From Muribaculaceae bacterium (lineage in GTDB: Bacteria > Bacteroidota > Bacteroidia > Bacteroidales > Muribaculaceae), in NCBI GenBank assembly GCA_017405965.1, contig JAFQZK010000002.1:1-51929 (forward strand): a DNA stretch of 51,929 nucleotides, in the 5' to 3' direction. Below the pieces are notes generated by a model. It was not told the origin of the DNA and made no database searches. It saw only the letters and a list, made by a program, of their open reading frames with translations. The translations under genes were made by a program, and so were the position numbers. Shown here one piece after another: positions 1 through 51,929 of the stretch (position 1 is the first letter of the stretch; every line of letters starts with the position of its first letter).

Positions 1-1
1 C

Positions 2-112
2 ATGGATGCTTTTGATGATGCAATAGCTCGCAGCCTCGAACGGACAGCCGTGGTTCGTATCACATTGACCGAACCACCCGTCGGTAAGTGCAAGCAACTG
101 ACGGAGCAGTGA
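2..112 (+). CDS. C-terminal end of a truncated unidentified gene (partial)
   Basis: This frame is open from the window edge to a TGA at 110-112. The last 36 residues include TAVVRITLTEPPVGKCKQL. The 5' part lies outside the window, so the internal ATG at position 2 need not be the start. The stop is followed by about 90 bases before the promoter of the next gene on the same strand. I do not recognise the family. It could also be a chance open frame, because only 111 bases are visible. Confidence 0.3.
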   Translation: MDAFDDAIARSLERTAVVRITLTEPPVGKCKQLTEQ

Positions 113-202
113 GAACCCGCTCCCACCGCTCATCGATGGCGATGCCTTACTTGATTATTCACATTCTTCTACAATTATTGTTTAAAGTGAATTTGAATAT
201 TC

Positions 203-235
203 TTTGGGGGTATTTCGAAGATTTTTAGTAACTTG
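203..235 (+). promoter_or_regulatory. Bacteroidota-type promoter of the hydrolase gene
   Basis: A TTTG box at 203-206 and a TAACTTG box (one base short of TAnnTTTG) at 229-235 sit immediately before the ATG at 240. This leaves almost no leader and argues against the in-frame upstream ATG at 204, which would overlap the promoter. Confidence 0.45.
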
Positions 236-239
236 CGGC

Positions 240-1055
240 ATGAAAAAGATTCTGATATTTTTGATACTGGCGGCAGTTGCCGTCACATGGGACCTTGGCG
301 CTAGCGCACAAGGCAGGAGCAAGGGTGACAACCTGTTCTATGTTTTCGCCGAAAAAACGGTGAAAATTGACAAGAAGAAGATCCGGTATAGGGCGGCGTT
401 GACAGCCCCGACCGATACCGCCCGTCCAGCCATCGTGATCTACCTGCATGGCGGCAGTGGGACCGGCAGTGACAACGAACAGCAACTGAGGTCGCCTGGC
501 ATCGCCCAAATTTATGACTACCTCGCTGAGCAGGGCATCAAAGCCTATTTCTTGGTTCCCCAATGCGAGGATGAATTGTCATGGTCTGGTTATAATCCCC
601 CGCCCAAACGATCGGGACGCCGCACCCCAGGAGGCCCCCGTCCCCAAGGGCCGGTAAAATGCCCGTCCTACAACCCGTTTGTCAAAGCATTGGCCGACCT
701 GTATGTGCAGGACTTCGGCGCCGACCCCAACAGGATCTACATCTTTGGAGCATCGATGGGAGGCGATGGCGTGTGGCACATCGTGAAAGATTATCCTGAC
801 TACTTCGCAGCAGCCATGGCGGCTTCGGGCGCCTACCGTGGAATGGGTGTACCCGACTTGGGCAGCACACCGCTGCTTTGCACCAAGGGAACCCGTGAAG
901 GAAACTACAGCAAGTATGTGCAGATGATTGACGACATCAGGCTCTTGGGTGGTGAAGTCAATTTCCAGCACTTGGAGGGGTGCGATCACCATTCAGCGAT
1001 AGATAATGCCTTTACCAGCGAACGTATCGCCTGGGTCTTGTCCCATCAGCGCTGA
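240..1055 (+). CDS. Secreted alpha/beta hydrolase (esterase / polyhydroxybutyrate-depolymerase-like)
   Basis: This 271-residue protein starts with a typical signal peptide (MKKILIFLILAAVAVTW, cleavage probably after ASAQG), so it acts in the periplasm or outside the cell. An oxyanion-hole LHGGSG lies near residues 69-74, the nucleophile elbow GASMGG has Ser at about 172, and the catalytic His is probably in GCDHHS near 250. These features place it with the alpha/beta-hydrolase esterases (PHB depolymerase, feruloyl-esterase and dienelactone-hydrolase-like). The region where the acidic triad member is expected reads CTKGTREGN rather than the common GxxD, so the Asp is not obvious. A Pro/Gly-rich insert (about 120-140) precedes CPSYNPF. 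The start at 240 is chosen because the ATG at 204 lies in the promoter. The substrate is unknown, and no neighbour suggests a polysaccharide locus. Confidence 0.8.
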   Translation: MKKILIFLILAAVAVTWDLGASAQGRSKGDNLFYVFAEKTVKIDKKKIRYRAALTAPTDTARPAIVIYLHGGSGTGSDNEQQLRSPGIAQIYDYLAEQGIKAYFLVPQCEDELSWSGYNPPPKRSGRRTPGGPRPQGPVKCPSYNPFVKALADLYVQDFGADPNRIYIFGASMGGDGVWHIVKDYPDYFAAAMAASGAYRGMGVPDLGSTPLLCTKGTREGNYSKYVQMIDDIRLLGGEVNFQHLEGCDHHSAIDNAFTSERIAWVLSHQR

Positions 1056-1941
1056 GCGTTTAACGCCATCATTAAAGGCTATGATAATGGACACATTGTT
1101 TGCATATTCTTAGCAGGCATTTCTTTAGGCCTCCGTGTCGCGAATCCATATTGATAGCGGTACGAGGAAGCCTATCTCTGTGACAAGATCCTAATCATCG
1201 CCTGTAGCGATTGGCCCACCCGCGAACCCCGCTGGCGATGGGCCGTTCCGCTCCGTCTGCGTCCGCTACGAATGACTGACTTATCGGCTGGAGAGTGCCT
1301 GGTCAGGCTCACTGGCCGCGCCAAGACCCCGCACAGCCGGCTGCTGCGGTCATTGACTTCGTCTTCTTCCTCCTTGCAAGGCAGAGGGCATGCAAGCTTG
1401 CCTTCTGCTCTTGCTTCGTTCGTCAGTTCCCGTTCCGCACTGCGTTTCGCTGCGTTATCGATAGTGCAACACCTGCGGTTCAAGGCGGTCTGCTTACGGC
1501 GGGTTCGGGTACGCACCCGGCTCGCTGCACTGGTATCGGGCTCGTCCTTCGTCCTCAACCCGATCCTGACGTTCCGCAAGCCCGATGCTCAATCGGAGAT
1601 TGCCCCGCAACGCCGGCATCCCGCCTGGCACTCACGATGACTCCATTCATCTTGTGCCTCCACTTCATTCCCTCCGCGCCCCGCTGTTTTCGCTGCGCTC
1701 AGGGGTATCGGTGCTGTGAGCCTTGGGCACACTCCAGCCTCTGTCGCCATTCTGCGCTACCTTGCCTGCGCTTCACCGCCCGTCGCCATCGCCAGAGCAC
1801 AACATCAAGCCTGGAACAAGTTCAAGGCACGATGTTGTCGCATAGAAATCAGCGGTATTGACGAGCATAAGCGCAACCGATACTGCGTGTCGGATGCGCT
1901 CACGCACGTCAGCATCATCACCGCACAATGCCAAAATCGTC

Positions 1942-2070
1942 CTGCATATAGCGCTTTTAATGAAAGCGAGTTTGTAACACGCCCCGCAGGGCGGTTGGGG
2001 GGGCCTGTGACAGAGACAAAAGGAAAAAATTTCCTTTTCAACCTTTAATCCGCTGATTATCAGCGGAAAT
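1942..2070. repeat. Structured element, copy 1 (four hairpins)
   Basis: The block contains hairpins CGCTTT/AAAGCG (1952-1968), CGCCC/GGGCG (1980-1993), AAAAGGAAA/TTTCCTTTT (2018-2038) and CCGCTGAT-T-ATCAGCGG (2050-2066). The last is followed by AAA and eight T, as in an intrinsic terminator. A second copy lies about 530 bp downstream, where the same four stems occur in the same order although several bases differ. Similarity continues weakly past the block (a TTTTACGGC word and an AAATGTTAAA word in both). Confidence 0.65.
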
Positions 2071-2471
2071 TTTTTTTGAGGTGCGGAAAAAATGTGATTT
2101 TAACAAATTCTCATCCGTAAGACTATAGTCTAACTTCCTGATATAGGTATTTTTACGGCACCTAAAAAATGGAAGCCCAAATGTTAAAATTTTTCGCCAA
2201 ATCATTCATGAAGTCCCAGCAGGCAACACGATGCATCAGCAAGACGTAACCATTTGAAAGCGGCTGTTATCGCCACGGAGAAAAGCGGTAACAACATTCG
2301 TTGAAACCGTCTCACCGCACAACATAAATGCCGAAAATGCTAGGGCAAAGGCCATTCTGCCATGCTTCGGCCTTTGCACCAGGCCGAATTTGTCCCCAGG
2401 GGCATGGATAAAACCGAACTGTCGCCCGATTTCATCTATGCACCTAAGCGACATTACCGCACATTCGCCAC

Positions 2472-2595
2472 GCATATAGCGCTTTTTTGACGGCCATTTT
2501 CAGAAGCGCCCCGCAGGGCGGTAGGGGGCTCCTGAGAGAGAAACAAAGGGAAAAATTTCCCTTTTTAACCCTTTAATACTTGATAATCAAGCATT
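2472..2595. repeat. Structured element, copy 2 (four hairpins)
   Basis: This is the diverged duplicate of the element at 1942-2070. It shares GCATATAGCGCTTTT at its left end and CCCCGCAGGGCGGT. Its stems are GCGCTT/AAGCGC (about 2480-2509), CGCCC/GGGCG (2507-2520), AAAGGGAAA/TTTCCCTTT (2545-2564) and CTTGAT-A-ATCAAG (2579-2591). The third and fourth stems differ in sequence from copy 1 but keep pairing on both arms, which points to selection on structure. Confidence 0.65.
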
Positions 2596-2828
2596 TGATT
2601 TTTTCAATCCTTTACAAGTCGTAAAAAAACGTGTATTTTAACACTTTTTTTTCTGAAAGAGCCCCGATGAATAAAGGTTTTACGGCCACTTTTGAGACTA
2701 CCCTCAAATGTTAAATTTCTGGCCGTTTTTTGTCATGTACTCACAAAAAGTCGCAACCAAAAACGACCTTCCGCCGCCGTCCGAAAACGCCAGCGAAAGG
2801 TACAATAACAGCTTCAATATAAACTATC

Positions 2829-3731
2829 TCATACCACACCAAATCGCTGGCAGTAGTAGAAAAAAGTCCCGATGCTATAGCCATTGGAGCAGGATCGCAG
2901 GAAACTCGAAAACTTCTGCTCTGTCTCCCTGGGTTTATACTTCGGGCTTTGGCGACTGACGATGTGGAAGTATTCCCGTCCAGTTTCACCCAACGTCGCC
3001 AACGAGAAACCGATTGCGATCCAATCCTCATAGTTGTCGGTCATGTCGATCTTCCGCAACTCGATCTCTTTGCAGGCCTTATACACCCGCTCGTCGGTAT
3101 CATCAGTGAAATCGTTTCGCTGCCACGACTGCCATTGCGGCTGACTGGGCTCATTATAGACACCAGTGTATGCGACAGCCTCCTCATTAATATAGGGCGC
3201 TTCATCATAACTGAGGCAGCGCAACCTGCACACGTCGCTGCAATTGTGGTCAATGGTTATGCCGATTCCTGCAAACTCCTCTTCCAGTTGCAAAAACTGG
3301 CGTTTGTGCAACTTGGGATACTTCAATGGAATGATGACGAAGTAACCTTTTCCGCCCACGGAATGGGCGGCATAAAGCACTTCTTCGAACCGGCTTAGCA
3401 CGTTCTCGATGAGAAGGCCAAAGTCTGGAACCTCCAGATTGTCCTTCTGGTCAATATCAACACAGATCAGTCCACTGTGTTCAGCGAGATTCTCCGCTTT
3501 CCTCGCTCCCTTGAACACACCGCTGATGGTGGCATGAGGCAGTGCGTTCTTGAAATGTTTCTGCTCCTGCTTGCTGGAGCAGGCCCGCAACCTCTTGATT
3601 TGCTCCTTGTGCTGCTCACTCATGTCGAACAGGAATTCCCGCAACGTGATGTTGCGAGGTTCCTTGTCGAACACTCCGTTGAAGCAGCTGATGAGCCTGT
3701 CAAGATAGGATTTCTTTAGTTCGTTTACCAT
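2829..3731 (-). CDS. VirE-N / BT4734-like primase-type protein with PriCT-like C-terminus
   Basis: The protein has 300 residues. The N-terminal two-thirds matches the BT4734/BF3469-like (VirE N-terminal) domain: ATISGVFKG, then an LICVDIDQKDN motif near 90-100 resembling the DxD of archaeo-eukaryotic primases, VGGKGYFVIIP, and DVCRLRCLSYD. The C-terminal stretch (about 210-295: WIAIGFSLATLGETGREYF, FFYYCQRF) resembles a primase C-terminal (PriCT) domain. It is therefore probably a replication primase of an integrated element rather than a virulence factor. A DUF3987 gene and an excisionase-type HTH gene lie upstream on the same strand, the usual Bacteroidales arrangement. A 258-bp AT-rich spacer separates it from the DUF3987 gene, so it may have its own promoter. 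The exact biochemical role is inferred. Confidence 0.8.
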   Translation of the reverse strand: MVNELKKSYLDRLISCFNGVFDKEPRNITLREFLFDMSEQHKEQIKRLRACSSKQEQKHFKNALPHATISGVFKGARKAENLAEHSGLICVDIDQKDNLEVPDFGLLIENVLSRFEEVLYAAHSVGGKGYFVIIPLKYPKLHKRQFLQLEEEFAGIGITIDHNCSDVCRLRCLSYDEAPYINEEAVAYTGVYNEPSQPQWQSWQRNDFTDDTDERVYKACKEIELRKIDMTDNYEDWIAIGFSLATLGETGREYFHIVSRQSPKYKPRETEQKFSSFLRSCSNGYSIGTFFYYCQRFGVV

Positions 3732-3989
3732 AACAAATATTTTTGAATGTTAATGTTAATAATAGGTTTATCGTCCTGATTATCAGCAAGTAATCGATTG
3801 ACATTGCATTAACAATAATAATTGTATCATTTTAGGAATTTTGTTATGATATTAACAAATTTACTTAGCCTAACTCGCTGATAATCAATAACCATTTTTG
3901 TAAAATGTTAAACCAAAAGCTAAATCAAAGCAACTGTTTTCCAGTGCATTGCGGCCCTTTCGGTGTTAACATTAACATTGCCTTCTCAG
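3732..3989. other. AT-rich spacer with TGATWATCA palindromes
   Basis: This gene-free spacer carries CTGAT-T-ATCAG (3776-3786) and TGATAATCA (3879-3887), the same palindromic core that closes both structured elements upstream. It also holds several GTTAA/TTAAC words (TGTTAATGTTAAT, GTTAACATTAACATT). It probably contains the promoter or operators of the leftward primase-like gene. Confidence 0.5.
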
Positions 3990-5279
3990 TCATGACTTAT
4001 CCTTACTGTTCAATGCCCTGTTAACAAGACTTGGGGCTTTGCCGATGCCTTTTGCAAACCATGCCTGGTTGACAATCTTTACATGCTTGTTGAATTCCCT
4101 TATGGCTTGCTCTTGAGTGATTTTGCCTCCGAACGGCATTGGAGATCCGCCACAAATCAGTTCATAGACTGCCATGGCTGTCTTCTCAAAGTACTTCATG
4201 CAACGAATGGTGTACTCCATGTCTTGTGCAGAAACCTTTCGAGTAAAGCCGGATGGAGAGTTAAACACATTAATCAGATGGACAATACCCGCAAGGCGCA
4301 TCGCTTGAATCTGCAATTTGCTGTAGAGTGAGAGAATGAAATTGTCTTCAGTAGTCGCTTTCACTTCCTCTTTTTTGTCTTGCAAGGAATTGAAATACTC
4401 ATTGTATAACTCATCGCTCTCACCCTCAATAAGAATGGGATTCCATCCCGAGAGTTTATCTTCGTACAATTTGCGGACAACTCCACGCCAATCACCGGAA
4501 ATATAATCATCCATTATTTCTTTACTTCGCTTGGGGAACTCCTGAATGTTTGGCATGGTAAACAGGAAGCGTGTGGTCAGACCATTCACTAACCGTTGCG
4601 GGGTGCCAAACGTCGATTTGAGCAAGGCAGGCTGGAGGTCGCCCATGATGTTCATAAACGCATTGGTGATAACGATGGGCTGGTCCTCTCCTTTGCGGTT
4701 GAGGAAAATGTCATCCCCGTCAAACAGATTTATCAACTTTTCGTCACCGCCATTCTTGTTGTAACGCTCAAGGTCATCTAAGAATCCTTTTATTTCTGAA
4801 TAGTATCCTAAAGACCCTATTTTGGCGTTTTGCAGGATGCGTATCCTCGCTTCCTCGGTACAATCTCCAACAAGCAACTGATCAAATTTTGGCTCGTTAT
4901 CATCGTTGCTGTCATTGCCTCCTTTCCAGGTACTGTGCTCAAGCTTGTATTCCTGATAATGTCGGCGGTTAGTGTCTCGAAGTGGCTTAAGCACTTCTTT
5001 GACCGGTTGCGTTTTGTTTGAACCGCTTGGGGCTACGTTCACAAACCATAGCATAAGAGGGTTTGTATACTTGCCGTCGGTAATCTTCACACGCTTTCCA
5101 ATTGTAGTTGAAAAGGCGCTCAGAAGTGCGACTGTGGGGAACTCACGTGGGCATTTATAAACCCGCACCACTTCATTGATGTAGTCCTGGGCCTTCATTG
5201 TCAAGCCGTCGATGGGCAGCACGACCTCCTCGTGGAGGCGGTGCTTGCCCTTCTCTGGTTTTTTACGTGTGTTTTCCAT
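3990..5279 (-). CDS. DUF3987 domain protein (helicase-like, mobile-element replication)
   Basis: This 429-residue protein has the typical DUF3987 opening (MKAQDYINEVVRVYKCP, PTVALLSAFSTTIGKRVKI), followed by a P-loop-like VAPSGSNKTQP near 85-95 and a long alpha-helical body. DUF3987 proteins are P-loop, DnaB/helicase-like proteins found next to VirE-N primases in Bacteroidota genomic islands, and a partner role with the primase-like gene downstream is inferred. The gene begins 6 bases after the stop of the HTH gene, so the two are cotranscribed. The C-terminus (NQAWFAKGIGKAPSLVNRALNSKDKS) ends cleanly with no sign of truncation. Confidence 0.8.
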   Translation of the reverse strand: MENTRKKPEKGKHRLHEEVVLPIDGLTMKAQDYINEVVRVYKCPREFPTVALLSAFSTTIGKRVKITDGKYTNPLMLWFVNVAPSGSNKTQPVKEVLKPLRDTNRRHYQEYKLEHSTWKGGNDSNDDNEPKFDQLLVGDCTEEARIRILQNAKIGSLGYYSEIKGFLDDLERYNKNGGDEKLINLFDGDDIFLNRKGEDQPIVITNAFMNIMGDLQPALLKSTFGTPQRLVNGLTTRFLFTMPNIQEFPKRSKEIMDDYISGDWRGVVRKLYEDKLSGWNPILIEGESDELYNEYFNSLQDKKEEVKATTEDNFILSLYSKLQIQAMRLAGIVHLINVFNSPSGFTRKVSAQDMEYTIRCMKYFEKTAMAVYELICGGSPMPFGGKITQEQAIREFNKHVKIVNQAWFAKGIGKAPSLVNRALNSKDKS

Positions 5280-5285
5280 GACATA

Positions 5286-5579
5286 TTACATTCTGCATCC
5301 AGCGAGGCGCTCGATGTCTCCTTTGCGGTAGCGGCGCTTTCCGCCGATCTCCACTTTCTTGAGGATGCCGCTCTTGTCCCAACGGTAGAGCGTCATCTTT
5401 GAGACGGAGAGCAGACGTGCGGCCTCGTCAACACTGATTAACTGGTCGCTAGATGCTGCGGCTTCCGCCTCGAGCATAGCGATGGACTTGGCGCCAAGAA
5501 GAATCTCCTCAGCGAACTTCTTCAGATCCTCCACTGAGACCTGGAGGATAATGTTGGTGTTTTCGGTGTTTTGTAACAT
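5286..5579 (-). CDS. Excisionase-family helix-turn-helix DNA-binding protein
   Basis: This 97-residue protein has a MerR/excisionase-type winged HTH at its C-terminus: LISVDEAARLLSVSKMTLYRWDKSGILKKVEIGGKRRYRKGDIERL. The N-terminal half (VEDLKKFAEEILLGAK) is a helix common in Bacteroidales members, probably for dimerisation. The start at MLQNTENTN (5579) is chosen over the ATG at 5612 because family members usually begin close to the helix. It is the first gene of the leftward HTH-DUF3987-primase operon and probably controls excision, replication or its own promoter. No integrase lies in this part of the window. Confidence 0.8.
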   Translation of the reverse strand: MLQNTENTNIILQVSVEDLKKFAEEILLGAKSIAMLEAEAAASSDQLISVDEAARLLSVSKMTLYRWDKSGILKKVEIGGKRRYRKGDIERLAGCRM

Positions 5580-5717
5580 AGTAATGATGTTGTTTGTACT
5601 AAAATGATTCATAATTTCGTCGCTCCACTCGGTAGGCCATCTACTGCGAGCGTACGTTCACATTTACTACGTCTTTGGTAGGTTGGCGCCTCCAGTGCGT
5701 TGTCAAATGTGACGCGG

Positions 5718-5747
5718 CAAAAGTATCGTGTTATACTGGTTAACAAA
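5718..5747 (-). promoter_or_regulatory. Promoter of the HTH-DUF3987 operon
   Basis: On the minus strand a TACTTTTG box (complement of 5718-5725) has a TTTG box 18 bases upstream (complement of 5744-5747), the Bacteroidota sigma-ABfr pattern. It leaves a leader of about 130 bases before the HTH gene. Confidence 0.6.
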
Positions 5748-5798
5748 AAGACAAACTTTTTTCGTCGTATTTAGTGCTCCCAATCAAAACATTCTTAC

Positions 5799-5806
5799 TA
5801 CTTTTG
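5799..5806 (+). promoter_or_regulatory. -7 box of the ISXO2-like gene
   Basis: TACTTTTG fits TAnnTTTG and lies 40 bases before the ATG at 5846. It is divergent from the HTH operon promoter, about 75 bp away, so both may share operators. Confidence 0.4.
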
Positions 5807-5845
5807 TATCATTGAATTACACTCGATGATAAATGGAGATTTCCT

Positions 5846-6676
5846 ATGCTAACATTTGTTAAACGCTTAAAAACTGACGAAGACTGCTATAAATTACTGT
5901 CTAAAATCAAATGGCCGGGCAGACAATTTATATGTGCCAAATGCGGCAACACGACATACCATAAGGGGCGGTCTCCGTACTCGCGTCGATGTAATCGATG
6001 CAAGTATGATGAGAGCGTGACCGCTGGCACTATGTTCAACAAATTGAAGTTCCCGATCTTAACAGCATTCAAAATCGTTTACAGGATGGCGACAACAGAT
6101 ACAGGCAACTCATCTAAAGCGCTTGCTGAAGAATTTGGCATCCAGAAGAATACCTGTCTTGCGTTCAAACACAAGATTCAGCAGGCGATGGGTGCCATGC
6201 AACAGGAGCGCTTGACAGGTGATGTGCAAATGTGCGTAGGCAATGTGCGTAAACGTTCTTCTCAAATCCCTTTTTGGGAACCTGATCCTGTAGTATATAT
6301 TGCTATAGCAGTGGAGGTTAGAAACGGGAAACCTGGCAGAGGGTTTGCCATACCCGTGGAAAAAGAGGAAATAGCAGCCCTTATTCCCTTAATTGATCGC
6401 TATGTAAATCCTGATGCACGCATACAAACAGTAGGACAATATGGTTTTATGACGAAAATGAAGAAAAGATATAAAAACATTTCCTTTGTTCAGTATCTTC
6501 CATTGCTATATGAACATTTTCTTATTGTCCAGAATTGGGTGAGTAAGGAGTGCGGCAACACGACATCCGACTATCTGCAATGCTTCCTGAACGAGTTCTA
6601 TTATCATTTCAACCATCACTATACTGATTGGAAAAGCTTCGTCAACCTTATACGCGCAATGGCCAAACCTGAATAA
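5846..6676 (+). CDS. ISXO2/IS1595-like protein lacking the DDE catalytic residues
   Basis: The 276-residue protein has the IS1595/ISXO2 architecture: a zinc ribbon (CAKCG ... CNRCK, about residues 31-53), an HTH-like segment (SSKALAEEFGIQKNTCLAFKHKI) and an RNase-H-like part ending in SDYLQCFLNEFYYHFNHH, the usual C-terminal motif. Where family members have VEVDE-type residues, this protein reads DVQMCVGNV. The second acidic site (usually TD.W..Y) reads QTVGQYGF. The third is not evident. The frame is intact and has its own promoter-like box. No terminal inverted repeats or target duplication were seen. It is probably a domesticated, catalytically inactive transposase acting as a DNA-binding protein beside the VirE-N/DUF3987 operon. 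A recently inactivated transposase is the alternative. Confidence 0.75.
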   Translation: MLTFVKRLKTDEDCYKLLSKIKWPGRQFICAKCGNTTYHKGRSPYSRRCNRCKYDESVTAGTMFNKLKFPILTAFKIVYRMATTDTGNSSKALAEEFGIQKNTCLAFKHKIQQAMGAMQQERLTGDVQMCVGNVRKRSSQIPFWEPDPVVYIAIAVEVRNGKPGRGFAIPVEKEEIAALIPLIDRYVNPDARIQTVGQYGFMTKMKKRYKNISFVQYLPLLYEHFLIVQNWVSKECGNTTSDYLQCFLNEFYYHFNHHYTDWKSFVNLIRAMAKPE

Positions 6677-7190
6677 TCCTTCGCATGCCCAGGCATCCTT
6701 CGCAATCATTTACGAAAATTACGACATTTACGAACTAGTGGACACTGTGCTACACTCGCCACTTTTAGGGTCTCGAAGTTGCGTACTTTTCTTTGGGTTT
6801 TAATACTTTTTCACGTTTGCACTATTGCTTTATTCGATTATATGATTATGAAAAAAAGAAGTTTGGAACATTCGTTTTTTGAGGAGGTAAGTCGTTGGCT
6901 TTTTCAACGAATTAACATCCTCTTTCGCTTCTGATGATGTTGAAAAGGGTGAGTGGTCTGGTAGGAGTGTTATTTAGTCTCATTCAGGAGAAGTAGTTTG
7001 TTGCTAGGGGAACATTTGGAAGAGTGGGGCTGTATGAGGGCAGGAACCGGTAGCACTTTTATTATTGAGACAATCAACCACGTTTTTTCACATCAAGGAA
7101 GAAAATCCCCATATTGTGGCTCGTCAAGGGGTAAATGTCAATAACTTTCCATAATATATGGGGATTTATATGGGGATTTTGAAAACAAGA
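6677..7190. other. Gene-free region between ISXO2-like gene and tRNA cluster
   Basis: There is no credible open frame. The left end has a near-repeat CCTTCGCA ... TCCTTCGCA (6683-6707) and repeated TTTACGA words (6711-6736). The right end holds the ATATGGGGATTT repeats annotated separately. The rest shows nothing recognisable. Confidence 0.5.
7102..7180. repeat. ATATGGGGATTT tandem and inverted repeat
   Basis: AAAATCCCCATAT (7102-7114) is the exact reverse complement of ATATGGGGATTTT (7168-7180). A further direct copy, ATATGGGGATTT (7156-7167), abuts the latter. The position beside a tRNA gene and at the edge of a mobile-element-like block fits a recombinase binding or attachment region, but no duplicated core was found. 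Confidence 0.5.
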
Positions 7191-7192
7191 AA

Positions 7193-7225
7193 GCGGCAAC
7201 TCGTTGAAATTCAACTTGTTGCCGC
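7193..7225 (-). terminator. Terminator of the tRNA operon
   Basis: GCGGCAAC (7193-7200) pairs with GTTGCCGC (7218-7225), and an inner TTGAA/TTCAA stem extends the hairpin. It lies just 3' of tRNA-Leu on the minus strand. Confidence 0.55.
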
Positions 7226-7235
7226 CTTCAAAAGG

Positions 7236-7319
7236 TGTCCAAGATGAGAGTCGAACTCACACGCCCAATTGGGCACTACCCCCTCAAAGTAGCGCGTCTA
7301 CCAATTCCGCCACCTGGAC
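7236..7319 (-). tRNA. tRNA-Leu (GAG)
   Basis: This 84-nt gene begins GTCCAGGTGGCGGAATTGG on the minus strand. The acceptor stem is GTCCAGG/CTTGGAC. The anticodon stem CTACT/GGTAG encloses loop TTGAGGG, giving anticodon GAG. The long variable arm (TGCCCAATTGGGCG) is class II, as expected for Leu, and the T-arm carries GTTCGAC. The CCA end is not encoded (CCT follows the discriminator A). Confidence 0.95.
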
Positions 7320-7330
7320 AAAAAAAGGAG

Positions 7331-7403
<73 letters not shown>

Positions 7404-7456
7404 ATTAATATGGTACTGAAATCAGTACCGACTCTGGTGAAGTTCAAAGAACGTTG

Positions 7457-7529
<73 letters not shown>

Positions 7530-7638
7530 AGTCAATTCTGACCCCTTTGCAGGGGTGCTTTCGTGAATTGCGGTGCAAAGATATAGCGACTTTTTGAACT
7601 GGCAAAATTTTTTGCCAGAAAAATCGCTTTTTTTTGAA

Positions 7639-8232
7639 TTATTTTTTCACACCGAGCAGTGTGAAGAATTCATTTTGACGGTGAATGTCCTCAAATTCAC
7701 CACTATACTCGAATGTGATGGTGGTCGAGTCCTGCTTCTCGACGCCGCGCATCTTCATGCACATGTGCTGTGCCTCGGCATAGACGATGACGCCGCGGTT
7801 GGGGAGCACGCGGGTGAGGAGTTCGCAGATGTCGTGCGTCATGCGCTCCTGGACCTGGAGACGGCGTGAGAAGGTGTCGACGATGCGGGCAAGTTTGCTC
7901 AGGCCGACGATGCCGCCGGCGGGGATGTAGCCGATGGATACCTTGCCGAAGAAGGGTAGCATGTGGTGCTCGCACAGGGAGTAGAACTCGATGTCCTTGA
8001 CGATGACGATCTCGCTGCCCTCGTGCTCAAAGATGGCGCTGTGGACGATGCTGTCGGCGTCCTCGCTGTAGCCGCGGGTGTTCTCGATGAGTGCCTTGGC
8101 GGCGCGCATGGGCGTCTTGGCGAGGCCCTCGCGGTCGGGGTCTTCACCGATGAGTTCAATGATGGCGCGGTAATGTTCGGCTATTTTTTCGGCGAGGCGG
8201 ATGTCCTCGTCGCTGAATTTCATTTTAATCAT
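7639..8232 (-). CDS. folE: GTP cyclohydrolase I
   Basis: The enzyme converts GTP to 7,8-dihydroneopterin triphosphate, the first step of tetrahydrofolate (and queuosine/pterin) synthesis, in the cytoplasm. It has 197 residues from ATGATT at 8232; the next ATG at 8223 gives 194. Zinc ligands are visible as Cys87 and His90 in CEHHMLPF and Cys158 in AEAQHMCMKMRG. SKLARIVDTFSRRLQVQER is the conserved core helix. The start overlaps the stop of the SPOR gene (ATGATTAA), so translation is probably coupled; the much longer upstream open frame is read-through of that gene. The usual length is about 190-220. Order tpiA-SPOR-folE is familiar in Bacteroidales. Confidence 0.95.
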   Translation of the reverse strand: MIKMKFSDEDIRLAEKIAEHYRAIIELIGEDPDREGLAKTPMRAAKALIENTRGYSEDADSIVHSAIFEHEGSEIVIVKDIEFYSLCEHHMLPFFGKVSIGYIPAGGIVGLSKLARIVDTFSRRLQVQERMTHDICELLTRVLPNRGVIVYAEAQHMCMKMRGVEKQDSTTITFEYSGEFEDIHRQNEFFTLLGVKK

Positions 8233-8881
8233 TACTCCAGATGTTAATGCGGTCACGCACGATGACCATTTCACGTGCGAACTTGGGATAGACGCTCTTG
8301 ATGCGCTGCAGTGCGGCCTGGGCCTCGCGTTGTGTCTTGAAGTCACCGATGCGCAGTCGCCATGACGGGGCCTTGTAGGTGATGTAGGAGCGATACTGCG
8401 GGAACTTCATGGCGATGTCGCGCGCACGCTGCTGTGCGGCGGCCTTTGCAGTCTTGTGGTTGTTGTCGCTGTAGGCCTGGATGCGGTATCCCACACCATG
8501 CGATTCGATAGTCTGCTGCGAGGTGTGGTTGCGCTTGGGCTTCTTGGGCGTCAGTTCTTCCTTCTTTTTCTCTTCTTCTTTCTTCTTGTCCTTGTCCTCT
8601 TCCTTCTTGACGTTGTCGTCATCGTCAAGTTCGTTGAGTTTCTCGTCGTCGGTTTTCTTCTTCTCTTTTTCCTTGACTTTCTTGTCCTTGTTGTTGGTCT
8701 GCTGCGGTTGCTTGCCCAGGTCGGCGTTGTTGCGTTTTACCAATTCCTTGGGTGCATCAACCTTCACCTGACCGTTATTGTTCAGGCGTTCAGTGATTTG
8801 CGGACGTTGTGCGCTGGCAGCCAGTGCGATGATGAGCATCATGCACAGGGCGAGGACGCGGATGTGTAAATTGGTCAACAT
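8225..8881 (-). CDS. SPOR-domain periplasmic protein
   Basis: The 218-residue protein has a signal peptide (MLTNLHIRVLALCMMLIIALAA, cleavage after ASA), a highly charged Lys/Glu/Asp linker (about 63-115) and a C-terminal SPOR domain (about 130-212, with VGYRIQAYSDN, WRLRIGDFKTQREAQAAL and VIVRDRINIW). SPOR domains bind denuded peptidoglycan at division septa, so a cell-envelope role is likely. The start at 8881 gives a clean signal peptide and lies downstream of a TATCTTTG promoter box; the longer open frame (to 9094) runs through the promoter. It sits between tpiA and folE on the same strand and overlaps folE by 8 bases. Confidence 0.9.
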   Translation of the reverse strand: MLTNLHIRVLALCMMLIIALAASAQRPQITERLNNNGQVKVDAPKELVKRNNADLGKQPQQTNNKDKKVKEKEKKKTDDEKLNELDDDDNVKKEEDKDKKKEEEKKKEELTPKKPKRNHTSQQTIESHGVGYRIQAYSDNNHKTAKAAAQQRARDIAMKFPQYRSYITYKAPSWRLRIGDFKTQREAQAALQRIKSVYPKFAREMVIVRDRINIWSND

Positions 8882-8916
8882 TATAGCTATAAATGTGTTG
8901 TTGTCGAATTTTGCCG

Positions 8917-8924
8917 CAAAGATA
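8917..8924 (-). promoter_or_regulatory. -7 box of the SPOR-folE operon
   Basis: The complement reads TATCTTTG, a TAnnTTTG match 36 bases before the SPOR start. No clear TTTG was seen at the usual distance upstream. Confidence 0.45.
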
Positions 8925-9058
8925 GTGCATTTTTCATTATCAGGTGCCATTTTGCAAGAAATAATCAATAATTGAGAGGAAATGAGGGTCGCTCGTGCAA
9001 GGCAGAGCCTTACAATACACTGACAAGCTGCTCGCGGAGGTGCTTGGGGCGGGCAAAA

Positions 9059-9095
9059 ATTGGTCCAATTGGCTCTAGTGACCAATTGGACCAAT
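9059..9095. terminator. Long perfect hairpin downstream of tpiA
   Basis: ATTGGTCCAATTGG (9059-9072) and CCAATTGGACCAAT (9082-9095) are exact inverted repeats with a 9-base loop. It lies 24 bases past the tpiA stop and is probably a terminator or mRNA 3' end, though no strong T-run follows. Confidence 0.5.
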
Positions 9096-9118
9096 GGATG
9101 ATGTCGTCAGGGCTTGAC

Positions 9119-9877
9119 TCAGAAGGCTTTTACAATGCCCATGAAGTCGCCGGCCTTCAACGAGGCGCCGCCGATGAGGCCGCCGTCGATGTCGGGCTTA
9201 GCAAACAGTTCGGGGGCGTTGCTCGGCTTGCAGCTGCCGCCGTACAGGATGGTCATGTCATCGGCCACCTGTGCGCCATACTGCTCGGCCAGTAGGCCGC
9301 GGATGAAGGCGTGGATCTCCTGAGCCTGGTCGCTCGTGGCGGTCTTGCCGGTGCCGATGGCCCAGATGGGCTCATAGGCGATGACGATATTGGCCATCTG
9401 CTCGGCGGTCAGGTGGAACAGGGAGTCGCGGATCTCGGCAGCGATAACATCCTTGAATGAACCGTTCTCGCGCTCCTCAAGGCTCTCGCCGCAGCAGAAG
9501 ATCACCTTCAGGCCGTTCTCCAGGGCCAGGTCAACCTTGGTCTTCAGCATCTCATAGCTCTCGTTGTAGTAGCCGCGGCGCTCGCTGTGACCCAGGATCA
9601 CGTAGTTGGCACCCGTCGAGGCAACCATCGCAGCCGAAACCTCACCGGTGTAGGCACCGCTGGTGTGGTCGGCGCAGTTCTGAGCAGCCAGGCCCACGTT
9701 GGCGTCGCCGATGACCTCCTTCACGGCCATCAGGTGGGTAAAGGGAACGCCCATGATGACGTCGCACTTCAGGTTAGCCTCTGCAGCAACAGCGGCACAC
9801 ACGTCCTTGGCGAGCTGTACGCCCTCGGGCACGGTGGTATTCATCTTCCAGTTGCCCGCAACAATGTTCTTTCTCAT
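9119..9877 (-). CDS. tpiA: Triosephosphate isomerase
   Basis: The enzyme interconverts dihydroxyacetone phosphate and glyceraldehyde 3-phosphate in glycolysis (cytoplasm). It has 252 residues, the usual length. Substrate Lys11 lies in GNWKMN, electrophile His97 in ILGHSERR and catalytic Glu169 in [14 protein letters not shown]. The phosphate-binding ends ILYGGS and GGLIGGASL are present. A promoter lies upstream at 9927-9958. It is followed by the SPOR-folE pair on the same strand after a 237-bp gap that holds a perfect hairpin and a separate promoter box, so it is probably a single-gene unit. Confidence 0.97.
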
Positions 9878-9926
9878 TTTTCTCTTTCTCAGTTAAACAA
9901 TAAAAATGTGATTCAATTCAATGCCA

Positions 9927-9958
9927 CAAAGGTACAACCTTTTGTTGAAACCATCAAA
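9927..9958 (-). promoter_or_regulatory. Promoter of tpiA
   Basis: The complement strand has TACCTTTG (9927-9934) with TTTG 20 bases upstream (9955-9958), a full Bacteroidota promoter. Confidence 0.65.
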
Positions 9959-10023
9959 CAACAGTCTTGGAATTATCAAACAACAGGAACAACAATAAAC
10001 AACATCAACAACTGTTATTGAAA

Positions 10024-10737
10024 TTACTGGGGGTGGGTGAGGAGTTCGATGATGGCGCTGGGTTGGGTGTCGATGGCCAGGGCGACGATGTAGCCGCCGT
10101 CGATGGGGTAGAGGGTGGGGGTGAGCAGGTCGCCCAGCTTGGCGGCGATGCGGTACTCGACGCGCATGTCGGTGACCTCGAAGCCCTCGGGCAGAAGTTC
10201 CATGGCGATGCGCACATAGTTGGCGTTGTTCATGTGGCGGTTGTAGTCGATGTCGGCGCGCATGACGGGGACAGGCTCCAGCGCGGTGCCGTCCTGCTTG
10301 GGCAGGATGATGCGGCGTCCGCGGTAGTTCATCTCCTGTTTGGCCTCGAGGGTGAGCGAGGCAATGGCGCCCTCGGAAAGGCGGGCGAGCTTGCCCGTGG
10401 CGAGGTCGACAAAGGCGCCCATGCTCCACGTGCGGTAGCAGGGACGGCCCTGGGCGTCGCGGATGAAGGTGTTGCGGAAGCCGTACATCGGCAACACCTC
10501 GTAGATTGAAGTGGTCACTGTCAGCTCCTCTTTGAAGCGCGGCACGCGCACGACCTCGACCTGGCGCGTGGCGAGCAACTGTGTCATATTGTTGTCGGTG
10601 AAGAACTTGCGGGCCGTGGGCTCGCTGTCGATCCACATTTCGGAGCAGTCCTGCATCATCTGCAGGGCCGAGTATAGTTTCAGTTTGCCCTCGCTGTCGC
10701 AGCAACTGGTGGTGACCTTGTAGTTGAGTGTGTACAT
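10024..10737 (-). CDS. Acyl-ACP thioesterase (FatA/FatB type)
   Basis: The 237-residue protein is composed of two hot-dog folds. The first half carries WSMGAFVDLATGKLARL; the second starts with RADIDYNRHMNNANYVR, which contains the D-x-N-x-H-x-N signature of the FatA/FatB active site. It hydrolyses acyl-ACP to free fatty acid and so sets membrane or free-fatty-acid chain length in the cytoplasm. A TAACTTTG box (complement of 10762-10769) lies 25 bases before the start. It is transcribed divergently from the etfBA-acyl-CoA dehydrogenase genes, which suggests but does not prove a link to lipid metabolism. Confidence 0.9.
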   Translation of the reverse strand: MYTLNYKVTTSCCDSEGKLKLYSALQMMQDCSEMWIDSEPTARKFFTDNNMTQLLATRQVEVVRVPRFKEELTVTTSIYEVLPMYGFRNTFIRDAQGRPCYRTWSMGAFVDLATGKLARLSEGAIASLTLEAKQEMNYRGRRIILPKQDGTALEPVPVMRADIDYNRHMNNANYVRIAMELLPEGFEVTDMRVEYRIAAKLGDLLTPTLYPIDGGYIVALAIDTQPSAIIELLTHPQ

Positions 10738-10855
10738 GATTGATAGTAGTTAATCGGTGTGCAAAGTTAGCCATATTCTTGAGAATAATGAATGTAAATC
10801 CACATTATTAATATACTTTAAGGGGGTGGGGTGGGTGAGTTTGCGGGATTTTTTG

Positions 10856-10863
10856 TACCTTTG
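10856..10863 (+). promoter_or_regulatory. -7 box of the etfBA-acyl-CoA dehydrogenase genes
   Basis: TACCTTTG matches TAnnTTTG and is followed by GCGG, as at several other genes here. The leader to the etfB start is about 75 bases. Confidence 0.55.
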
Positions 10864-10946
10864 CGGCGTTTTTGTGCTCAAATGGCACAAGTGACTGAAA
10901 ATAAAAAGAATATCAACGTAACAACCATAAAATTAAAAAAGAAACT

Positions 10947-11819
10947 ATGGGTTTAAGAATCATTGTTCTGGCCAAGCAAGTGCCAGATACCCGCAACGTG
11001 GGTAAAGATGCGATGAAGGAGGACGGCACCATCAACCGTGCCGCTCTGCCCGCCATTTTCAACCCCGAGGACCTGAACGCCCTTGAACAGGCGTTGCAAC
11101 TCAAGGATGCCCATCCCGGTTCGACCATCACACTGCTGACAATGGGCTTGCCCCGCAGCGCCGAGATGGTGCGCGAGAGCCTGTACCGCGGTGGCGATGA
11201 CGGCGTTGTGTTGACCGACCGCCCCCTGGGTGGCGCCGACACCCTGGCCACAAGCTATTCGCTGGCTCAGGCTATCCGTCACATGGGTGAGTTTGACATC
11301 ATCGTGGGTGGCCGTCAGGCTATCGACGGCGACACGGCCCAGGTGGGTCCGCAGATCGCCGAGAAGTTGGGTCTGCCCCAGGTGACCTATGCCGAGAGCA
11401 TTCAGGTTGCTGACGGCAAGGCTACCATCAAGCGTCGCATCGAGCGCGGCTTCGAGACCGTGGAGTGCCCGCTGCCCCTCGTGGTGACCGTCAACGGCAG
11501 CGCCGACGCCTGCCGTCCCCGCAACGCCCGCCTGATCCAGAAGTACAAATATGCCGTGACGCCCAGCGAGAAGGCCGCTCTGCCCGCCGATCGCCAGGCG
11601 CTCATGGATGCCCGTCCTTACCTTGCCATCAAGGAGTGGGGCGTGAAGGAGATTGAGGCCGACCCCGAGCAGATCGGTATGGCCGGCTCGCCCACCAAGG
11701 TGAAGACCATCGTCAACGTAGCCTTCCAGGCCAAGGAAGCCCGTCGCATCGACGCTGCTGCCGACGCCGAGCTCGAGGGCCTCGTGAAAGAACTCATCGC
11801 CGACCACATTATCGGATAA
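10947..11819 (+). CDS. etfB: Electron transfer flavoprotein, beta subunit
   Basis: The 290-residue protein has the EtfB/FixA adenine-nucleotide alpha-hydrolase fold: LRIIVLAKQVPDTRN at the N-terminus, FNPEDLNALEQALQLKD, ITLLTMGLP, FDIIVGGRQAIDGDTAQVGP and the PLPLVVTVNG segment. With EtfA it forms a soluble FAD/AMP heterodimer that takes electrons from acyl-CoA dehydrogenase. It is first in the etfB-etfA-acdA group, the usual Bacteroidota order. The gap to etfA holds a perfect hairpin and a heptamer array, so downstream expression may be tuned. Confidence 0.95.
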   Translation: MGLRIIVLAKQVPDTRNVGKDAMKEDGTINRAALPAIFNPEDLNALEQALQLKDAHPGSTITLLTMGLPRSAEMVRESLYRGGDDGVVLTDRPLGGADTLATSYSLAQAIRHMGEFDIIVGGRQAIDGDTAQVGPQIAEKLGLPQVTYAESIQVADGKATIKRRIERGFETVECPLPLVVTVNGSADACRPRNARLIQKYKYAVTPSEKAALPADRQALMDARPYLAIKEWGVKEIEADPEQIGMAGSPTKVKTIVNVAFQAKEARRIDAAADAELEGLVKELIADHIIG

Positions 11820-11820
11820 A

Positions 11821-11872
11821 ACAACTTGCCGAGCGGCAAGTTGTGATTAGAGATTAGAGATTAGTGATTAGA
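11821..11872. repeat. Hairpin plus (GATTAGA) heptamer array between etfB and etfA
   Basis: ACAACTTGCC (11821-11830) pairs exactly with GGCAAGTTGT (11835-11844). It is followed without a gap by four heptamers, GATTAGA GATTAGA GATTAGT GATTAGA (11845-11872). The hairpin lies directly after the etfB stop and may act as a processing or attenuation site. Confidence 0.7.
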
Positions 11873-11888
11873 GAAATAACTGACAATA

Positions 11889-12917
11889 ATGGAAGACAAG
11901 AATAATCTGATAGTCTATTGCGAGTATGACGAGGGCCGCATCGCCGACGTCAGCCTCGAACTGTTGACCAAGGGCCGCCAACTGGCCACCCGTCTGGGCT
12001 GCCGCCTCGAGGCACTGGTGCTGGGCGATAAGCTCGAGGGCATCGAGCAGGAATTGTTCCCCTACGGCGTTGACGTGGTCTATAAGGTGCAGGATGAGCG
12101 TCTGTTCCCCTACACGTCGCTGCCCCACAGCAGCGTGGTGACCACGTTGTTCAAGGAGATTGAGCCGCAGGTGTGCCTCATGGGCGCCACCACCATCGGC
12201 CGTGACCTGGGTCCCCGCGTGTCATCGTGCCTGCACAGCGGTCTGACCGCCGACTGCACCTCGCTGGAGATCGGTGACCACACCGACGCAGCCAAGGGCA
12301 AGGAGTATAAGGACCTGTTGTACCAGATCCGTCCCGCTTTCGGCGGCAACATCGTTGCCACCATCGTCAACCCCGAGTGCCGTCCCCAGATGGCTACCGT
12401 GCGCGAGGGTGTGATGAAGAAGGAAATCTTCGATGAGGGTTACAAGGGCGAGGTCATCAACCTCGATCCTGACAAGTACATTGACCCTGCCAGCCTCGTG
12501 GTGAAAATCATCGACCGCGAGATCGAGCAGAGCAAGGTCAACATCAAGAACGCCCATATCATCGTGGCCGGTGGCTACGGCGTGGGCAGCAAGGAGAACT
12601 TCGACATGCTGTTTGAACTGGCCGACGTGCTCGGCGGCGAGGTAGGCGCCTCGCGTGCTGCCGTCGATGCCGGTTTCACCGACCATGACCGCCAAATCGG
12701 CCAGACCGGTGTCACCGTGCGTCCCAAGCTGTACATAGCCTGCGGTATCTCGGGTCAGATCCAGCACATCGCTGGCATGAACGAGAGCAGTATCATCATC
12801 AGCATCAACACCGACCCCGATGCGCCCATCAACGCGATTGCCGACTATGTGATCACGGGCAGTGTTGAGGACGTGATTCCCCGTCTCATCAAGCACTACA
12901 AGAAGAATTCAAAATAA
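11889..12917 (+). CDS. etfA: Electron transfer flavoprotein, alpha subunit
   Basis: The 342-residue protein is the FAD-binding partner of EtfB. The N-terminal half has the ETF fold (VCLMGATTIGRDLGPRVSS, LTADCTSLEI). The C-terminal FAD domain is clear: VAGGYGVGSKENF, GASRAAVDAGF, QIGQTGVTVRPKLYIACGIS, IQHIAGMNESSIIISINTDP. It passes electrons from acyl-CoA dehydrogenases to the respiratory chain or to a bifurcating partner. The start at 11889 follows the heptamer array by 16 bases. The neighbouring acyl-CoA dehydrogenase probably forms a functional complex with it. Confidence 0.95.
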   Translation: MEDKNNLIVYCEYDEGRIADVSLELLTKGRQLATRLGCRLEALVLGDKLEGIEQELFPYGVDVVYKVQDERLFPYTSLPHSSVVTTLFKEIEPQVCLMGATTIGRDLGPRVSSCLHSGLTADCTSLEIGDHTDAAKGKEYKDLLYQIRPAFGGNIVATIVNPECRPQMATVREGVMKKEIFDEGYKGEVINLDPDKYIDPASLVVKIIDREIEQSKVNIKNAHIIVAGGYGVGSKENFDMLFELADVLGGEVGASRAAVDAGFTDHDRQIGQTGVTVRPKLYIACGISGQIQHIAGMNESSIIISINTDPDAPINAIADYVITGSVEDVIPRLIKHYKKNSK

Positions 12918-12927
12918 ATTAGTTTAG

Positions 12928-13017
12928 TTTCTAGTCCATAGTCCCTAGTTTCTAGTTGGCATCCGCTCAAGGCAATTAGGGAAAACAAACTAGGGACTAG
13001 AAACTAGGGACTAGAAA
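12928..13017. repeat. Two opposed heptamer arrays (CTAG type) between etfA and acdA
   Basis: The left array is TTTCTAG TCCATAG TCCCTAG TTTCTAG (12928-12955). The right array is CTAGGGA CTAGAAA CTAGGGA CTAGAAA (12990-13017), the reverse complement of the same units. The two could fold into an imperfect 30-bp hairpin just before the dehydrogenase start. They have the same 7-base period as the arrays at 11845 and 29916. Confidence 0.75.
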
Positions 13018-13030
13018 CTCAAAAAAGAAT

Positions 13031-14737
13031 ATGGCTAACTTTTATACCGACAATAAAGCGCTGCAGTACCACCTGCGTCACCCGCTGATGAAGCAGATTG
13101 TTGCCTTGCGTGAGCGCGACTATACCCAGAGCGAGAAATTCGACTATGCGCCCCTCGACTTCGAGGACGCGATGGATTCTTACGAGCGCGTGCTGGACAT
13201 CATCGGCGAGGTTTGCGGTGACATCATCGCCCCCAACGCCAAGGATGTTGACCTGGAGGGTCCCCACCACGAGAACGGCCGCGTGCGCTATGCCAAGGGC
13301 ACCGAGGTCAACCTCAAGGCCCTGAACCAGGCTGGTCTGATGGGCATCACCTTGCCCCGCCAGTACGGTGGCCTGAACATGTCGTCGATTCCCTACATCA
13401 TGGCTGCCGATATGGTGAGCCGTGCCGATGCGGGCTTCGTCAACGTGTGGGGTCTGCAGGACTGCGCCGAGACCATCAACGAGTTTGCCAACGAGGACCA
13501 GAAGCAGCGTTTCCTGCCCCGCACCTGCAAGGGCGAGACCCTGGCGATGGACCTCACCGAGCCCGACGCCGGCAGTGACCTGCAGTCGGTGATGCTCAAG
13601 GCAACCCAGGACGAGGACGGCACTTGGCGCCTGAACGGCGTGAAGCGCTTCATCACCAATGGTGACGGTGACATCTCGCTCGTGCTCGCACGCAGCGAGG
13701 AGGGCACCCGCGACGGTCGCGGCCTGTCGATGTTTATCTATGACAAGCGTGACGGCGGCATGACCGTGCGCCGCATCGAGGACAAGATGGGTATCCACGG
13801 CAGCCCCACGTGCGAACTCGTGTTCAAGAACGCTAAGGCCGAGCTGTGCGGTGACCGCAAGCTGGGTCTCATCAAGTATGTGATGTCGCTGATGAACGGT
13901 GCCCGCCTGGGCATCGCCGCTCAGAGCGTCGGCGTGAGCGAGGCCGCCTATCAGGAGGCTATCGCCTATGCCCGCAGCCGTGAGCAGTTCGGCAAGGCCA
14001 TCATCAACTTCCCCGCTGTGAGCGAGATGATTGCCAACATCAAGGCCAAGCTCGATGCCTCGCGCACCCTGCTCTATGAGTGCACCCGCTTCGTGGACAT
14101 GTACAAGTCGCTCGAGGCCATCAGCCGTGAGAGCACCCTCGCCCCCGAGGAGCGCAAGACCATGAAGGCCTACAACCGCCTGGCCGATGCCTTCACGCCG
14201 CTGGCCAAGGGCATGACGAGCGAGTTCTGCAACCAGAACGCCTATGACTGCGTACAGATTCACGGCGGTAGCGGCTTCATGCGCGACTACGCCTGTGAGC
14301 GCATCTACCGTGATGCCCGCATTACCAGCATCTACGAGGGCACGACCCAGTTGCAGGTGGTAGCTGCCATCCGCCACGTCACCACGGGCACCTATCTGAA
14401 CCAGATCAAGGAGTACGCCGCCCGCGAGTACAGCGAGGCTGTCGCTCCCATGAAGGCTAAACTCGAGGCCATGACCGCCCTCTACGAGGAGACCTTTGCC
14501 AAGGTGCAGGCCGTCGAGGATCCCGAGTACATCACCTTCCACGCTCGTCGTCTGGTCGAGATGCTCGGTCACATCATCATGGGCTATCTGCTCATCGGTG
14601 ACGCCAGCAACGAGCCCGACCTGTTCATGGACAGCGCCAAGGTCTATGTCAACATGGGTGAGGCCGAGGTGGCACGCCACGCTCGCTTCATCGGCGCTTT
14701 CAACCCTGCCGACCAGGCCGCTTACATGCGCCAGTAA
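13031..14737 (+). CDS. Acyl-CoA dehydrogenase
   Basis: This 568-residue protein is longer than the usual roughly 380-residue enzyme, with the long C-terminal extension seen in FadE12/AcdA-type members. FAD and substrate motifs are present: LAMDLTEPDAGSDLQS, FITNGDGDISLVLAR, DKMGIHGSPTCELVFKNA, ARSREQFGKAI, QIHGGSGFMRDYACERIYRDARI and the catalytic-Glu-type ITSIYEGTTQLQ. It oxidises acyl-CoA to enoyl-CoA and gives electrons to EtfBA encoded just upstream. In anaerobes such an arrangement may serve a butyryl-CoA-type reaction; the substrate is not readable from sequence. It ends at a strong terminator. A long antisense frame across the gene is a codon-use shadow. Confidence 0.93.
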   Translation: MANFYTDNKALQYHLRHPLMKQIVALRERDYTQSEKFDYAPLDFEDAMDSYERVLDIIGEVCGDIIAPNAKDVDLEGPHHENGRVRYAKGTEVNLKALNQAGLMGITLPRQYGGLNMSSIPYIMAADMVSRADAGFVNVWGLQDCAETINEFANEDQKQRFLPRTCKGETLAMDLTEPDAGSDLQSVMLKATQDEDGTWRLNGVKRFITNGDGDISLVLARSEEGTRDGRGLSMFIYDKRDGGMTVRRIEDKMGIHGSPTCELVFKNAKAELCGDRKLGLIKYVMSLMNGARLGIAAQSVGVSEAAYQEAIAYARSREQFGKAIINFPAVSEMIANIKAKLDASRTLLYECTRFVDMYKSLEAISRESTLAPEERKTMKAYNRLADAFTPLAKGMTSEFCNQNAYDCVQIHGGSGFMRDYACERIYRDARITSIYEGTTQLQVVAAIRHVTTGTYLNQIKEYAAREYSEAVAPMKAKLEAMTALYEETFAKVQAVEDPEYITFHARRLVEMLGHIIMGYLLIGDASNEPDLFMDSAKVYVNMGEAEVARHARFIGAFNPADQAAYMRQ

Positions 14738-14748
14738 AGTTAAGGATA

Positions 14749-14796
14749 TCTCGCCCGGAATAGGCGTCATGCTGCCGGGCGAGAAATCTTTTTTAT
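14749..14796 (+). terminator. Terminator of the etfBA-acdA genes
   Basis: TCTCGCCCGG (14749-14758) pairs with CCGGGCGAGA (14775-14784), followed by AATCTTTTTTAT. Confidence 0.85.
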
Positions 14797-14935
14797 GTGT
14801 GAATAGTTTACAAGTTAAGTGTTTTATCACAGATTGTTGAAGTGGCTTATTGCCTAAAAACTGTTGATGAATAGCATATAGAAATAACCAAGAAATAACC
14901 CCCTATTTTATTAACAATTCAATTATTTTTTATCT

Positions 14936-15358
14936 ATGAAGAAATTTTATTTTTTCTTGTCAGTCATGTTACTGGCTTTGGTTTCCGTTGGTGTTGCTTC
15001 ATGTGGTGATGATAAGGATGAGCCCGTGAATTCTGACATCGTTGGCACTTGGCAGGTTAAATCCATTGATGACGATGGTGAAGCCTATGAGAATTTGGTC
15101 CAGTTCACCAAAAACGGCAAATGGCATTCAGTTGATATTTACGTTGAATACGATGGAACTGATGTCGATGTTGAACATGGAACATATTCCGTTTCCGGAA
15201 ATAAGCTTATGGTGACTTACACTGACGATGGTCATAGCATTACCGAGACATTTACTTATGAAGTAAAGGGCAACAAATTGATGCTTTCTTACATGGATTA
15301 TCCCGTTGTTCTGACTTATAACCGTGTCAGTGACAGCCTCATTGAGAAATATCTGTAA
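14936..15358 (+). CDS. Lipocalin-like lipoprotein
   Basis: This 140-residue lipoprotein has the lipobox VASC, predicting lipid-linked Cys at about residue 23 and an envelope location. The mature part is short and beta-rich: IVGTWQVKSIDDDGEA, FTKNGKWHSVDIY, HGTYSVSGNKLMVTY, FTYEVKGNKLMLSYMD. This is the repeated strand pattern of Bacteroidota lipocalin-like (DUF4488/DUF5004-like) proteins, which usually bind small ligands, but the ligand is unknown. It stands alone between two terminators. Confidence 0.75.
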   Translation: MKKFYFFLSVMLLALVSVGVASCGDDKDEPVNSDIVGTWQVKSIDDDGEAYENLVQFTKNGKWHSVDIYVEYDGTDVDVEHGTYSVSGNKLMVTYTDDGHSITETFTYEVKGNKLMLSYMDYPVVLTYNRVSDSLIEKYL

Positions 15359-15383
15359 AATATAGAGCTCTTTTACGGTTAAG

Positions 15384-15425
15384 CGTGTCCCTGCCGATGT
15401 ATATCGGTGGAGACACGTTTTTTTT
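15384..15425 (+). terminator. Terminator of the lipocalin-like gene
   Basis: CGTGTC (15384-15389) pairs with GACACG (15412-15417), and the inner stem CCGAT/ATCGG closes the loop. Eight T follow. Confidence 0.8.
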
Positions 15426-15434
15426 GGCGATGTG

Positions 15435-15465
15435 TTGCCAAGGTAGAGTAAATGCTATATCTTTG
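15435..15465 (+). promoter_or_regulatory. Promoter of the cation efflux gene
   Basis: TTG at 15435-15437 and TATCTTTG at 15458-15465, 20 bases apart. The ATG at 15473 is 7 bases past the box, so the mRNA is almost leaderless. Confidence 0.65.
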
Positions 15466-15472
15466 CGGCATC

Positions 15473-16357
15473 ATGAGTCGTGAGAAGGAGATATATAAGG
15501 TGACGCTGGTGGGCAGTGCGGGTAATGTTGCGCTGCTGACCTTCAAGTTCATCGCCGGTGTGATGGGACACAGTTCGGCGATGATTGCCGATGCCGTGCA
15601 CTCGCTATCGGACTTCATTACCGACGTCATCGTGCTCGCTTTTGTCCACGTGAGCGCCAAGCCGCAGGACAAGGACCACGATTACGGCCATGGCAAGTAC
15701 GAGACCTTCGCCTCGTTTATCATCGGTTTAGCGGTGATGGCAGCAGCAACGGGCATCATTATCTCGGGCGTCGCCAAACTCATCGATTGGGCCGGAGGCA
15801 AGCAGCTTGCAGCGCCGGGATGGCTCGCCCTGGCAGCCGCCATCATCTCGATTCTGGTCAAGGAAATCCTCTTCCGCTATACGGTCATTCGCGGCAAGAA
15901 ACTTGATTCACAGGCACTGGTGGCCAACGCCTGGCACCATCGCAGCGACGCCCTCTCGTCGATAGGGACGACCGTGGGCATCGGTGGCGCTATCCTGTTG
16001 GGTCATCGCTGGACAGTGCTCGACCCGCTGGCTTCGGTCTTTGTGGGCGGTATGCTGGTCAAGGTGTCCATCCAATTGTTGCGTACCAGCATCGGTGAAC
16101 TCACCGAGTCCTCGCTCTCGGGCGAGATAGAGCAGGAAATCGAGGACATCATCCGTTCATTCCCCGACGTGAGCGAGCCGCACAACCTGCGCACGCGTCG
16201 CATCGGCAACCGCTTCGCCATTGAGGCCCATGTGCGCATGGACGGCAATGTGCCGCTCACCGTCGCTCACGATCGAGCCTCGGCAATCGAGAACCGCCTG
16301 CGGGAGCGTTTCGGCCGCCAGACTCACGTCACCATCCACATGGAACCCGTCAAGTAA
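15473..16357 (+). CDS. Cation diffusion facilitator family transporter
   Basis: The 294-residue inner-membrane metal/proton antiporter has six predicted helices and a cytoplasmic C-terminal domain. The two intramembrane metal-site motifs are visible: DAVHSLSDFITD (helix 2) and HHRSDALSS (helix 5). The C-terminal part (SIGELTESSLSGEIEQEIED, IEAHVRMDGNVPL, THVTIHME) matches the ferredoxin-like dimerisation domain. It exports Zn2+, Fe2+ or Mn2+. The start at MSREKEIYK is chosen because the upstream in-frame ATG (15452) precedes the promoter box. Confidence 0.93.
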   Translation: MSREKEIYKVTLVGSAGNVALLTFKFIAGVMGHSSAMIADAVHSLSDFITDVIVLAFVHVSAKPQDKDHDYGHGKYETFASFIIGLAVMAAATGIIISGVAKLIDWAGGKQLAAPGWLALAAAIISILVKEILFRYTVIRGKKLDSQALVANAWHHRSDALSSIGTTVGIGGAILLGHRWTVLDPLASVFVGGMLVKVSIQLLRTSIGELTESSLSGEIEQEIEDIIRSFPDVSEPHNLRTRRIGNRFAIEAHVRMDGNVPLTVAHDRASAIENRLRERFGRQTHVTIHMEPVK

Positions 16358-16370
16358 TGGCATATAGAAA

Positions 16371-16408
16371 AAACCAGAGGCGCAAAATCTTGCGCCTCTG
16401 GTTTTTTT
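16371..16408. terminator. Bidirectional terminator
   Basis: AACCAGAGGCGCAA (16372-16385) pairs exactly with TTGCGCCTCTGGTT (16390-16403). T-runs occur on both sides. It separates the rightward transporter from the leftward surface-protein operon. Confidence 0.9.
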
Positions 16409-16442
16409 AAACGTAACGTCTAATGTTCTGACGTCTAAACCC

Positions 16443-16952
16443 TTATTCGTAGTTCAGGTTGTTGGCCTGAGAAACGATACCGTCCTTGCTTACTCTGTAG
16501 CCGGTTGACTTGCCGCTGAGCTTATCCAGCGTGCTCACAACCTTGTCCTTTTTTACATCAGGAGCGTTGATGATGGTGACATTGTTGCTGTAGCTGGCAC
16601 CCTTACTGGTCTTCACATTGAAGTTCAGATCACAGGTAAGGTCATACTGCTCTTGGGTCAATTCGGCATTGGATTTGGTGCTGAACTTGTACATCACGCC
16701 AAACTCGGCAGGGAAGTCATTGCTCGTCACAGTCTTGGTCCACCAGGTTGAGGTGACAGCCTCCATCACGTTGCGGCCATTCTCGGCCTTGTAGGTGATG
16801 AACACGTTGCAGGCATTGAGTAGATCCTGGGAGAAGGTCATGTTGTAAGTAGCAGTAGCTGTAACCTTTTCCTTGGGCTCGTCGTCACCGCATGAGGTGA
16901 GCGACAGGGCGGCTGTAATCAGCACGACGGTCATTAACAGATATTTCTTCAT
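16443..16952 (-). CDS. Lipoprotein of unknown function
   Basis: The 169-residue lipoprotein has the lipobox LTSC (Cys at about 21), followed by the DDEPKEK linker typical of surface-exposed Bacteroidota lipoproteins. The rest is beta-rich (ATATYNMTFSQDLLNACNVFITY, split by polar loops). I do not recognise the fold. It is the last gene of the leftward operon that also encodes PCMD, outer-membrane barrel and dockerin-like proteins, 25 bases after its neighbour. Confidence 0.7.
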   Translation of the reverse strand: MKKYLLMTVVLITAALSLTSCGDDEPKEKVTATATYNMTFSQDLLNACNVFITYKAENGRNVMEAVTSTWWTKTVTSNDFPAEFGVMYKFSTKSNAELTQEQYDLTCDLNFNVKTSKGASYSNNVTIINAPDVKKDKVVSTLDKLSGKSTGYRVSKDGIVSQANNLNYE

Positions 16953-16977
16953 GATTAATGAATGATAATGAGTTGGA

Positions 16978-17529
16978 TTAATGCGACAGGATGATATCGA
17001 TGACGCTGTTCACGTCGCTGATGTTCACCTCACCGTCCTTGTTCACGTCGCCCTCGAGGGTGGCTGCAGCAGGAGCCACGCCGAAGATCTCCACGCTGAT
17101 GACCTGCTGGATCATGGCCATCATGTCAATGTCGATATTGGCGCTCATGGCATTGTCGGTGAAACGTGCCGTTGCGTCGATGGGTACATCGCCCAGCAGA
17201 GGACCGGCCCAAATGTCGTATTGCGGGTCATTGCCCTCGGCGATGTTGATGTCGCCGGCGAACTTGATGGTCGTGTAGCCATACTCGTCAACGCCTTCGA
17301 CACCATTCAAGGCGATATTGCCTACGGGCATCGGGAAATCGGCTACCCAGAGGACGAAATTGTCCAGGTTCAAGTCATAGGTGCCATTGTTCTCGGTGAT
17401 GACAACGGGAACCTCGTCCTGTTCTGTAGACTCACCGTTGATGGTGACCTTGATGTGGCAAGTGTAGTTGGTGGCGCTCATGGCCATCGCACAACAGGTA
17501 ATTGCCAGGATTGCAAAAAACTTCTTCAT
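16978..17529 (-). CDS. Calycin-like secreted protein with C-terminal dockerin-like repeat
   Basis: The 183-residue protein has a signal peptide (MKKFFAILAITCCAMAMSA) and a calycin-like beta domain (about 22-155: TCHIKVTINGES, DLNLDNFVLWVADFPMPVG, TTIKFAGDINIAEG, ARFTDNAMSANIDID). The end is a dockerin type I-like calcium loop, GDVNKDGEVNISDVNSVIDI. Only one of the usual two loops is complete. It lies between the larger PCMD-dockerin protein and a lipoprotein in the same operon. It is probably a cell-surface or secreted binding protein, ligand unknown. Confidence 0.8.
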   Translation of the reverse strand: MKKFFAILAITCCAMAMSATNYTCHIKVTINGESTEQDEVPVVITENNGTYDLNLDNFVLWVADFPMPVGNIALNGVEGVDEYGYTTIKFAGDINIAEGNDPQYDIWAGPLLGDVPIDATARFTDNAMSANIDIDMMAMIQQVISVEIFGVAPAAATLEGDVNKDGEVNISDVNSVIDIILSH

Positions 17530-17575
17530 TGTCGTTTTCTTTTTCTTTTTATGGTTAATGTGATGTTCTGAATTA

Positions 17576-19051
17576 TCAATTATTCATGATGTCAGTGATC
17601 AGCATGGTGACGTCAGTGATGTTGATGGTACCGTTGCTGTCCATGTCGGCATTGTCAATGTTGATGTTGCCGCTGTTGACCATCACGTATGAAATAAGAA
17701 GAGTCACATCGCTGATGTTAACGACACCGTTGCCGTCAACGTCGCCCTTCATGCCAGCGGGAGAAGTCACATTGATGACATAGCATGCAGCATTCTGCAG
17801 GTCGGCCGACACCACGGTGATTGCGATGCGGTAGCTGCCGTCGGCATTACGCTCCATCGACTTGGTGCAGACTGCACTTTCGCCATCATAGGTGTAGGAG
17901 AAGTCGTCAAGATTGGGCTCACCGGCAATCTCCATGTTATAGGTGGTAACGGCAGGATCCCAGCCCGCGATGATGTTGTTCTTGTAGCGCACGTCCACCA
18001 TGTCGGCCAGATAAACCAGCTCCATATCATCTATATAGAGTTTATCGTTGTTACTACCTTGTCCGGGGTTGGCATTGGTTGAGAAGGTGACAAAGATGGC
18101 CTTGGTGATGGCATGGTTGGCCGAATAGCTCCTGTAGTCGAAGGGGAAGGTGAACTGGGTCCAGTCACAAGGTGCGATCTGGCCGCCCACGATGCTACCC
18201 GACAGGTTGGTGTATTCCTTGTCGCAAGGCTCCTGATAATAAGTGCCGTTAAAGGTCTTCACGCTCACGTTGGCCTTGTTGTTGGCATTGGCGGTTCCCT
18301 GCTCATATTTCAGCCAAACCTTGAACTGGTCGGGCTTGGCAGCCAGGGGCATATAGAAGTCGCTGCCGTTGCTCTCTTGCATCGAGGCGTTATTGCTGGT
18401 GCTGGTGGCGCTGGTGGCACCGGCATTCAGGCGGCCGTTGGTCATCGTGCCGTTAGCGATGGTGCCGAGGGCGTTCTTGGCAGTGATGAGTACGCTGTAC
18501 TGGCCGGTGGCACCTGTATGGATGTCCTGGCTCTGTTCAAGTGCTGCAGGAGCTGCCCATGCCCACATACCAGTTGCGCTCTTGAATCCATGCCAGCGGG
18601 CGGGCTCGTTCTCGTAGCTGCTGGTCCAGTCTTCCAGGTTGCTGTTGGGCAGCTGGAAGTGGTCGCCCACGGTGTTGAACCACATGGTGCCGTTATGGTC
18701 GGGAAGCGTGACGTTGGCGGCCATCATGCCGTTCACGGTACGGGCTACCAGGACGGTGCGCAGGTCGCCATAGCTGGCGGTGGTCACGTAGCGCTCAGCG
18801 CTATAGACGGTGATGTCGCCGCTGGTGGCTGCAGGCACGTCATACATCTTCATGGTGCCGAAATTGAATACAGGCACCTCAAGGTCAAGTTCATACAACC
18901 CGTTTTCCTGTTCGATGACCGTCACGGTAACCTCGGCGGTACGGGTAATGCTGCCTACGCTGACAGTGATGGGACCGGTATAATTCTCGGTGGCATTAAG
19001 TGCCAGGGTGGCCATCACGGCCATACAAAATGTAAAAATCGCTTTTTTCAT
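17576..19051 (-). CDS. Calycin-like / PCMD / dockerin-like surface protein
   Basis: This 491-residue secreted protein has a signal peptide (to about 20), then a calycin-like segment (about 22-125: TGPITVSVGSITRTAEVTV, LDLEVPVFNFGTMKMYDV), then a PCMD-type carbohydrate-binding/putative carbohydrate metabolism domain (about 130-350: LPNSNLEDWTSSYENE ... LYIDDMELVY), an Ig-like linker and two dockerin-type calcium loops (GDVDGNGVVNISDVTLLISY, NADMDSNGTINITDVTMLIT). Its neighbours are an outer-membrane barrel and a PCMD lipoprotein upstream and a smaller calycin-dockerin protein downstream. It probably binds glycans at the cell surface; no catalytic residues can be assigned. Confidence 0.8.
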   Translation of the reverse strand: MKKAIFTFCMAVMATLALNATENYTGPITVSVGSITRTAEVTVTVIEQENGLYELDLEVPVFNFGTMKMYDVPAATSGDITVYSAERYVTTASYGDLRTVLVARTVNGMMAANVTLPDHNGTMWFNTVGDHFQLPNSNLEDWTSSYENEPARWHGFKSATGMWAWAAPAALEQSQDIHTGATGQYSVLITAKNALGTIANGTMTNGRLNAGATSATSTSNNASMQESNGSDFYMPLAAKPDQFKVWLKYEQGTANANNKANVSVKTFNGTYYQEPCDKEYTNLSGSIVGGQIAPCDWTQFTFPFDYRSYSANHAITKAIFVTFSTNANPGQGSNNDKLYIDDMELVYLADMVDVRYKNNIIAGWDPAVTTYNMEIAGEPNLDDFSYTYDGESAVCTKSMERNADGSYRIAITVVSADLQNAACYVINVTSPAGMKGDVDGNGVVNISDVTLLISYVMVNSGNINIDNADMDSNGTINITDVTMLITDIMNN

Positions 19052-19087
19052 TGCTGTCGTAAAAATGTAGTACTATGATAATTAATG

Positions 19088-19843
19088 TTATTTAATTCGG
19101 TAACTGATGCCCAGACTGCCGTACATGGGACGGAGCGTCTGGACCGAGTGGAAATCGCTCTTGAAAAGGCCGCTGAAGCCGTAAGTAAGCTCGGCGAACA
19201 GGCCCCAACGGCGGGTGAACTGCCAGTCGGCACCCACGTCAAGACCCCACTGCATGTGGCGCATGTTCTTGTCGAAGTCAAAGTCGCCGCGGTCGCCGGG
19301 TTCGGTACCCATCTCGATCTTGGCGCCCACGGGAGTGCCCTCGCGCAGGTAGCCGTCATAGGCCCAACCCCAGAATCGGCGGTTGGTGAGCCAGCCCAAG
19401 AACAGGCCGCCGCGCAGTTTGAATTGCGGGGAGAAGTCATACTGTGCCTGTATCGGCAGGGTGATGCGGCGCTGGGTTGTCCTGATGCGCACATTGCCGG
19501 TAAAGATGCCGGCGAGCGACTCGTCGCCACGCACGACCTCGATGTCGTAGTTCTTGACGCGGCTGTCCACGTCCATGCTGCCCAACTCGTAGCGCAATCC
19601 CGTGTGGATCGACCAGTTGCTCTTGAGCGGCAACGAGCCCTCGAGCGAAACCATGAAGTTGAGCCCCGGGTCAAATCGGTTGATACCCCTGATCTCTCGG
19701 CCCATGTGGGTGGGGATCGTTCCGCCCACGACGTAGCCTAATCGGGCGTCCACATTGACGCTGTCGAGCACCGATGCATTGCCGCTGACGGCCGTGAGGG
19801 CCGCTATGACGATGATGGCGATTGTATGCTTGATGTTGATCAT
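19088..19843 (-). CDS. Outer-membrane beta-barrel protein
   Basis: The 251-residue protein has a signal peptide (cleavage probably after GNA) and alternating amphipathic strands rich in aromatic girdle residues (ARLGYVVGGTIP, GLNFMVSLEGSLPL, WSIHTGLRYELGS, RITLPIQAQYDFSP, LRGGLFLGWL, WGLDVGADWQFT, RWGLFAELTYGF), ending in the aromatic-rich strand GSLGISYRIK. This is the outer-membrane-beta-barrel/PorT-like small barrel class. In the operon it follows the PCMD lipoprotein by 35 bases and may anchor or export the dockerin-like proteins, but this is inference. Confidence 0.8.
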   Translation of the reverse strand: MINIKHTIAIIVIAALTAVSGNASVLDSVNVDARLGYVVGGTIPTHMGREIRGINRFDPGLNFMVSLEGSLPLKSNWSIHTGLRYELGSMDVDSRVKNYDIEVVRGDESLAGIFTGNVRIRTTQRRITLPIQAQYDFSPQFKLRGGLFLGWLTNRRFWGWAYDGYLREGTPVGAKIEMGTEPGDRGDFDFDKNMRHMQWGLDVGADWQFTRRWGLFAELTYGFSGLFKSDFHSVQTLRPMYGSLGISYRIK

Positions 19844-19878
19844 TGATTCTCAGTTTTCAGTTTGACGATGCTGATTTC

Positions 19879-21054
19879 TCACTCCTCACGGGTGCAGATG
19901 AGTCGCACCTTGTCCACACACAGGCGACTGCCGATGGCTCCGATGAACTCACCGCCTGCCGAGCTCGACGAGAACACGATGGCCAGGCTGTAGCCTCGGT
20001 TGGCCAGCAGCTGCTCGTCAACCTCTTCCTTATACACGAACTCTACATCCCACGCTGTCCATTGGGTGGTGGGTGTGACGTAACCCATGTCGGCAACGGC
20101 CACAATCAGGTCGCTTGTCAGCACATTGTCGCCGTAGAGCACCACCTCGTTGCCGTCGGCGTCATGGTTGCGGTAGAACACGGCATATACGTCGGCCGAG
20201 TCGGTGCGCCCTGCGATGGGGTTGCCGTAGAAGTCCTGTACGCTTGGGCCGGGTTCGTAGGTGTAATAACCCGTGAAGCGGCCGGGACGGCTCGTGAACG
20301 GAATGCCGAAGCGTGTGGCGTGCAAGTGGTCGCTCATCGCGATGCTGATGTCGAAGGTGCCCAGGAACATGTTGCCCGCGGCAAGGCGCTTGTTGGCCAT
20401 CTTGCCGAAGGGGCCCGTGTCACTGGTCCTGAGGCAGACGGCGGCGCCGTCATAGCCGTTCAGGAGCGGGGTGGTGGGGTAGGCGTCGGGCAGGGCCGAA
20501 CTCATCGAGATGCGGTAGCCCGTGTTGGCTGTCGCCCAGTCGTTGCCCAACGAACCGTCGGGCCGGGTGTTGTGCCAGATGTAGTAGCGTTGGCTGGCAG
20601 GTTCCAGTTCAAAGTGCTCGAAGTCGAAACGCAGCGTGTCGGCCACGGTGATGAGCGTGGGCACCACATTCACGCGGTAACGGCGCTGCCACTTGCCGTC
20701 CTGTGACGTGACGGTATAGAAGACAGGCCCCTGGCTGAAGTCGTGCGTGCTGCCGCTGGCGGGATTCACCGTAGCGCCGGGCGACAAGGTGAACACGGGC
20801 GACAAGGCCCTCACGTCGGCATCACCGCGCACGGCAAAGGTGATGACACTGTCGGTCGACAGCACCACCTGGATCGAGTCGGTGGGCTGGAAGAAGTAGG
20901 CCTCAGGATTGGCCACGTGCAGCGTCGCGGTTTCGATATCGGCCTCGCATCCGTCGGGCTCGTCGCCAAAGCATGATGTGTTCAGCAACATCATGGCAAC
21001 GGCTATAGCCACAACGGTGAAGTAGTGCTTCAGACTATATGATATTTTGTCCAT
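19879..21054 (-). CDS. PCMD-domain lipoprotein
   Basis: The 391-residue lipoprotein has a short cytoplasmic lead, a hydrophobic segment and the lipobox NTSC (Cys at about 28). Residues 40-130 look like an Ig-like module (ITFAVRGDADVRALSPVF, FYTVTSQDGKWQRRYRVNVV). Residues 140-390 are a PCMD domain (LRFDFEHFELEPASQRYYIW, GYDGAAVCLRTSDTG, AGNMFLGTFDI, DVYAVFYRNHDADGNEV, CVDKVRLI). PCMD domains are found in Bacteroidota surface lipoproteins and are thought to handle glycans. It is the first gene of a five-gene leftward operon with a clear promoter upstream. Confidence 0.85.
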   Translation of the reverse strand: MDKISYSLKHYFTVVAIAVAMMLLNTSCFGDEPDGCEADIETATLHVANPEAYFFQPTDSIQVVLSTDSVITFAVRGDADVRALSPVFTLSPGATVNPASGSTHDFSQGPVFYTVTSQDGKWQRRYRVNVVPTLITVADTLRFDFEHFELEPASQRYYIWHNTRPDGSLGNDWATANTGYRISMSSALPDAYPTTPLLNGYDGAAVCLRTSDTGPFGKMANKRLAAGNMFLGTFDISIAMSDHLHATRFGIPFTSRPGRFTGYYTYEPGPSVQDFYGNPIAGRTDSADVYAVFYRNHDADGNEVVLYGDNVLTSDLIVAVADMGYVTPTTQWTAWDVEFVYKEEVDEQLLANRGYSLAIVFSSSSAGGEFIGAIGSRLCVDKVRLICTREE

Positions 21055-21083
21055 TATTTATTGCTATCTTGATTTCAAACCGA

Positions 21084-21115
21084 CAAAATTACACAAAATA
21101 TCGTTTTGTCTCAAA
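21084..21115 (-). promoter_or_regulatory. Promoter of the PCMD-dockerin operon
   Basis: On the complement, TAATTTTG (21084-21091) has TTTG 20 bases upstream (21112-21115). Confidence 0.65.
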
Positions 21116-21238
21116 GTTTGCCCTCATTTTTTAACCAATCCCCCCTTTTTTGAACACCTTTTAGCCTCTGCAGAACACTGCCACCAACAATAATTGCCAA
21201 GAATCAGATGCAGAATGAGAAAAGAGAGTACAACAACA

Positions 21239-21258
21239 AGCGGGCCGCACAGCCCGCT
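21239..21258 (-). terminator. Probable terminator of the LRR-dockerin operon
   Basis: AGCGGGC (21239-21245) pairs with GCCCGCT (21252-21258). On the minus strand the 3' side reads TTGTTGTTGTAC, moderately T-rich. Confidence 0.5.
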
Positions 21259-21281
21259 AGTGTCACGTTATGTCGCTTCTA

Positions 21282-21941
21282 TTACACTTGCATTATGGCA
21301 TTGATCAGCATCGTAGCATCAGTGATGTTTACGTTACTGTCATCATTCATGTCGGCATTCTCGGTATGAAATGATGAAATGCAGCCTGAAAGCAGGTAAT
21401 TGATGATTGCAGTGACGTCGGAGATGTTCACGAGCCCGTCACCAATCGCGTCTCCCTTGAGCTGCTGTGCAAGCAATTGCACATTGCCGCTTTCTTCGGG
21501 AAGGGTGATTTCTGTTCCATCTACAGTGGCAAAGAAAGTGAATTTCAAACCGATTGTTGCTGGACCAGTAAAACTATCGTCAGCATGCAGATTAATAACT
21601 ACGATTGGGCCTTTATTTCCCGAATACGGTCTAACGCTCATGCAGAAGGAGACCATCCTTAAAGCGCCGTCATCGCGTAGTTTGCTGATGATGGTTTGGT
21701 CACTGGGATTGCGACCTGTCAAGTCAAACAGGAACTCACCGTCATCCTCAACTACTGTGAGGCCATCTGGTAACAACAAATCGGTTTGGAATGCCGTGAA
21801 TTGTTCGTCATTTTCCAGGACCATTGCCACTTGCATGGTCTCTCCTGGAGCAATGGTGAAATCCGGCAGGTAAAAACGGTTGGCAGCGACAAGGTTTATC
21901 GCTACCATCGCCGTTAGAATTGCGAATAGACACCTCTTCAT
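21282..21941 (-). CDS. Cohesin-like plus dockerin-like secreted protein
   Basis: The 219-residue protein begins with a signal peptide (MKRCLFAILTAMVAINLVAA). Residues 24-150 resemble a cohesin-fold module: FTIAPGETMQVAMVLENDEQFTAF split by loops, then QTDLLLPDGLTVV, LRMVSFCMSVRP and GPIVVINLHADDSF. Residues 160-215 carry two dockerin-type loops (GDAIGDGLVNISDVTAIINY, NADMNDDSNVNITDATMLIN). The start at 21941 is chosen because it yields the signal peptide; the longer frame overlaps the upstream gene. It lies 1 base after the stop of the LRR protein, so the two are translationally coupled. The role is inferred to be surface assembly or adhesion. Confidence 0.75.
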   Translation of the reverse strand: MKRCLFAILTAMVAINLVAANRFYLPDFTIAPGETMQVAMVLENDEQFTAFQTDLLLPDGLTVVEDDGEFLFDLTGRNPSDQTIISKLRDDGALRMVSFCMSVRPYSGNKGPIVVINLHADDSFTGPATIGLKFTFFATVDGTEITLPEESGNVQLLAQQLKGDAIGDGLVNISDVTAIINYLLSGCISSFHTENADMNDDSNVNITDATMLINAIMQV

Positions 21942-21942
21942 A

Positions 21943-23850
21943 CTACCTGATGATTTTGCTGGTGGTGCGAGTTCCGTCATTGTAAGTGGTTACGACAAGA
22001 GTCACACCTGTTGAGGGCTCAGTCATTTGCTGGCCTGCAAGATTGAAATACTTGACATCGGCGATGGCCTTGTTTGTGGTCATCTCGGTCAATGCAGTTG
22101 GGGTGCTGACAGGAATGTTGAAACCTGCCAAACGGACGCTCTCCCCCTTGGTGTTCACCACTTCGATACGGTTAACAAAGATATCGCCGCCCATATTACC
22201 ATCCACCTTAAAGGTCAATACCGCACCATCGTTGCCTTTAATGGTCTTCAAGTCAGGAGTGTAAGCGAGGACGCGTACTTTGCCGTTACCACGGTCATTT
22301 ACGACAAGAACCAAGTTGCTGGCACGCTCAGTCAGTGCAAAATCGCTTGCCGTCATGCCCTCGGGCAAAATCAAATCCATTTGTATGGCCGTGTAATCGG
22401 CCTCATTGTCCAGATTGATGCTTACAGAGTTGCCCTTGGCTTCTCCACTCGTGCAGTCTCCTGCCATGTTAGGTGCCATCATGCGCATGTCCTCAGGTTC
22501 ATCATAATCCTGGTCAAGAATCAGATTAGCAATTTTCACCACATCGGTAATGGTAATCTTACTATCACCATTCATGTCCGCAGCCTCGAACACAAACGGT
22601 TCGGGATTATAATTCAAGATATAACGGGCGGTTGTTACAACATCACTAACCGTCACAATGCCATCGTTGTTGACATCGCCCTTGATAATATTAGTAACGC
22701 TCACATTACTCAAAGCGTCAATGGCATAAAGTTCTTCTTCATCAGTAGAGGTCAAAATTGTATTTCTTAACCAAATGGGGAATGTGCCACTTGCGCCAAC
22801 AGGTACCTTGACCGAGATATAGAACAACTCACCCTCGTTATTCTTGAAGGCCTTCAAAGTCGGAGAATAGCTCAAAACTCGCAAAGCACCATCGGCAGCC
22901 TCGTTTACCATAATGACATGGTCACGTCCCTTGCGGTCAGAAAGACTCACCTGATATTCTCCATTCACATTGACCAATTCAAATCCCACAGGCAAATAAA
23001 TATCTGTCTGGAAAGCGGTAATTATGCTCTCATTCTGCATAGACACAGGAATCACAATCGTGTCTCCATGGAATGACGTCTCATCAGGAATAGAAAAAGA
23101 ATCATTCCCAAAGCCATAGACATTCTTGAAGTAGTTCCAACCTGAAGTCGTCCGATATAATTCAACTGATTCCTTTGGTACGTATAATTTAGCAGTGTTA
23201 GTATTAGGAAAACCGCTTGCAGAAGGAGGTGTTGTAGCCAAACAAGTTATCGATAGAAGAGGACAACTGCCAAATGCTCCACCAATTGAATTAACTGATC
23301 TACCAATAGTCACATTATATAACTTCGTGCAATTTGCGAACGCAGAGTTTCCAATATTGATAACAAAGTCTGGAATAGTTACATATGATATTCCAGAACA
23401 ATAGCTGAACGCATAGTCACCAATATCAACTACAGAATTTGGAATAATAATACTATTCAATCCACTACAGCCATAGAACGCATAATTACCGATTGAAGTA
23501 ACAGTATTCGGAATAGACACATCTGTTAACGTATAGCAATTTGCAAAAGCATAATTTTCAATAGAAGTAACTGTATATGTTGTTCCATCATAGGTTACTG
23601 TTTCTGGGATAGTCACATCATTCTTATATTTATTGTTATAATTGTAGCAATCCACACCATATAATGAATATTGGGTATTTCCCACATGATACGTAGTGGA
23701 ATAAGACATGTAAGTTACAGAAAGATTATCGCCATCAATAATGTTGTAATAAACACCATTCATGTAAATGTTATAGGCTTGCGAAGTGATGGAGCTGACG
23801 AGGGCAAGGGCCAGCAGGATGGTGCGTAAGGTTAGGTTTAGTGTTTTCAT
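21943..23850 (-). CDS. BspA-type LRR protein with cohesin-like and dockerin-like modules
   Basis: The 635-residue protein has a signal peptide (to about 26). BspA-type leucine-rich repeats (about 80-225) carry the usual words: VTSIENYAFANCYTLTDVSI, SIGNYAFYGCSGLNSI, DIGDYAFSYCSGISYV and NIGNSAFANCTKLYNV. Then come a cohesin-like module (about 255-370), a dockerin-like pair (GDVNNDGIVTVSDVVTTARY, ADMNGDSKITITDVVKIANL), a second cohesin-like module (about 455-580) and a C-terminal VKYFNLAGQQM ... DGTRTTSKIIR, resembling T9SS/Prevotella-type C-terminal sorting domains. It is probably a surface adhesin. The presence of both cohesin-like and dockerin-like parts could permit self-assembly; this is inference. 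Confidence 0.85.
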   Translation of the reverse strand: MKTLNLTLRTILLALALVSSITSQAYNIYMNGVYYNIIDGDNLSVTYMSYSTTYHVGNTQYSLYGVDCYNYNNKYKNDVTIPETVTYDGTTYTVTSIENYAFANCYTLTDVSIPNTVTSIGNYAFYGCSGLNSIIIPNSVVDIGDYAFSYCSGISYVTIPDFVINIGNSAFANCTKLYNVTIGRSVNSIGGAFGSCPLLSITCLATTPPSASGFPNTNTAKLYVPKESVELYRTTSGWNYFKNVYGFGNDSFSIPDETSFHGDTIVIPVSMQNESIITAFQTDIYLPVGFELVNVNGEYQVSLSDRKGRDHVIMVNEAADGALRVLSYSPTLKAFKNNEGELFYISVKVPVGASGTFPIWLRNTILTSTDEEELYAIDALSNVSVTNIIKGDVNNDGIVTVSDVVTTARYILNYNPEPFVFEAADMNGDSKITITDVVKIANLILDQDYDEPEDMRMMAPNMAGDCTSGEAKGNSVSINLDNEADYTAIQMDLILPEGMTASDFALTERASNLVLVVNDRGNGKVRVLAYTPDLKTIKGNDGAVLTFKVDGNMGGDIFVNRIEVVNTKGESVRLAGFNIPVSTPTALTEMTTNKAIADVKYFNLAGQQMTEPSTGVTLVVTTYNDGTRTTSKIIR

Positions 23851-24200
23851 ACAAATTTGTCTCCTATTGCCGGTGCAGTTCTCAAGGGCGGTTTAAATGG
23901 TATATAGAAAGCGTGAACTGAATCGCCACACCTCTATTGGATGGTCGTAGGAAAACCAGCAGACGAAGATATGGAAACTGCAGCCCACGCCGTAGCGTGA
24001 AGCCGCATCGCCATACCTGCGTCTTTTAGAAAATTTCCTACGTTTTCCAATACAAGTAAAAGCAATACGCTTCTTTTTGTTCAACGATGTCGTGATTAGG
24101 GCCATCCAAGCCATAATCAGTTGCAAAATTAGAGAAATCAAGTGGATTTAGCAAGGCTCTGAAACAAAAAGTTTAATGTGATTAATTATTTGGCAAAATA
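23851..24200. other. Gene-free region upstream of the LRR gene
   Basis: No credible gene: an 82-codon leftward frame at 23893-24141 lacks family features. On the minus strand it holds GGCGTGGGCTGCAG (about 23970-23985), a word shared in part with the gene-free stretch near 51.3 kb, and several TATGGCGA/GTGGCGA words. It may be a conserved intergenic element or hold the LRR operon leader. Confidence 0.4.
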
Positions 24201-24232
24201 TTTGCAAGTACTCAAAAAAGTACCTATCTTTG
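24201..24232 (+). promoter_or_regulatory. Promoter of the yefM-yoeB pair
   Basis: TTTG (24201-24204) and TATCTTTG (24225-24232) are 20 bases apart. The 28-base leader contains ACTATTAACTATTGTAC, a possible antitoxin operator. Confidence 0.7.
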
Positions 24233-24260
24233 CACTATTAACTATTGTACTTGAGATATT

Positions 24261-24551
24261 ATGAGAACTACAAATTATACGGATTTGAGAAATAACCTCA
24301 AGAGCTACCTTGATGCTGTGGCCGAAGACAATGAGCCGCTAATTGTGAGTCGCCCCGGTGCCGAGAGTGTCGTCGTGATCAGTCTAGAGGACTTCAATGC
24401 CATCATGGAGACGGAGTTCGTGCTCCGGCGCCCACAACTCTTGCAGTCACTAGTGGCTGCTGAAGATGATATTGCTTATGGCCGTGTGACCGCTCAACAA
24501 GAAGGTGAAACTATAGACCAGCTATTGGACCGCGTCACATGTACCGAATAA
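24261..24551 (+). CDS. yefM: Antitoxin of the Phd/YefM family
   Basis: The 96-residue antitoxin has the YefM N-terminal DNA-binding/dimer fold: MRTTNYTDLRNNLKSYLDAV, EPLIVSRPGAESVVVISLED, FNAIMET. The acidic, flexible C-terminus (QEGETIDQLLDRV) should wrap and block the toxin. It overlaps the toxin gene by 13 bases, giving coupled translation. In this family the antitoxin-toxin complex represses its own promoter, and a full promoter lies directly upstream. Confidence 0.92.
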   Translation: MRTTNYTDLRNNLKSYLDAVAEDNEPLIVSRPGAESVVVISLEDFNAIMETEFVLRRPQLLQSLVAAEDDIAYGRVTAQQEGETIDQLLDRVTCTE

Positions 24552-24814
24552 TTCTCACCCAAACGGCAATTGACCACTACAATGCCTTCGTCAAGAGCGG
24601 TGATGTAAAAATCGTGAACCGCATCAAACTGCTGTTGGCCGACATCGCCCAGCATCCCTATACAGGCATCGGAAAGCCCGAAGCCTTGAAATACTCGCTG
24701 GCGGGCATGTGGTCAAGGCGAATCAACCGCGAGCACCGCATCGTCTACACGGTCAATGACCAAGAGATTATTGTCCATATTCTTGCCATGCACTCCCATT
24801 ATGGTGCAAAATAG
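24539..24814 (+). CDS. yoeB: Ribosome-dependent mRNA endonuclease toxin, YoeB family
   Basis: The 91-residue toxin has the YoeB core: HPYTGIGKPEALKYSLAGMW, SRRINREHRIVYTV and the C-terminal HSHYG. The likely catalytic set Glu (in GKPE), Arg (in REHR), His and Tyr (in HSHYG) is present, so the toxin appears intact. YoeB cleaves mRNA at the ribosomal A site and halts translation until neutralised. Length and order (antitoxin first) match the family. Confidence 0.93.
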   Translation: MYRIILTQTAIDHYNAFVKSGDVKIVNRIKLLLADIAQHPYTGIGKPEALKYSLAGMWSRRINREHRIVYTVNDQEIIVHILAMHSHYGAK

Positions 24815-24848
24815 TCGAGGGGATATGGACAATTATCATCTTTTTGTT

Positions 24849-24856
24849 TATTTTTG
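24849..24856 (+). promoter_or_regulatory. -7 box of the glycosyltransferase gene
   Basis: TATTTTTG fits TAnnTTTG and is 30 bases before the start at 24886. No clear upstream box was found. Confidence 0.35.
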
Positions 24857-24885
24857 TGCGTTGAAATAAATAACCTCAATTTGTA

Positions 24886-25881
24886 ATGGCTTATTTTTCA
24901 GTGATAGTACCGGTGTATAACCGGCGTGACGAGGTGGAGGACCTGTTGAGGAGCCTCACCCTGCAGACCGACAAGGATTTTGAGATCATTCTGGTGGAGG
25001 ACGGCTCGACCGAGCGCTGCGAGGACATCGCGCTGCGCTACAGCACCGAGCTGGACCTGCGCTACTTCTATAAAGCAAATGAGGGACGCTCCATCGCCCG
25101 CAACTACGGGTTGGAGCACGCCACGGGCCAGTATTTTGTCTTCTTTGACAGCGACTGCGTCATCCCGCCTGACTATTTCAAGACGTTGGGCCGTGAGCTG
25201 GCCAACAACTATGTGCCGTGCTTCGGCGGCCCCGATGCGGCCAGCGACGACTTTACCGATGTGCAGAAGGCCATATCCTTCTCGATGACGTCGTTCTTGA
25301 CCACCGGCGGCATCCGTGGTGGCAAGGTGCAGATGGAGAAATTCGTGCCCCGTTCGTTCAACATGGGCTATTCGCGCGAGGTGTGGGAGAAAGTGGGCGG
25401 TTTCCGCGAGATGTTCAGCGAGGACATCGATATGAGCACCCGCGTGCGCCAGGCCGGCTTCGACATCCGCCTGATCCGCCCTGCATTCGTCTATCACAAG
25501 CGTCGCACGAGTCTCAGCAAGTTCGCGCGCCAGACCTACGTCTTCGGCATGTCGCGCATCACGCTCAAGCTGCTGTATCCTGACAGTCTCAAGGCTGTGC
25601 ATTGCCTGCCCGCAGTGTTCACCATCGGGTGCGCCCTGCTGCTGTTGCTCTCGCTGTGGAAGTGGTGGTTCCTGCTGCCCATCCTGCTCTATGCCGCGAT
25701 GTTGTGGGTTGCCGCTCTTGTCAAGACGCGCAGCCTCAAGATAGCTTGCCTTGCTGTGGCATCAAGTTTCACGCAGCTGTGCAGCTACGGCTGGGGCTTC
25801 ATCAAGGCCTACGTTTGGAAAATCCTCTTGAAGCATGGTCGTGACATCAACGAGGAAGTGGCGATGAGAAAAGGGAAGTGA
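24886..25881 (+). CDS. Family 2 glycosyltransferase, membrane-attached
   Basis: This 331-residue GT-A enzyme opens with FSVIVPVYNRRDEVEDLLRS, then IILVEDGSTE, ANEGRSIARNYGLEHATG and the metal-binding FFDSDCVIPP. The acceptor-site motif SEDIDMSTRVRQAGFDIRL is present. Two hydrophobic segments follow (about 240-290: VFTIGCALLLLLSLW, WFLLPILLYAAMLWV). It probably adds a sugar to a lipid-linked or surface glycan at the inner membrane. It stands alone, not in a polysaccharide cluster, so donor and acceptor are unknown. Confidence 0.9.
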   Translation: MAYFSVIVPVYNRRDEVEDLLRSLTLQTDKDFEIILVEDGSTERCEDIALRYSTELDLRYFYKANEGRSIARNYGLEHATGQYFVFFDSDCVIPPDYFKTLGRELANNYVPCFGGPDAASDDFTDVQKAISFSMTSFLTTGGIRGGKVQMEKFVPRSFNMGYSREVWEKVGGFREMFSEDIDMSTRVRQAGFDIRLIRPAFVYHKRRTSLSKFARQTYVFGMSRITLKLLYPDSLKAVHCLPAVFTIGCALLLLLSLWKWWFLLPILLYAAMLWVAALVKTRSLKIACLAVASSFTQLCSYGWGFIKAYVWKILLKHGRDINEEVAMRKGK

Positions 25882-26007
25882 TTATAAACTACGAATTTCG
25901 CTAATTAAACAAAGGCGACACAGCATATGACAATTTGTGAAATTAGATTTAATGTATGCGGATGCCAATTTGTATCATTTGCGTAATTAGTAGTTCAGTG
26001 TTCTGAT

Positions 26008-26736
26008 ATGATCGAGGAGAAAGACAATAGCAAGCAGATGGCCTCTCGCAACATCAAGGAGACCGTCCCCGAGGAGGACCGCCCGCGAGAGAAGGCCAAG
26101 AAGCATGGTTTCGGTAGTCTCTCCACAGCCGAACTGCTGGCCATCCTGCTCCGGGTGGGAACGCCTGGCGAGTCGGTGGTGGACTTGTGCCAACGCATCC
26201 TGCGCGACAATGACGACAAACTCTACCTCATCGCCCGCAAGGGCATCAATAACCTAGTGAAGAACTATCACGGCATCGGCGAGGTCAAGGCCATCGAAAT
26301 CCTTGCCGCCCTGGAACTGGCGCGTCGCTACCAGCAGGAGGAATTCCAGGAACGCTTCAAGATTACCAGCAGTGACGACGCCTACAACTATCTGCGCTCG
26401 CGCATGGAGCACCTCGACCACGAGGAAATCATGGTCGTGCTGCTCAACCATGCCAAGCAGGTCGAGGAGTGCGTGCGCATCAGTAGCGGCGGCACCGCCA
26501 TGACCGTTGCCGACATCAAGATGATCCTGCGACCTGCCATCGAGCGCCTGTCGTCGGGCATCATCCTCGCCCATAACCACCCGAGCGACAATCCCAATCC
26601 CAGCGTGCAGGACGACCGCCTGACCGAGCGCGTGCACCAGGCCTGCAAGGTGATGGACATCCAGTTGGTGGACCACATCATCGTGTGCCGCGGCAACCGC
26701 TACTACAGCTACGCCGACCACGCCCGTTTACTCTAA
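26008..26736 (+). CDS. radC: RadC family protein (JAB/MPN domain)
   Basis: The 242-residue protein has an N-terminal helix-hairpin-helix region (FGSLSTAELLAILLRVGTPG, GIGEVKAIEILAALELARR) and a C-terminal JAB-type metalloprotease fold with the zinc motif HNHPSDNPNPS followed by D at the expected spacing (SVQDDRLT). Despite its name a DNA-repair role is unproven; the family is often tied to mobile DNA, though here it sits among core genes. The length is slightly above the usual 220-230. Confidence 0.92.
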   Translation: MIEEKDNSKQMASRNIKETVPEEDRPREKAKKHGFGSLSTAELLAILLRVGTPGESVVDLCQRILRDNDDKLYLIARKGINNLVKNYHGIGEVKAIEILAALELARRYQQEEFQERFKITSSDDAYNYLRSRMEHLDHEEIMVVLLNHAKQVEECVRISSGGTAMTVADIKMILRPAIERLSSGIILAHNHPSDNPNPSVQDDRLTERVHQACKVMDIQLVDHIIVCRGNRYYSYADHARLL

Positions 26737-26760
26737 ATTGTTAACAAAAAGCATAACGGT

Positions 26761-27681
26761 ATGAAAAAATTCTGGAAATATCTTTTTCGCATTGTAGTGG
26801 GCATCTTTGCCGTTATCGGCCTGCTGGTGACAATCGCTTATTGTTTTATAGCGGCCAATGGTTATTTTATCAGCATCTATGACCCGGTTGTTGCCGCCGA
26901 AGCCGAGAATATCGAATTGCTCAAGCAGTCATCGTTCAAGCCCGATACCGTTCAGTATCAGTTCGCTGCAGTCTGTGACTCGGCCCGTGCCCGCGAGATA
27001 ATGGACTACTTCATGCTCGACACGCTCTATCGTGCTGATGCCACGACTTGGGAAAAGGCGTTGGCCATCTCTAAGTTTGTAGCCACCAATATTCCTCATG
27101 ATCAACCTAAGGATAGCCCCAAGCATCCTAATGCCATTGACCTGTGGAAATATTCACAGGAAGTCAATCCCGGTTTCAACTGCCGCATGCACGCCATCCT
27201 CAACTACGAGTTGATGCAGGCTGCCGGTCTGACGGCCCGTTATGTGACCTGCCTGCCGCAGGACAGGAATGACCAGGACTGTCATGTAGTGAACGAGGTT
27301 TGGCTCCCCGAACTGGGCAAATGGGCTTTCATTGATTCGGACATGGACGGGCACTATTGTACCGATAAGGAAGGCACTCCGCTCAATCTGCTGGAGATGC
27401 GTCAGAAGTATGTTGCCGGTGAGCAGATGGTGATGTATCCTGGTTTTGAGAATCCGACGTCAAAGCATGACTATTACTATTCCTACATGGCAAAGAACAC
27501 CTATTGGTTCTCGTGCTGGGAAACCCTGCATTTCTACCAGGAGAATCGTTCTCAGACAGATAATAAGGATTTCGGAAGAGGAGATATTGTAATCGTTCCC
27601 GAGCATTTTGAACCCTTTCACATTGACTCCACCGACATCGTCACAACCGATGCATCCCGTTTCTGGATGCCTCCAAAATAA
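26761..27681 (+). CDS. Transglutaminase-like domain membrane protein
   Basis: The 306-residue protein has one N-terminal transmembrane segment or uncleaved signal (about 8-32: LFRIVVGIFAVIGLLVTIAY) and a periplasmic transglutaminase-like cysteine-protease fold. The triad is visible as Cys in FNCRMHAILNYEL (about 142), His in DCHVVNEVWLPE (about 176) and Asp in KWAFIDSDMD (about 190). These proteins are peptidases or amidases rather than true cross-linkers. The substrate is unknown. The start follows radC by 24 bases, so the two may be cotranscribed. Confidence 0.8.
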   Translation: MKKFWKYLFRIVVGIFAVIGLLVTIAYCFIAANGYFISIYDPVVAAEAENIELLKQSSFKPDTVQYQFAAVCDSARAREIMDYFMLDTLYRADATTWEKALAISKFVATNIPHDQPKDSPKHPNAIDLWKYSQEVNPGFNCRMHAILNYELMQAAGLTARYVTCLPQDRNDQDCHVVNEVWLPELGKWAFIDSDMDGHYCTDKEGTPLNLLEMRQKYVAGEQMVMYPGFENPTSKHDYYYSYMAKNTYWFSCWETLHFYQENRSQTDNKDFGRGDIVIVPEHFEPFHIDSTDIVTTDASRFWMPPK

Positions 27682-27734
27682 CGCTTATTTCGATTAATCA
27701 ATATTGATCATAACCTCATTAAAATCCAACTGAC

Positions 27735-28610
27735 ATGAAAGTTCTTAAATTGATGATGCTCATTGCATTGGCTATGATGGTTGCCACCTCGTGCAACCCG
27801 AAGAAAGAGGCTCCCAAATCCAAGGTGCTGGTATTGTATTACTCCCTGACGTCCAACACCAAGACCTTGGCCCAGGAGATTGCCACACGTCTCGATGCCG
27901 ACATCGAGGAAATCACCCTCGTGGAACCCTATGACACAGCCTTCCAAGCCACAATTGACCGCTGCAAGGCCGACCGCGAGAAAGGCATCTTGCCCGAGAT
28001 TAAGCCCTTGAAATCGAATATCGCCGATTATGACAGGATCTTCATCGGCTATCCCATCTGGTTCGGCACATACGCTCCCCCTATTGCCTCATTGCTCGAT
28101 AAGATTGACTTGAGTGACAAGTGGGTCGTGCCGTTCTGCACCTTCGGCAGCGGTGGTCTGGAATCGAGCGTGAAGGACTTGACCGAGAAACAGCCCAATG
28201 CCAAGGTGTTGCCCGGTTACGGCGTGCGTGCCGCTCGCATGAATGCCATGCCCAAGGAACTTGAAAACTTCCTGAAGCGCTATAATGCCCTTATGGTTGC
28301 ATTTGACCCAGCTAATAAGGAGAATAAACCGACAGAATCAGTTTTCATGCCAGCTGACTTCCCCGAGCAGCATCCCGTGAGCGCCGACGAGGCCGCTATC
28401 TTTGACGCCGCAGTCAACGGCTATCCGATGCTCAATGCCAAGGCTAAGACGGTCGCATCACGCTCCATCCCCGAGGGTACCGAATACCTGTTCACCGCGA
28501 TGGACAAGCCTCGCGAGGACAAGCCCGATATGCCGCCTGCCAGCGAAATCAAGGTCTATGTGATTGTCGAGAAAGGCAAGTCACCAGAGTTCACCAGGGT
28601 CGTGAGATAA
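27735..28610 (+). CDS. Flavodoxin-domain lipoprotein
   Basis: This 291-residue lipoprotein (lipobox ATSC, Cys at about 20) has a flavodoxin-like FMN fold: KVLVLYYSLTSNTKTLAQEI carries the FMN-phosphate loop SLTSNTKT, followed by RIFIGYPIWFGTYAPPI and VVPFCTFGSGGLESS. Export of a flavodoxin is unusual, because most are cytoplasmic; Bacteroidota encode several such lipoprotein forms of unknown redox partner. The C-terminal 90 residues (about 200-291) are an extra domain without a recognised match. A strong hairpin follows the gene. Confidence 0.85.
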   Translation: MKVLKLMMLIALAMMVATSCNPKKEAPKSKVLVLYYSLTSNTKTLAQEIATRLDADIEEITLVEPYDTAFQATIDRCKADREKGILPEIKPLKSNIADYDRIFIGYPIWFGTYAPPIASLLDKIDLSDKWVVPFCTFGSGGLESSVKDLTEKQPNAKVLPGYGVRAARMNAMPKELENFLKRYNALMVAFDPANKENKPTESVFMPADFPEQHPVSADEAAIFDAAVNGYPMLNAKAKTVASRSIPEGTEYLFTAMDKPREDKPDMPPASEIKVYVIVEKGKSPEFTRVVR

Positions 28611-28671
28611 CTCGAGCCACTTTGCGTTTTTGCGGTTATCACACATCCCTGTAACCACAATTTATCTCATG

Positions 28672-28701
28672 CGAATGCAACGTCAATTGATGTTGCATTC
28701 G
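28672..28701 (+). terminator. Terminator after the flavodoxin gene
   Basis: CGAATGCAAC (28672-28681) pairs exactly with GTTGCATTCG (28692-28701). The inner TCAA/TTGA continues the stem, and TTGTTTATA follows. Confidence 0.65.
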
Positions 28702-28756
28702 TTGTTTATACCTAAAAATGATGATGATTCTGCCGTTTTTCGCCTGATTAAGGGAT

Positions 28757-28786
28757 TTTGCATCATAAGAAATAGGTATAATTTTG
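28757..28786 (+). promoter_or_regulatory. Promoter of the OprB-like porin gene
   Basis: TTTG (28757-28760) and TAATTTTG (28779-28786) are 18 bases apart, about 50 bases before the start codon. Confidence 0.6.
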
Positions 28787-28835
28787 CAGCGTCAATAAGA
28801 CGAACTCGCATTATAGCAGATTATCATAGCATAAT

Positions 28836-29912
28836 ATGATTACAAAAAACACATTCATTTCTGCCATCCTCACGATTATGATCGCTGTGGGAGGGAATTC
28901 CGCATACGCTCAAGACACCACAAAGACTTTTGTTCCCATCCTCAAATATACCGCCGACCTTGTGGTCAACACCCATGGCGGAATCAAGACCGGCACCGTC
29001 TATCAAGGCTATGCCGAGGCCGGTGTGGAAATCAACCCATGGAAGAATGGCCAGTTCAATTTCTCGATAGCCTCGACCCATGGCGGTTTGCCGACGGGTA
29101 CACTGATAGGCGACTGGCAGGAAATGGACAATATCGAGGCTGCTGATCACATCTTTGCCCTCAACGCATGGTACAGCCACACCATCGGCAAAGTCACGAT
29201 TCTTGCCGGTCTTCAAGATGCCAATGACACCTACTCGACGCGCGACGCATCCTGTCCCCTGCAAAACACGGCTTTCGGCGGGAACGTGGTGTTCATGTCG
29301 GGCGGTAATGTCCCCACCATGCCCACCAACGGACTGGGAGTGACTGCCATGTGGAACGTCAGCGAAGCGTTCAAGTGGCAGGCGGGCGTCTTTGATGGCG
29401 GCGTCATAGGCTTGGACGACGGCAACAGGTTCAACCTCAAGCACAAACTGAGCAGCAGCAAGGGCTACCTCATCGTCAGCGAGGCACATGTCATGCCCGC
29501 CGACGCGATGGTGCTCAAGGCTGGTGCCTACTACCACACGGGGCTTGAAAACCGCGGCTATTACGCCTCATTTGAAAACACGTTCAGATTGCAGGGTGAA
29601 CAGGCTATCAATGCTTTTGTCACTGGCGGGTATTCTCCTCATGCGACTGATGCGGCTACGGCCGCTATCACCGCGGGGTGCTCATTGATCTCTTTATTCA
29701 GCAAGAGCGGTGCAGATGCTTTGACCGCAGGATTGGCCACCGCCCATCTCGACGGCCACCGCTGGGAAACAGCCCTTGAATTGAATTACCGATACCAGTT
29801 GGGACGCTATTTCTTTGTCTCGCCCGACTTGCAATGGATTCTCAACCCCATGGGTTGTGTGGGGGCCAAGAATGCGCTGGTGAGCACGTTGAGGCTGGGA
29901 TTTGAACTCTAA
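28836..29912 (+). CDS. Carbohydrate-selective porin, OprB-like
   Basis: The 358-residue outer-membrane porin has a signal peptide (to AYAQ, about 26). Strand-rich sequence runs throughout (YQGYAEAGVEINPWKNGQF, FNFSIASTHGGLP, ALNAWYSHTIGKVTILAGLQ, KAGAYYHTGLENRGYYAS). The C-terminal motif FVSPDLQWILNPMG ... LVSTLRLGFEL is characteristic of OprB porins and gives the terminal aromatic-type strand needed for assembly. It allows passive uptake of sugars or other small solutes. It is a single gene between a promoter and a perfect hairpin. Confidence 0.85.
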   Translation: MITKNTFISAILTIMIAVGGNSAYAQDTTKTFVPILKYTADLVVNTHGGIKTGTVYQGYAEAGVEINPWKNGQFNFSIASTHGGLPTGTLIGDWQEMDNIEAADHIFALNAWYSHTIGKVTILAGLQDANDTYSTRDASCPLQNTAFGGNVVFMSGGNVPTMPTNGLGVTAMWNVSEAFKWQAGVFDGGVIGLDDGNRFNLKHKLSSSKGYLIVSEAHVMPADAMVLKAGAYYHTGLENRGYYASFENTFRLQGEQAINAFVTGGYSPHATDAATAAITAGCSLISLFSKSGADALTAGLATAHLDGHRWETALELNYRYQLGRYFFVSPDLQWILNPMGCVGAKNALVSTLRLGFEL

Positions 29913-29915
29913 AAA

Positions 29916-29985
29916 CTCCTAACTCCTAACTTCTAACTTCTAACTTCTAACTTCTAAACCCTAACCCCTAAACTCTAAACTCTAA
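29916..29985. repeat. Ten-unit NYYCTAA heptamer array
   Basis: Ten uninterrupted 7-base units, each ending CTAA: CTCCTAA x2, CTTCTAA x4, ACCCTAA, CCCCTAA and ACTCTAA x2. The array starts 3 bases past the porin stop. It resembles a degenerate telomere-type repeat and has the same period as the arrays near etfBA. Confidence 0.85.
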
Positions 29986-29989
29986 ACTT

Positions 29990-30021
29990 CATGCCCTTGA
30001 AGTACACACTTCAAGGGCATG
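29990..30021. terminator. Bidirectional hairpin between porin and Nudix genes
   Basis: CATGCCCTTGAAGT (29990-30003) pairs exactly with ACTTCAAGGGCATG (30008-30021), with loop ACAC. The right arm overlaps the last codons of the leftward Nudix gene. Confidence 0.7.
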
Positions 30022-30571
30022 AATAATGATGCTCGGCCATGTAGCGCCACAGCGGTGCTGCCATGAGGGCTTGTAACTGGCGATTCTCGACGAGCATCGC
30101 CTCAACCTCATCGCGCGTCAAGAGCAGCACCGCAATGTCCTCGCTGGCATCGAGCTGCTGGTCGCTGAGGCGCTCCACGCCCTCGGCCAGGAAACAGTGT
30201 GTGATGTTGTCACAGATGCTGGGATTCTGGCCCACGGTCATGATTTCGCGCCATGTGCCACCGCCATAACCTGTCTCTTCAAGCAGCTCGCGGCGGGCGG
30301 CATCGATGGGTGCCTCGCCCTCTTCGACAACGCCGGCGCACAGCTCGTCAAGCACGATGTCCATGGCGTGACGGTACTGGCGCACCATCACAAACTCGCC
30401 CTCGCGGGTGATGGCGATGATGTTTACCCACTCGGGGTACTCCAGCACGTAGTGTTCGGGATTGATGCGTCCGTCGGGCAGCTGCACCTTGTCCACGCGG
30501 GCGGTGAGCCAGGGCCGCTGGATGATGTAGCGGCTCTCGAGCGTGGTCCATTTTTTGATCTCCTTTGCCAT
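30011..30571 (-). CDS. Nudix hydrolase (ADP-ribose pyrophosphatase-like)
   Basis: The 186-residue enzyme has a complete Nudix box, G-x5-E-x7-RELLEETG, in GVVEEGEAPIDAARRELLEETGY (read as two parts, about residues 80-102). Upstream, NIIAITREGEFVMVRQYRHA and downstream GQNPSICDNITHCFLAEGVE match the ADP-ribose/NudF-type subfamily, which hydrolyses nucleoside-diphosphate-X compounds. It is cytoplasmic, and convergent with the porin gene. The end of the coding region forms one arm of a perfect hairpin. Confidence 0.9.
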   Translation of the reverse strand: MAKEIKKWTTLESRYIIQRPWLTARVDKVQLPDGRINPEHYVLEYPEWVNIIAITREGEFVMVRQYRHAMDIVLDELCAGVVEEGEAPIDAARRELLEETGYGGGTWREIMTVGQNPSICDNITHCFLAEGVERLSDQQLDASEDIAVLLLTRDEVEAMLVENRQLQALMAAPLWRYMAEHHYSCP

Positions 30572-30642
30572 TGCGATTGGGTATTGGTCTATTTTAATAA
30601 CGAGGATTCACCCCAAATGGTACCCGATTGCAAAAAAAAATG

Positions 30643-30650
30643 TAACTTTG
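30643..30650 (+). promoter_or_regulatory. -7 box of the antiterminator-gmd-fcl operon
   Basis: TAACTTTG lies inside the longer open frame that starts at ATG 30617. This supports initiation at GTG 30656 or 30662. No TTTG box at the standard spacing was seen. Confidence 0.45.
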
Positions 30651-30655
30651 CACTT

Positions 30656-31243
30656 GTGGAAGTGAGGACAATCAAGAAAAAAGGTCGCGAAAAGAAGGTG
30701 TGGTATGCCATTCGCGTGACCTATAATCGCGAACTCAAGGTCAAGGAAGACCTCGATGCACGCGACATCAAGTGCTTTGTGCCCATGCAGTATCGGCGTG
30801 AGGAGCGCGGCGGCGTGATGGTCAAGCGACTGGTGCCCAGCGTGCACAACCTCATTTTCATCTACCTCACGCCCAGTGAGATGAAAGAATACAAGATGAG
30901 TACCGAATTGCCCATCCGCTACATCATGAACCGCGAGACGGGCAAACCCATTATCGTGCCTACCCGCGAGATGGAGAATTTTATCAAGGTGGCGGGTACC
31001 TACGAGGAGAAACTCATCTACCTTGAATCCAATCCGGGCGATTTCAGTAGGGGAGAGCGGGTGCGCATCATCGGCGGCACGTTTGCCGGTGCCGAGGGCG
31101 TGTTTGTCCGCGTCAAGGGTGACCGTCGCGTGGTTGTCAACGTCGAGGGACTGGTGGCCGTCGCAACCACCTTCGTACATCCGTCGATGATTGAAAAAAT
31201 CCCCGATGATGAAGATGATAACAGACTAGATAACGCTTTATAG
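30656..31243 (+). CDS. NusG-like (UpxY-type) transcription antiterminator
   Basis: This protein of about 195 residues has an N-terminal NGN domain ([51 protein letters not shown]) and a C-terminal KOW motif ([20 protein letters not shown]). It belongs with the specialised NusG paralogues (UpxY/LoaP-like) that help RNA polymerase read through polysaccharide operons. The start is uncertain: GTG at 30656 or 30662 lies just past a TAACTTTG box, whereas the ATG at 30617 precedes it. It is 7 bases upstream of gmd and so probably controls the gmd-fcl operon it heads. Confidence 0.85.
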
Positions 31244-31250
31244 AACGACA

Positions 31251-32333
31251 ATGAACGAGAATAATCAGAGAGTCGCCCTCATTACGGGCATCACGGGACA
31301 GGATGGTTCCTATCTGGCGGAGTTCCTGCTGGATAAGGGCTACGAGGTGCACGGCATCCTGCGCCGCAGCAGCAGCTTCAACACGGGGCGCATCGAGCAC
31401 CTGTACCTCGACGAGTGGGTGCGTGACATGAAGCAGCGCCGCCTCATCAACCTGCACTACGGCGACATGACCGACAGCAGTTCGCTCATCCGCATCATCG
31501 AGAAGATCAAGCCCGACGAGATCTACAACCTGGCGGCACAAAGCCATGTGAAGGTGTCGTTCGACGTGCCCGAGTACACGGCCGAGACCGATGCCGTGGG
31601 CACCCTGCGACTCATCGAGGCGGTGCGCATCGCCGGTCTGGAAAAAGAGACGCGCATCTATCAGGCCAGCACCAGCGAACTCTATGGCAAGGTGCAGGAG
31701 GTGCCGCAGAGCGAGACCACGCCGTTCTATCCTCGCAGCCCCTACGGTTGCGCGAAGCTGTACTCGTTCTGGATCATGAAGAACTACCGCGAGAGTTACG
31801 GGATGTTCTGCGCCAACGGCATCCTGTTCAACCACGAGAGTGAGCGCCGCGGCGAGACCTTCGTGACGCGCAAGATCACCGTTGCCGCGGCACGCATCGC
31901 CCACGGCCTGCAGGACAAACTCTACCTGGGCAACCTCAACGCCCTGCGCGACTGGGGCTATGCCCGCGACTATGTGGAGTGCATGTGGCTCATTCTGCAG
32001 CAGCCCGAACCCGATGATTTCGTCATCGCCACGGGCGAGTACCACTCTGTCAGGGAGTTCTGCACACTGGCTTTCCGCTATGCCGGCATCGAGCTGGAAT
32101 GGAAAGGCGAGGGGCTTGACGAGAAGGGTATCGACGTGGCTACCGGCAAGGTGCTGGTTGAAGTGGACCCGAAGTATTTCCGCCCCGCTGAGGTGGACCA
32201 GCTGTTGGGCGATCCAACCAAGGCCCGCAACGTCCTGGGCTGGAACCCGCGCAAAACCTCGTTCAACGACCTCGTGCGCATCATGATGGAGTATGACATG
32301 CAGCACATCAAGAAGATCTACCACCTCCAGTAA
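31251..32333 (+). CDS. gmd: GDP-mannose 4,6-dehydratase
   Basis: The enzyme converts GDP-mannose to GDP-4-keto-6-deoxymannose, the first step to GDP-L-fucose, in the cytoplasm. It is a 360-residue SDR with NADP-binding [14 protein letters not shown] near residues 13-26, [15 protein letters not shown], the Ser/Thr-Glu of [10 protein letters not shown] and the YxxxK of [29 protein letters not shown] and [10 protein letters not shown] are specific to Gmd. It starts 7 bases after the antiterminator gene and is followed by fcl 39 bases on. Confidence 0.97.
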
Positions 32334-32372
32334 CCGGTCCTTTAGCCCAATTAGCCCAATCAACAACCAGTC

Positions 32373-33443
32373 ATGGAAAAAGAATCAAAGATATATGTGG
32401 CCGGCCATCGCGGACTCGTGGGCAGCGCCATCTGGAACAGCCTGCAAAACAAGGGCTACACCAAACTCATCGGCTGCACCCATCAGGAACTTGACTTGAT
32501 GGATGCCGTGGCGGTGCGGCGCTTCTTTGACGAGGAGCAGCCCGAGTATGTCGTGCTGGCGGCAGCCCATGTGGGCGGCATCATGGCAAACTTGAAGTAC
32601 CGCGCCGACTTCATCTACCAGAACCTTGTCATCCAGCAGAACGTCATCGGCGAGAGCTGGAGGCACGCCGTCAAGAAGCTGCTCTTCCTAGGCAGTACCT
32701 GCATCTACCCGCGCGAGGCTCCGCAGCCCATCGGCGAGACAGCCTTGCTGACGTCGCCCCTGGAATATACCAACGAGCCCTATGCCATCGCTAAGATTGC
32801 GGGCCTGAAGATGTGCGAGAGCTTCAATCTGCAGTACGGCACCAACTTCATTGCCGTGATGCCCACCAACCTGTACGGCCCGCGCGACAATTTCAACCTC
32901 GAGACCAGCCATGTCATGCCGGCCATGATCAGGAAAATGCATCTGGCCAAATTGCTCAACGAGGGCGACTACGACGGCATCCGCGCCGATCTGGACCGTC
33001 GGCCCGTCGAGGGGATTGACGGCAGTGCTGCCGAGGAGGCAATCGTCGCCCTGCTTGAGAAATACGGTATCCTGAAAGACCGTCTGCGCCTGTGGGGCAC
33101 TGGAGCGCCCATCCGTGAATTCCTGTGGAGCGAGGACATGGCCGACGCCAGCGTCTACTGCCTGGAGCACATCGATTTTAAGGACGTGCGCGGCACGGGC
33201 GAGGAGGTGCGCAACTGCCACATCAACATCGGCAGCGGCAAGGAGGTCACCATACGCCAATTGGCCGAATTGGTCAAGGCGACTGTCGGCTACCGCGGCA
33301 CCATTGAGTGGGACGCCACCAAGCCCGACGGCACCCTGCGCAAGCTCACCGACGTGAGCAAGTTGCACGCCCTCGGTTGGCACCATACCATGGAACTTGA
33401 GGACGGTGTACCGGCCCTCTACCGCTGGTACCTGGAGAATTGA
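32373..33443 (+). CDS. fcl: GDP-L-fucose synthase
   Basis: This enzyme epimerises and reduces GDP-4-keto-6-deoxymannose to GDP-L-fucose. It is a 356-residue SDR with VAGHRGLVGSAIW at the N-terminus, FLGSTCIYPREAPQPI and YAIAKIAGLKMCE (YxxxK). TNLYGPRDNFNLETSHVMPA is typical. An insert of about 40 residues (LNEGDYDGIRADLDRRP to EKYGI) lies before LRLWGTGAPIREFLW, a variant seen in Bacteroidales. With gmd it supplies fucose for surface glycans or glycoproteins. Confidence 0.96.
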   Translation: MEKESKIYVAGHRGLVGSAIWNSLQNKGYTKLIGCTHQELDLMDAVAVRRFFDEEQPEYVVLAAAHVGGIMANLKYRADFIYQNLVIQQNVIGESWRHAVKKLLFLGSTCIYPREAPQPIGETALLTSPLEYTNEPYAIAKIAGLKMCESFNLQYGTNFIAVMPTNLYGPRDNFNLETSHVMPAMIRKMHLAKLLNEGDYDGIRADLDRRPVEGIDGSAAEEAIVALLEKYGILKDRLRLWGTGAPIREFLWSEDMADASVYCLEHIDFKDVRGTGEEVRNCHINIGSGKEVTIRQLAELVKATVGYRGTIEWDATKPDGTLRKLTDVSKLHALGWHHTMELEDGVPALYRWYLEN

Positions 33444-33466
33444 TTCATTAAACTAAACGATTGACT

Positions 33467-34678
33467 ATGAAACGAGAGCTTTCATGCGGTTGTGGTATCA
33501 TTGTTTTGGCTATTGCGGCCCTGATGATTATCTGGGGCATCGTTGCTGTGTTTGACATGCGTGCCGATGGCGATGGGGTTGACGGAGCAATAGGACTGTT
33601 GGTGTTCGTCGCCATCCTGTCGCCGTTCATCTACTGGGGCTATGTGATGCTGTACAAGTTCCTGCGCCCCGGTGAACCGGTAAGATTAACCAAGAAGATG
33701 ACATATTTTGGCGGTGCGGCTTTGCTGGCCTTGGTTTTCTTTGCGTTGTGGGCAGCGCTGACGAGCAAGAATGTCCCCAAAATCTCCGTTCCCATCACCG
33801 AGATTGCCCAGGAGCCCAACGAGCCTAAGGACAGCGTGGTCATCACCGAGGTGATGGAAGGTGACCCCTACAAGGAACTGGATGAACTCATCGGCCTTGA
33901 ATCGGTCAAGGAAGAGGTGCACACCATCGCCAACTTCGCCAAAATCCAGCAGCAGCGCAAAGCGCAGGGCCTGAAAGTGCCCAAGATGTCGTTCCATCTC
34001 GTGTTCACAGGCAGCCCTGGCACTGGCAAGACCACCGTGGCGCGCATCGTGGCACGCATCTACAAGGACTTGGGAATCCTTAAGAGCGGGCACACCGTGG
34101 AGACCGACCGCTCGGGCCTCGTGGCCGAGTATGTGGGACAAACCGCCACCAAGACAAACGCCGTGATCGACTCGGCGCTCAACGGCGTGCTGTTCATCGA
34201 CGAAGCCTATGCCCTGGTGCCCGAAGATGCGCGCAGCGACTACGGCCAGGAAGCCATCTCCACCTTGCTCAAGCGCATGGAGGACGACCGTGACAAGCTG
34301 GTGGTCATTATTGCCGGCTATCCCGACGAGATGCAACGCTTCATTGACTCCAACCCGGGTCTGCAGTCACGCTTCACGCGCTACATCAACTTCCCGGACT
34401 ACTCCGAGCAGGAACTGTATGACATCTTCCACCTCTACCTGAACAAGAACCAGTACACCATCACCGACGATGCTGCCCAACTGCTCAAGGACAACCTGAA
34501 CTATGCCGTTGCCCACAAGACCAAGAACTTCGGCAACGCCCGCTTTGTGCGCAACATCTTTGAGCGCGCCGTCGAGCAGCAAGCCAACCGTCTTTCGGCT
34601 AAACGCAGCATCAGCGACGACGAGCTGTCCGTGCTGACCAAGGAAGATATCGAGAACGCTTTCAAGGCAAGGAAATAA
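33467..34678 (+). CDS. Membrane-anchored CbbX/SpoVK-type AAA+ ATPase
   Basis: The 403-residue protein begins with three hydrophobic segments (about 9-27, 38-58 and 80-98), and a single AAA+ module occupies about 130-400. Walker A is TGSPGTGKTTVAR, Walker B is GVLFIDEAYAL, and sensor and arginine-finger regions follow (IIAGYPDEMQRFIDSNPGLQ, SRFTRYINFPDY). The lid ends with NARFVRNIFERAVEQQ. This is the CbbX/SpoVK/EccA clade, whose members remodel partner proteins. The membrane anchor is unusual. ATG at 33467 is chosen; the frame's first possible start (33461) is a TTG. It begins 23 bases after fcl and ends 15 bases before a secreted protein that may be its partner. Confidence 0.88.
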   Translation: MKRELSCGCGIIVLAIAALMIIWGIVAVFDMRADGDGVDGAIGLLVFVAILSPFIYWGYVMLYKFLRPGEPVRLTKKMTYFGGAALLALVFFALWAALTSKNVPKISVPITEIAQEPNEPKDSVVITEVMEGDPYKELDELIGLESVKEEVHTIANFAKIQQQRKAQGLKVPKMSFHLVFTGSPGTGKTTVARIVARIYKDLGILKSGHTVETDRSGLVAEYVGQTATKTNAVIDSALNGVLFIDEAYALVPEDARSDYGQEAISTLLKRMEDDRDKLVVIIAGYPDEMQRFIDSNPGLQSRFTRYINFPDYSEQELYDIFHLYLNKNQYTITDDAAQLLKDNLNYAVAHKTKNFGNARFVRNIFERAVEQQANRLSAKRSISDDELSVLTKEDIENAFKARK

Positions 34679-34693
34679 ACGACCGAACCGCTC

Positions 34694-35248
34694 ATGACCA
34701 GATTTTTCATCCCATTTATCGTGCTATGGGTGGTGCTGACGACCATGCCGTCACACGCCCAGGAGGTGACTAAAGCCGAGATGGCCAGCATCCGCGCCGC
34801 CTATAGCGCCGCCAAAGAGCAAGTGGAACGCAACAGCCATGCCCAGGAGCAGGACGAGCCCCGCAGCGACATGGAAATCGTCAGCCACTACGTCATCCCC
34901 GGCTGCGGTCCCACCGAGGAAGTCATCCACTACTATTTCACCCTCGGCGAGGATCCCGTTTTGGGAACAACCTATTACAAAATCTACTTCATCTCCACCA
35001 GCTATAACGTGGCTGCCCGCAAGTTCTATCAAGAATTCCTTTTCGGCGAGGAAGAGTCCGACTTGCTGTTCTTCTTCCAGAGCAATGATGCCCTGGACGG
35101 CAGCACCGACGAGACACGCTATTACTACGGCAAGAGCGGCGTCCACAAGTCCATCATGGGAACCGCCGAACTCGACGAAGTCTTTGCCGCCCGCAAGGCC
35201 GACGAACTCAAAACCGCCTTCAACCTCCTCATGAACCAAGATTATTAA
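34694..35248 (+). CDS. Secreted protein of unknown function
   Basis: The 184-residue protein has a signal peptide (MTRFFIPFIVLWVVLTTMPS, cleavage after HAQ) and a mature alpha/beta-looking part: MEIVSHYVIPGCGPTEEVIH, YYKIYFISTSYNVAARKFYQ and LLFFFQSNDALDGSTDETRY. No family is recognised. It is 15 bases downstream of the membrane AAA+ ATPase and is the last gene of the antiterminator-gmd-fcl unit. Confidence 0.75.
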   Translation: MTRFFIPFIVLWVVLTTMPSHAQEVTKAEMASIRAAYSAAKEQVERNSHAQEQDEPRSDMEIVSHYVIPGCGPTEEVIHYYFTLGEDPVLGTTYYKIYFISTSYNVAARKFYQEFLFGEEESDLLFFFQSNDALDGSTDETRYYYGKSGVHKSIMGTAELDEVFAARKADELKTAFNLLMNQDY

Positions 35249-35549
35249 AAATCGCCCTCAATCCCTTCATTAACAGAGATTATTGATAATCCAGACGCTT
35301 ATTAATGATTTTTTAGAAATCCAACCAACCCCCCAAACAACTTTGGCACGGTATTTGTACATCCCCCATCGAACTCATAATTTTTGGAGGAACTCAAAAA
35401 CCCTTTATTTATCGGGGTTTCCAAAGATTTCGACACATACCAAGGGTGCAAAAATTGCCACCACAAAATTAGGCTATTTTTCTTGTTCAACCAAGGGAAT
35501 TTAACGTTTTTGAATTGTTTAGTATGTACATAACATGGAGCCATTGAAT
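35249..35549. other. Intergenic boundary with sigma-54-like promoter motif
   Basis: There is no credible gene. TTGGCACGGTATTTGTA at 35343-35359 resembles a sigma-54 -24/-12 element (TTGGCACG, then TTGTA instead of TTGCA). No gene begins downstream on that strand before the leftward RloC-like gene ends. The composition changes here from GC-richer core to AT-richer island. Confidence 0.45.
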
Positions 35550-37910
35550 TCAAGAGGAGAAAATCCATTCATCTTCTTCCATGCTCCACTTTTCAATCTC
35601 AGTTATCTGCTCCTCTGACAAATATGCTGAGATGTGTGGCTTATTAATATAGAATAGAAATAGCAGAACACTCTTAGCTGTTTTGACTTTTTCTTCCCTT
35701 GTGATGATAGAAGTAGTGCTGTTCAACGAATATAGGCTCTCCTCCATATGACTTTCTGCATTTAGTGTGAGTCGATACATGAAATTCCCATAATAACTTT
35801 TTTTATTATCTGGAATACTCGCTAAAACATCCTCTTTCCGAAGCATCTTTTCAAATGAAGTATTATAACAGAAGCTGGAAAATGCCTCAAGCATTCGACG
35901 CATAATGTTTCCTATGCTCATTTCTTGACTGTCATCTGGATCATTTTCATCTGTGTTAACCGCATAAGAAAATACAAATTCCAGCAATTTTTTATATTCG
36001 TTCTTCATAGTTTTTACTTCCAAATTGTTATTTATGAGTTCCATAAACGATTTGTTCCCATCCCTAAAGTTAGAGATGACCTCGTTGCGAATTTTCACAA
36101 GATCAAACACAGAGCGCAAGTCATGAGACATCACCAATATCCTACTATTAGTATTTCCCATTATGATTTTCCCAAACTGAAATCTCAGCAATGACATTAC
36201 ACCTATTCGGTTTCCATAGTCAAAACTAGATACGGGATCATCAATCACAATTAAATATTCAGAAGCGTATTTTGCGGAGTCTGTTTTACCACCAAACAAT
36301 TTTGCAAAAAAGTAGCACAAACCGAGAACGTTTCTTTCTCCTACACTTATCTTCTTTGGCTTAACTTTTTTACCATTGATTTTTAGCAAATAACAGCCAT
36401 CACCAGGTTCTAGTTTCACCTTTCGCTTACTATAAAAAACATATTGTAACTCTTGATTGATATAATTTAGAGCTATGTCTGTACGCTCTTTCTGAGCCTT
36501 AAGTGCATCAATTTCACCTTTTACATCTCGACACTCTTTATCTTTTTCTTCTAAATCGTTTTGATTGTTATTTCTATTCTCCAATGCTTTTTTGTAACCT
36601 AACAAGCTAGTCGACAAATACTTGCGAGCCAGACTATTATTCTCTATTCGAACCTTATTGAATAATTTAACTCGTTTATTTACTGTATCATTGAAGCGTT
36701 CTACACACTTTTCCAACTCGTCCTGCCCATTTTTCCATATGGCCAGCGCTTTTATATATGCCTTATTTAACTCTTCATTAAAAGGCTCCTCAAGCGCTTC
36801 ATATATATTCCTCTTACGCTGACTTATTTTCTCTCTAATCTGATTCAAGATGTTGTTCAGGGTGGTTTGAGCATTCACTGCAGCATTTAGCTCTCTCTTA
36901 TTGAGGTCGCCACTAAAGACAGGCAGTTCCATATCCACCTTAGCGTAAGTCATCAACGCATTATCTAAACTTTTGTCATATTTTTCAGCCTCATCATTCA
37001 GAATTCTGGTCAACGTCTGGGCTATGTCAGACTTGTCTTTTTCTTCAATCTCACGCAAGCATAGCGGGCAGAATTTCCACCCTTCGTTAATCAATTGTCG
37101 TGTCTCGTGTGTGTAGTGTTGAGGAAACTCAGACAACATTTGAATCAATCTGTGTTCGCGCTCGTTCAATACAGGTGCATCAATGTTCTTTTTCAACAAA
37201 TTTCCTAACGATTCCAAGTCATCCGGCAATGACACAGTTGCTTTTGTCCACGCCACAGCTTGAGCATTCTCTGACTCACGGTATAAGGTCAAGTCAGCCA
37301 TTACTTGATTTCGTAATTGGTCAAAACTTTCTTCTGGCTCTTCCAACCCCAATAGTGTATTGATCACATCTTCGGTGATGCGACTTTTCATTGTATTTCC
37401 TTTGATATCTCGATCTATATCAGCCCAACCACCATCTTCGCGTAACGCATCTCTTATCTGGTTAAAATAATACATAGGAGAAATAACCTCTTCTGCACTA
37501 TCATATTTTCTCTTTTTTTCAAGAAGATCTTCATATTCTTTTTCCTTCTTAGATAGTTCTTGCTTCTTTTGAGATATTTGATTGTCTAATTCCACTTGCT
37601 CACCAAGCATCACAATAGTGTTAATACCATCATTTTCCACCCTTACCTGCTCTCGAACAAAGTCCTCATCGAAAATATAGACCGACCCTTTTTTATCTTC
37701 GGGGATAATTGCTTCTGATGTCACCGAGAATTCTACACTTTTCTCATCTTCTGTTTTAATTAATTCACCAACACAATGTGCTATTGTTGTTTTTCCACTT
37801 CCGTTGCGTCCATATATAACACTTATCGCATCTTTCTTGAAAAGCTCTAGTTCTGTTTCATTATCAAAACAGCCACCTTTAATCTTAATTTTTTTGAATT
37901 CCTCAAACAT
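35550..37910 (-). CDS. RloC-like AAA_13 ATPase, candidate anticodon nuclease
   Basis: The 786-residue SMC/Rad50-like ABC ATPase has Walker A GRNGSGKT at 34-41, coiled-coil stretches (about 110-145 and 440-485), a CPLC zinc-hook-type motif at 281-284, signature KISVGERN at 520-527, Walker B YLIVIDDPVS at 552-561 and an H-loop MSHD at 594-597. The C-terminal region has RRMLEAF (Arg671, Glu675) and ESH with His721, resembling the R-x3-E ... H arrangement of PrrC/RloC anticodon nucleases. If correct, it cleaves tRNA anticodons when activated by phage or DNA damage. The start MFEEFKKI is chosen over upstream codons as it begins the ATPase domain. It lies 52 bases after rloB on the same strand. Confidence 0.78.
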   Translation of the reverse strand: MFEEFKKIKIKGGCFDNETELELFKKDAISVIYGRNGSGKTTIAHCVGELIKTEDEKSVEFSVTSEAIIPEDKKGSVYIFDEDFVREQVRVENDGINTIVMLGEQVELDNQISQKKQELSKKEKEYEDLLEKKRKYDSAEEVISPMYYFNQIRDALREDGGWADIDRDIKGNTMKSRITEDVINTLLGLEEPEESFDQLRNQVMADLTLYRESENAQAVAWTKATVSLPDDLESLGNLLKKNIDAPVLNEREHRLIQMLSEFPQHYTHETRQLINEGWKFCPLCLREIEEKDKSDIAQTLTRILNDEAEKYDKSLDNALMTYAKVDMELPVFSGDLNKRELNAAVNAQTTLNNILNQIREKISQRKRNIYEALEEPFNEELNKAYIKALAIWKNGQDELEKCVERFNDTVNKRVKLFNKVRIENNSLARKYLSTSLLGYKKALENRNNNQNDLEEKDKECRDVKGEIDALKAQKERTDIALNYINQELQYVFYSKRKVKLEPGDGCYLLKINGKKVKPKKISVGERNVLGLCYFFAKLFGGKTDSAKYASEYLIVIDDPVSSFDYGNRIGVMSLLRFQFGKIIMGNTNSRILVMSHDLRSVFDLVKIRNEVISNFRDGNKSFMELINNNLEVKTMKNEYKKLLEFVFSYAVNTDENDPDDSQEMSIGNIMRRMLEAFSSFCYNTSFEKMLRKEDVLASIPDNKKSYYGNFMYRLTLNAESHMEESLYSLNSTTSIITREEKVKTAKSVLLFLFYINKPHISAYLSEEQITEIEKWSMEEDEWIFSS

Positions 37911-37962
37911 AGAACCAATAATAACAATGTTAATACAAATCACACGCAATTTACTTTTTCTC

Positions 37963-38526
37963 CTAATAGTTTATCTCTGCATCCAAAATCTCAATCAGTT
38001 TATAGATTGTGCTTGACGGATTCTCGAAATCATTGAGCGATTTTGCCCTTTTAGCCGCAATCTCCTTATTATTCCACAACAGTTCTCGCTGCTTGGGAGA
38101 TAGAAGAGGTTTACGATAATCATTCCACACCTGGTCAGATGCTTGTAATCGTTTAATGCATTCCGATGATGTCATCTCAGCTCTTAGTTCCTTGCTATGC
38201 AGCAAGAACCATAGTTCAATGCATGGATTGCTCAGTAACAAGGTTGCATCAAGACTATTTAGTCTCTCATAGATGCCCTGAATGTCCAAATCATACATTA
38301 AGAATGTTTTAATATCATCGCTACTGGTCAATTTCAGCGCTTTCCTGAATTCATCGAGTTTTCTTTTGTTCACGTCATGCCCCGAGACCCGATGTACGAC
38401 CTTGATGGGTGAACGATAGTTTTGCCGAAGCAAGTCAACGTATGCTGCTTCAGTTTCTCCTTCGCAAACCACAAGAATTACTTTTTTCATTCTTCGTGGT
38501 TGAGCCTTTTCTCTCTTTCTTGCCAT
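37963..38526 (-). CDS. rloB: RloB-like / AbiLii TOPRIM-type protein
   Basis: This 187-residue protein has the RloB signature: a basic N-terminus (MARKREKAQPRR), VILVVCEGETEAAYVDLLR (TOPRIM-like Glu at about 22-26), DIKTFLMYDLDIQGIYERLN (DxD at 79-81), LLSNPCIELWFLLH (about 97-110) and the C-terminal NPSSTIYKLIEIL. RloB is the nuclease-like partner of the RloA ATPase in the AbiL abortive-infection system. It starts 2 bases after the rloA stop, so the two are cotranslated. Confidence 0.9.
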   Translation of the reverse strand: MARKREKAQPRRMKKVILVVCEGETEAAYVDLLRQNYRSPIKVVHRVSGHDVNKRKLDEFRKALKLTSSDDIKTFLMYDLDIQGIYERLNSLDATLLLSNPCIELWFLLHSKELRAEMTSSECIKRLQASDQVWNDYRKPLLSPKQRELLWNNKEIAAKRAKSLNDFENPSSTIYKLIEILDAEINY

Positions 38527-38528
38527 CT

Positions 38529-39758
38529 TCAGCCCTCCAATAAAGTCTTTATGATTGACACAGAAGATTCAACATACGGAACAGCATCAAACCGGCCTTG
38601 GATATAGGCCTTTTCTGCATCCATGTTCTCGCGGAAATCCTTGAAATCGTATAAGGAATAGACCTCAGTCGCTCCTTGCCCGGACTTATTGACGAATACA
38701 ATCTGGTCACGCCTAAGCCTCTTCACATCAATTAGGTTTGTGTTGTGTGATGTAAACAAGAGTTGGCTCCTGTCTGAAGCATGAATCAAATCCAGAATAA
38801 AATCAGCAAGACGTGTATGTAGCCCCATGTCAAATTCGTCCATCAGGATGCCCTTCTTATTCTTTACTACATCCAATAAACGGATAAGGATTTGGAATAG
38901 TTTGCGTGTACCATTAGACTCTTCCATATCCATATCGAACATCACATCTTTTTGATCCCTATGGAAAGTCTTGAAACGGAGAACATCAACTAACTTATAT
39001 GACAACTCTGATTGTCCGGGAATTGCCACTGGTGCCGGAGTTTGCTCCATTCTTGCCTCAATGTCGGTTATGTCTGTATCACATATTTCAAGGGCTTTAA
39101 GAATCACCCGTTTATATGAATTGAAACTATCCAATACCAGCACATCATTGACATTCACAAGTCCAAGCAGAAATTGGTTCATGAAATAACGATAAAGCCT
39201 TTGGGCAATGTCGCGATTCATTGAACTGGCTCGGCTAAGGAAGAGATTCTTATTGCTTGTATTAATGGCAACGTCTGACGGTTTAGCCATTACACCCGTT
39301 CCAAAACTATATTTACCATCTGCATCCCGAACAAAAACTTTTGCCCGCCTTCCAGTCGGATAATAGTATAGACTTTCGCTGAGGATTCGCTCCTGTGTGA
39401 GCTCAAAAGAATACTCATATTCTATATCCTCACACACAAAGTCAATCGAGAACTTACTCGGCTTGTTCTGCCAGCCATCAAATTTGAAAGGCTCGAAATT
39501 GAATCTCATGCCTTCGTTATAAAGGTGAGAGTCCAATATCATCCTGCAACAGAAAGTGATGGCCTTTAGAATGCTAGACTTTCCTGAGGCATTGGGGCCA
39601 AACAGCCCAATAGACTTTAAGACTTTAGTCCCGTTCCAGTCGATTACATTATCAGCTAATTCTTTCGCCCGCTGGGTATGGATATTGGCGGCCCGAAAGT
39701 CAATACTCACCTTCTCTTTGACCGAAAAGAAGTTTGTTATTTCGATGTTGAGTAGCAT
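38529..39758 (-). CDS. rloA: RloA-like / AbiLi AAA ATPase
   Basis: The 409-residue ABC-type ATPase (AAA_15/AAA_21) begins MLLNIEITNFFSVKEKVSID and has Walker A GPNASGKS at 54-61, Walker B ILMDEFD around 304-310 and the H-loop LFTSHNTNL at about 337. The N-terminal ITNF segment and the Phe-rich FEPFKFDGWQNKPSKF are typical of RloA/AbiLi and the related PARIS AriA group. It is thought to sense infection and control the TOPRIM partner RloB encoded next. The start at 39758 is chosen over a frame of about 60 more codons that runs through the promoter. Confidence 0.88.
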   Translation of the reverse strand: MLLNIEITNFFSVKEKVSIDFRAANIHTQRAKELADNVIDWNGTKVLKSIGLFGPNASGKSSILKAITFCCRMILDSHLYNEGMRFNFEPFKFDGWQNKPSKFSIDFVCEDIEYEYSFELTQERILSESLYYYPTGRRAKVFVRDADGKYSFGTGVMAKPSDVAINTSNKNLFLSRASSMNRDIAQRLYRYFMNQFLLGLVNVNDVLVLDSFNSYKRVILKALEICDTDITDIEARMEQTPAPVAIPGQSELSYKLVDVLRFKTFHRDQKDVMFDMDMEESNGTRKLFQILIRLLDVVKNKKGILMDEFDMGLHTRLADFILDLIHASDRSQLLFTSHNTNLIDVKRLRRDQIVFVNKSGQGATEVYSLYDFKDFRENMDAEKAYIQGRFDAVPYVESSVSIIKTLLEG

Positions 39759-39785
39759 TTTAACGTGAATTTTGTAGATTTTCTG

Positions 39786-39817
39786 CAAAATTAGCACATA
39801 AAATTCAAATCGCCAAA
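39786..39817 (-). promoter_or_regulatory. Promoter of the rloA-rloB-rloC-like operon
   Basis: On the complement, TAATTTTG (39786-39793) has TTTG 20 bases upstream (39814-39817), 27 bases before the rloA start. Confidence 0.7.
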
Positions 39818-39873
39818 TTTTCAGGGTATTTTTTGGTATATTATAAATTATTGAAGAGAAGGTCCACAAATAA

Positions 39874-40053
39874 CAGTTAGCCACAGTATTTGATGTGGAA
39901 ATAGTCAAGAAGGGCTTTGAAGCTATTTTGGACGATGAGACAGGTGTCAAGCAGGAAAACTTTAACGCACGGCCATTATCTGTGATCTCGATAGTAAAAC
40001 ATCTTCAAGTCACCGGCAAACCCTATCGTTCTATCGGCAAGAAAAATCCATAG
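39874..40053 (+). pseudogene. C-terminal fragment of a lost gene
   Basis: A 59-codon open stretch without an ATG, bounded by TAA (39871-39873) and TAG (40051-40053), encodes a protein-like sequence: VFDVEIVKKGFEAILDDETG, then VKQENFNARPLSVISIVKHL and QVTGKPYRSIGKKNP. The amino-acid make-up looks coding, unlike the flanks, so it is probably the tail of a deleted gene. The family is not recognised. Confidence 0.4.
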
Positions 40054-40378
40054 ATCCGCTCCAAATACACCCATTTTTGCCGACATCGGCAAGAAAACCA
40101 ATGAAACCGTCCAATTAGACCACTCAAGCCCGCAGCCGAGAAGTTCATTTCTCCCAAAAGCCACTATTAGTGCGGATTATTTTGTTAAATCTAGTTGATT
40201 AAAGTAAAATATCTTAAAAAATCTTGTTCTGAAAACCGTTTTATTAATTGCTCTAAAAAACTGAAATAATATTCAAATAATATATACATAAGTTTTAAAT
40301 AAGATTCAAATAAGCAAGGCCTAAAAATTGGTACTTTTTCTACTCATAACACACTATGTAAAAGATAGTTAACGTCAT
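40054..40378. other. AT-rich gene-free spacer
   Basis: The first 100 bases contain repeated ATCGGCAAGAAAA words (about 40033 and 40086, both close to the fragment's end). The remainder is AT-rich with TTCAAATAA repeats (40272 and 40306). No gene is supported. Confidence 0.4.
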
Positions 40379-40409
40379 TTTGTCAGCTCAAATAATAGCT
40401 GTAGTTTTG
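40379..40409 (+). promoter_or_regulatory. Promoter of the ParB-like gene
   Basis: TTTG (40379-40382) and TAGTTTTG (40402-40409) are 19 bases apart. The leader has ATTAATATTTATAA, also found before the DUF5131 gene at about 42047. Confidence 0.65.
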
Positions 40410-40465
40410 CAGCGCTTTCCGATAATCGGAGCATGTAAACATTAATATTTATAAATTTAGACAAA

Positions 40466-41623
40466 ATGAACGACATCATCGCTAAACACTTCGGCTTGTC
40501 CGAAAACGATGTAGAGGCTCAGGCCTTGAACGAGGAGGTAACTGCCAACGCAGCTACGAGTGTTAACAATGTACCCGCGTGCGAGGGCGAAGTAGACGCC
40601 CTGCATGAAGCTGGCGACGCACCTGCACATGAGGAACTGGATTCCAGCTCCAATCTTGGGGAGCAAGAGCAGAAGCCGCTGATGAAGGAGCGTGTGATTC
40701 ACACCTTGAAGAAGAAAACTTTGGGTAAGGTTTTCGTCATCAAGTCGAATCGCAGGGATCGCAGGCAGATCAAGGCCAAGCAAAAGTCTTGCCGTAAGCA
40801 TGGAATGCTCGTTAGCGCCCTCTTCACCGACGCGACCGCAGCCTACGATGCCGGTTACGTGCTTGTCAATCCCATCACGGGTGAAGAGGTCAAGAACCGT
40901 GAGGAGACCTACGGCATGCTGGTGATCATGGAGGGCAACACGAGGTTCTGGGCTTGGCTTGCCGAGGTTGAGCGCATCAAGGAAGAGAAGCGCAAGTCCA
41001 AGGGCAAGGACGATGCCAAAAAAGAGAAGCCCTTCGAGTATACGTTCGCTTATCGCCACATCACCGACCCCAAGGTCTTCAAGGACCAGTATCGCCACAT
41101 CAACATGGACAACGTTCCCACCAAGACAAAGGATTTCGCTCGTGACTTCTTGGATACCGAGAAGGCCAACAAGATTATCGCCGCCTACGCCGGCAAAATC
41201 GACCGTGGACTTACCCCTAAAGCTGCTGGCATCGCTACCAAGGGCAAGGAGGTGAAGAAAGCGGATGTCCAGGCTCTCTTGGCTGGTAAGGTGCCCAGCG
41301 TCTTCAACGACGGCGACACCGAGGATATCGAGCTCTATCAGATGATTTTCGAGGGCGTATGCGAGGGTTTCGGCATCGAGAAGGACGCGCCCATCAAGAA
41401 CAAGGTCCTCAAAGGCACCTTTATCTGGAACTGGACGGCCAAGAGGATACACGAGGCCGACGAGGATAGTCGCATTGATGTCGCCGACAAGGTAATCAAT
41501 ATGTTTACCGGCATGTCGGCACAGGAAAGCGAACGCATCAACAACGCAGAGAAGACCGAGTCTCAAACCCGCGAGCAGGTCATCCACGGCATCCTCGAAG
41601 AATTGTACAATCGCAACAAGTAA
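40466..41623 (+). CDS. ParB/Srx-fold-like protein of a mobile element
   Basis: This 385-residue, highly charged protein has a low-complexity acidic lead (about 20-75). A central region resembles the ParB N-terminal/sulfiredoxin fold: KSNRRDRRQIKAKQKSCRKH, then GMLVSALF and YGMLVIMEGNTRFWAWLAEV, like the usual GH..PI ... DGNTR/HR. A Lys-rich loop (KEEKRKSKGKDDAKKEK) follows, then a helical C-terminus. ParB-like proteins bind centromere-like DNA or act as CTP switches or nucleases; here the motif match is partial. It begins a rightward cassette with a DUF5131 gene and a P-loop gene, each preceded by a long hairpin-rich spacer. It could be a plasmid/phage-type partition or regulatory protein. 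Confidence 0.6.
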   Translation: MNDIIAKHFGLSENDVEAQALNEEVTANAATSVNNVPACEGEVDALHEAGDAPAHEELDSSSNLGEQEQKPLMKERVIHTLKKKTLGKVFVIKSNRRDRRQIKAKQKSCRKHGMLVSALFTDATAAYDAGYVLVNPITGEEVKNREETYGMLVIMEGNTRFWAWLAEVERIKEEKRKSKGKDDAKKEKPFEYTFAYRHITDPKVFKDQYRHINMDNVPTKTKDFARDFLDTEKANKIIAAYAGKIDRGLTPKAAGIATKGKEVKKADVQALLAGKVPSVFNDGDTEDIELYQMIFEGVCEGFGIEKDAPIKNKVLKGTFIWNWTAKRIHEADEDSRIDVADKVINMFTGMSAQESERINNAEKTESQTREQVIHGILEELYNRNK

Positions 41624-41644
41624 TAACAAACATTTACTAAGCAC

Positions 41645-41686
41645 GCCCCTCGTCGCGGGGAAGCCGTCTTGACGGCGAGGGGCTTT
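41645..41686 (+). terminator. Terminator of the ParB-like gene
   Basis: GCCCCTCG (41645-41652) pairs with CGAGGGGC (41676-41683); an inner GCCGTC/GACGGC hairpin overlaps. TTTAATAA follows. Confidence 0.75.
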
Positions 41687-42081
41687 AATAATTGAAGTTA
41701 CAGAAAAAGCTTAAAGTCTCTGTTTGCAGGGCAAGAAGTCATTGAAGACTATTCGCCTCACTGCACAGCTTAGATCCAATTCCACGGGGCAAGCTACCGG
41801 CCCTTCCCTAACGGCAGCAAGCGTTCCTTGACATCGTGGGTGTACCGATCACTAAAATCGGCTGGGTTTGGCGCTCCCCCTGTCGCAAAGCGAGCGCACT
41901 CAATCAACGGCGTTGGAATCATCCAATGTCACAATTTAAGATACTATGACGAAGATCATATGTTTTCTCCGCGCCAGTCACGCCGGTGGCGTGGCTCGCG
42001 CAGGTGCAGTAGCAGCATCGACCGAACAGATGCTCACAATTGTTAAATTAATATTTATAACAGATTTATAATCAACCGTTT
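41687..42081. other. Gene-free, hairpin-rich spacer
   Basis: No credible gene. Short inverted repeats include CCGAT/ATCGG (about 41847-41863) and CACGCC-GGT-GGCGTG (about 41979-41993). It ends with AT-rich TTAATATTTATAA, as before the ParB-like gene. It could be a 5' leader or a structured RNA. Confidence 0.4.
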
Positions 42082-42831
42082 ATGGGCAATACTTTAATTG
42101 ACTGGACAGACAAAGTGTGGAATCCTTGTACTGGGTGTGAGAAAATTTCTCCTGAATGCCGATTGTGCTATGCCGAAGTCATGGCAAATCGTCTTAAGGG
42201 TATAGGGCATCCCCATTATCGTAATGGGTTCAATGTGACCATCCACCCTGACGCATTGAATATTCCATTCGGATGGAAAGGTAACGTCATGTGCTTCCTT
42301 CCGTCTATGGGTGACCTCTTTCACAAGGACGTACCCGATGATTTCATTGATCAGGTAATATGTGTGGTCGAGCAGACACCGAACGTTACCTATCAACTGT
42401 TGACCAAGCGCAGTGGCCGTCTCAAGTCGTATTTTACGCAGCGCCGTTGTGCGCCTAACCTCTGGCTTGGAGTTACGTGCGGACATAAGGACAGCATATT
42501 CCGAGTCGATGACCTTCGAGATATCGCAGCACCAGTCCGCTTCGTGAGTGCTGAACCCCTGTTGGGAGACTTGGCTAACGAAGGACTGATCCTTACCGGC
42601 ATTGACTGGATCATTGTCGGTGGCGAGAGCGGGGGAATACGAGCGCGTCCAATGGACGAATCATGGGCAATGAACCTGAAGCAGCTCGCCGATGCCTGCG
42701 GTACCACCTTCTTTTTTAAGCAGTGGGGCAGCTGGGGCGTTGACAACGTTCGCCGCAGCAAGAGCGCGAACGGTCACCTGCTTGGCGGTGTTGAGTATCA
42801 CAATTACCCGACTCCGCGTTTGATCTACTAA
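42082..42831 (+). CDS. DUF5131 (phage Gp37/Gp68) family protein
   Basis: The 249-residue protein matches the phage Gp37/Gp68 family: IDWTDKVWNPCTGCEKISPE, then CRLCYAEVMANRLKG gives a cysteine cluster (CTGC ... CRLC), followed by PFGWKGNVMCFLPSMGDLFH, YQLLTKRSGRL, PNLWLGVTC, FVSAEPLLGDL, WIIVGGESG, ARPMDESWA and FFFKQWGSWG. The Cys pattern and alpha/beta repeats suggest a radical-SAM-like iron-sulfur enzyme; its reaction is unknown. Such genes are carried by phages and islands. It sits alone between two gene-free spacers and ends at a terminator hairpin. Confidence 0.9.
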   Translation: MGNTLIDWTDKVWNPCTGCEKISPECRLCYAEVMANRLKGIGHPHYRNGFNVTIHPDALNIPFGWKGNVMCFLPSMGDLFHKDVPDDFIDQVICVVEQTPNVTYQLLTKRSGRLKSYFTQRRCAPNLWLGVTCGHKDSIFRVDDLRDIAAPVRFVSAEPLLGDLANEGLILTGIDWIIVGGESGGIRARPMDESWAMNLKQLADACGTTFFFKQWGSWGVDNVRRSKSANGHLLGGVEYHNYPTPRLIY

Positions 42832-42842
42832 TCCTTTATTAT

Positions 42843-42868
42843 GCGTGGGCGGTTCACGCCGCCCATGC
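42843..42868 (+). terminator. Terminator of the DUF5131 gene
   Basis: GCGTGGGCGG (42843-42852) pairs with CCGCCCATGC (42859-42868) through one G-T pair; TTTATT follows. Confidence 0.75.
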
Positions 42869-42888
42869 TTTATTAATTTACATTTTTT

Positions 42889-42965
42889 GTTCCCAGGTGA
42901 CCTGGGAACACCGCAACAGGAAAGTCCTGTTGTGACATTATTAAAAATTTAAGACATTAAATGTC
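42889..42965 (+). promoter_or_regulatory. Three successive hairpins at the P-loop gene start
   Basis: GTTCCCAGG-TGA-CCTGGGAAC (42889-42909), CAACAGGA-AAG-TCCTGTTG (42914-42932) and GACATT-A-AATGTC (42953-42965) are all perfect. The last abuts the ATG at 42966, so it could mask the ribosome site or bind a regulator. Confidence 0.6.
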
Positions 42966-44723
42966 ATGAGATTCTTTAGAAATATTGGAAGAATCTTTAG
43001 CGGAGGCCTCGACGACATCATTCCGCCCGACGACGAGAAGTCATTCGACGAACTCGAGCAAGAAGACAACGACTACGTGAAGATTGGCGTCGGCCCAACT
43101 GACTATACCGGGTCGGTGTCAAATCTCGGCAAAGTCGTCCGCATCTGTATGACCGCTGGCGGTATTATCTTTGGCAGCGTCGTTGGCTATAGGGGCGTAA
43201 AAGGTCTGTTCAATTACATGAAAGACCGCAAGAAAGCCCAGGAAGAGATCAAGCGCATCAATGCCAGGAAAGAAGCTGACATTGCAAAGATTAACGCTCA
43301 GGCCGAGGCTGACATCCGTGTAGTTGAAGCTAAGGCGAAAGCCAAAGCTGAGGCCAAAGCGCAACAGGAAGCACGCCAATGCTCGCAGCAGTCATACGGT
43401 GACTCCTCGGACCCCGATGACAACGATTGGTGGTTGTATGAGTTCAACAGAAATCACCCTCTCCCGATTGACGCTCTGCCCGATGACTTTGCAACGGTGA
43501 TTAGCGGGTCTGACCCTGACATTGCTCCCGCAATGTTCTTTCACCTATGTTCCATGTATGGTGCCTATTGTTTCTCGCGGGTGATAGCCAAGAAGAGAGA
43601 TGATGAGATACGCCGCCCCAACCTCCAGGTCGTCATCGAAGCCATGCCGGGAATGGGAAAGAGTCTGTTCCGTAACGTGCATCAGATGTTATTCCGCCGC
43701 GTGATCGATGAGGACAAGCGGAAGTTGAATTCCAAAAAAGCCAAAGATAATGAGAAAAAACTCATTATCCAGACGGTAGGGATAGACATCTCAAGCGCTA
43801 GGCTCCAGCAAATCTTGGAGTCCAACCAAGGCGTGCATGTCTATATCTTCGACAGTGAAATTGCCACTGCCACAAACAAAGACCTCTCAGTCATTCTGCG
43901 TAAGGCTTTCGATAACGATGATGTGAGCCGCGGGCGAATGCATAAAGAGCAGAATGGATCTTGCGAAGCTGTGGCGAACATAACTCTCACTGGCGCTGAT
44001 GAAAATGTTGAAACATTCATCAAGAATATAGCCACTGTCGCTGGTGGCGGCGCTTCCAGGGTTTGTTGGTGCGTGTTACCTCTCATGAGCGATAGCAATG
44101 ACGCTCCCATCAGCCTTCATGAGGGCCCAGAACTTGAACTCATTAGAGACCATATCGATGAATATCGGCATAAGTACGTATTCACCACTGATGACGGTGA
44201 GGACACTGCCGTGGATTTGGTAGAGATCAAGGATTTTGACTATGTGATGTCAGAATTAAACCGATGGGAAATGAAGCAGGTTGAATTGTCCAGAGAGACC
44301 AATGACGAGGTCAGAAAACTGATCCGTTGGCGTATTTCCACCATTGCTATGCATATAGGAATTGTTATGCATATGATGATTCAACCTGATGGCGACACGG
44401 AGAAGATGGATCAGGTTATCCAGATGGTAATCTACGCCGCTGAATACTGCATGTCCCGTTATCTACTGAAGTTTGGAGCCGAGCACAGTAAGATGGTACA
44501 AAACTTCAAGAGAAAAGAACGCGTCCCCCGACAGCGATTACACCGACAAGGCGGTCAGGCTCCTTATAACTCACCTGCCGCCAAGGACGAGGAGTTGGAG
44601 CAACGCCGTGTCGATGTGATACGTCTCAAGATGGAAGGGCTCAATCAACATCAAATTGCACAAGAGTTGAATTTGCATGACGCTCAAGTAGCGCGAATCT
44701 TGGAGAAAGAGGGCTTGAAGTAG
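42966..44723 (+). CDS. Membrane-anchored P-loop (DUF3987-like) protein with C-terminal HTH
   Basis: This 585-residue protein has an unusual layout. An acidic lead is followed by one predicted transmembrane helix (about 57-78: VVRICMTAGGIIFGSVVGY), a Lys/Glu/Ala-rich coiled coil (about 83-138), then a P-loop domain with Walker A EAMPGMGKS (225-233), Walker B VHVYIFDSEI and VANITLTGADE, resembling DUF3987/helicase-like proteins. The C-terminus has an HTH-type segment (GLNQHQIAQELNLHDAQVAR). It could be a helicase or ATPase that brings mobile-element DNA to the membrane. It follows the DUF5131 gene with three perfect hairpins before the start, and a strong terminator follows. The exact family is uncertain. 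Confidence 0.6.
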   Translation: MRFFRNIGRIFSGGLDDIIPPDDEKSFDELEQEDNDYVKIGVGPTDYTGSVSNLGKVVRICMTAGGIIFGSVVGYRGVKGLFNYMKDRKKAQEEIKRINARKEADIAKINAQAEADIRVVEAKAKAKAEAKAQQEARQCSQQSYGDSSDPDDNDWWLYEFNRNHPLPIDALPDDFATVISGSDPDIAPAMFFHLCSMYGAYCFSRVIAKKRDDEIRRPNLQVVIEAMPGMGKSLFRNVHQMLFRRVIDEDKRKLNSKKAKDNEKKLIIQTVGIDISSARLQQILESNQGVHVYIFDSEIATATNKDLSVILRKAFDNDDVSRGRMHKEQNGSCEAVANITLTGADENVETFIKNIATVAGGGASRVCWCVLPLMSDSNDAPISLHEGPELELIRDHIDEYRHKYVFTTDDGEDTAVDLVEIKDFDYVMSELNRWEMKQVELSRETNDEVRKLIRWRISTIAMHIGIVMHMMIQPDGDTEKMDQVIQMVIYAAEYCMSRYLLKFGAEHSKMVQNFKRKERVPRQRLHRQGGQAPYNSPAAKDEELEQRRVDVIRLKMEGLNQHQIAQELNLHDAQVARILEKEGLK

Positions 44724-44752
44724 GTAGCATCTATTGGTTGACACTTGCTAAG

Positions 44753-44782
44753 AAAAGGAGGTTTATCGACCTCCTTTTTTTT
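44753..44782 (+). terminator. Terminator of the P-loop gene
   Basis: AAAAGGAGGT (44753-44762) pairs exactly with ACCTCCTTTT (44769-44778), followed by a T-run. Confidence 0.85.
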
Positions 44783-45589
44783 GTGCCTTTTTATGGTGAG
44801 TATTAGCAGCCTGGCGCTGGAGCCGTACTAGCCGTTGGCTTTCGCCGTGCGGGTGTTCGCATTGCAATAGGACATCATCGCATCTGCTCCACCATTAGAG
44901 TGTCAATCCAGCCAAGGTAGTGCCCTCTGCGAGTCCGTTTCTAGTCGTTGCCGGTATACGTTGTCCGGTGCTGTGCGGCCGCTCACCCGTGAATGATGTT
45001 CCAAGCGCCTCCAGCATACCGACCACGTTGCTCGGGTTATATAGCATTGTTGGTTACCGCAAATAAATAGCATCTGCGCTTAACGCCGCTCCTAGCGGCA
45101 TGACGGGCGAGGCGCATGAAAGTCATATCACCAAATTCCAGTTATCTCAGCAACACAGGAGTGAAGAGAATGTAATATCTAACACGTCTAACACGTTAGA
45201 TTGTTAACAGTTTAAAATTCATATAGTTAACACTGTCTAATACGTGTTATATAACAAGTCTAACAGCAAAAAAGTAATATGAAATCGCACTTTATAATAT
45301 GTCCGTCTGAGATCGCCTAGCAGCCTTATATGTATAGACAATTACATGCCCCCGAGAGGACCGCCGGCAACATTGAGCACGCTGGCGGCATGGGGGCAAA
45401 GACAACATATAAAACCCGATGGTATGGGCTGGGCGGCGAAGAGTCACCCAGCACCGCCATCACCAGGCGTTATCACCTGTCGGGGAGACCGTGCTCTCAA
45501 GACGGCATAATCAAACCGACAGCGAGTCTGGAAAAGAAGCTAACGAGGCTGACACCGAAGAGGTGCCGGTCTCGCCTTCTTTTTTCGTC
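44783..45589. other. 800-bp gene-free, repeat-bearing region
   Basis: No credible gene. It contains a cluster of TCTAACACG-type words (45178-45266), a GCCGCTC-CTA-GCGGC hairpin (about 45083-45097) and, near its right end, GAGGCTGACACC ... GGTGCCGGTCTC (about 45546-45577) with a T-run, a possible terminator. The left part (44800-45100) is GC-rich and resembles the spacer at 41.7-42.0 kb in texture. It could be a replication or transfer origin of the cassette, or hold a structured RNA. Confidence 0.45.
45178..45266. repeat. TCTAACACG repeat cluster
   Basis: TCTAACACG occurs twice in direct tandem (45178-45186, 45187-45195). Related TCTAATACG (45236-45244) and TCTAACAG (45259-45266) follow in the same orientation. 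Inverted copies lie at 45194-45200 (CGTTAGA) and 45243-45249 (CGTGTTA). Such clusters fit a replication-initiator or repressor binding site. Confidence 0.55.
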
Positions 45590-46864
45590 TCAGTTCCTTA
45601 AACATCCGATTGGGACAACATATACACCGTCCTTCCGTCTGTATGCATATGCGCCTGTACCGGTCAGCACCATGAGGAATGATGGGTCTTTCATTTTTGT
45701 AGTGTCTATCTTCGCCGCGAGTGACTTCAAGTTGGTAGCGCCTTCCTCAATCAACGTGTCTCCCCCCAACTTGATCTCAATCAGGCCGTATGTTCCGTTC
45801 CGGCGGTGCAAGACGGCATCACACTCCAGTCCATTCCTGTCCCTATAATGATACAGGCCGCCGTCAAGCACATCAGCAAACACGCGAAGGTCACGCACAG
45901 CCAGGGCCTCAAAGAAAAGGCCAAATGTGTTCAGGTCATTCAGGAAATCCGCCGGTCCGATACCCAATGCAGCGACACCGATTGAGGGATCAGTGAAATA
46001 CCTTGTGTCGCTCGTCCTTATCGCCGTCTTGCTGCGCAGGTTGGGATTCCATGCCCTCATGTCCTCAATGACAAAGATCCTTTTCAAAGCCTTCACGTAG
46101 GAGGCCACCGTGTCATCATTTAAAGTGGCATTGTCGTTATCCCTCATGTCGGCGCAGATGACGCTGTAGTTCACCGCCGCGCCCTGGTGCCTCGCGTAAG
46201 ACCTCATCAGCAGTTTCACGCGCTCTGGATCACGATCCACACCGTCAGCACGTTGTATGTCGTAATGCACCACAGCGTCGTAATAGTCCAAAGCCTGATC
46301 CAGGGCAATGTCACCTTCCATCAGCGATGCCTGGGGCCAACCACCGCGACAGGTCAAGTAGGCTAATTGCTCAATATCTATCTTGTTCTTCGCAAAAATC
46401 TCCTTTGGCGCATCAAATAGGTCGCCCAGGCTGATCTCGCCAGACGACTCTCCGGACTCATAGAGGCTCATTGGACGCATCAATAGCCTGGTTATACGCC
46501 CCGTCCCCGTATGCTCTATTTCATCCTTGTTTACTGGCACAGCAGAACCTGTCAGTATAAACTGACCTAGTTCGGAGCGTTCGTCAACCTCCGACCGCAC
46601 ACTGTCCCACAGCGCCGGTATTGTCTGCCATTCATCGATCAGCCGAGGTGTGTCTCCTTTCAGCAGCAGTGACGGGTTCATCTCTGCAAGTTGCCTGCTG
46701 GAACGCAACACGCCAGTATCGCCTAATTTGAGCACACTGTTTGCTTTACGCATAGCGGTGGTTGTCTTTCCGCACCACTTGGCGCCTTCCACCAGTACGG
46801 CGCCCTTGCCTTTTAATTTACGCTCCAATAGGGCATCTACTATTCTTGCCTTGTAATCAGCCAT
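45590..46864 (-). CDS. AAA_14/DUF4143-type ATP-binding protein
   Basis: The 424-residue P-loop protein has Walker A EGAKWCGKTTT at about 26-36, Walker B PRLIDEWQTIPALWD, sensor FILTGSAVP and the AAA_14/DUF4143 mid-part (GRITRLLMRPMSLYESGESS, LTCRGGWPQASL). The C-terminal nuclease-like fold has D ... E-x-K residues in LECDAVLHRRNGTYGLIEIK. These are common multi-copy Bacteroidales genes of unproven function, perhaps defence or stress ATPases. ATG at 46864 (MADYKARIV) is chosen over 46870. The 5' leader holds three 23-bp-spaced iterons and a promoter. Confidence 0.88.
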   Translation of the reverse strand: MADYKARIVDALLERKLKGKGAVLVEGAKWCGKTTTAMRKANSVLKLGDTGVLRSSRQLAEMNPSLLLKGDTPRLIDEWQTIPALWDSVRSEVDERSELGQFILTGSAVPVNKDEIEHTGTGRITRLLMRPMSLYESGESSGEISLGDLFDAPKEIFAKNKIDIEQLAYLTCRGGWPQASLMEGDIALDQALDYYDAVVHYDIQRADGVDRDPERVKLLMRSYARHQGAAVNYSVICADMRDNDNATLNDDTVASYVKALKRIFVIEDMRAWNPNLRSKTAIRTSDTRYFTDPSIGVAALGIGPADFLNDLNTFGLFFEALAVRDLRVFADVLDGGLYHYRDRNGLECDAVLHRRNGTYGLIEIKLGGDTLIEEGATNLKSLAAKIDTTKMKDPSFLMVLTGTGAYAYRRKDGVYVVPIGCLRN

Positions 46865-46887
46865 ATACATGAAGTTTTATTTGTTCG

Positions 46888-46945
46888 TTCGGGAGTTTGG
46901 TGTATCTTGTTTCGGGTGTTTGACGTATTTCCTTTCGGGAGTTTG
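46888..46945 (-). repeat. Three 12-bp iterons with exact 23-bp period
   Basis: TTCGGGAGTTTG (46888-46899), TTCGGGTGTTTG (46911-46922) and TTCGGGAGTTTG (46934-46945) lie between the promoter box and the ATPase start. They are probably an operator or a repeat-bearing leader RNA. Confidence 0.8.
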
Positions 46946-46948
46946 GCG

Positions 46949-46956
46949 CAAAAGTA
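46949..46956 (-). promoter_or_regulatory. -7 box of the DUF4143-type ATPase gene
   Basis: The complement reads TACTTTTG, a TAnnTTTG match, 4 bases upstream of the first iteron in transcription order. Confidence 0.6.
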
Positions 46957-47000
46957 CAGATTATCCTTGAAATGACCAAAAGAAAAACGGCATAATAAGC

Positions 47001-47114
47001 GTCACATCGAAGGCCATACACCTGACGATGATCACCACCTATGGCATCCAGCCCGGAGGCTATTCCGACGACATCCAAAGCCAAGTCACCATGAACGATC
47101 TGTGCGTAGAGTGA
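47001..47114 (+). pseudogene. C-terminal remnant of an archaeal-type ATPase gene
   Basis: The frame reads VTSKAIHLTMITTYGIQPGG and YSDDIQSQVTMNDLCVE, then TGA. The intact gene downstream ends KQTVHLTMVTTYGVAHGK ... VTMNDLFVE, so this is the tail of a related but distinct copy. The rest was lost, probably through the promoter of the leftward ATPase. Confidence 0.85.
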
Positions 47115-47205
47115 GATTCTGCGATTAAGTGAATGGGTGCCCAGGAATATGCAGCCATCAGTCCGTTTTTGTGCTAAATTGTCATGCTAAAACAAAAAAT
47201 CACCG

Positions 47206-47255
47206 TTTTATTTCTCCGCGAAATGATATTTTTGTACCTTTGCGGAGAAATAAAA
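47206..47255 (+). promoter_or_regulatory. Promoter enclosed in a perfect 14-bp inverted repeat
   Basis: TTTTATTTCTCCGC (47206-47219) and GCGGAGAAATAAAA (47242-47255) are exact inverted repeats with a 22-base loop that contains the promoter box TACCTTTG (47235-47242). It fits an operator or a leader hairpin of the ATPase gene starting at 47264. Confidence 0.75.
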
Positions 47256-47263
47256 TTGATATT

Positions 47264-48712
47264 ATGGCTAAAATCATCGGAAGAAACAAAGAAATTGCGG
47301 AGTTACATGAGATATACAACCGCAATCAAGCCCAGTTCGTGGTTATATATGGGCGCAGAAGGGTCGGTAAGACATTCCTTGTGAACGAGGCCTTCAAGGA
47401 CAGGATCACATTTCACCATGCCGGCCTTTCTCCCATTGGCGACCATGGCAAACGAAACCTGATGAAGGAGCAGCTGCAGCAGTTCTATTTCTCGTTGCAG
47501 ATTCAAGGTATGCCGCCAAGCCACTGCCCCAAATCGTGGTTCGAGGCGTTCTTCATGCTCGAAAAGCTCCTTCAACAGAAGGACGACGGCACCCGCCAGG
47601 TCGTGTTCCTAGATGAGCTGCCATGGATGGACACTCCACGGTCCAATTTCATCTCGGCCTTTGAGGGATTCTGGAACTCATGGGCCTGCAGTCGGGACAA
47701 CCTGATGCTGGTCGTGTGCGGTAGCGCCACATCATGGATACTTGACAAGCTCATCAACAACCATGGCGGGCTCTATGGTCGCGTGACAAGGGAGATAAAG
47801 CTCACACCGTTCTCTCTGGCCGACTGCAAGGCATTCTACGAGGACAGGGGTATCAGCATGTCGGACTATGACATCGTGCAGAGTTATATGATTTTGGGTG
47901 GGATCCCTTATTACATGGAATATTTTGAGCCGGGATTAAGTCTGCCACAAAACATAGACAAGCTGTTTTTCTCACAGGGTGCCCGCCTTGCTGATGAGTT
48001 TGACCGGCTGCTATCGTCGGTCTTCGGCAACCCAGATGACATCAAGAAGATTATCATCGCATTGAGCCGCCGTCGGGCTGGTTTCACCAGGCAGCAGATT
48101 TCTGAAAGATCTAAAATCGACTTGGGCGGTGGACTGACTGACTTGCTCAAGGCGTTGGCGGCTAGCGAATTTACACGCCAGTACGTCCCCTATGGCAAGA
48201 GCAAGCGAGAGGAGCATCACATGCTCACCGATCCGTTCTGCCGTTTTTATATCCACTTTGTTATGGAGCATGACATCATCGACACCGATTTTTGGACCAA
48301 CAACATCTCCTCGCAGGCCATCGTCAGCTGGCGGGGATTTGCCTTTGAGGACGTGTGCCTGAACCATATCCAGCAGATAAAATCGGCGCTCGGCATACAG
48401 GGCGTTATTTCCAAGCAATCGGCATGGGCGGTGCAGGGCGACGACAATAATGACGGATCACAGATTGACCTGCTGATTGTGAGAAACGACAATGTGGTCA
48501 ACCTGTGCGAGATGAAGTTTGCCGGAGACGTTTACATGATAGACAAGGACGAAGAACTCAAGCTGCGCCGACGTGTTGAAGCGCTCAAGCAAACACTAAC
48601 CCGCAAGCAGACCGTTCATCTGACCATGGTCACGACCTATGGAGTCGCCCACGGCAAGCACAGCGGTGTGGTCCAGAAAAGCGTCACCATGAACGACCTG
48701 TTCGTGGAGTGA
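47264..48712 (+). CDS. Archaeal-ATPase/DUF234-type ATP-binding protein
   Basis: The 482-residue protein begins MAKIIGRNKEIAELHEIYNR with Walker A GRRRVGKTF at 30-38, Walker B RQVVFLDELPWMDTP, sensor LMLVVCGSATSWI and a winged-helix region (GFTRQQISERSKIDLGGGLT). The C-terminal DUF234-like nuclease fold has QIDLLIVRNDN ... LCEMKF (D ... E-x-K). It is a multi-copy Bacteroidales family, perhaps with DNA or defence roles; the function is unproven. The start at 47264 is downstream of the TACCTTTG box; the longer frame to 47129 runs through the promoter. A truncated relative lies directly upstream. Confidence 0.88.
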   Translation: MAKIIGRNKEIAELHEIYNRNQAQFVVIYGRRRVGKTFLVNEAFKDRITFHHAGLSPIGDHGKRNLMKEQLQQFYFSLQIQGMPPSHCPKSWFEAFFMLEKLLQQKDDGTRQVVFLDELPWMDTPRSNFISAFEGFWNSWACSRDNLMLVVCGSATSWILDKLINNHGGLYGRVTREIKLTPFSLADCKAFYEDRGISMSDYDIVQSYMILGGIPYYMEYFEPGLSLPQNIDKLFFSQGARLADEFDRLLSSVFGNPDDIKKIIIALSRRRAGFTRQQISERSKIDLGGGLTDLLKALAASEFTRQYVPYGKSKREEHHMLTDPFCRFYIHFVMEHDIIDTDFWTNNISSQAIVSWRGFAFEDVCLNHIQQIKSALGIQGVISKQSAWAVQGDDNNDGSQIDLLIVRNDNVVNLCEMKFAGDVYMIDKDEELKLRRRVEALKQTLTRKQTVHLTMVTTYGVAHGKHSGVVQKSVTMNDLFVE

Positions 48713-49182
48713 GAATAAGGCACCGAAAGAATGAGAACACTGGAAATGGCAAAAAAATGTGCGTAAATCAGCCATATCTATCTGAAAAAATGACATTTGG
48801 CTTGTTTGCGCACAAAAATCGGGTTTCTGTCGTTAATACATTCTGTAACAACATGAGGCGTTTTTCATCTAGGCTGGGTGGATGGGATTGTTGGAATACA
48901 CAGTCCTATGACAAACCCTGAAAACCCTCCAACGATCTCAGACTTATTTTCAAAATCTCAAAGAATTCTCCGACTTCTCTGAGACTATCTCCAAATTTTT
49001 CGAAAACTTTCAGAAGAATCCACAAGACGTGGTTTACTGATGGCTTACTTCTTTGTATTGGGTATTAACCAATAAAAGAATAGGGCGGATTCTCTCCGCC
49101 CAGTTTTTTCGTTTTACGACGAAGTCCTATTCCTGGCATGGTTGCTCAGGGTTCCGTCGCGCTTAAGCACAAAATTCTTATA
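48713..49182. other. Gene-free region, pyrimidine-rich
   Basis: No credible gene. About 48930-49030 is rich in TCTCAGA/TCTGAGA-like words (GATCTCAGACTT, CTTCTCTGAGAC). A GGGCGGA/TCCGCCC hairpin lies near the right end. Otherwise nothing was recognised. Confidence 0.4.
49083..49109. terminator. Hairpin terminator between ATPase and lipoprotein genes
   Basis: GGGCGGA (49083-49089) pairs with TCCGCCC (49095-49101), followed by AGTTTTTT. The left flank AATAAAAGAATA also permits use in the opposite direction. Confidence 0.7.
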
Positions 49183-50451
49183 TCAGCTTTTTTTTGATAT
49201 CAGAATGTAATTCTTTTTGTCACTCACTTTGTTCTTGCCAATGCCCTCAAACATGCCACGGATGAAACTGTCCATTGAGTAGGATTTTGACCTGTCGTTT
49301 TCAGAGGTTGCACCGAGGAACGGTTGCAGTAATGTAAGATCCGTATCCAGGCTCTCCAAGTCCAAATACCATTCTATCACTTCAGATTCAGAGGTCATGT
49401 TGCTAACTTGCAAATCAACTGTTGCCGTCGCTTTTCGTTTAAGTTCCTTCAAATCGAAGTCCTCAACATCAATCTTAATGTCGCCGACATTCAAATCCGA
49501 GCCATAGGTTGTCTTGGCTTTAAAGCACTTTGAGAACATGTTTTTGTCTGACAATAGCCAGCGATAGTTTTCAAGATCAACTTTGAGTTTAACTGTACAT
49601 TTACCAGATTCCGAATCATTGTAGGACGTGAATGTGGGCTGGCCTTCCAACTGCTGGACGTTTGTGCAAGGACCGAAGGAATACGAGGGGAGTTTGTAAT
49701 CGAAGCCAGTTTCTATGTTATCAATAAATGAGCCATTAGCCTCAAGCAGGGACGAAATGGCGTTCCTTACGAAAGCTACATTTTTATCCTTGCCGATAAC
49801 AAGGTAGTAGTATGGTGACTCCTGAACAATAATGTCTCCCCCGGGGCCCTTGAATTCGGATTTGGCAGCAATCAGAGATACCGCCATATGGGAGTCACCT
49901 AAAATTCTCGCAATATTGTTGCAATATTCGCCCAAAAACGCGAAACGAGACTCATTGCCTACGGGACTGAAAATCATATTAGAAATGAGCACCGCTGTTG
50001 AACCGTCTTGGATATCATTGATCATCACATTCAGCAGAATGGGCGTCACCAAAGTGAAGTCATTTAAACAAATACCCGAGTCCATCATATCCTTAAATTT
50101 TGCAACCGTTGTTCCTCCATTAACAAATGTGCCACGGTCAGAGGTGAGGACTGTCACTTCGCTTTCTAATGGAACGAGCTTGGACATGACATTGTAAACG
50201 TCACTCTTCAATTTGGTGGGTGAAGTGGTTCTGTAGAAGCCGTTTGTATTGCTCGACACCTCAACAAAGAATTTGACCAGGGAAGGCTTTTCAACACTGA
50301 AGAATTCAGGCTTTTGAATCAGCTTTCCTTCGTCGTCAAAGTTGGGGTCCTTGTTGGTATTTACATTGCCGCCACAAGAGCTGATGGTAAACATGATACC
50401 TACCAAGGCCAAAAGGTAGACAATTGAGGTTTTAATTACATTACTTTTCAT
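49183..50451 (-). CDS. Lipoprotein of unknown function
   Basis: The 422-residue lipoprotein has a long hydrophobic lead and the lipobox ISSC (Cys at about 26), then GGNVNTNKDPNFDDEG as linker. The mature part (about 55-280) reads KFFVEVSSNTNGFY, SEVTVLTSDRGTFVNGGTTV, DGSTAVLISNMIFSP and YYYLVIGKDKNVAFVRNAIS. The order of a short strand with SxTxGF, then two later strands, weakly recalls a von Willebrand A-type fold, but the metal motif is not clear. The C-terminal part is beta-rich. It pairs with a second lipoprotein 27 bases upstream. Confidence 0.65.
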   Translation of the reverse strand: MKSNVIKTSIVYLLALVGIMFTISSCGGNVNTNKDPNFDDEGKLIQKPEFFSVEKPSLVKFFVEVSSNTNGFYRTTSPTKLKSDVYNVMSKLVPLESEVTVLTSDRGTFVNGGTTVAKFKDMMDSGICLNDFTLVTPILLNVMINDIQDGSTAVLISNMIFSPVGNESRFAFLGEYCNNIARILGDSHMAVSLIAAKSEFKGPGGDIIVQESPYYYLVIGKDKNVAFVRNAISSLLEANGSFIDNIETGFDYKLPSYSFGPCTNVQQLEGQPTFTSYNDSESGKCTVKLKVDLENYRWLLSDKNMFSKCFKAKTTYGSDLNVGDIKIDVEDFDLKELKRKATATVDLQVSNMTSESEVIEWYLDLESLDTDLTLLQPFLGATSENDRSKSYSMDSFIRGMFEGIGKNKVSDKKNYILISKKS

Positions 50452-50478
50452 ATTAGCTGTTTTTATATTAATAATAAG

Positions 50479-51105
50479 TTATTGAATATCAGAGTTTTCC
50501 AAATGTTTCATTGCTTCTTTAACTCCACGCGTTTCATCAAATACTCTGAAAATGCAACGATGGGAGTCATCCATTAAATTTATTCCGGCTATAGCAAGAG
50601 TGAAATTGCCATGTTCAAAAACCTGGATTAACTGGCTCATGACGCTTTCATCATCAATATATAGCTTGCCTTTCTCTTCTTCATATAATATTGGGATTTG
50701 ATCTCCATTTTCCAATTTCACTGTTATTCTTTCATTATCATAGAATTCTGAAAGGAAGTCACAGAGAGGGCTTAAACGAATATAGAAATCTGTGATAACT
50801 ATATGTAAGCCCATTTCATGGTCAAAGTCTCCTCCATTAATTGCGATATTGCCATCAAGAAACAAATCAATGTATGGTTTGGTTAGGATTTCTTCGCCAA
50901 AGTCATCTTCGAAGTATTTACGATTCCAGTTTGATGACTCTGACATGGTACTTTCAAAGTCCATGGTGTCTAGATCAAACTGCTGTAAACCAAAGGTATC
51001 TTCCTCGGCTATAGCATCTTCAGCAGATTGATTCTTATTACCAAAGTTACAGGATGTTGCCATTCCTAAAAGGATAATACTCAAGATGAAAACTGATTTT
51101 TTCAT
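50479..51105 (-). CDS. Lipoprotein of unknown function
   Basis: The 208-residue lipoprotein begins MKKSVFILSIILLGMATSCN, with lipobox ATSC (Cys at about 19). An acidic, disordered linker (QSAEDAIAEEDTFGLQQFDL) leads to an alpha/beta part (YIDLFLDGNIAINGGDFDHE, MGLHIVITDFYIRL, NERITVKLENGDQIPILYEE, HGNFTLAIAGINLMDD). No family is recognised. The start at 51105 gives a clean signal peptide; the longer frame begins 12 codons earlier. It is cotranscribed with the larger lipoprotein downstream. Confidence 0.7.
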   Translation of the reverse strand: MKKSVFILSIILLGMATSCNFGNKNQSAEDAIAEEDTFGLQQFDLDTMDFESTMSESSNWNRKYFEDDFGEEILTKPYIDLFLDGNIAINGGDFDHEMGLHIVITDFYIRLSPLCDFLSEFYDNERITVKLENGDQIPILYEEEKGKLYIDDESVMSQLIQVFEHGNFTLAIAGINLMDDSHRCIFRVFDETRGVKEAMKHLENSDIQ

Positions 51106-51817
51106 TTTTTCATTTTCCCAGCTTTGAGATTCCCAAACCAAAGCTTAGTTCTTTTTTCATTAAGGTGTTCTAGCATAGGCATAAAAAGAAGCGTGGGAGT
51201 CTGTACTTGTTACCCGTCCCACAGCTTGAGGCTCTTGCATTGCCCTTGGTAGTTGAACGAGCAACGCAGAAGCCCACGCCGAATATGCTTCAATGCCCCG
51301 CCGTTCACACGACGATAGCAAATATACATATCCCACACAGGACATCTACCGTTGCTTCATCCTTGACTACCAATTGAATTTGCAAGATTCCAAGCTGTCA
51401 AGTACGAAGCGCTAAGTAAACGCCTTTCTTTATGTCATGTGTCCCCTGCCATGCACCCACCACCGTCAGTAGTGGACCTCTGCCAAAGAACAACCGCAAA
51501 TATAATCATTATTTTATTATAGTGCCTATTTTTGCAGCATTTTTTTACTTGAACTTCCCGAAAAACTCGACTTTATCGTATCTGTGAACCAATATGAACC
51601 AAACCACATTTGACAAAAAGTCGTTTCTTACTTACTGATTTCCAAAAGTCAAAAAGAAAAACGGCTTCTAACTTGCCGTTTTTCTCATAATAGTTATCAC
51701 ACCACTTGGATCTCGTGAAATGATCAATCGTATTAAGTTGTGATAAAGCGTTCCGTCAGTATTGTCTCTTTCTACTGACTACTCGGATATGTATCGTCCT
51801 GAAATAGTTTGACAAAA
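51106..51817. other. Gene-free region with possible structured element
   Basis: No credible gene. The stretch 51160-51360 reads, on the minus strand, GGCGTGGGCTTCTGCG and GGGACGGGTAACAAG, similar in part to a word upstream of the LRR gene at 24 kb. A TATTTTTG box at 51527-51534 and a perfect hairpin at 51655-51685 follow. It may hold a conserved intergenic RNA. Confidence 0.4.
51655..51685. terminator. Bidirectional hairpin terminator
   Basis: AGAAAAACGGC (51655-51665) pairs exactly with GCCGTTTTTCT (51675-51685). The A-run and T-run allow termination in either direction. Confidence 0.75.
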
Positions 51818-51929
51818 ATGTCAGATAAAATCAGGACTAAAATGAGAACAGTAAAACGAAGAACGGATTATGAGATTTTGGAGATACTCAAGGAGTATTG
51901 TGAGACCGAAATCAGTGGAAAAGAGCTGC
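51818..51929 (+). CDS. Start of an unidentified gene (partial, cut by window end)
   Basis: The frame opens with ATG at 51818 (MSDKIRTK), with a second in-frame ATG at 51842 (MRTVKRRTDYEILEILKEYC, then ETEISGKEL), and runs off the window. The sequence is basic then helical. The family is not recognised, and either ATG could be the start. Confidence 0.45.
   Translation, partial: MSDKIRTKMRTVKRRTDYEILEILKEYCETEISGKEL

Follow-up and report, generated by a model that had tools for sequence, protein, structure and literature searches.

Described systems related to the locus

RloC, as known from G. kaustophilus and A. baylyi, is an ABC ATPase split by an insert with a CxxC zinc hook and carries an anticodon-nuclease triad, R-x3-E-x(36-52)-H with a serine before the histidine, in a protein of 658-897 residues. 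RloC is activated by double-strand breaks in DNA, even in mutants deficient in restriction-modification (R-M) (PMC3874168), and the linkage of published RloCs to R-M genes is rare, with 8 cases out of 73 (PMC2610378, Table 1). PrrC, associated with EcoprrI, shares the triad class and the notion of a second defence line standing behind a first one; it has 341-416 residues and is described as always tied to type Ic R-M (PMC2610378), being about half the size of an RloC-like protein because it is devoid of the zinc-hook insert. Operons in which RloC/PrrC-like HEPN genes were proposed to act jointly with R-M, sometimes including Doc, RhuM-like toxins or Pgl genes, are also on record (PMC3710099); in the available part of that source an association with AbiL is not mentioned and the term RloB is absent from the text.

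AbiL (AbiLi/AbiLii, or RloA/RloB) consists of an ATPase and a TOPRIM protein, and PARIS (AriA/AriB), the model of sensor-effector release (PMC12409363), likewise pairs an ABC ATPase with a separate TOPRIM protein. As for the names, rloC, rloE and rloG owe theirs to insertions found in the type I R-M loci of different C. jejuni strains (PMC2610378), and in C. jejuni M1 a type I R-M locus encloses rloA and rloB (PMC2928727). The first-pass annotation of the DNA studied here derived the names from restriction linkage; they imply no rloA-rloB-rloC trio.

The locus lies in a 51,929-nucleotide stretch from a Muribaculaceae bacterium (the window, corresponding to an entire contig, C4), where an AbiL pair is followed by a third, RloC-like gene (Table 1). 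We consider it reasonably probable that two known defence modules were joined here at a hotspot, probably as one transcription unit, and provide separately triggered lines of defence.

Table 1. Features of the locus, with positions in the window.
Feature	Position	Strand	Evidence or size
Variable slot, holding the trio in the window	35501-40024	.	DNA homology boundaries and gene scans
Bacteroidetes-type promoter, TTG-N20-TAATTTTG, 5' of rloA	39786-39816	-	pattern scan
rloA, AbiLi-type ABC ATPase, probable sensor	38529-39758	-	409 aa; PADLOC and Pfam profiles
rloB, AbiLii-type TOPRIM nuclease, probable effector	37963-38526	-	187 aa; PF13707
rloC-like gene, PF13166 AAA_13 ATPase with C-terminal anticodon-nuclease motifs	35550-37910	-	786 aa from ATG
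Walker A GRNGSGKTT, residues 34-42 of rloC-like gene	37785-37811	-	alignments
Zinc hook CPLC, residues 281-284 of rloC-like gene	37059-37070	-	CPxC aligned in 17/17 sequences
Anticodon-nuclease triad R671-x3-E675-x45-H721, Ser720 before His	35748-35900	-	alignment

Gene layout and predicted products

The positions of the open reading frames confirmed three leftward genes with gaps of 2 bases (rloA-rloB) and 52 bases (rloB to the rloC-like gene), and the AT-richer island previously noticed was recovered in the GC content per kb, 0.36-0.44 at 35-41 kb versus 0.54-0.59 at 29-35 kb and 0.48-0.53 at 41-46 kb. The one promoter claimed ahead of the trio was found again as TTG-N20-TAATTTTG, which matches the Bacteroidetes promoter consensus. 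The pattern scan returned no full match in the 52-base gap, where two -7-like boxes with one mismatch each occur without a TTG at proper spacing, and a weak promoter could lie inside this gap. Since the same pattern recurs within coding sequence (39334-39302 and 36250-36221) and also occurs at 35494-35464, a single match is weak evidence. A sigma-70 scan gave 17 matches against 14.9 in shuffles, i.e. performed no better. No RNA families were found between 34.5 and 41 kb, and the best short repeat between the slot boundaries measured 10 bases (E 0.036). An alternative in-frame TTG start of the rloC-like gene occurs at 37949.

RloA matched the PADLOC AbiLi profile with an E value of 2e-80, PF13304 with 5.9e-27 and AriA with 2.1e-25, while RloB matched PF13707 (E 2.6e-22; 80.4 bits, cut-off 31.5) and AbiLii (2.1e-22) and contains the TOPRIM motifs CEGETE and YDLD, whose equivalents were recognized by eye in relatives. 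The AbiLi ATPase adjoins the AbiLii/RloB TOPRIM protein in the order rloA-rloB, in agreement with the AbiL assignment of the first-pass annotation. Identity with PARIS was rejected, as AbiLi far outscores AriA and RloB showed no AriB match in PADLOC at E up to 1; the library used presumably includes an AriB model. By analogy with AriA/AriB, RloA would be an ABC-ATPase sensor restraining RloB, a TOPRIM nuclease that is set free when a phage trigger arrives.

The third protein matched PF13166 AAA_13 with an E value of 9.6e-55 (187 bits, cut-off 36) and, in PADLOC, PDC-S06 (1.5e-37) and PrrC (6.7e-11). Its ABC motifs GRNGSGKTT, ISVGERN, LIVIDDPVSSFD and MSHDL correspond to Walker A, signature, Walker B/D-loop and H-loop respectively, and the zinc hook is located between Walker A and signature, i.e. 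within an insert splitting the ATPase. The triad, searched for as defined in PMC2610378, has a spacing of 45 that falls within the 36-52 range, and the pattern with its serine fits all 17 aligned sequences, among which L069/L070, L074/L076 and L171/L172 are near-identical sets. The length of 786 residues also falls within the range of RloC. By all the RloC sequence criteria applied, the third gene looks like an RloC-type gene, and the AAA_13 assignment with RloC-type features made beforehand was thus borne out. By analogy with the studied RloCs, its Rad50-like zinc-hook ATPase would sense DNA ends and open the C-terminal HEPN RNase, which would cut tRNA and stop translation.

It is highly improbable that the third gene encodes instead an SMC/Rad50-like housekeeping or repair ATPase with no nuclease. 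The SMC_N and Rad50_zn_hook profiles did match the protein, weakly and below cut-off, and its nuclease activity is predicted from sequence; on the other side stand the triad in 17 of 17 sequences and the PrrC match, which counter the unrelated SMC-like ATPase envisaged in the first-pass annotation, together with the PDC-S06 match, the R-M neighbourhoods and many broken copies among kin, and a patchy occurrence, close relatives being found in only 3 other genomes when 397 genomes of the family, its own included, were searched. A sequence search of solved structures gave no match for each of the three proteins at the limits used, and a three-row profile gave two weak matches and no more.

The claim that no R-M gene lies nearby was consistent with the profile search of the contig for two families, N6_Mtase and ResIII, which gave no match; matches to these families exist on other contigs of the same genome. 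PrrC in the strict sense was rejected on account of the protein length and of this result.

The chromosomal site and the AbiL pair in relatives

At the same site in one genus relative (G304) rloA is kept with 84% DNA identity, while rloB and the rloC-like gene, which form one slot segment, are missing as a whole; this slot also holds DUF2971, response-regulator and MBL/FGE-domain genes. A Fic gene occupies the slot of a second relative (G283) and Fic-like pieces that of a third (G333), whereas in G328 the rloA end lies about 90 bases from the flank and the contig stops inside rloA. Altogether 14 genus-mate sites were fetched; none contained the trio and only two contained rloA. The site shows an exchange of defence genes with sharp boundaries at one chromosomal position within the genus.

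The window has a divergent RloB allele relative to its RloA: compared with loci that share 77-82% identity in RloA, its RloB is only 37-45% identical. In 118 pairwise comparisons RloA identity was 74% or more; RloB identities were 59-100% in the 115 that did not involve the window and 37-45% in the three that did (the 29 rloB loci compared overlap with the 60 rloA loci described below). As the RloA and RloB trees showed no strongly supported conflict in topology, gene replacement is argued from identities and DNA boundaries. In the RloB tree the window nevertheless groups next to L048-L050 (SH-aLRT 82, unstarred), so that this RloB sequence may reflect fast divergence instead of replacement.

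The 60 family rloA loci considered were mainly the top rows among the matches listed, several of them stopping at contig ends; rloA was confirmed in 59, rloB was adjacent in 47, and none of the 60 listed loci had an AAA_13 gene near rloA. Eight records from plasmids and phages that contain an RloA relative were inspected: five list an adjacent RloB-type or abortive-resistance gene, while in the other three the neighbour is no gene or a hypothetical one, the plasmid gene tables being incomplete. AbiL pairs with no annotated third defence gene occur both in family loci and in the five annotated plasmid and phage records. A plasmid search with RloB returned no record.

Leaders of the RloC-like clade

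Neither rloA nor rloB was found near the close kin of the rloC-like gene at any of 14 loci, including the near-identical pair L069/L070. The upstream gene, or leader, is an R-M gene in five loci (type I, HsdR-type, type III, Eco57I-type and single-chain) and an ATPase_2 gene in six, and in at least three of these six a type III Res tail (PF19778) lies one gene further up; three loci (L069-L071) have no close leader. In the 11 kin that have a leader, the distance behind it is 13-134 nt. A domain scan covered ATPase_2 in L073, L074 and L080, while L076, L077 and L078 were assigned to it by near-identical N-terminal sequence, and the Res tail was scanned in L074, L078 and L080 and not seen in L073 or L077; L076 has a similar 129-aa ORF, by resemblance alone. 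Upstream DNA was covered over 1.8-2.7 kb in L073, L074, L076, L078 and L080, so that a more distant leader may be missed there. Six of the 14 kin are broken or truncated (L068, L073, L077, L078, L079 and L080), L079 retaining about 43 residues. A plasmid search with the rloC-like gene gave 15 records, all below 60% identity, and tblastn of the flanks fetched for four of them detected no rloA or rloB; phage records gave no sign of the gene, and no relative was confirmed in viral contigs.

These data do not support the trio as an established unit, as first proposed: homologues of the third gene were not found beside rloAB at the other loci examined, the outcome that the first-pass annotation had named as refuting it. 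A conserved RloABC unit was rejected on the combined absence from the 14 kin loci, the 60 listed rloA loci and the 14 genus-mate sites. In contrast with the published RloCs, this clade is often found behind R-M genes, directly or with the Res tail one gene further, and AbiL here thus replaces the usual leader. The pairing is probably a portable RloC-like second-line nuclease joined to AbiL and not to R-M. The two modules would have been brought together by cassette exchange at the genus hotspot, in a direction that we infer, with rloA common to the relative at the same site and rloB and the RloC-like gene occupying the exchangeable slot behind it. Most likely the modules have separate triggers and the same outcome, namely that an infected cell shuts down; they may possibly be coupled more tightly, if the leader cleaves nucleic acid and thereby supplies the DNA-end sensor.

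Since the combination was seen in one genome only, the AbiL genes may perhaps have come to lie beside an independent RloC-like gene by chance, within a defence hotspot and functionally unlinked. The existence of AbiL as a two-gene unit on plasmids and in phage records and of RloC kin with no close leader fits this view, which we nevertheless hold to be rather unlikely in the light of the shared strand, the 52-base gap with no full promoter, the short distances between the 11 kin and their leaders, and the single segment wholly absent from G304. A three-protein system, in which the sensor RloA governs both RloB and the RloC-like nuclease and fires two nucleic-acid cutters, would agree with the one good promoter and with the slot shared by both genes behind an rloA that G304 also carries; it appears improbable, as the RloC-like protein comes with an ATPase and a zinc hook of its own, its close kin stand behind unrelated leaders or alone, and the trio was seen in no second genome.

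A difference in leaders between two related loci also favours the reading of a portable nuclease joined to AbiL. L067 and L068, both metagenome assemblies, carry unlike R-M genes that stop 4 nt ahead of the start codon of the RloC-like gene, whereas their DNA is 95.4% identical from 4 nt before this codon and 92.6% identical beyond the differing R-M genes. Tentatively, RloC-like nucleases of Bacteroidales might be portable riders, complete second-line modules whose leader is swapped as a cassette up to the rider start codon; a rider would read a common first-line output, e.g. broken DNA, instead of being guarded by one partner protein like PrrC. Leaders seen for riders are type I, type III, Eco57I-type and single-chain R-M, ATPase_2 and, here, AbiL. 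A rider sensing such a common output could have any DNA-damaging defence as its leader, perhaps including an RloB-type TOPRIM nuclease. The pairing in this gut bacterium suggests a second-line nuclease passed among quite different defence systems. Whether RloC can also respond to a partner from R-M or responds solely to DNA breaks is a question posed in the discussion of PMC3874168; as leaders have been changed by nature within this clade, one of them to a non-R-M system, the question becomes directly testable, since one and the same RloC-like nuclease can be compared under different leaders.

The bin label of L067, Lachnospiraceae, is probably wrong, as this contig shares 95% identity with one labelled Bacteroides.

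Gene layout and the third protein

The first-pass annotation had described an AT-richer island holding a probable rloA-rloB-rloC-like abortive-infection locus. ORF coordinates confirmed the three minus-strand genes, with intergenic gaps of 2 bases (rloA/rloB) and 52 bases (rloB/third gene), Pfam and PADLOC profiles bore out the family of each protein, and the region proved AT-richer than the neighbouring DNA. The promoter proposed upstream of rloA was recovered as TTG-N20-TAATTTTG, which, from the general consensus, we take to be of the Bacteroidetes type; by itself the pattern is weak evidence, since the scan returned three further minus-strand matches within 35-40.5 kb. A full match was absent from the 52-base gap ahead of the third gene.

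Coordinates of the features in the window and in related loci
Feature	Location	Strand	Evidence
rloA	window 38529-39758	-	ORF; PADLOC AbiLi 2e-80
rloB	window 37963-38526	-	ORF; PF13707 2.6e-22
Third gene (RloC-like)	window 35550-37910	-	ORF; PF13166 AAA_13 9.6e-55
Putative promoter	window 39816-39786	-	pattern scan
Flanking AAA ATPase	window 33461-34678		weak IetA match, 2.9e-12
DUF5131 gene, mobile segment	window 42082-42831		PF07505 2.9e-85; PADLOC PDC-M30B/M41B
ATPase_2 gene, right-hand mobile segment	window 47129-48712		PADLOC PDC-S27 2e-193
rloA and following genes, G304 site	L154 4725-9488		
Fic gene, G283 site	L155 7758-8648		PADLOC PDC-S04, SoFic
Fic gene pieces, G333 site	L156 7822-8708		
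R-M gene region	L067 582-4020		
R-M gene region	L068 1088-3735		
Shortened rloB	L048 9092-9403		

Davidov and Kaufmann (PMC2610378) characterise RloC through its ABC-ATPase motifs, an insert bearing a CxxC zinc hook, a length of 658-897 aa and, at the C-terminal end, the triad Arg-x3-Glu-x(36-52)-His, the His often being preceded by Ser. The third protein shares all of these: its length of 786 aa falls inside the range, and it carries Walker A (residues 34-42), the signature ISVGERN, Walker B (residues 553-564), the zinc hook C281PLC284 and the triad R671-x3-E675-x45-H721, with Ser720 immediately ahead of H721. Triad and zinc hook occurred in 17/17 aligned sequences, comprising the window, eight close kin and eight distant proteins (about 23-34% identical in the matched portion). 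PADLOC matches were obtained to the candidate PDC-S06 (1.5e-37) and to PrrC (6.7e-11, residues 471-732). The sequence of the third protein agrees with this description of RloC, and an RloC fold and function are predicted.

Distribution of the three genes

The third gene was matched in ten of 397 Muribaculaceae genomes: its own, three that hold a close relative (50-63% identity) and six with weak matches. Across Bacteroidales, 1/393 genomes besides its own matched at E 1e-20 or better (34%), and among 316 Bacteroidota genomes none did so at E 1e-60 besides its own. A genome-contig scan yielded 14 loci with close relatives of the third gene (kin loci), the three close family relatives among them; none of the 14 holds either rloA or rloB. 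Among the matches listed, 60 family rloA loci showed rloA in 59, rloB next to it in 47 and an AAA_13 gene in none; the latter was also absent from 29 rloB loci, largely the same places. Plasmid and phage records likewise include AbiL pairs that lack the RloC-like gene, and three further such records hold an RloA relative with no listed RloB beside it. At two loci (L048 and L108) a shortened rloB lies beside an intact or partial rloA.

In these comparisons, most of which rest on draft and metagenome assemblies, the three genes are not conserved together, and the view that they form an established unit is not supported. The pairing of rloA and rloB with an RloC-like gene is known from one genome.

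RloB identity was compared in 118 locus pairs with RloA at least 74% identical, and was 59-100% in the 115 pairs without the window and 37-45% in the three pairs with it. The RloB tree nevertheless groups the window, though weakly (82), with these loci, and replacement of the window rloB by a divergent allele is accordingly no more than likely.

Exchange at the window's site and at the kin loci

The genus-mate genome G304 is homologous to the window along the flank as far as 35500 (86%) and again across rloA and its promoter (38537-39804, 84%). At this site G304 lacks both rloB and the RloC-like gene, and in their stead stand DUF2971 (PADLOC PDC-S31), response-regulator and metallo-beta-lactamase-fold/FGE-sulfatase genes, with a cytosine methyltransferase nearby; here RloA possibly works with a different effector. 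In G328, 92 bases separate the end of rloA from the point where flank homology stops, and the contig breaks off within rloA. In G283, a Fic gene replaces window segment 35501-40024, and in G333 two pieces in two reading frames are 91% and 88% identical to the G283 Fic protein; in both genomes the same mobile genes follow on the right, at 81-98% DNA identity. Over 14 genus-mate sites, rloB and the RloC-like gene were found in none and rloA in two (G304 and G328), comparisons in which gain and loss of genes look alike. The flanking AAA ATPase adjoins this site of varied cargo.

Eleven kin loci have a leader gene directly upstream, 13-134 nt from the RloC-like gene: an Eco57I-type R-M gene (L067), a single-chain HSDR_N_2/N6_Mtase gene (L068), type III mod-res (L072), type I hsdM-hsdS-hsdR (L075), an HsdR-type gene beside a remnant kin gene (L079) or an ATPase_2 gene (L073, L074, L076, L077, L078 and L080), preceded in L074, L078 and L080 by a type III endonuclease tail (PF19778). 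L069, L070 and L071 are without a close leader. The ATPase_2 domain also occurs in the right-hand mobile segment of the window. Between L067 and L068, identity is 95.4% over a stretch that begins 4 nt ahead of the RloC-like start codon and extends about 4 kb downstream, and 92.6% on the opposite flank; since different R-M genes lie between these near-identical flanks, the leader was changed. Kin genes are broken or truncated in six of the 14 loci (L068, L073, L077, L078, L079 and L080), and the RloC-like gene may be costly.

The AbiL and RloC modules are each already known, as is the R-M linkage of RloC-like genes, because a multi-pronged defence by R-M together with RloC-like genes has been proposed (PMC3710099). 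In the portions available of the literature searched on RloC, AbiL/RloA/RloB and AriA/AriB, an RloC-type gene paired with AbiL was not found. Leader change at the RloC-like start codon and the pairing with AbiL are the additions made here.

Proposed mode of action

In PARIS, an ATPase sequesters a TOPRIM tRNase, which a phage protein releases (PMC12409363). By analogy, RloA probably keeps RloB in check until it is triggered; RloB may cut either tRNA or DNA. Studied RloC is activated when DNA is broken, also in mutants deficient in R-M, and in A. baylyi it cleaves tRNA-Glu and tRNA-Gln (PMC3874168). The diversity of leaders suggests that the RloC clade found here is independent of any one partner protein, and broken DNA would fit as a common signal. 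RloB, if it cut DNA, could itself feed the RloC-like sensor. The simplest account would be two shut-down layers, separately triggered, under one promoter. An R-M partner may also act from a distance, because N6_Mtase genes lie at four places elsewhere in the same genome (contigs C3, C10, C20 and C39).
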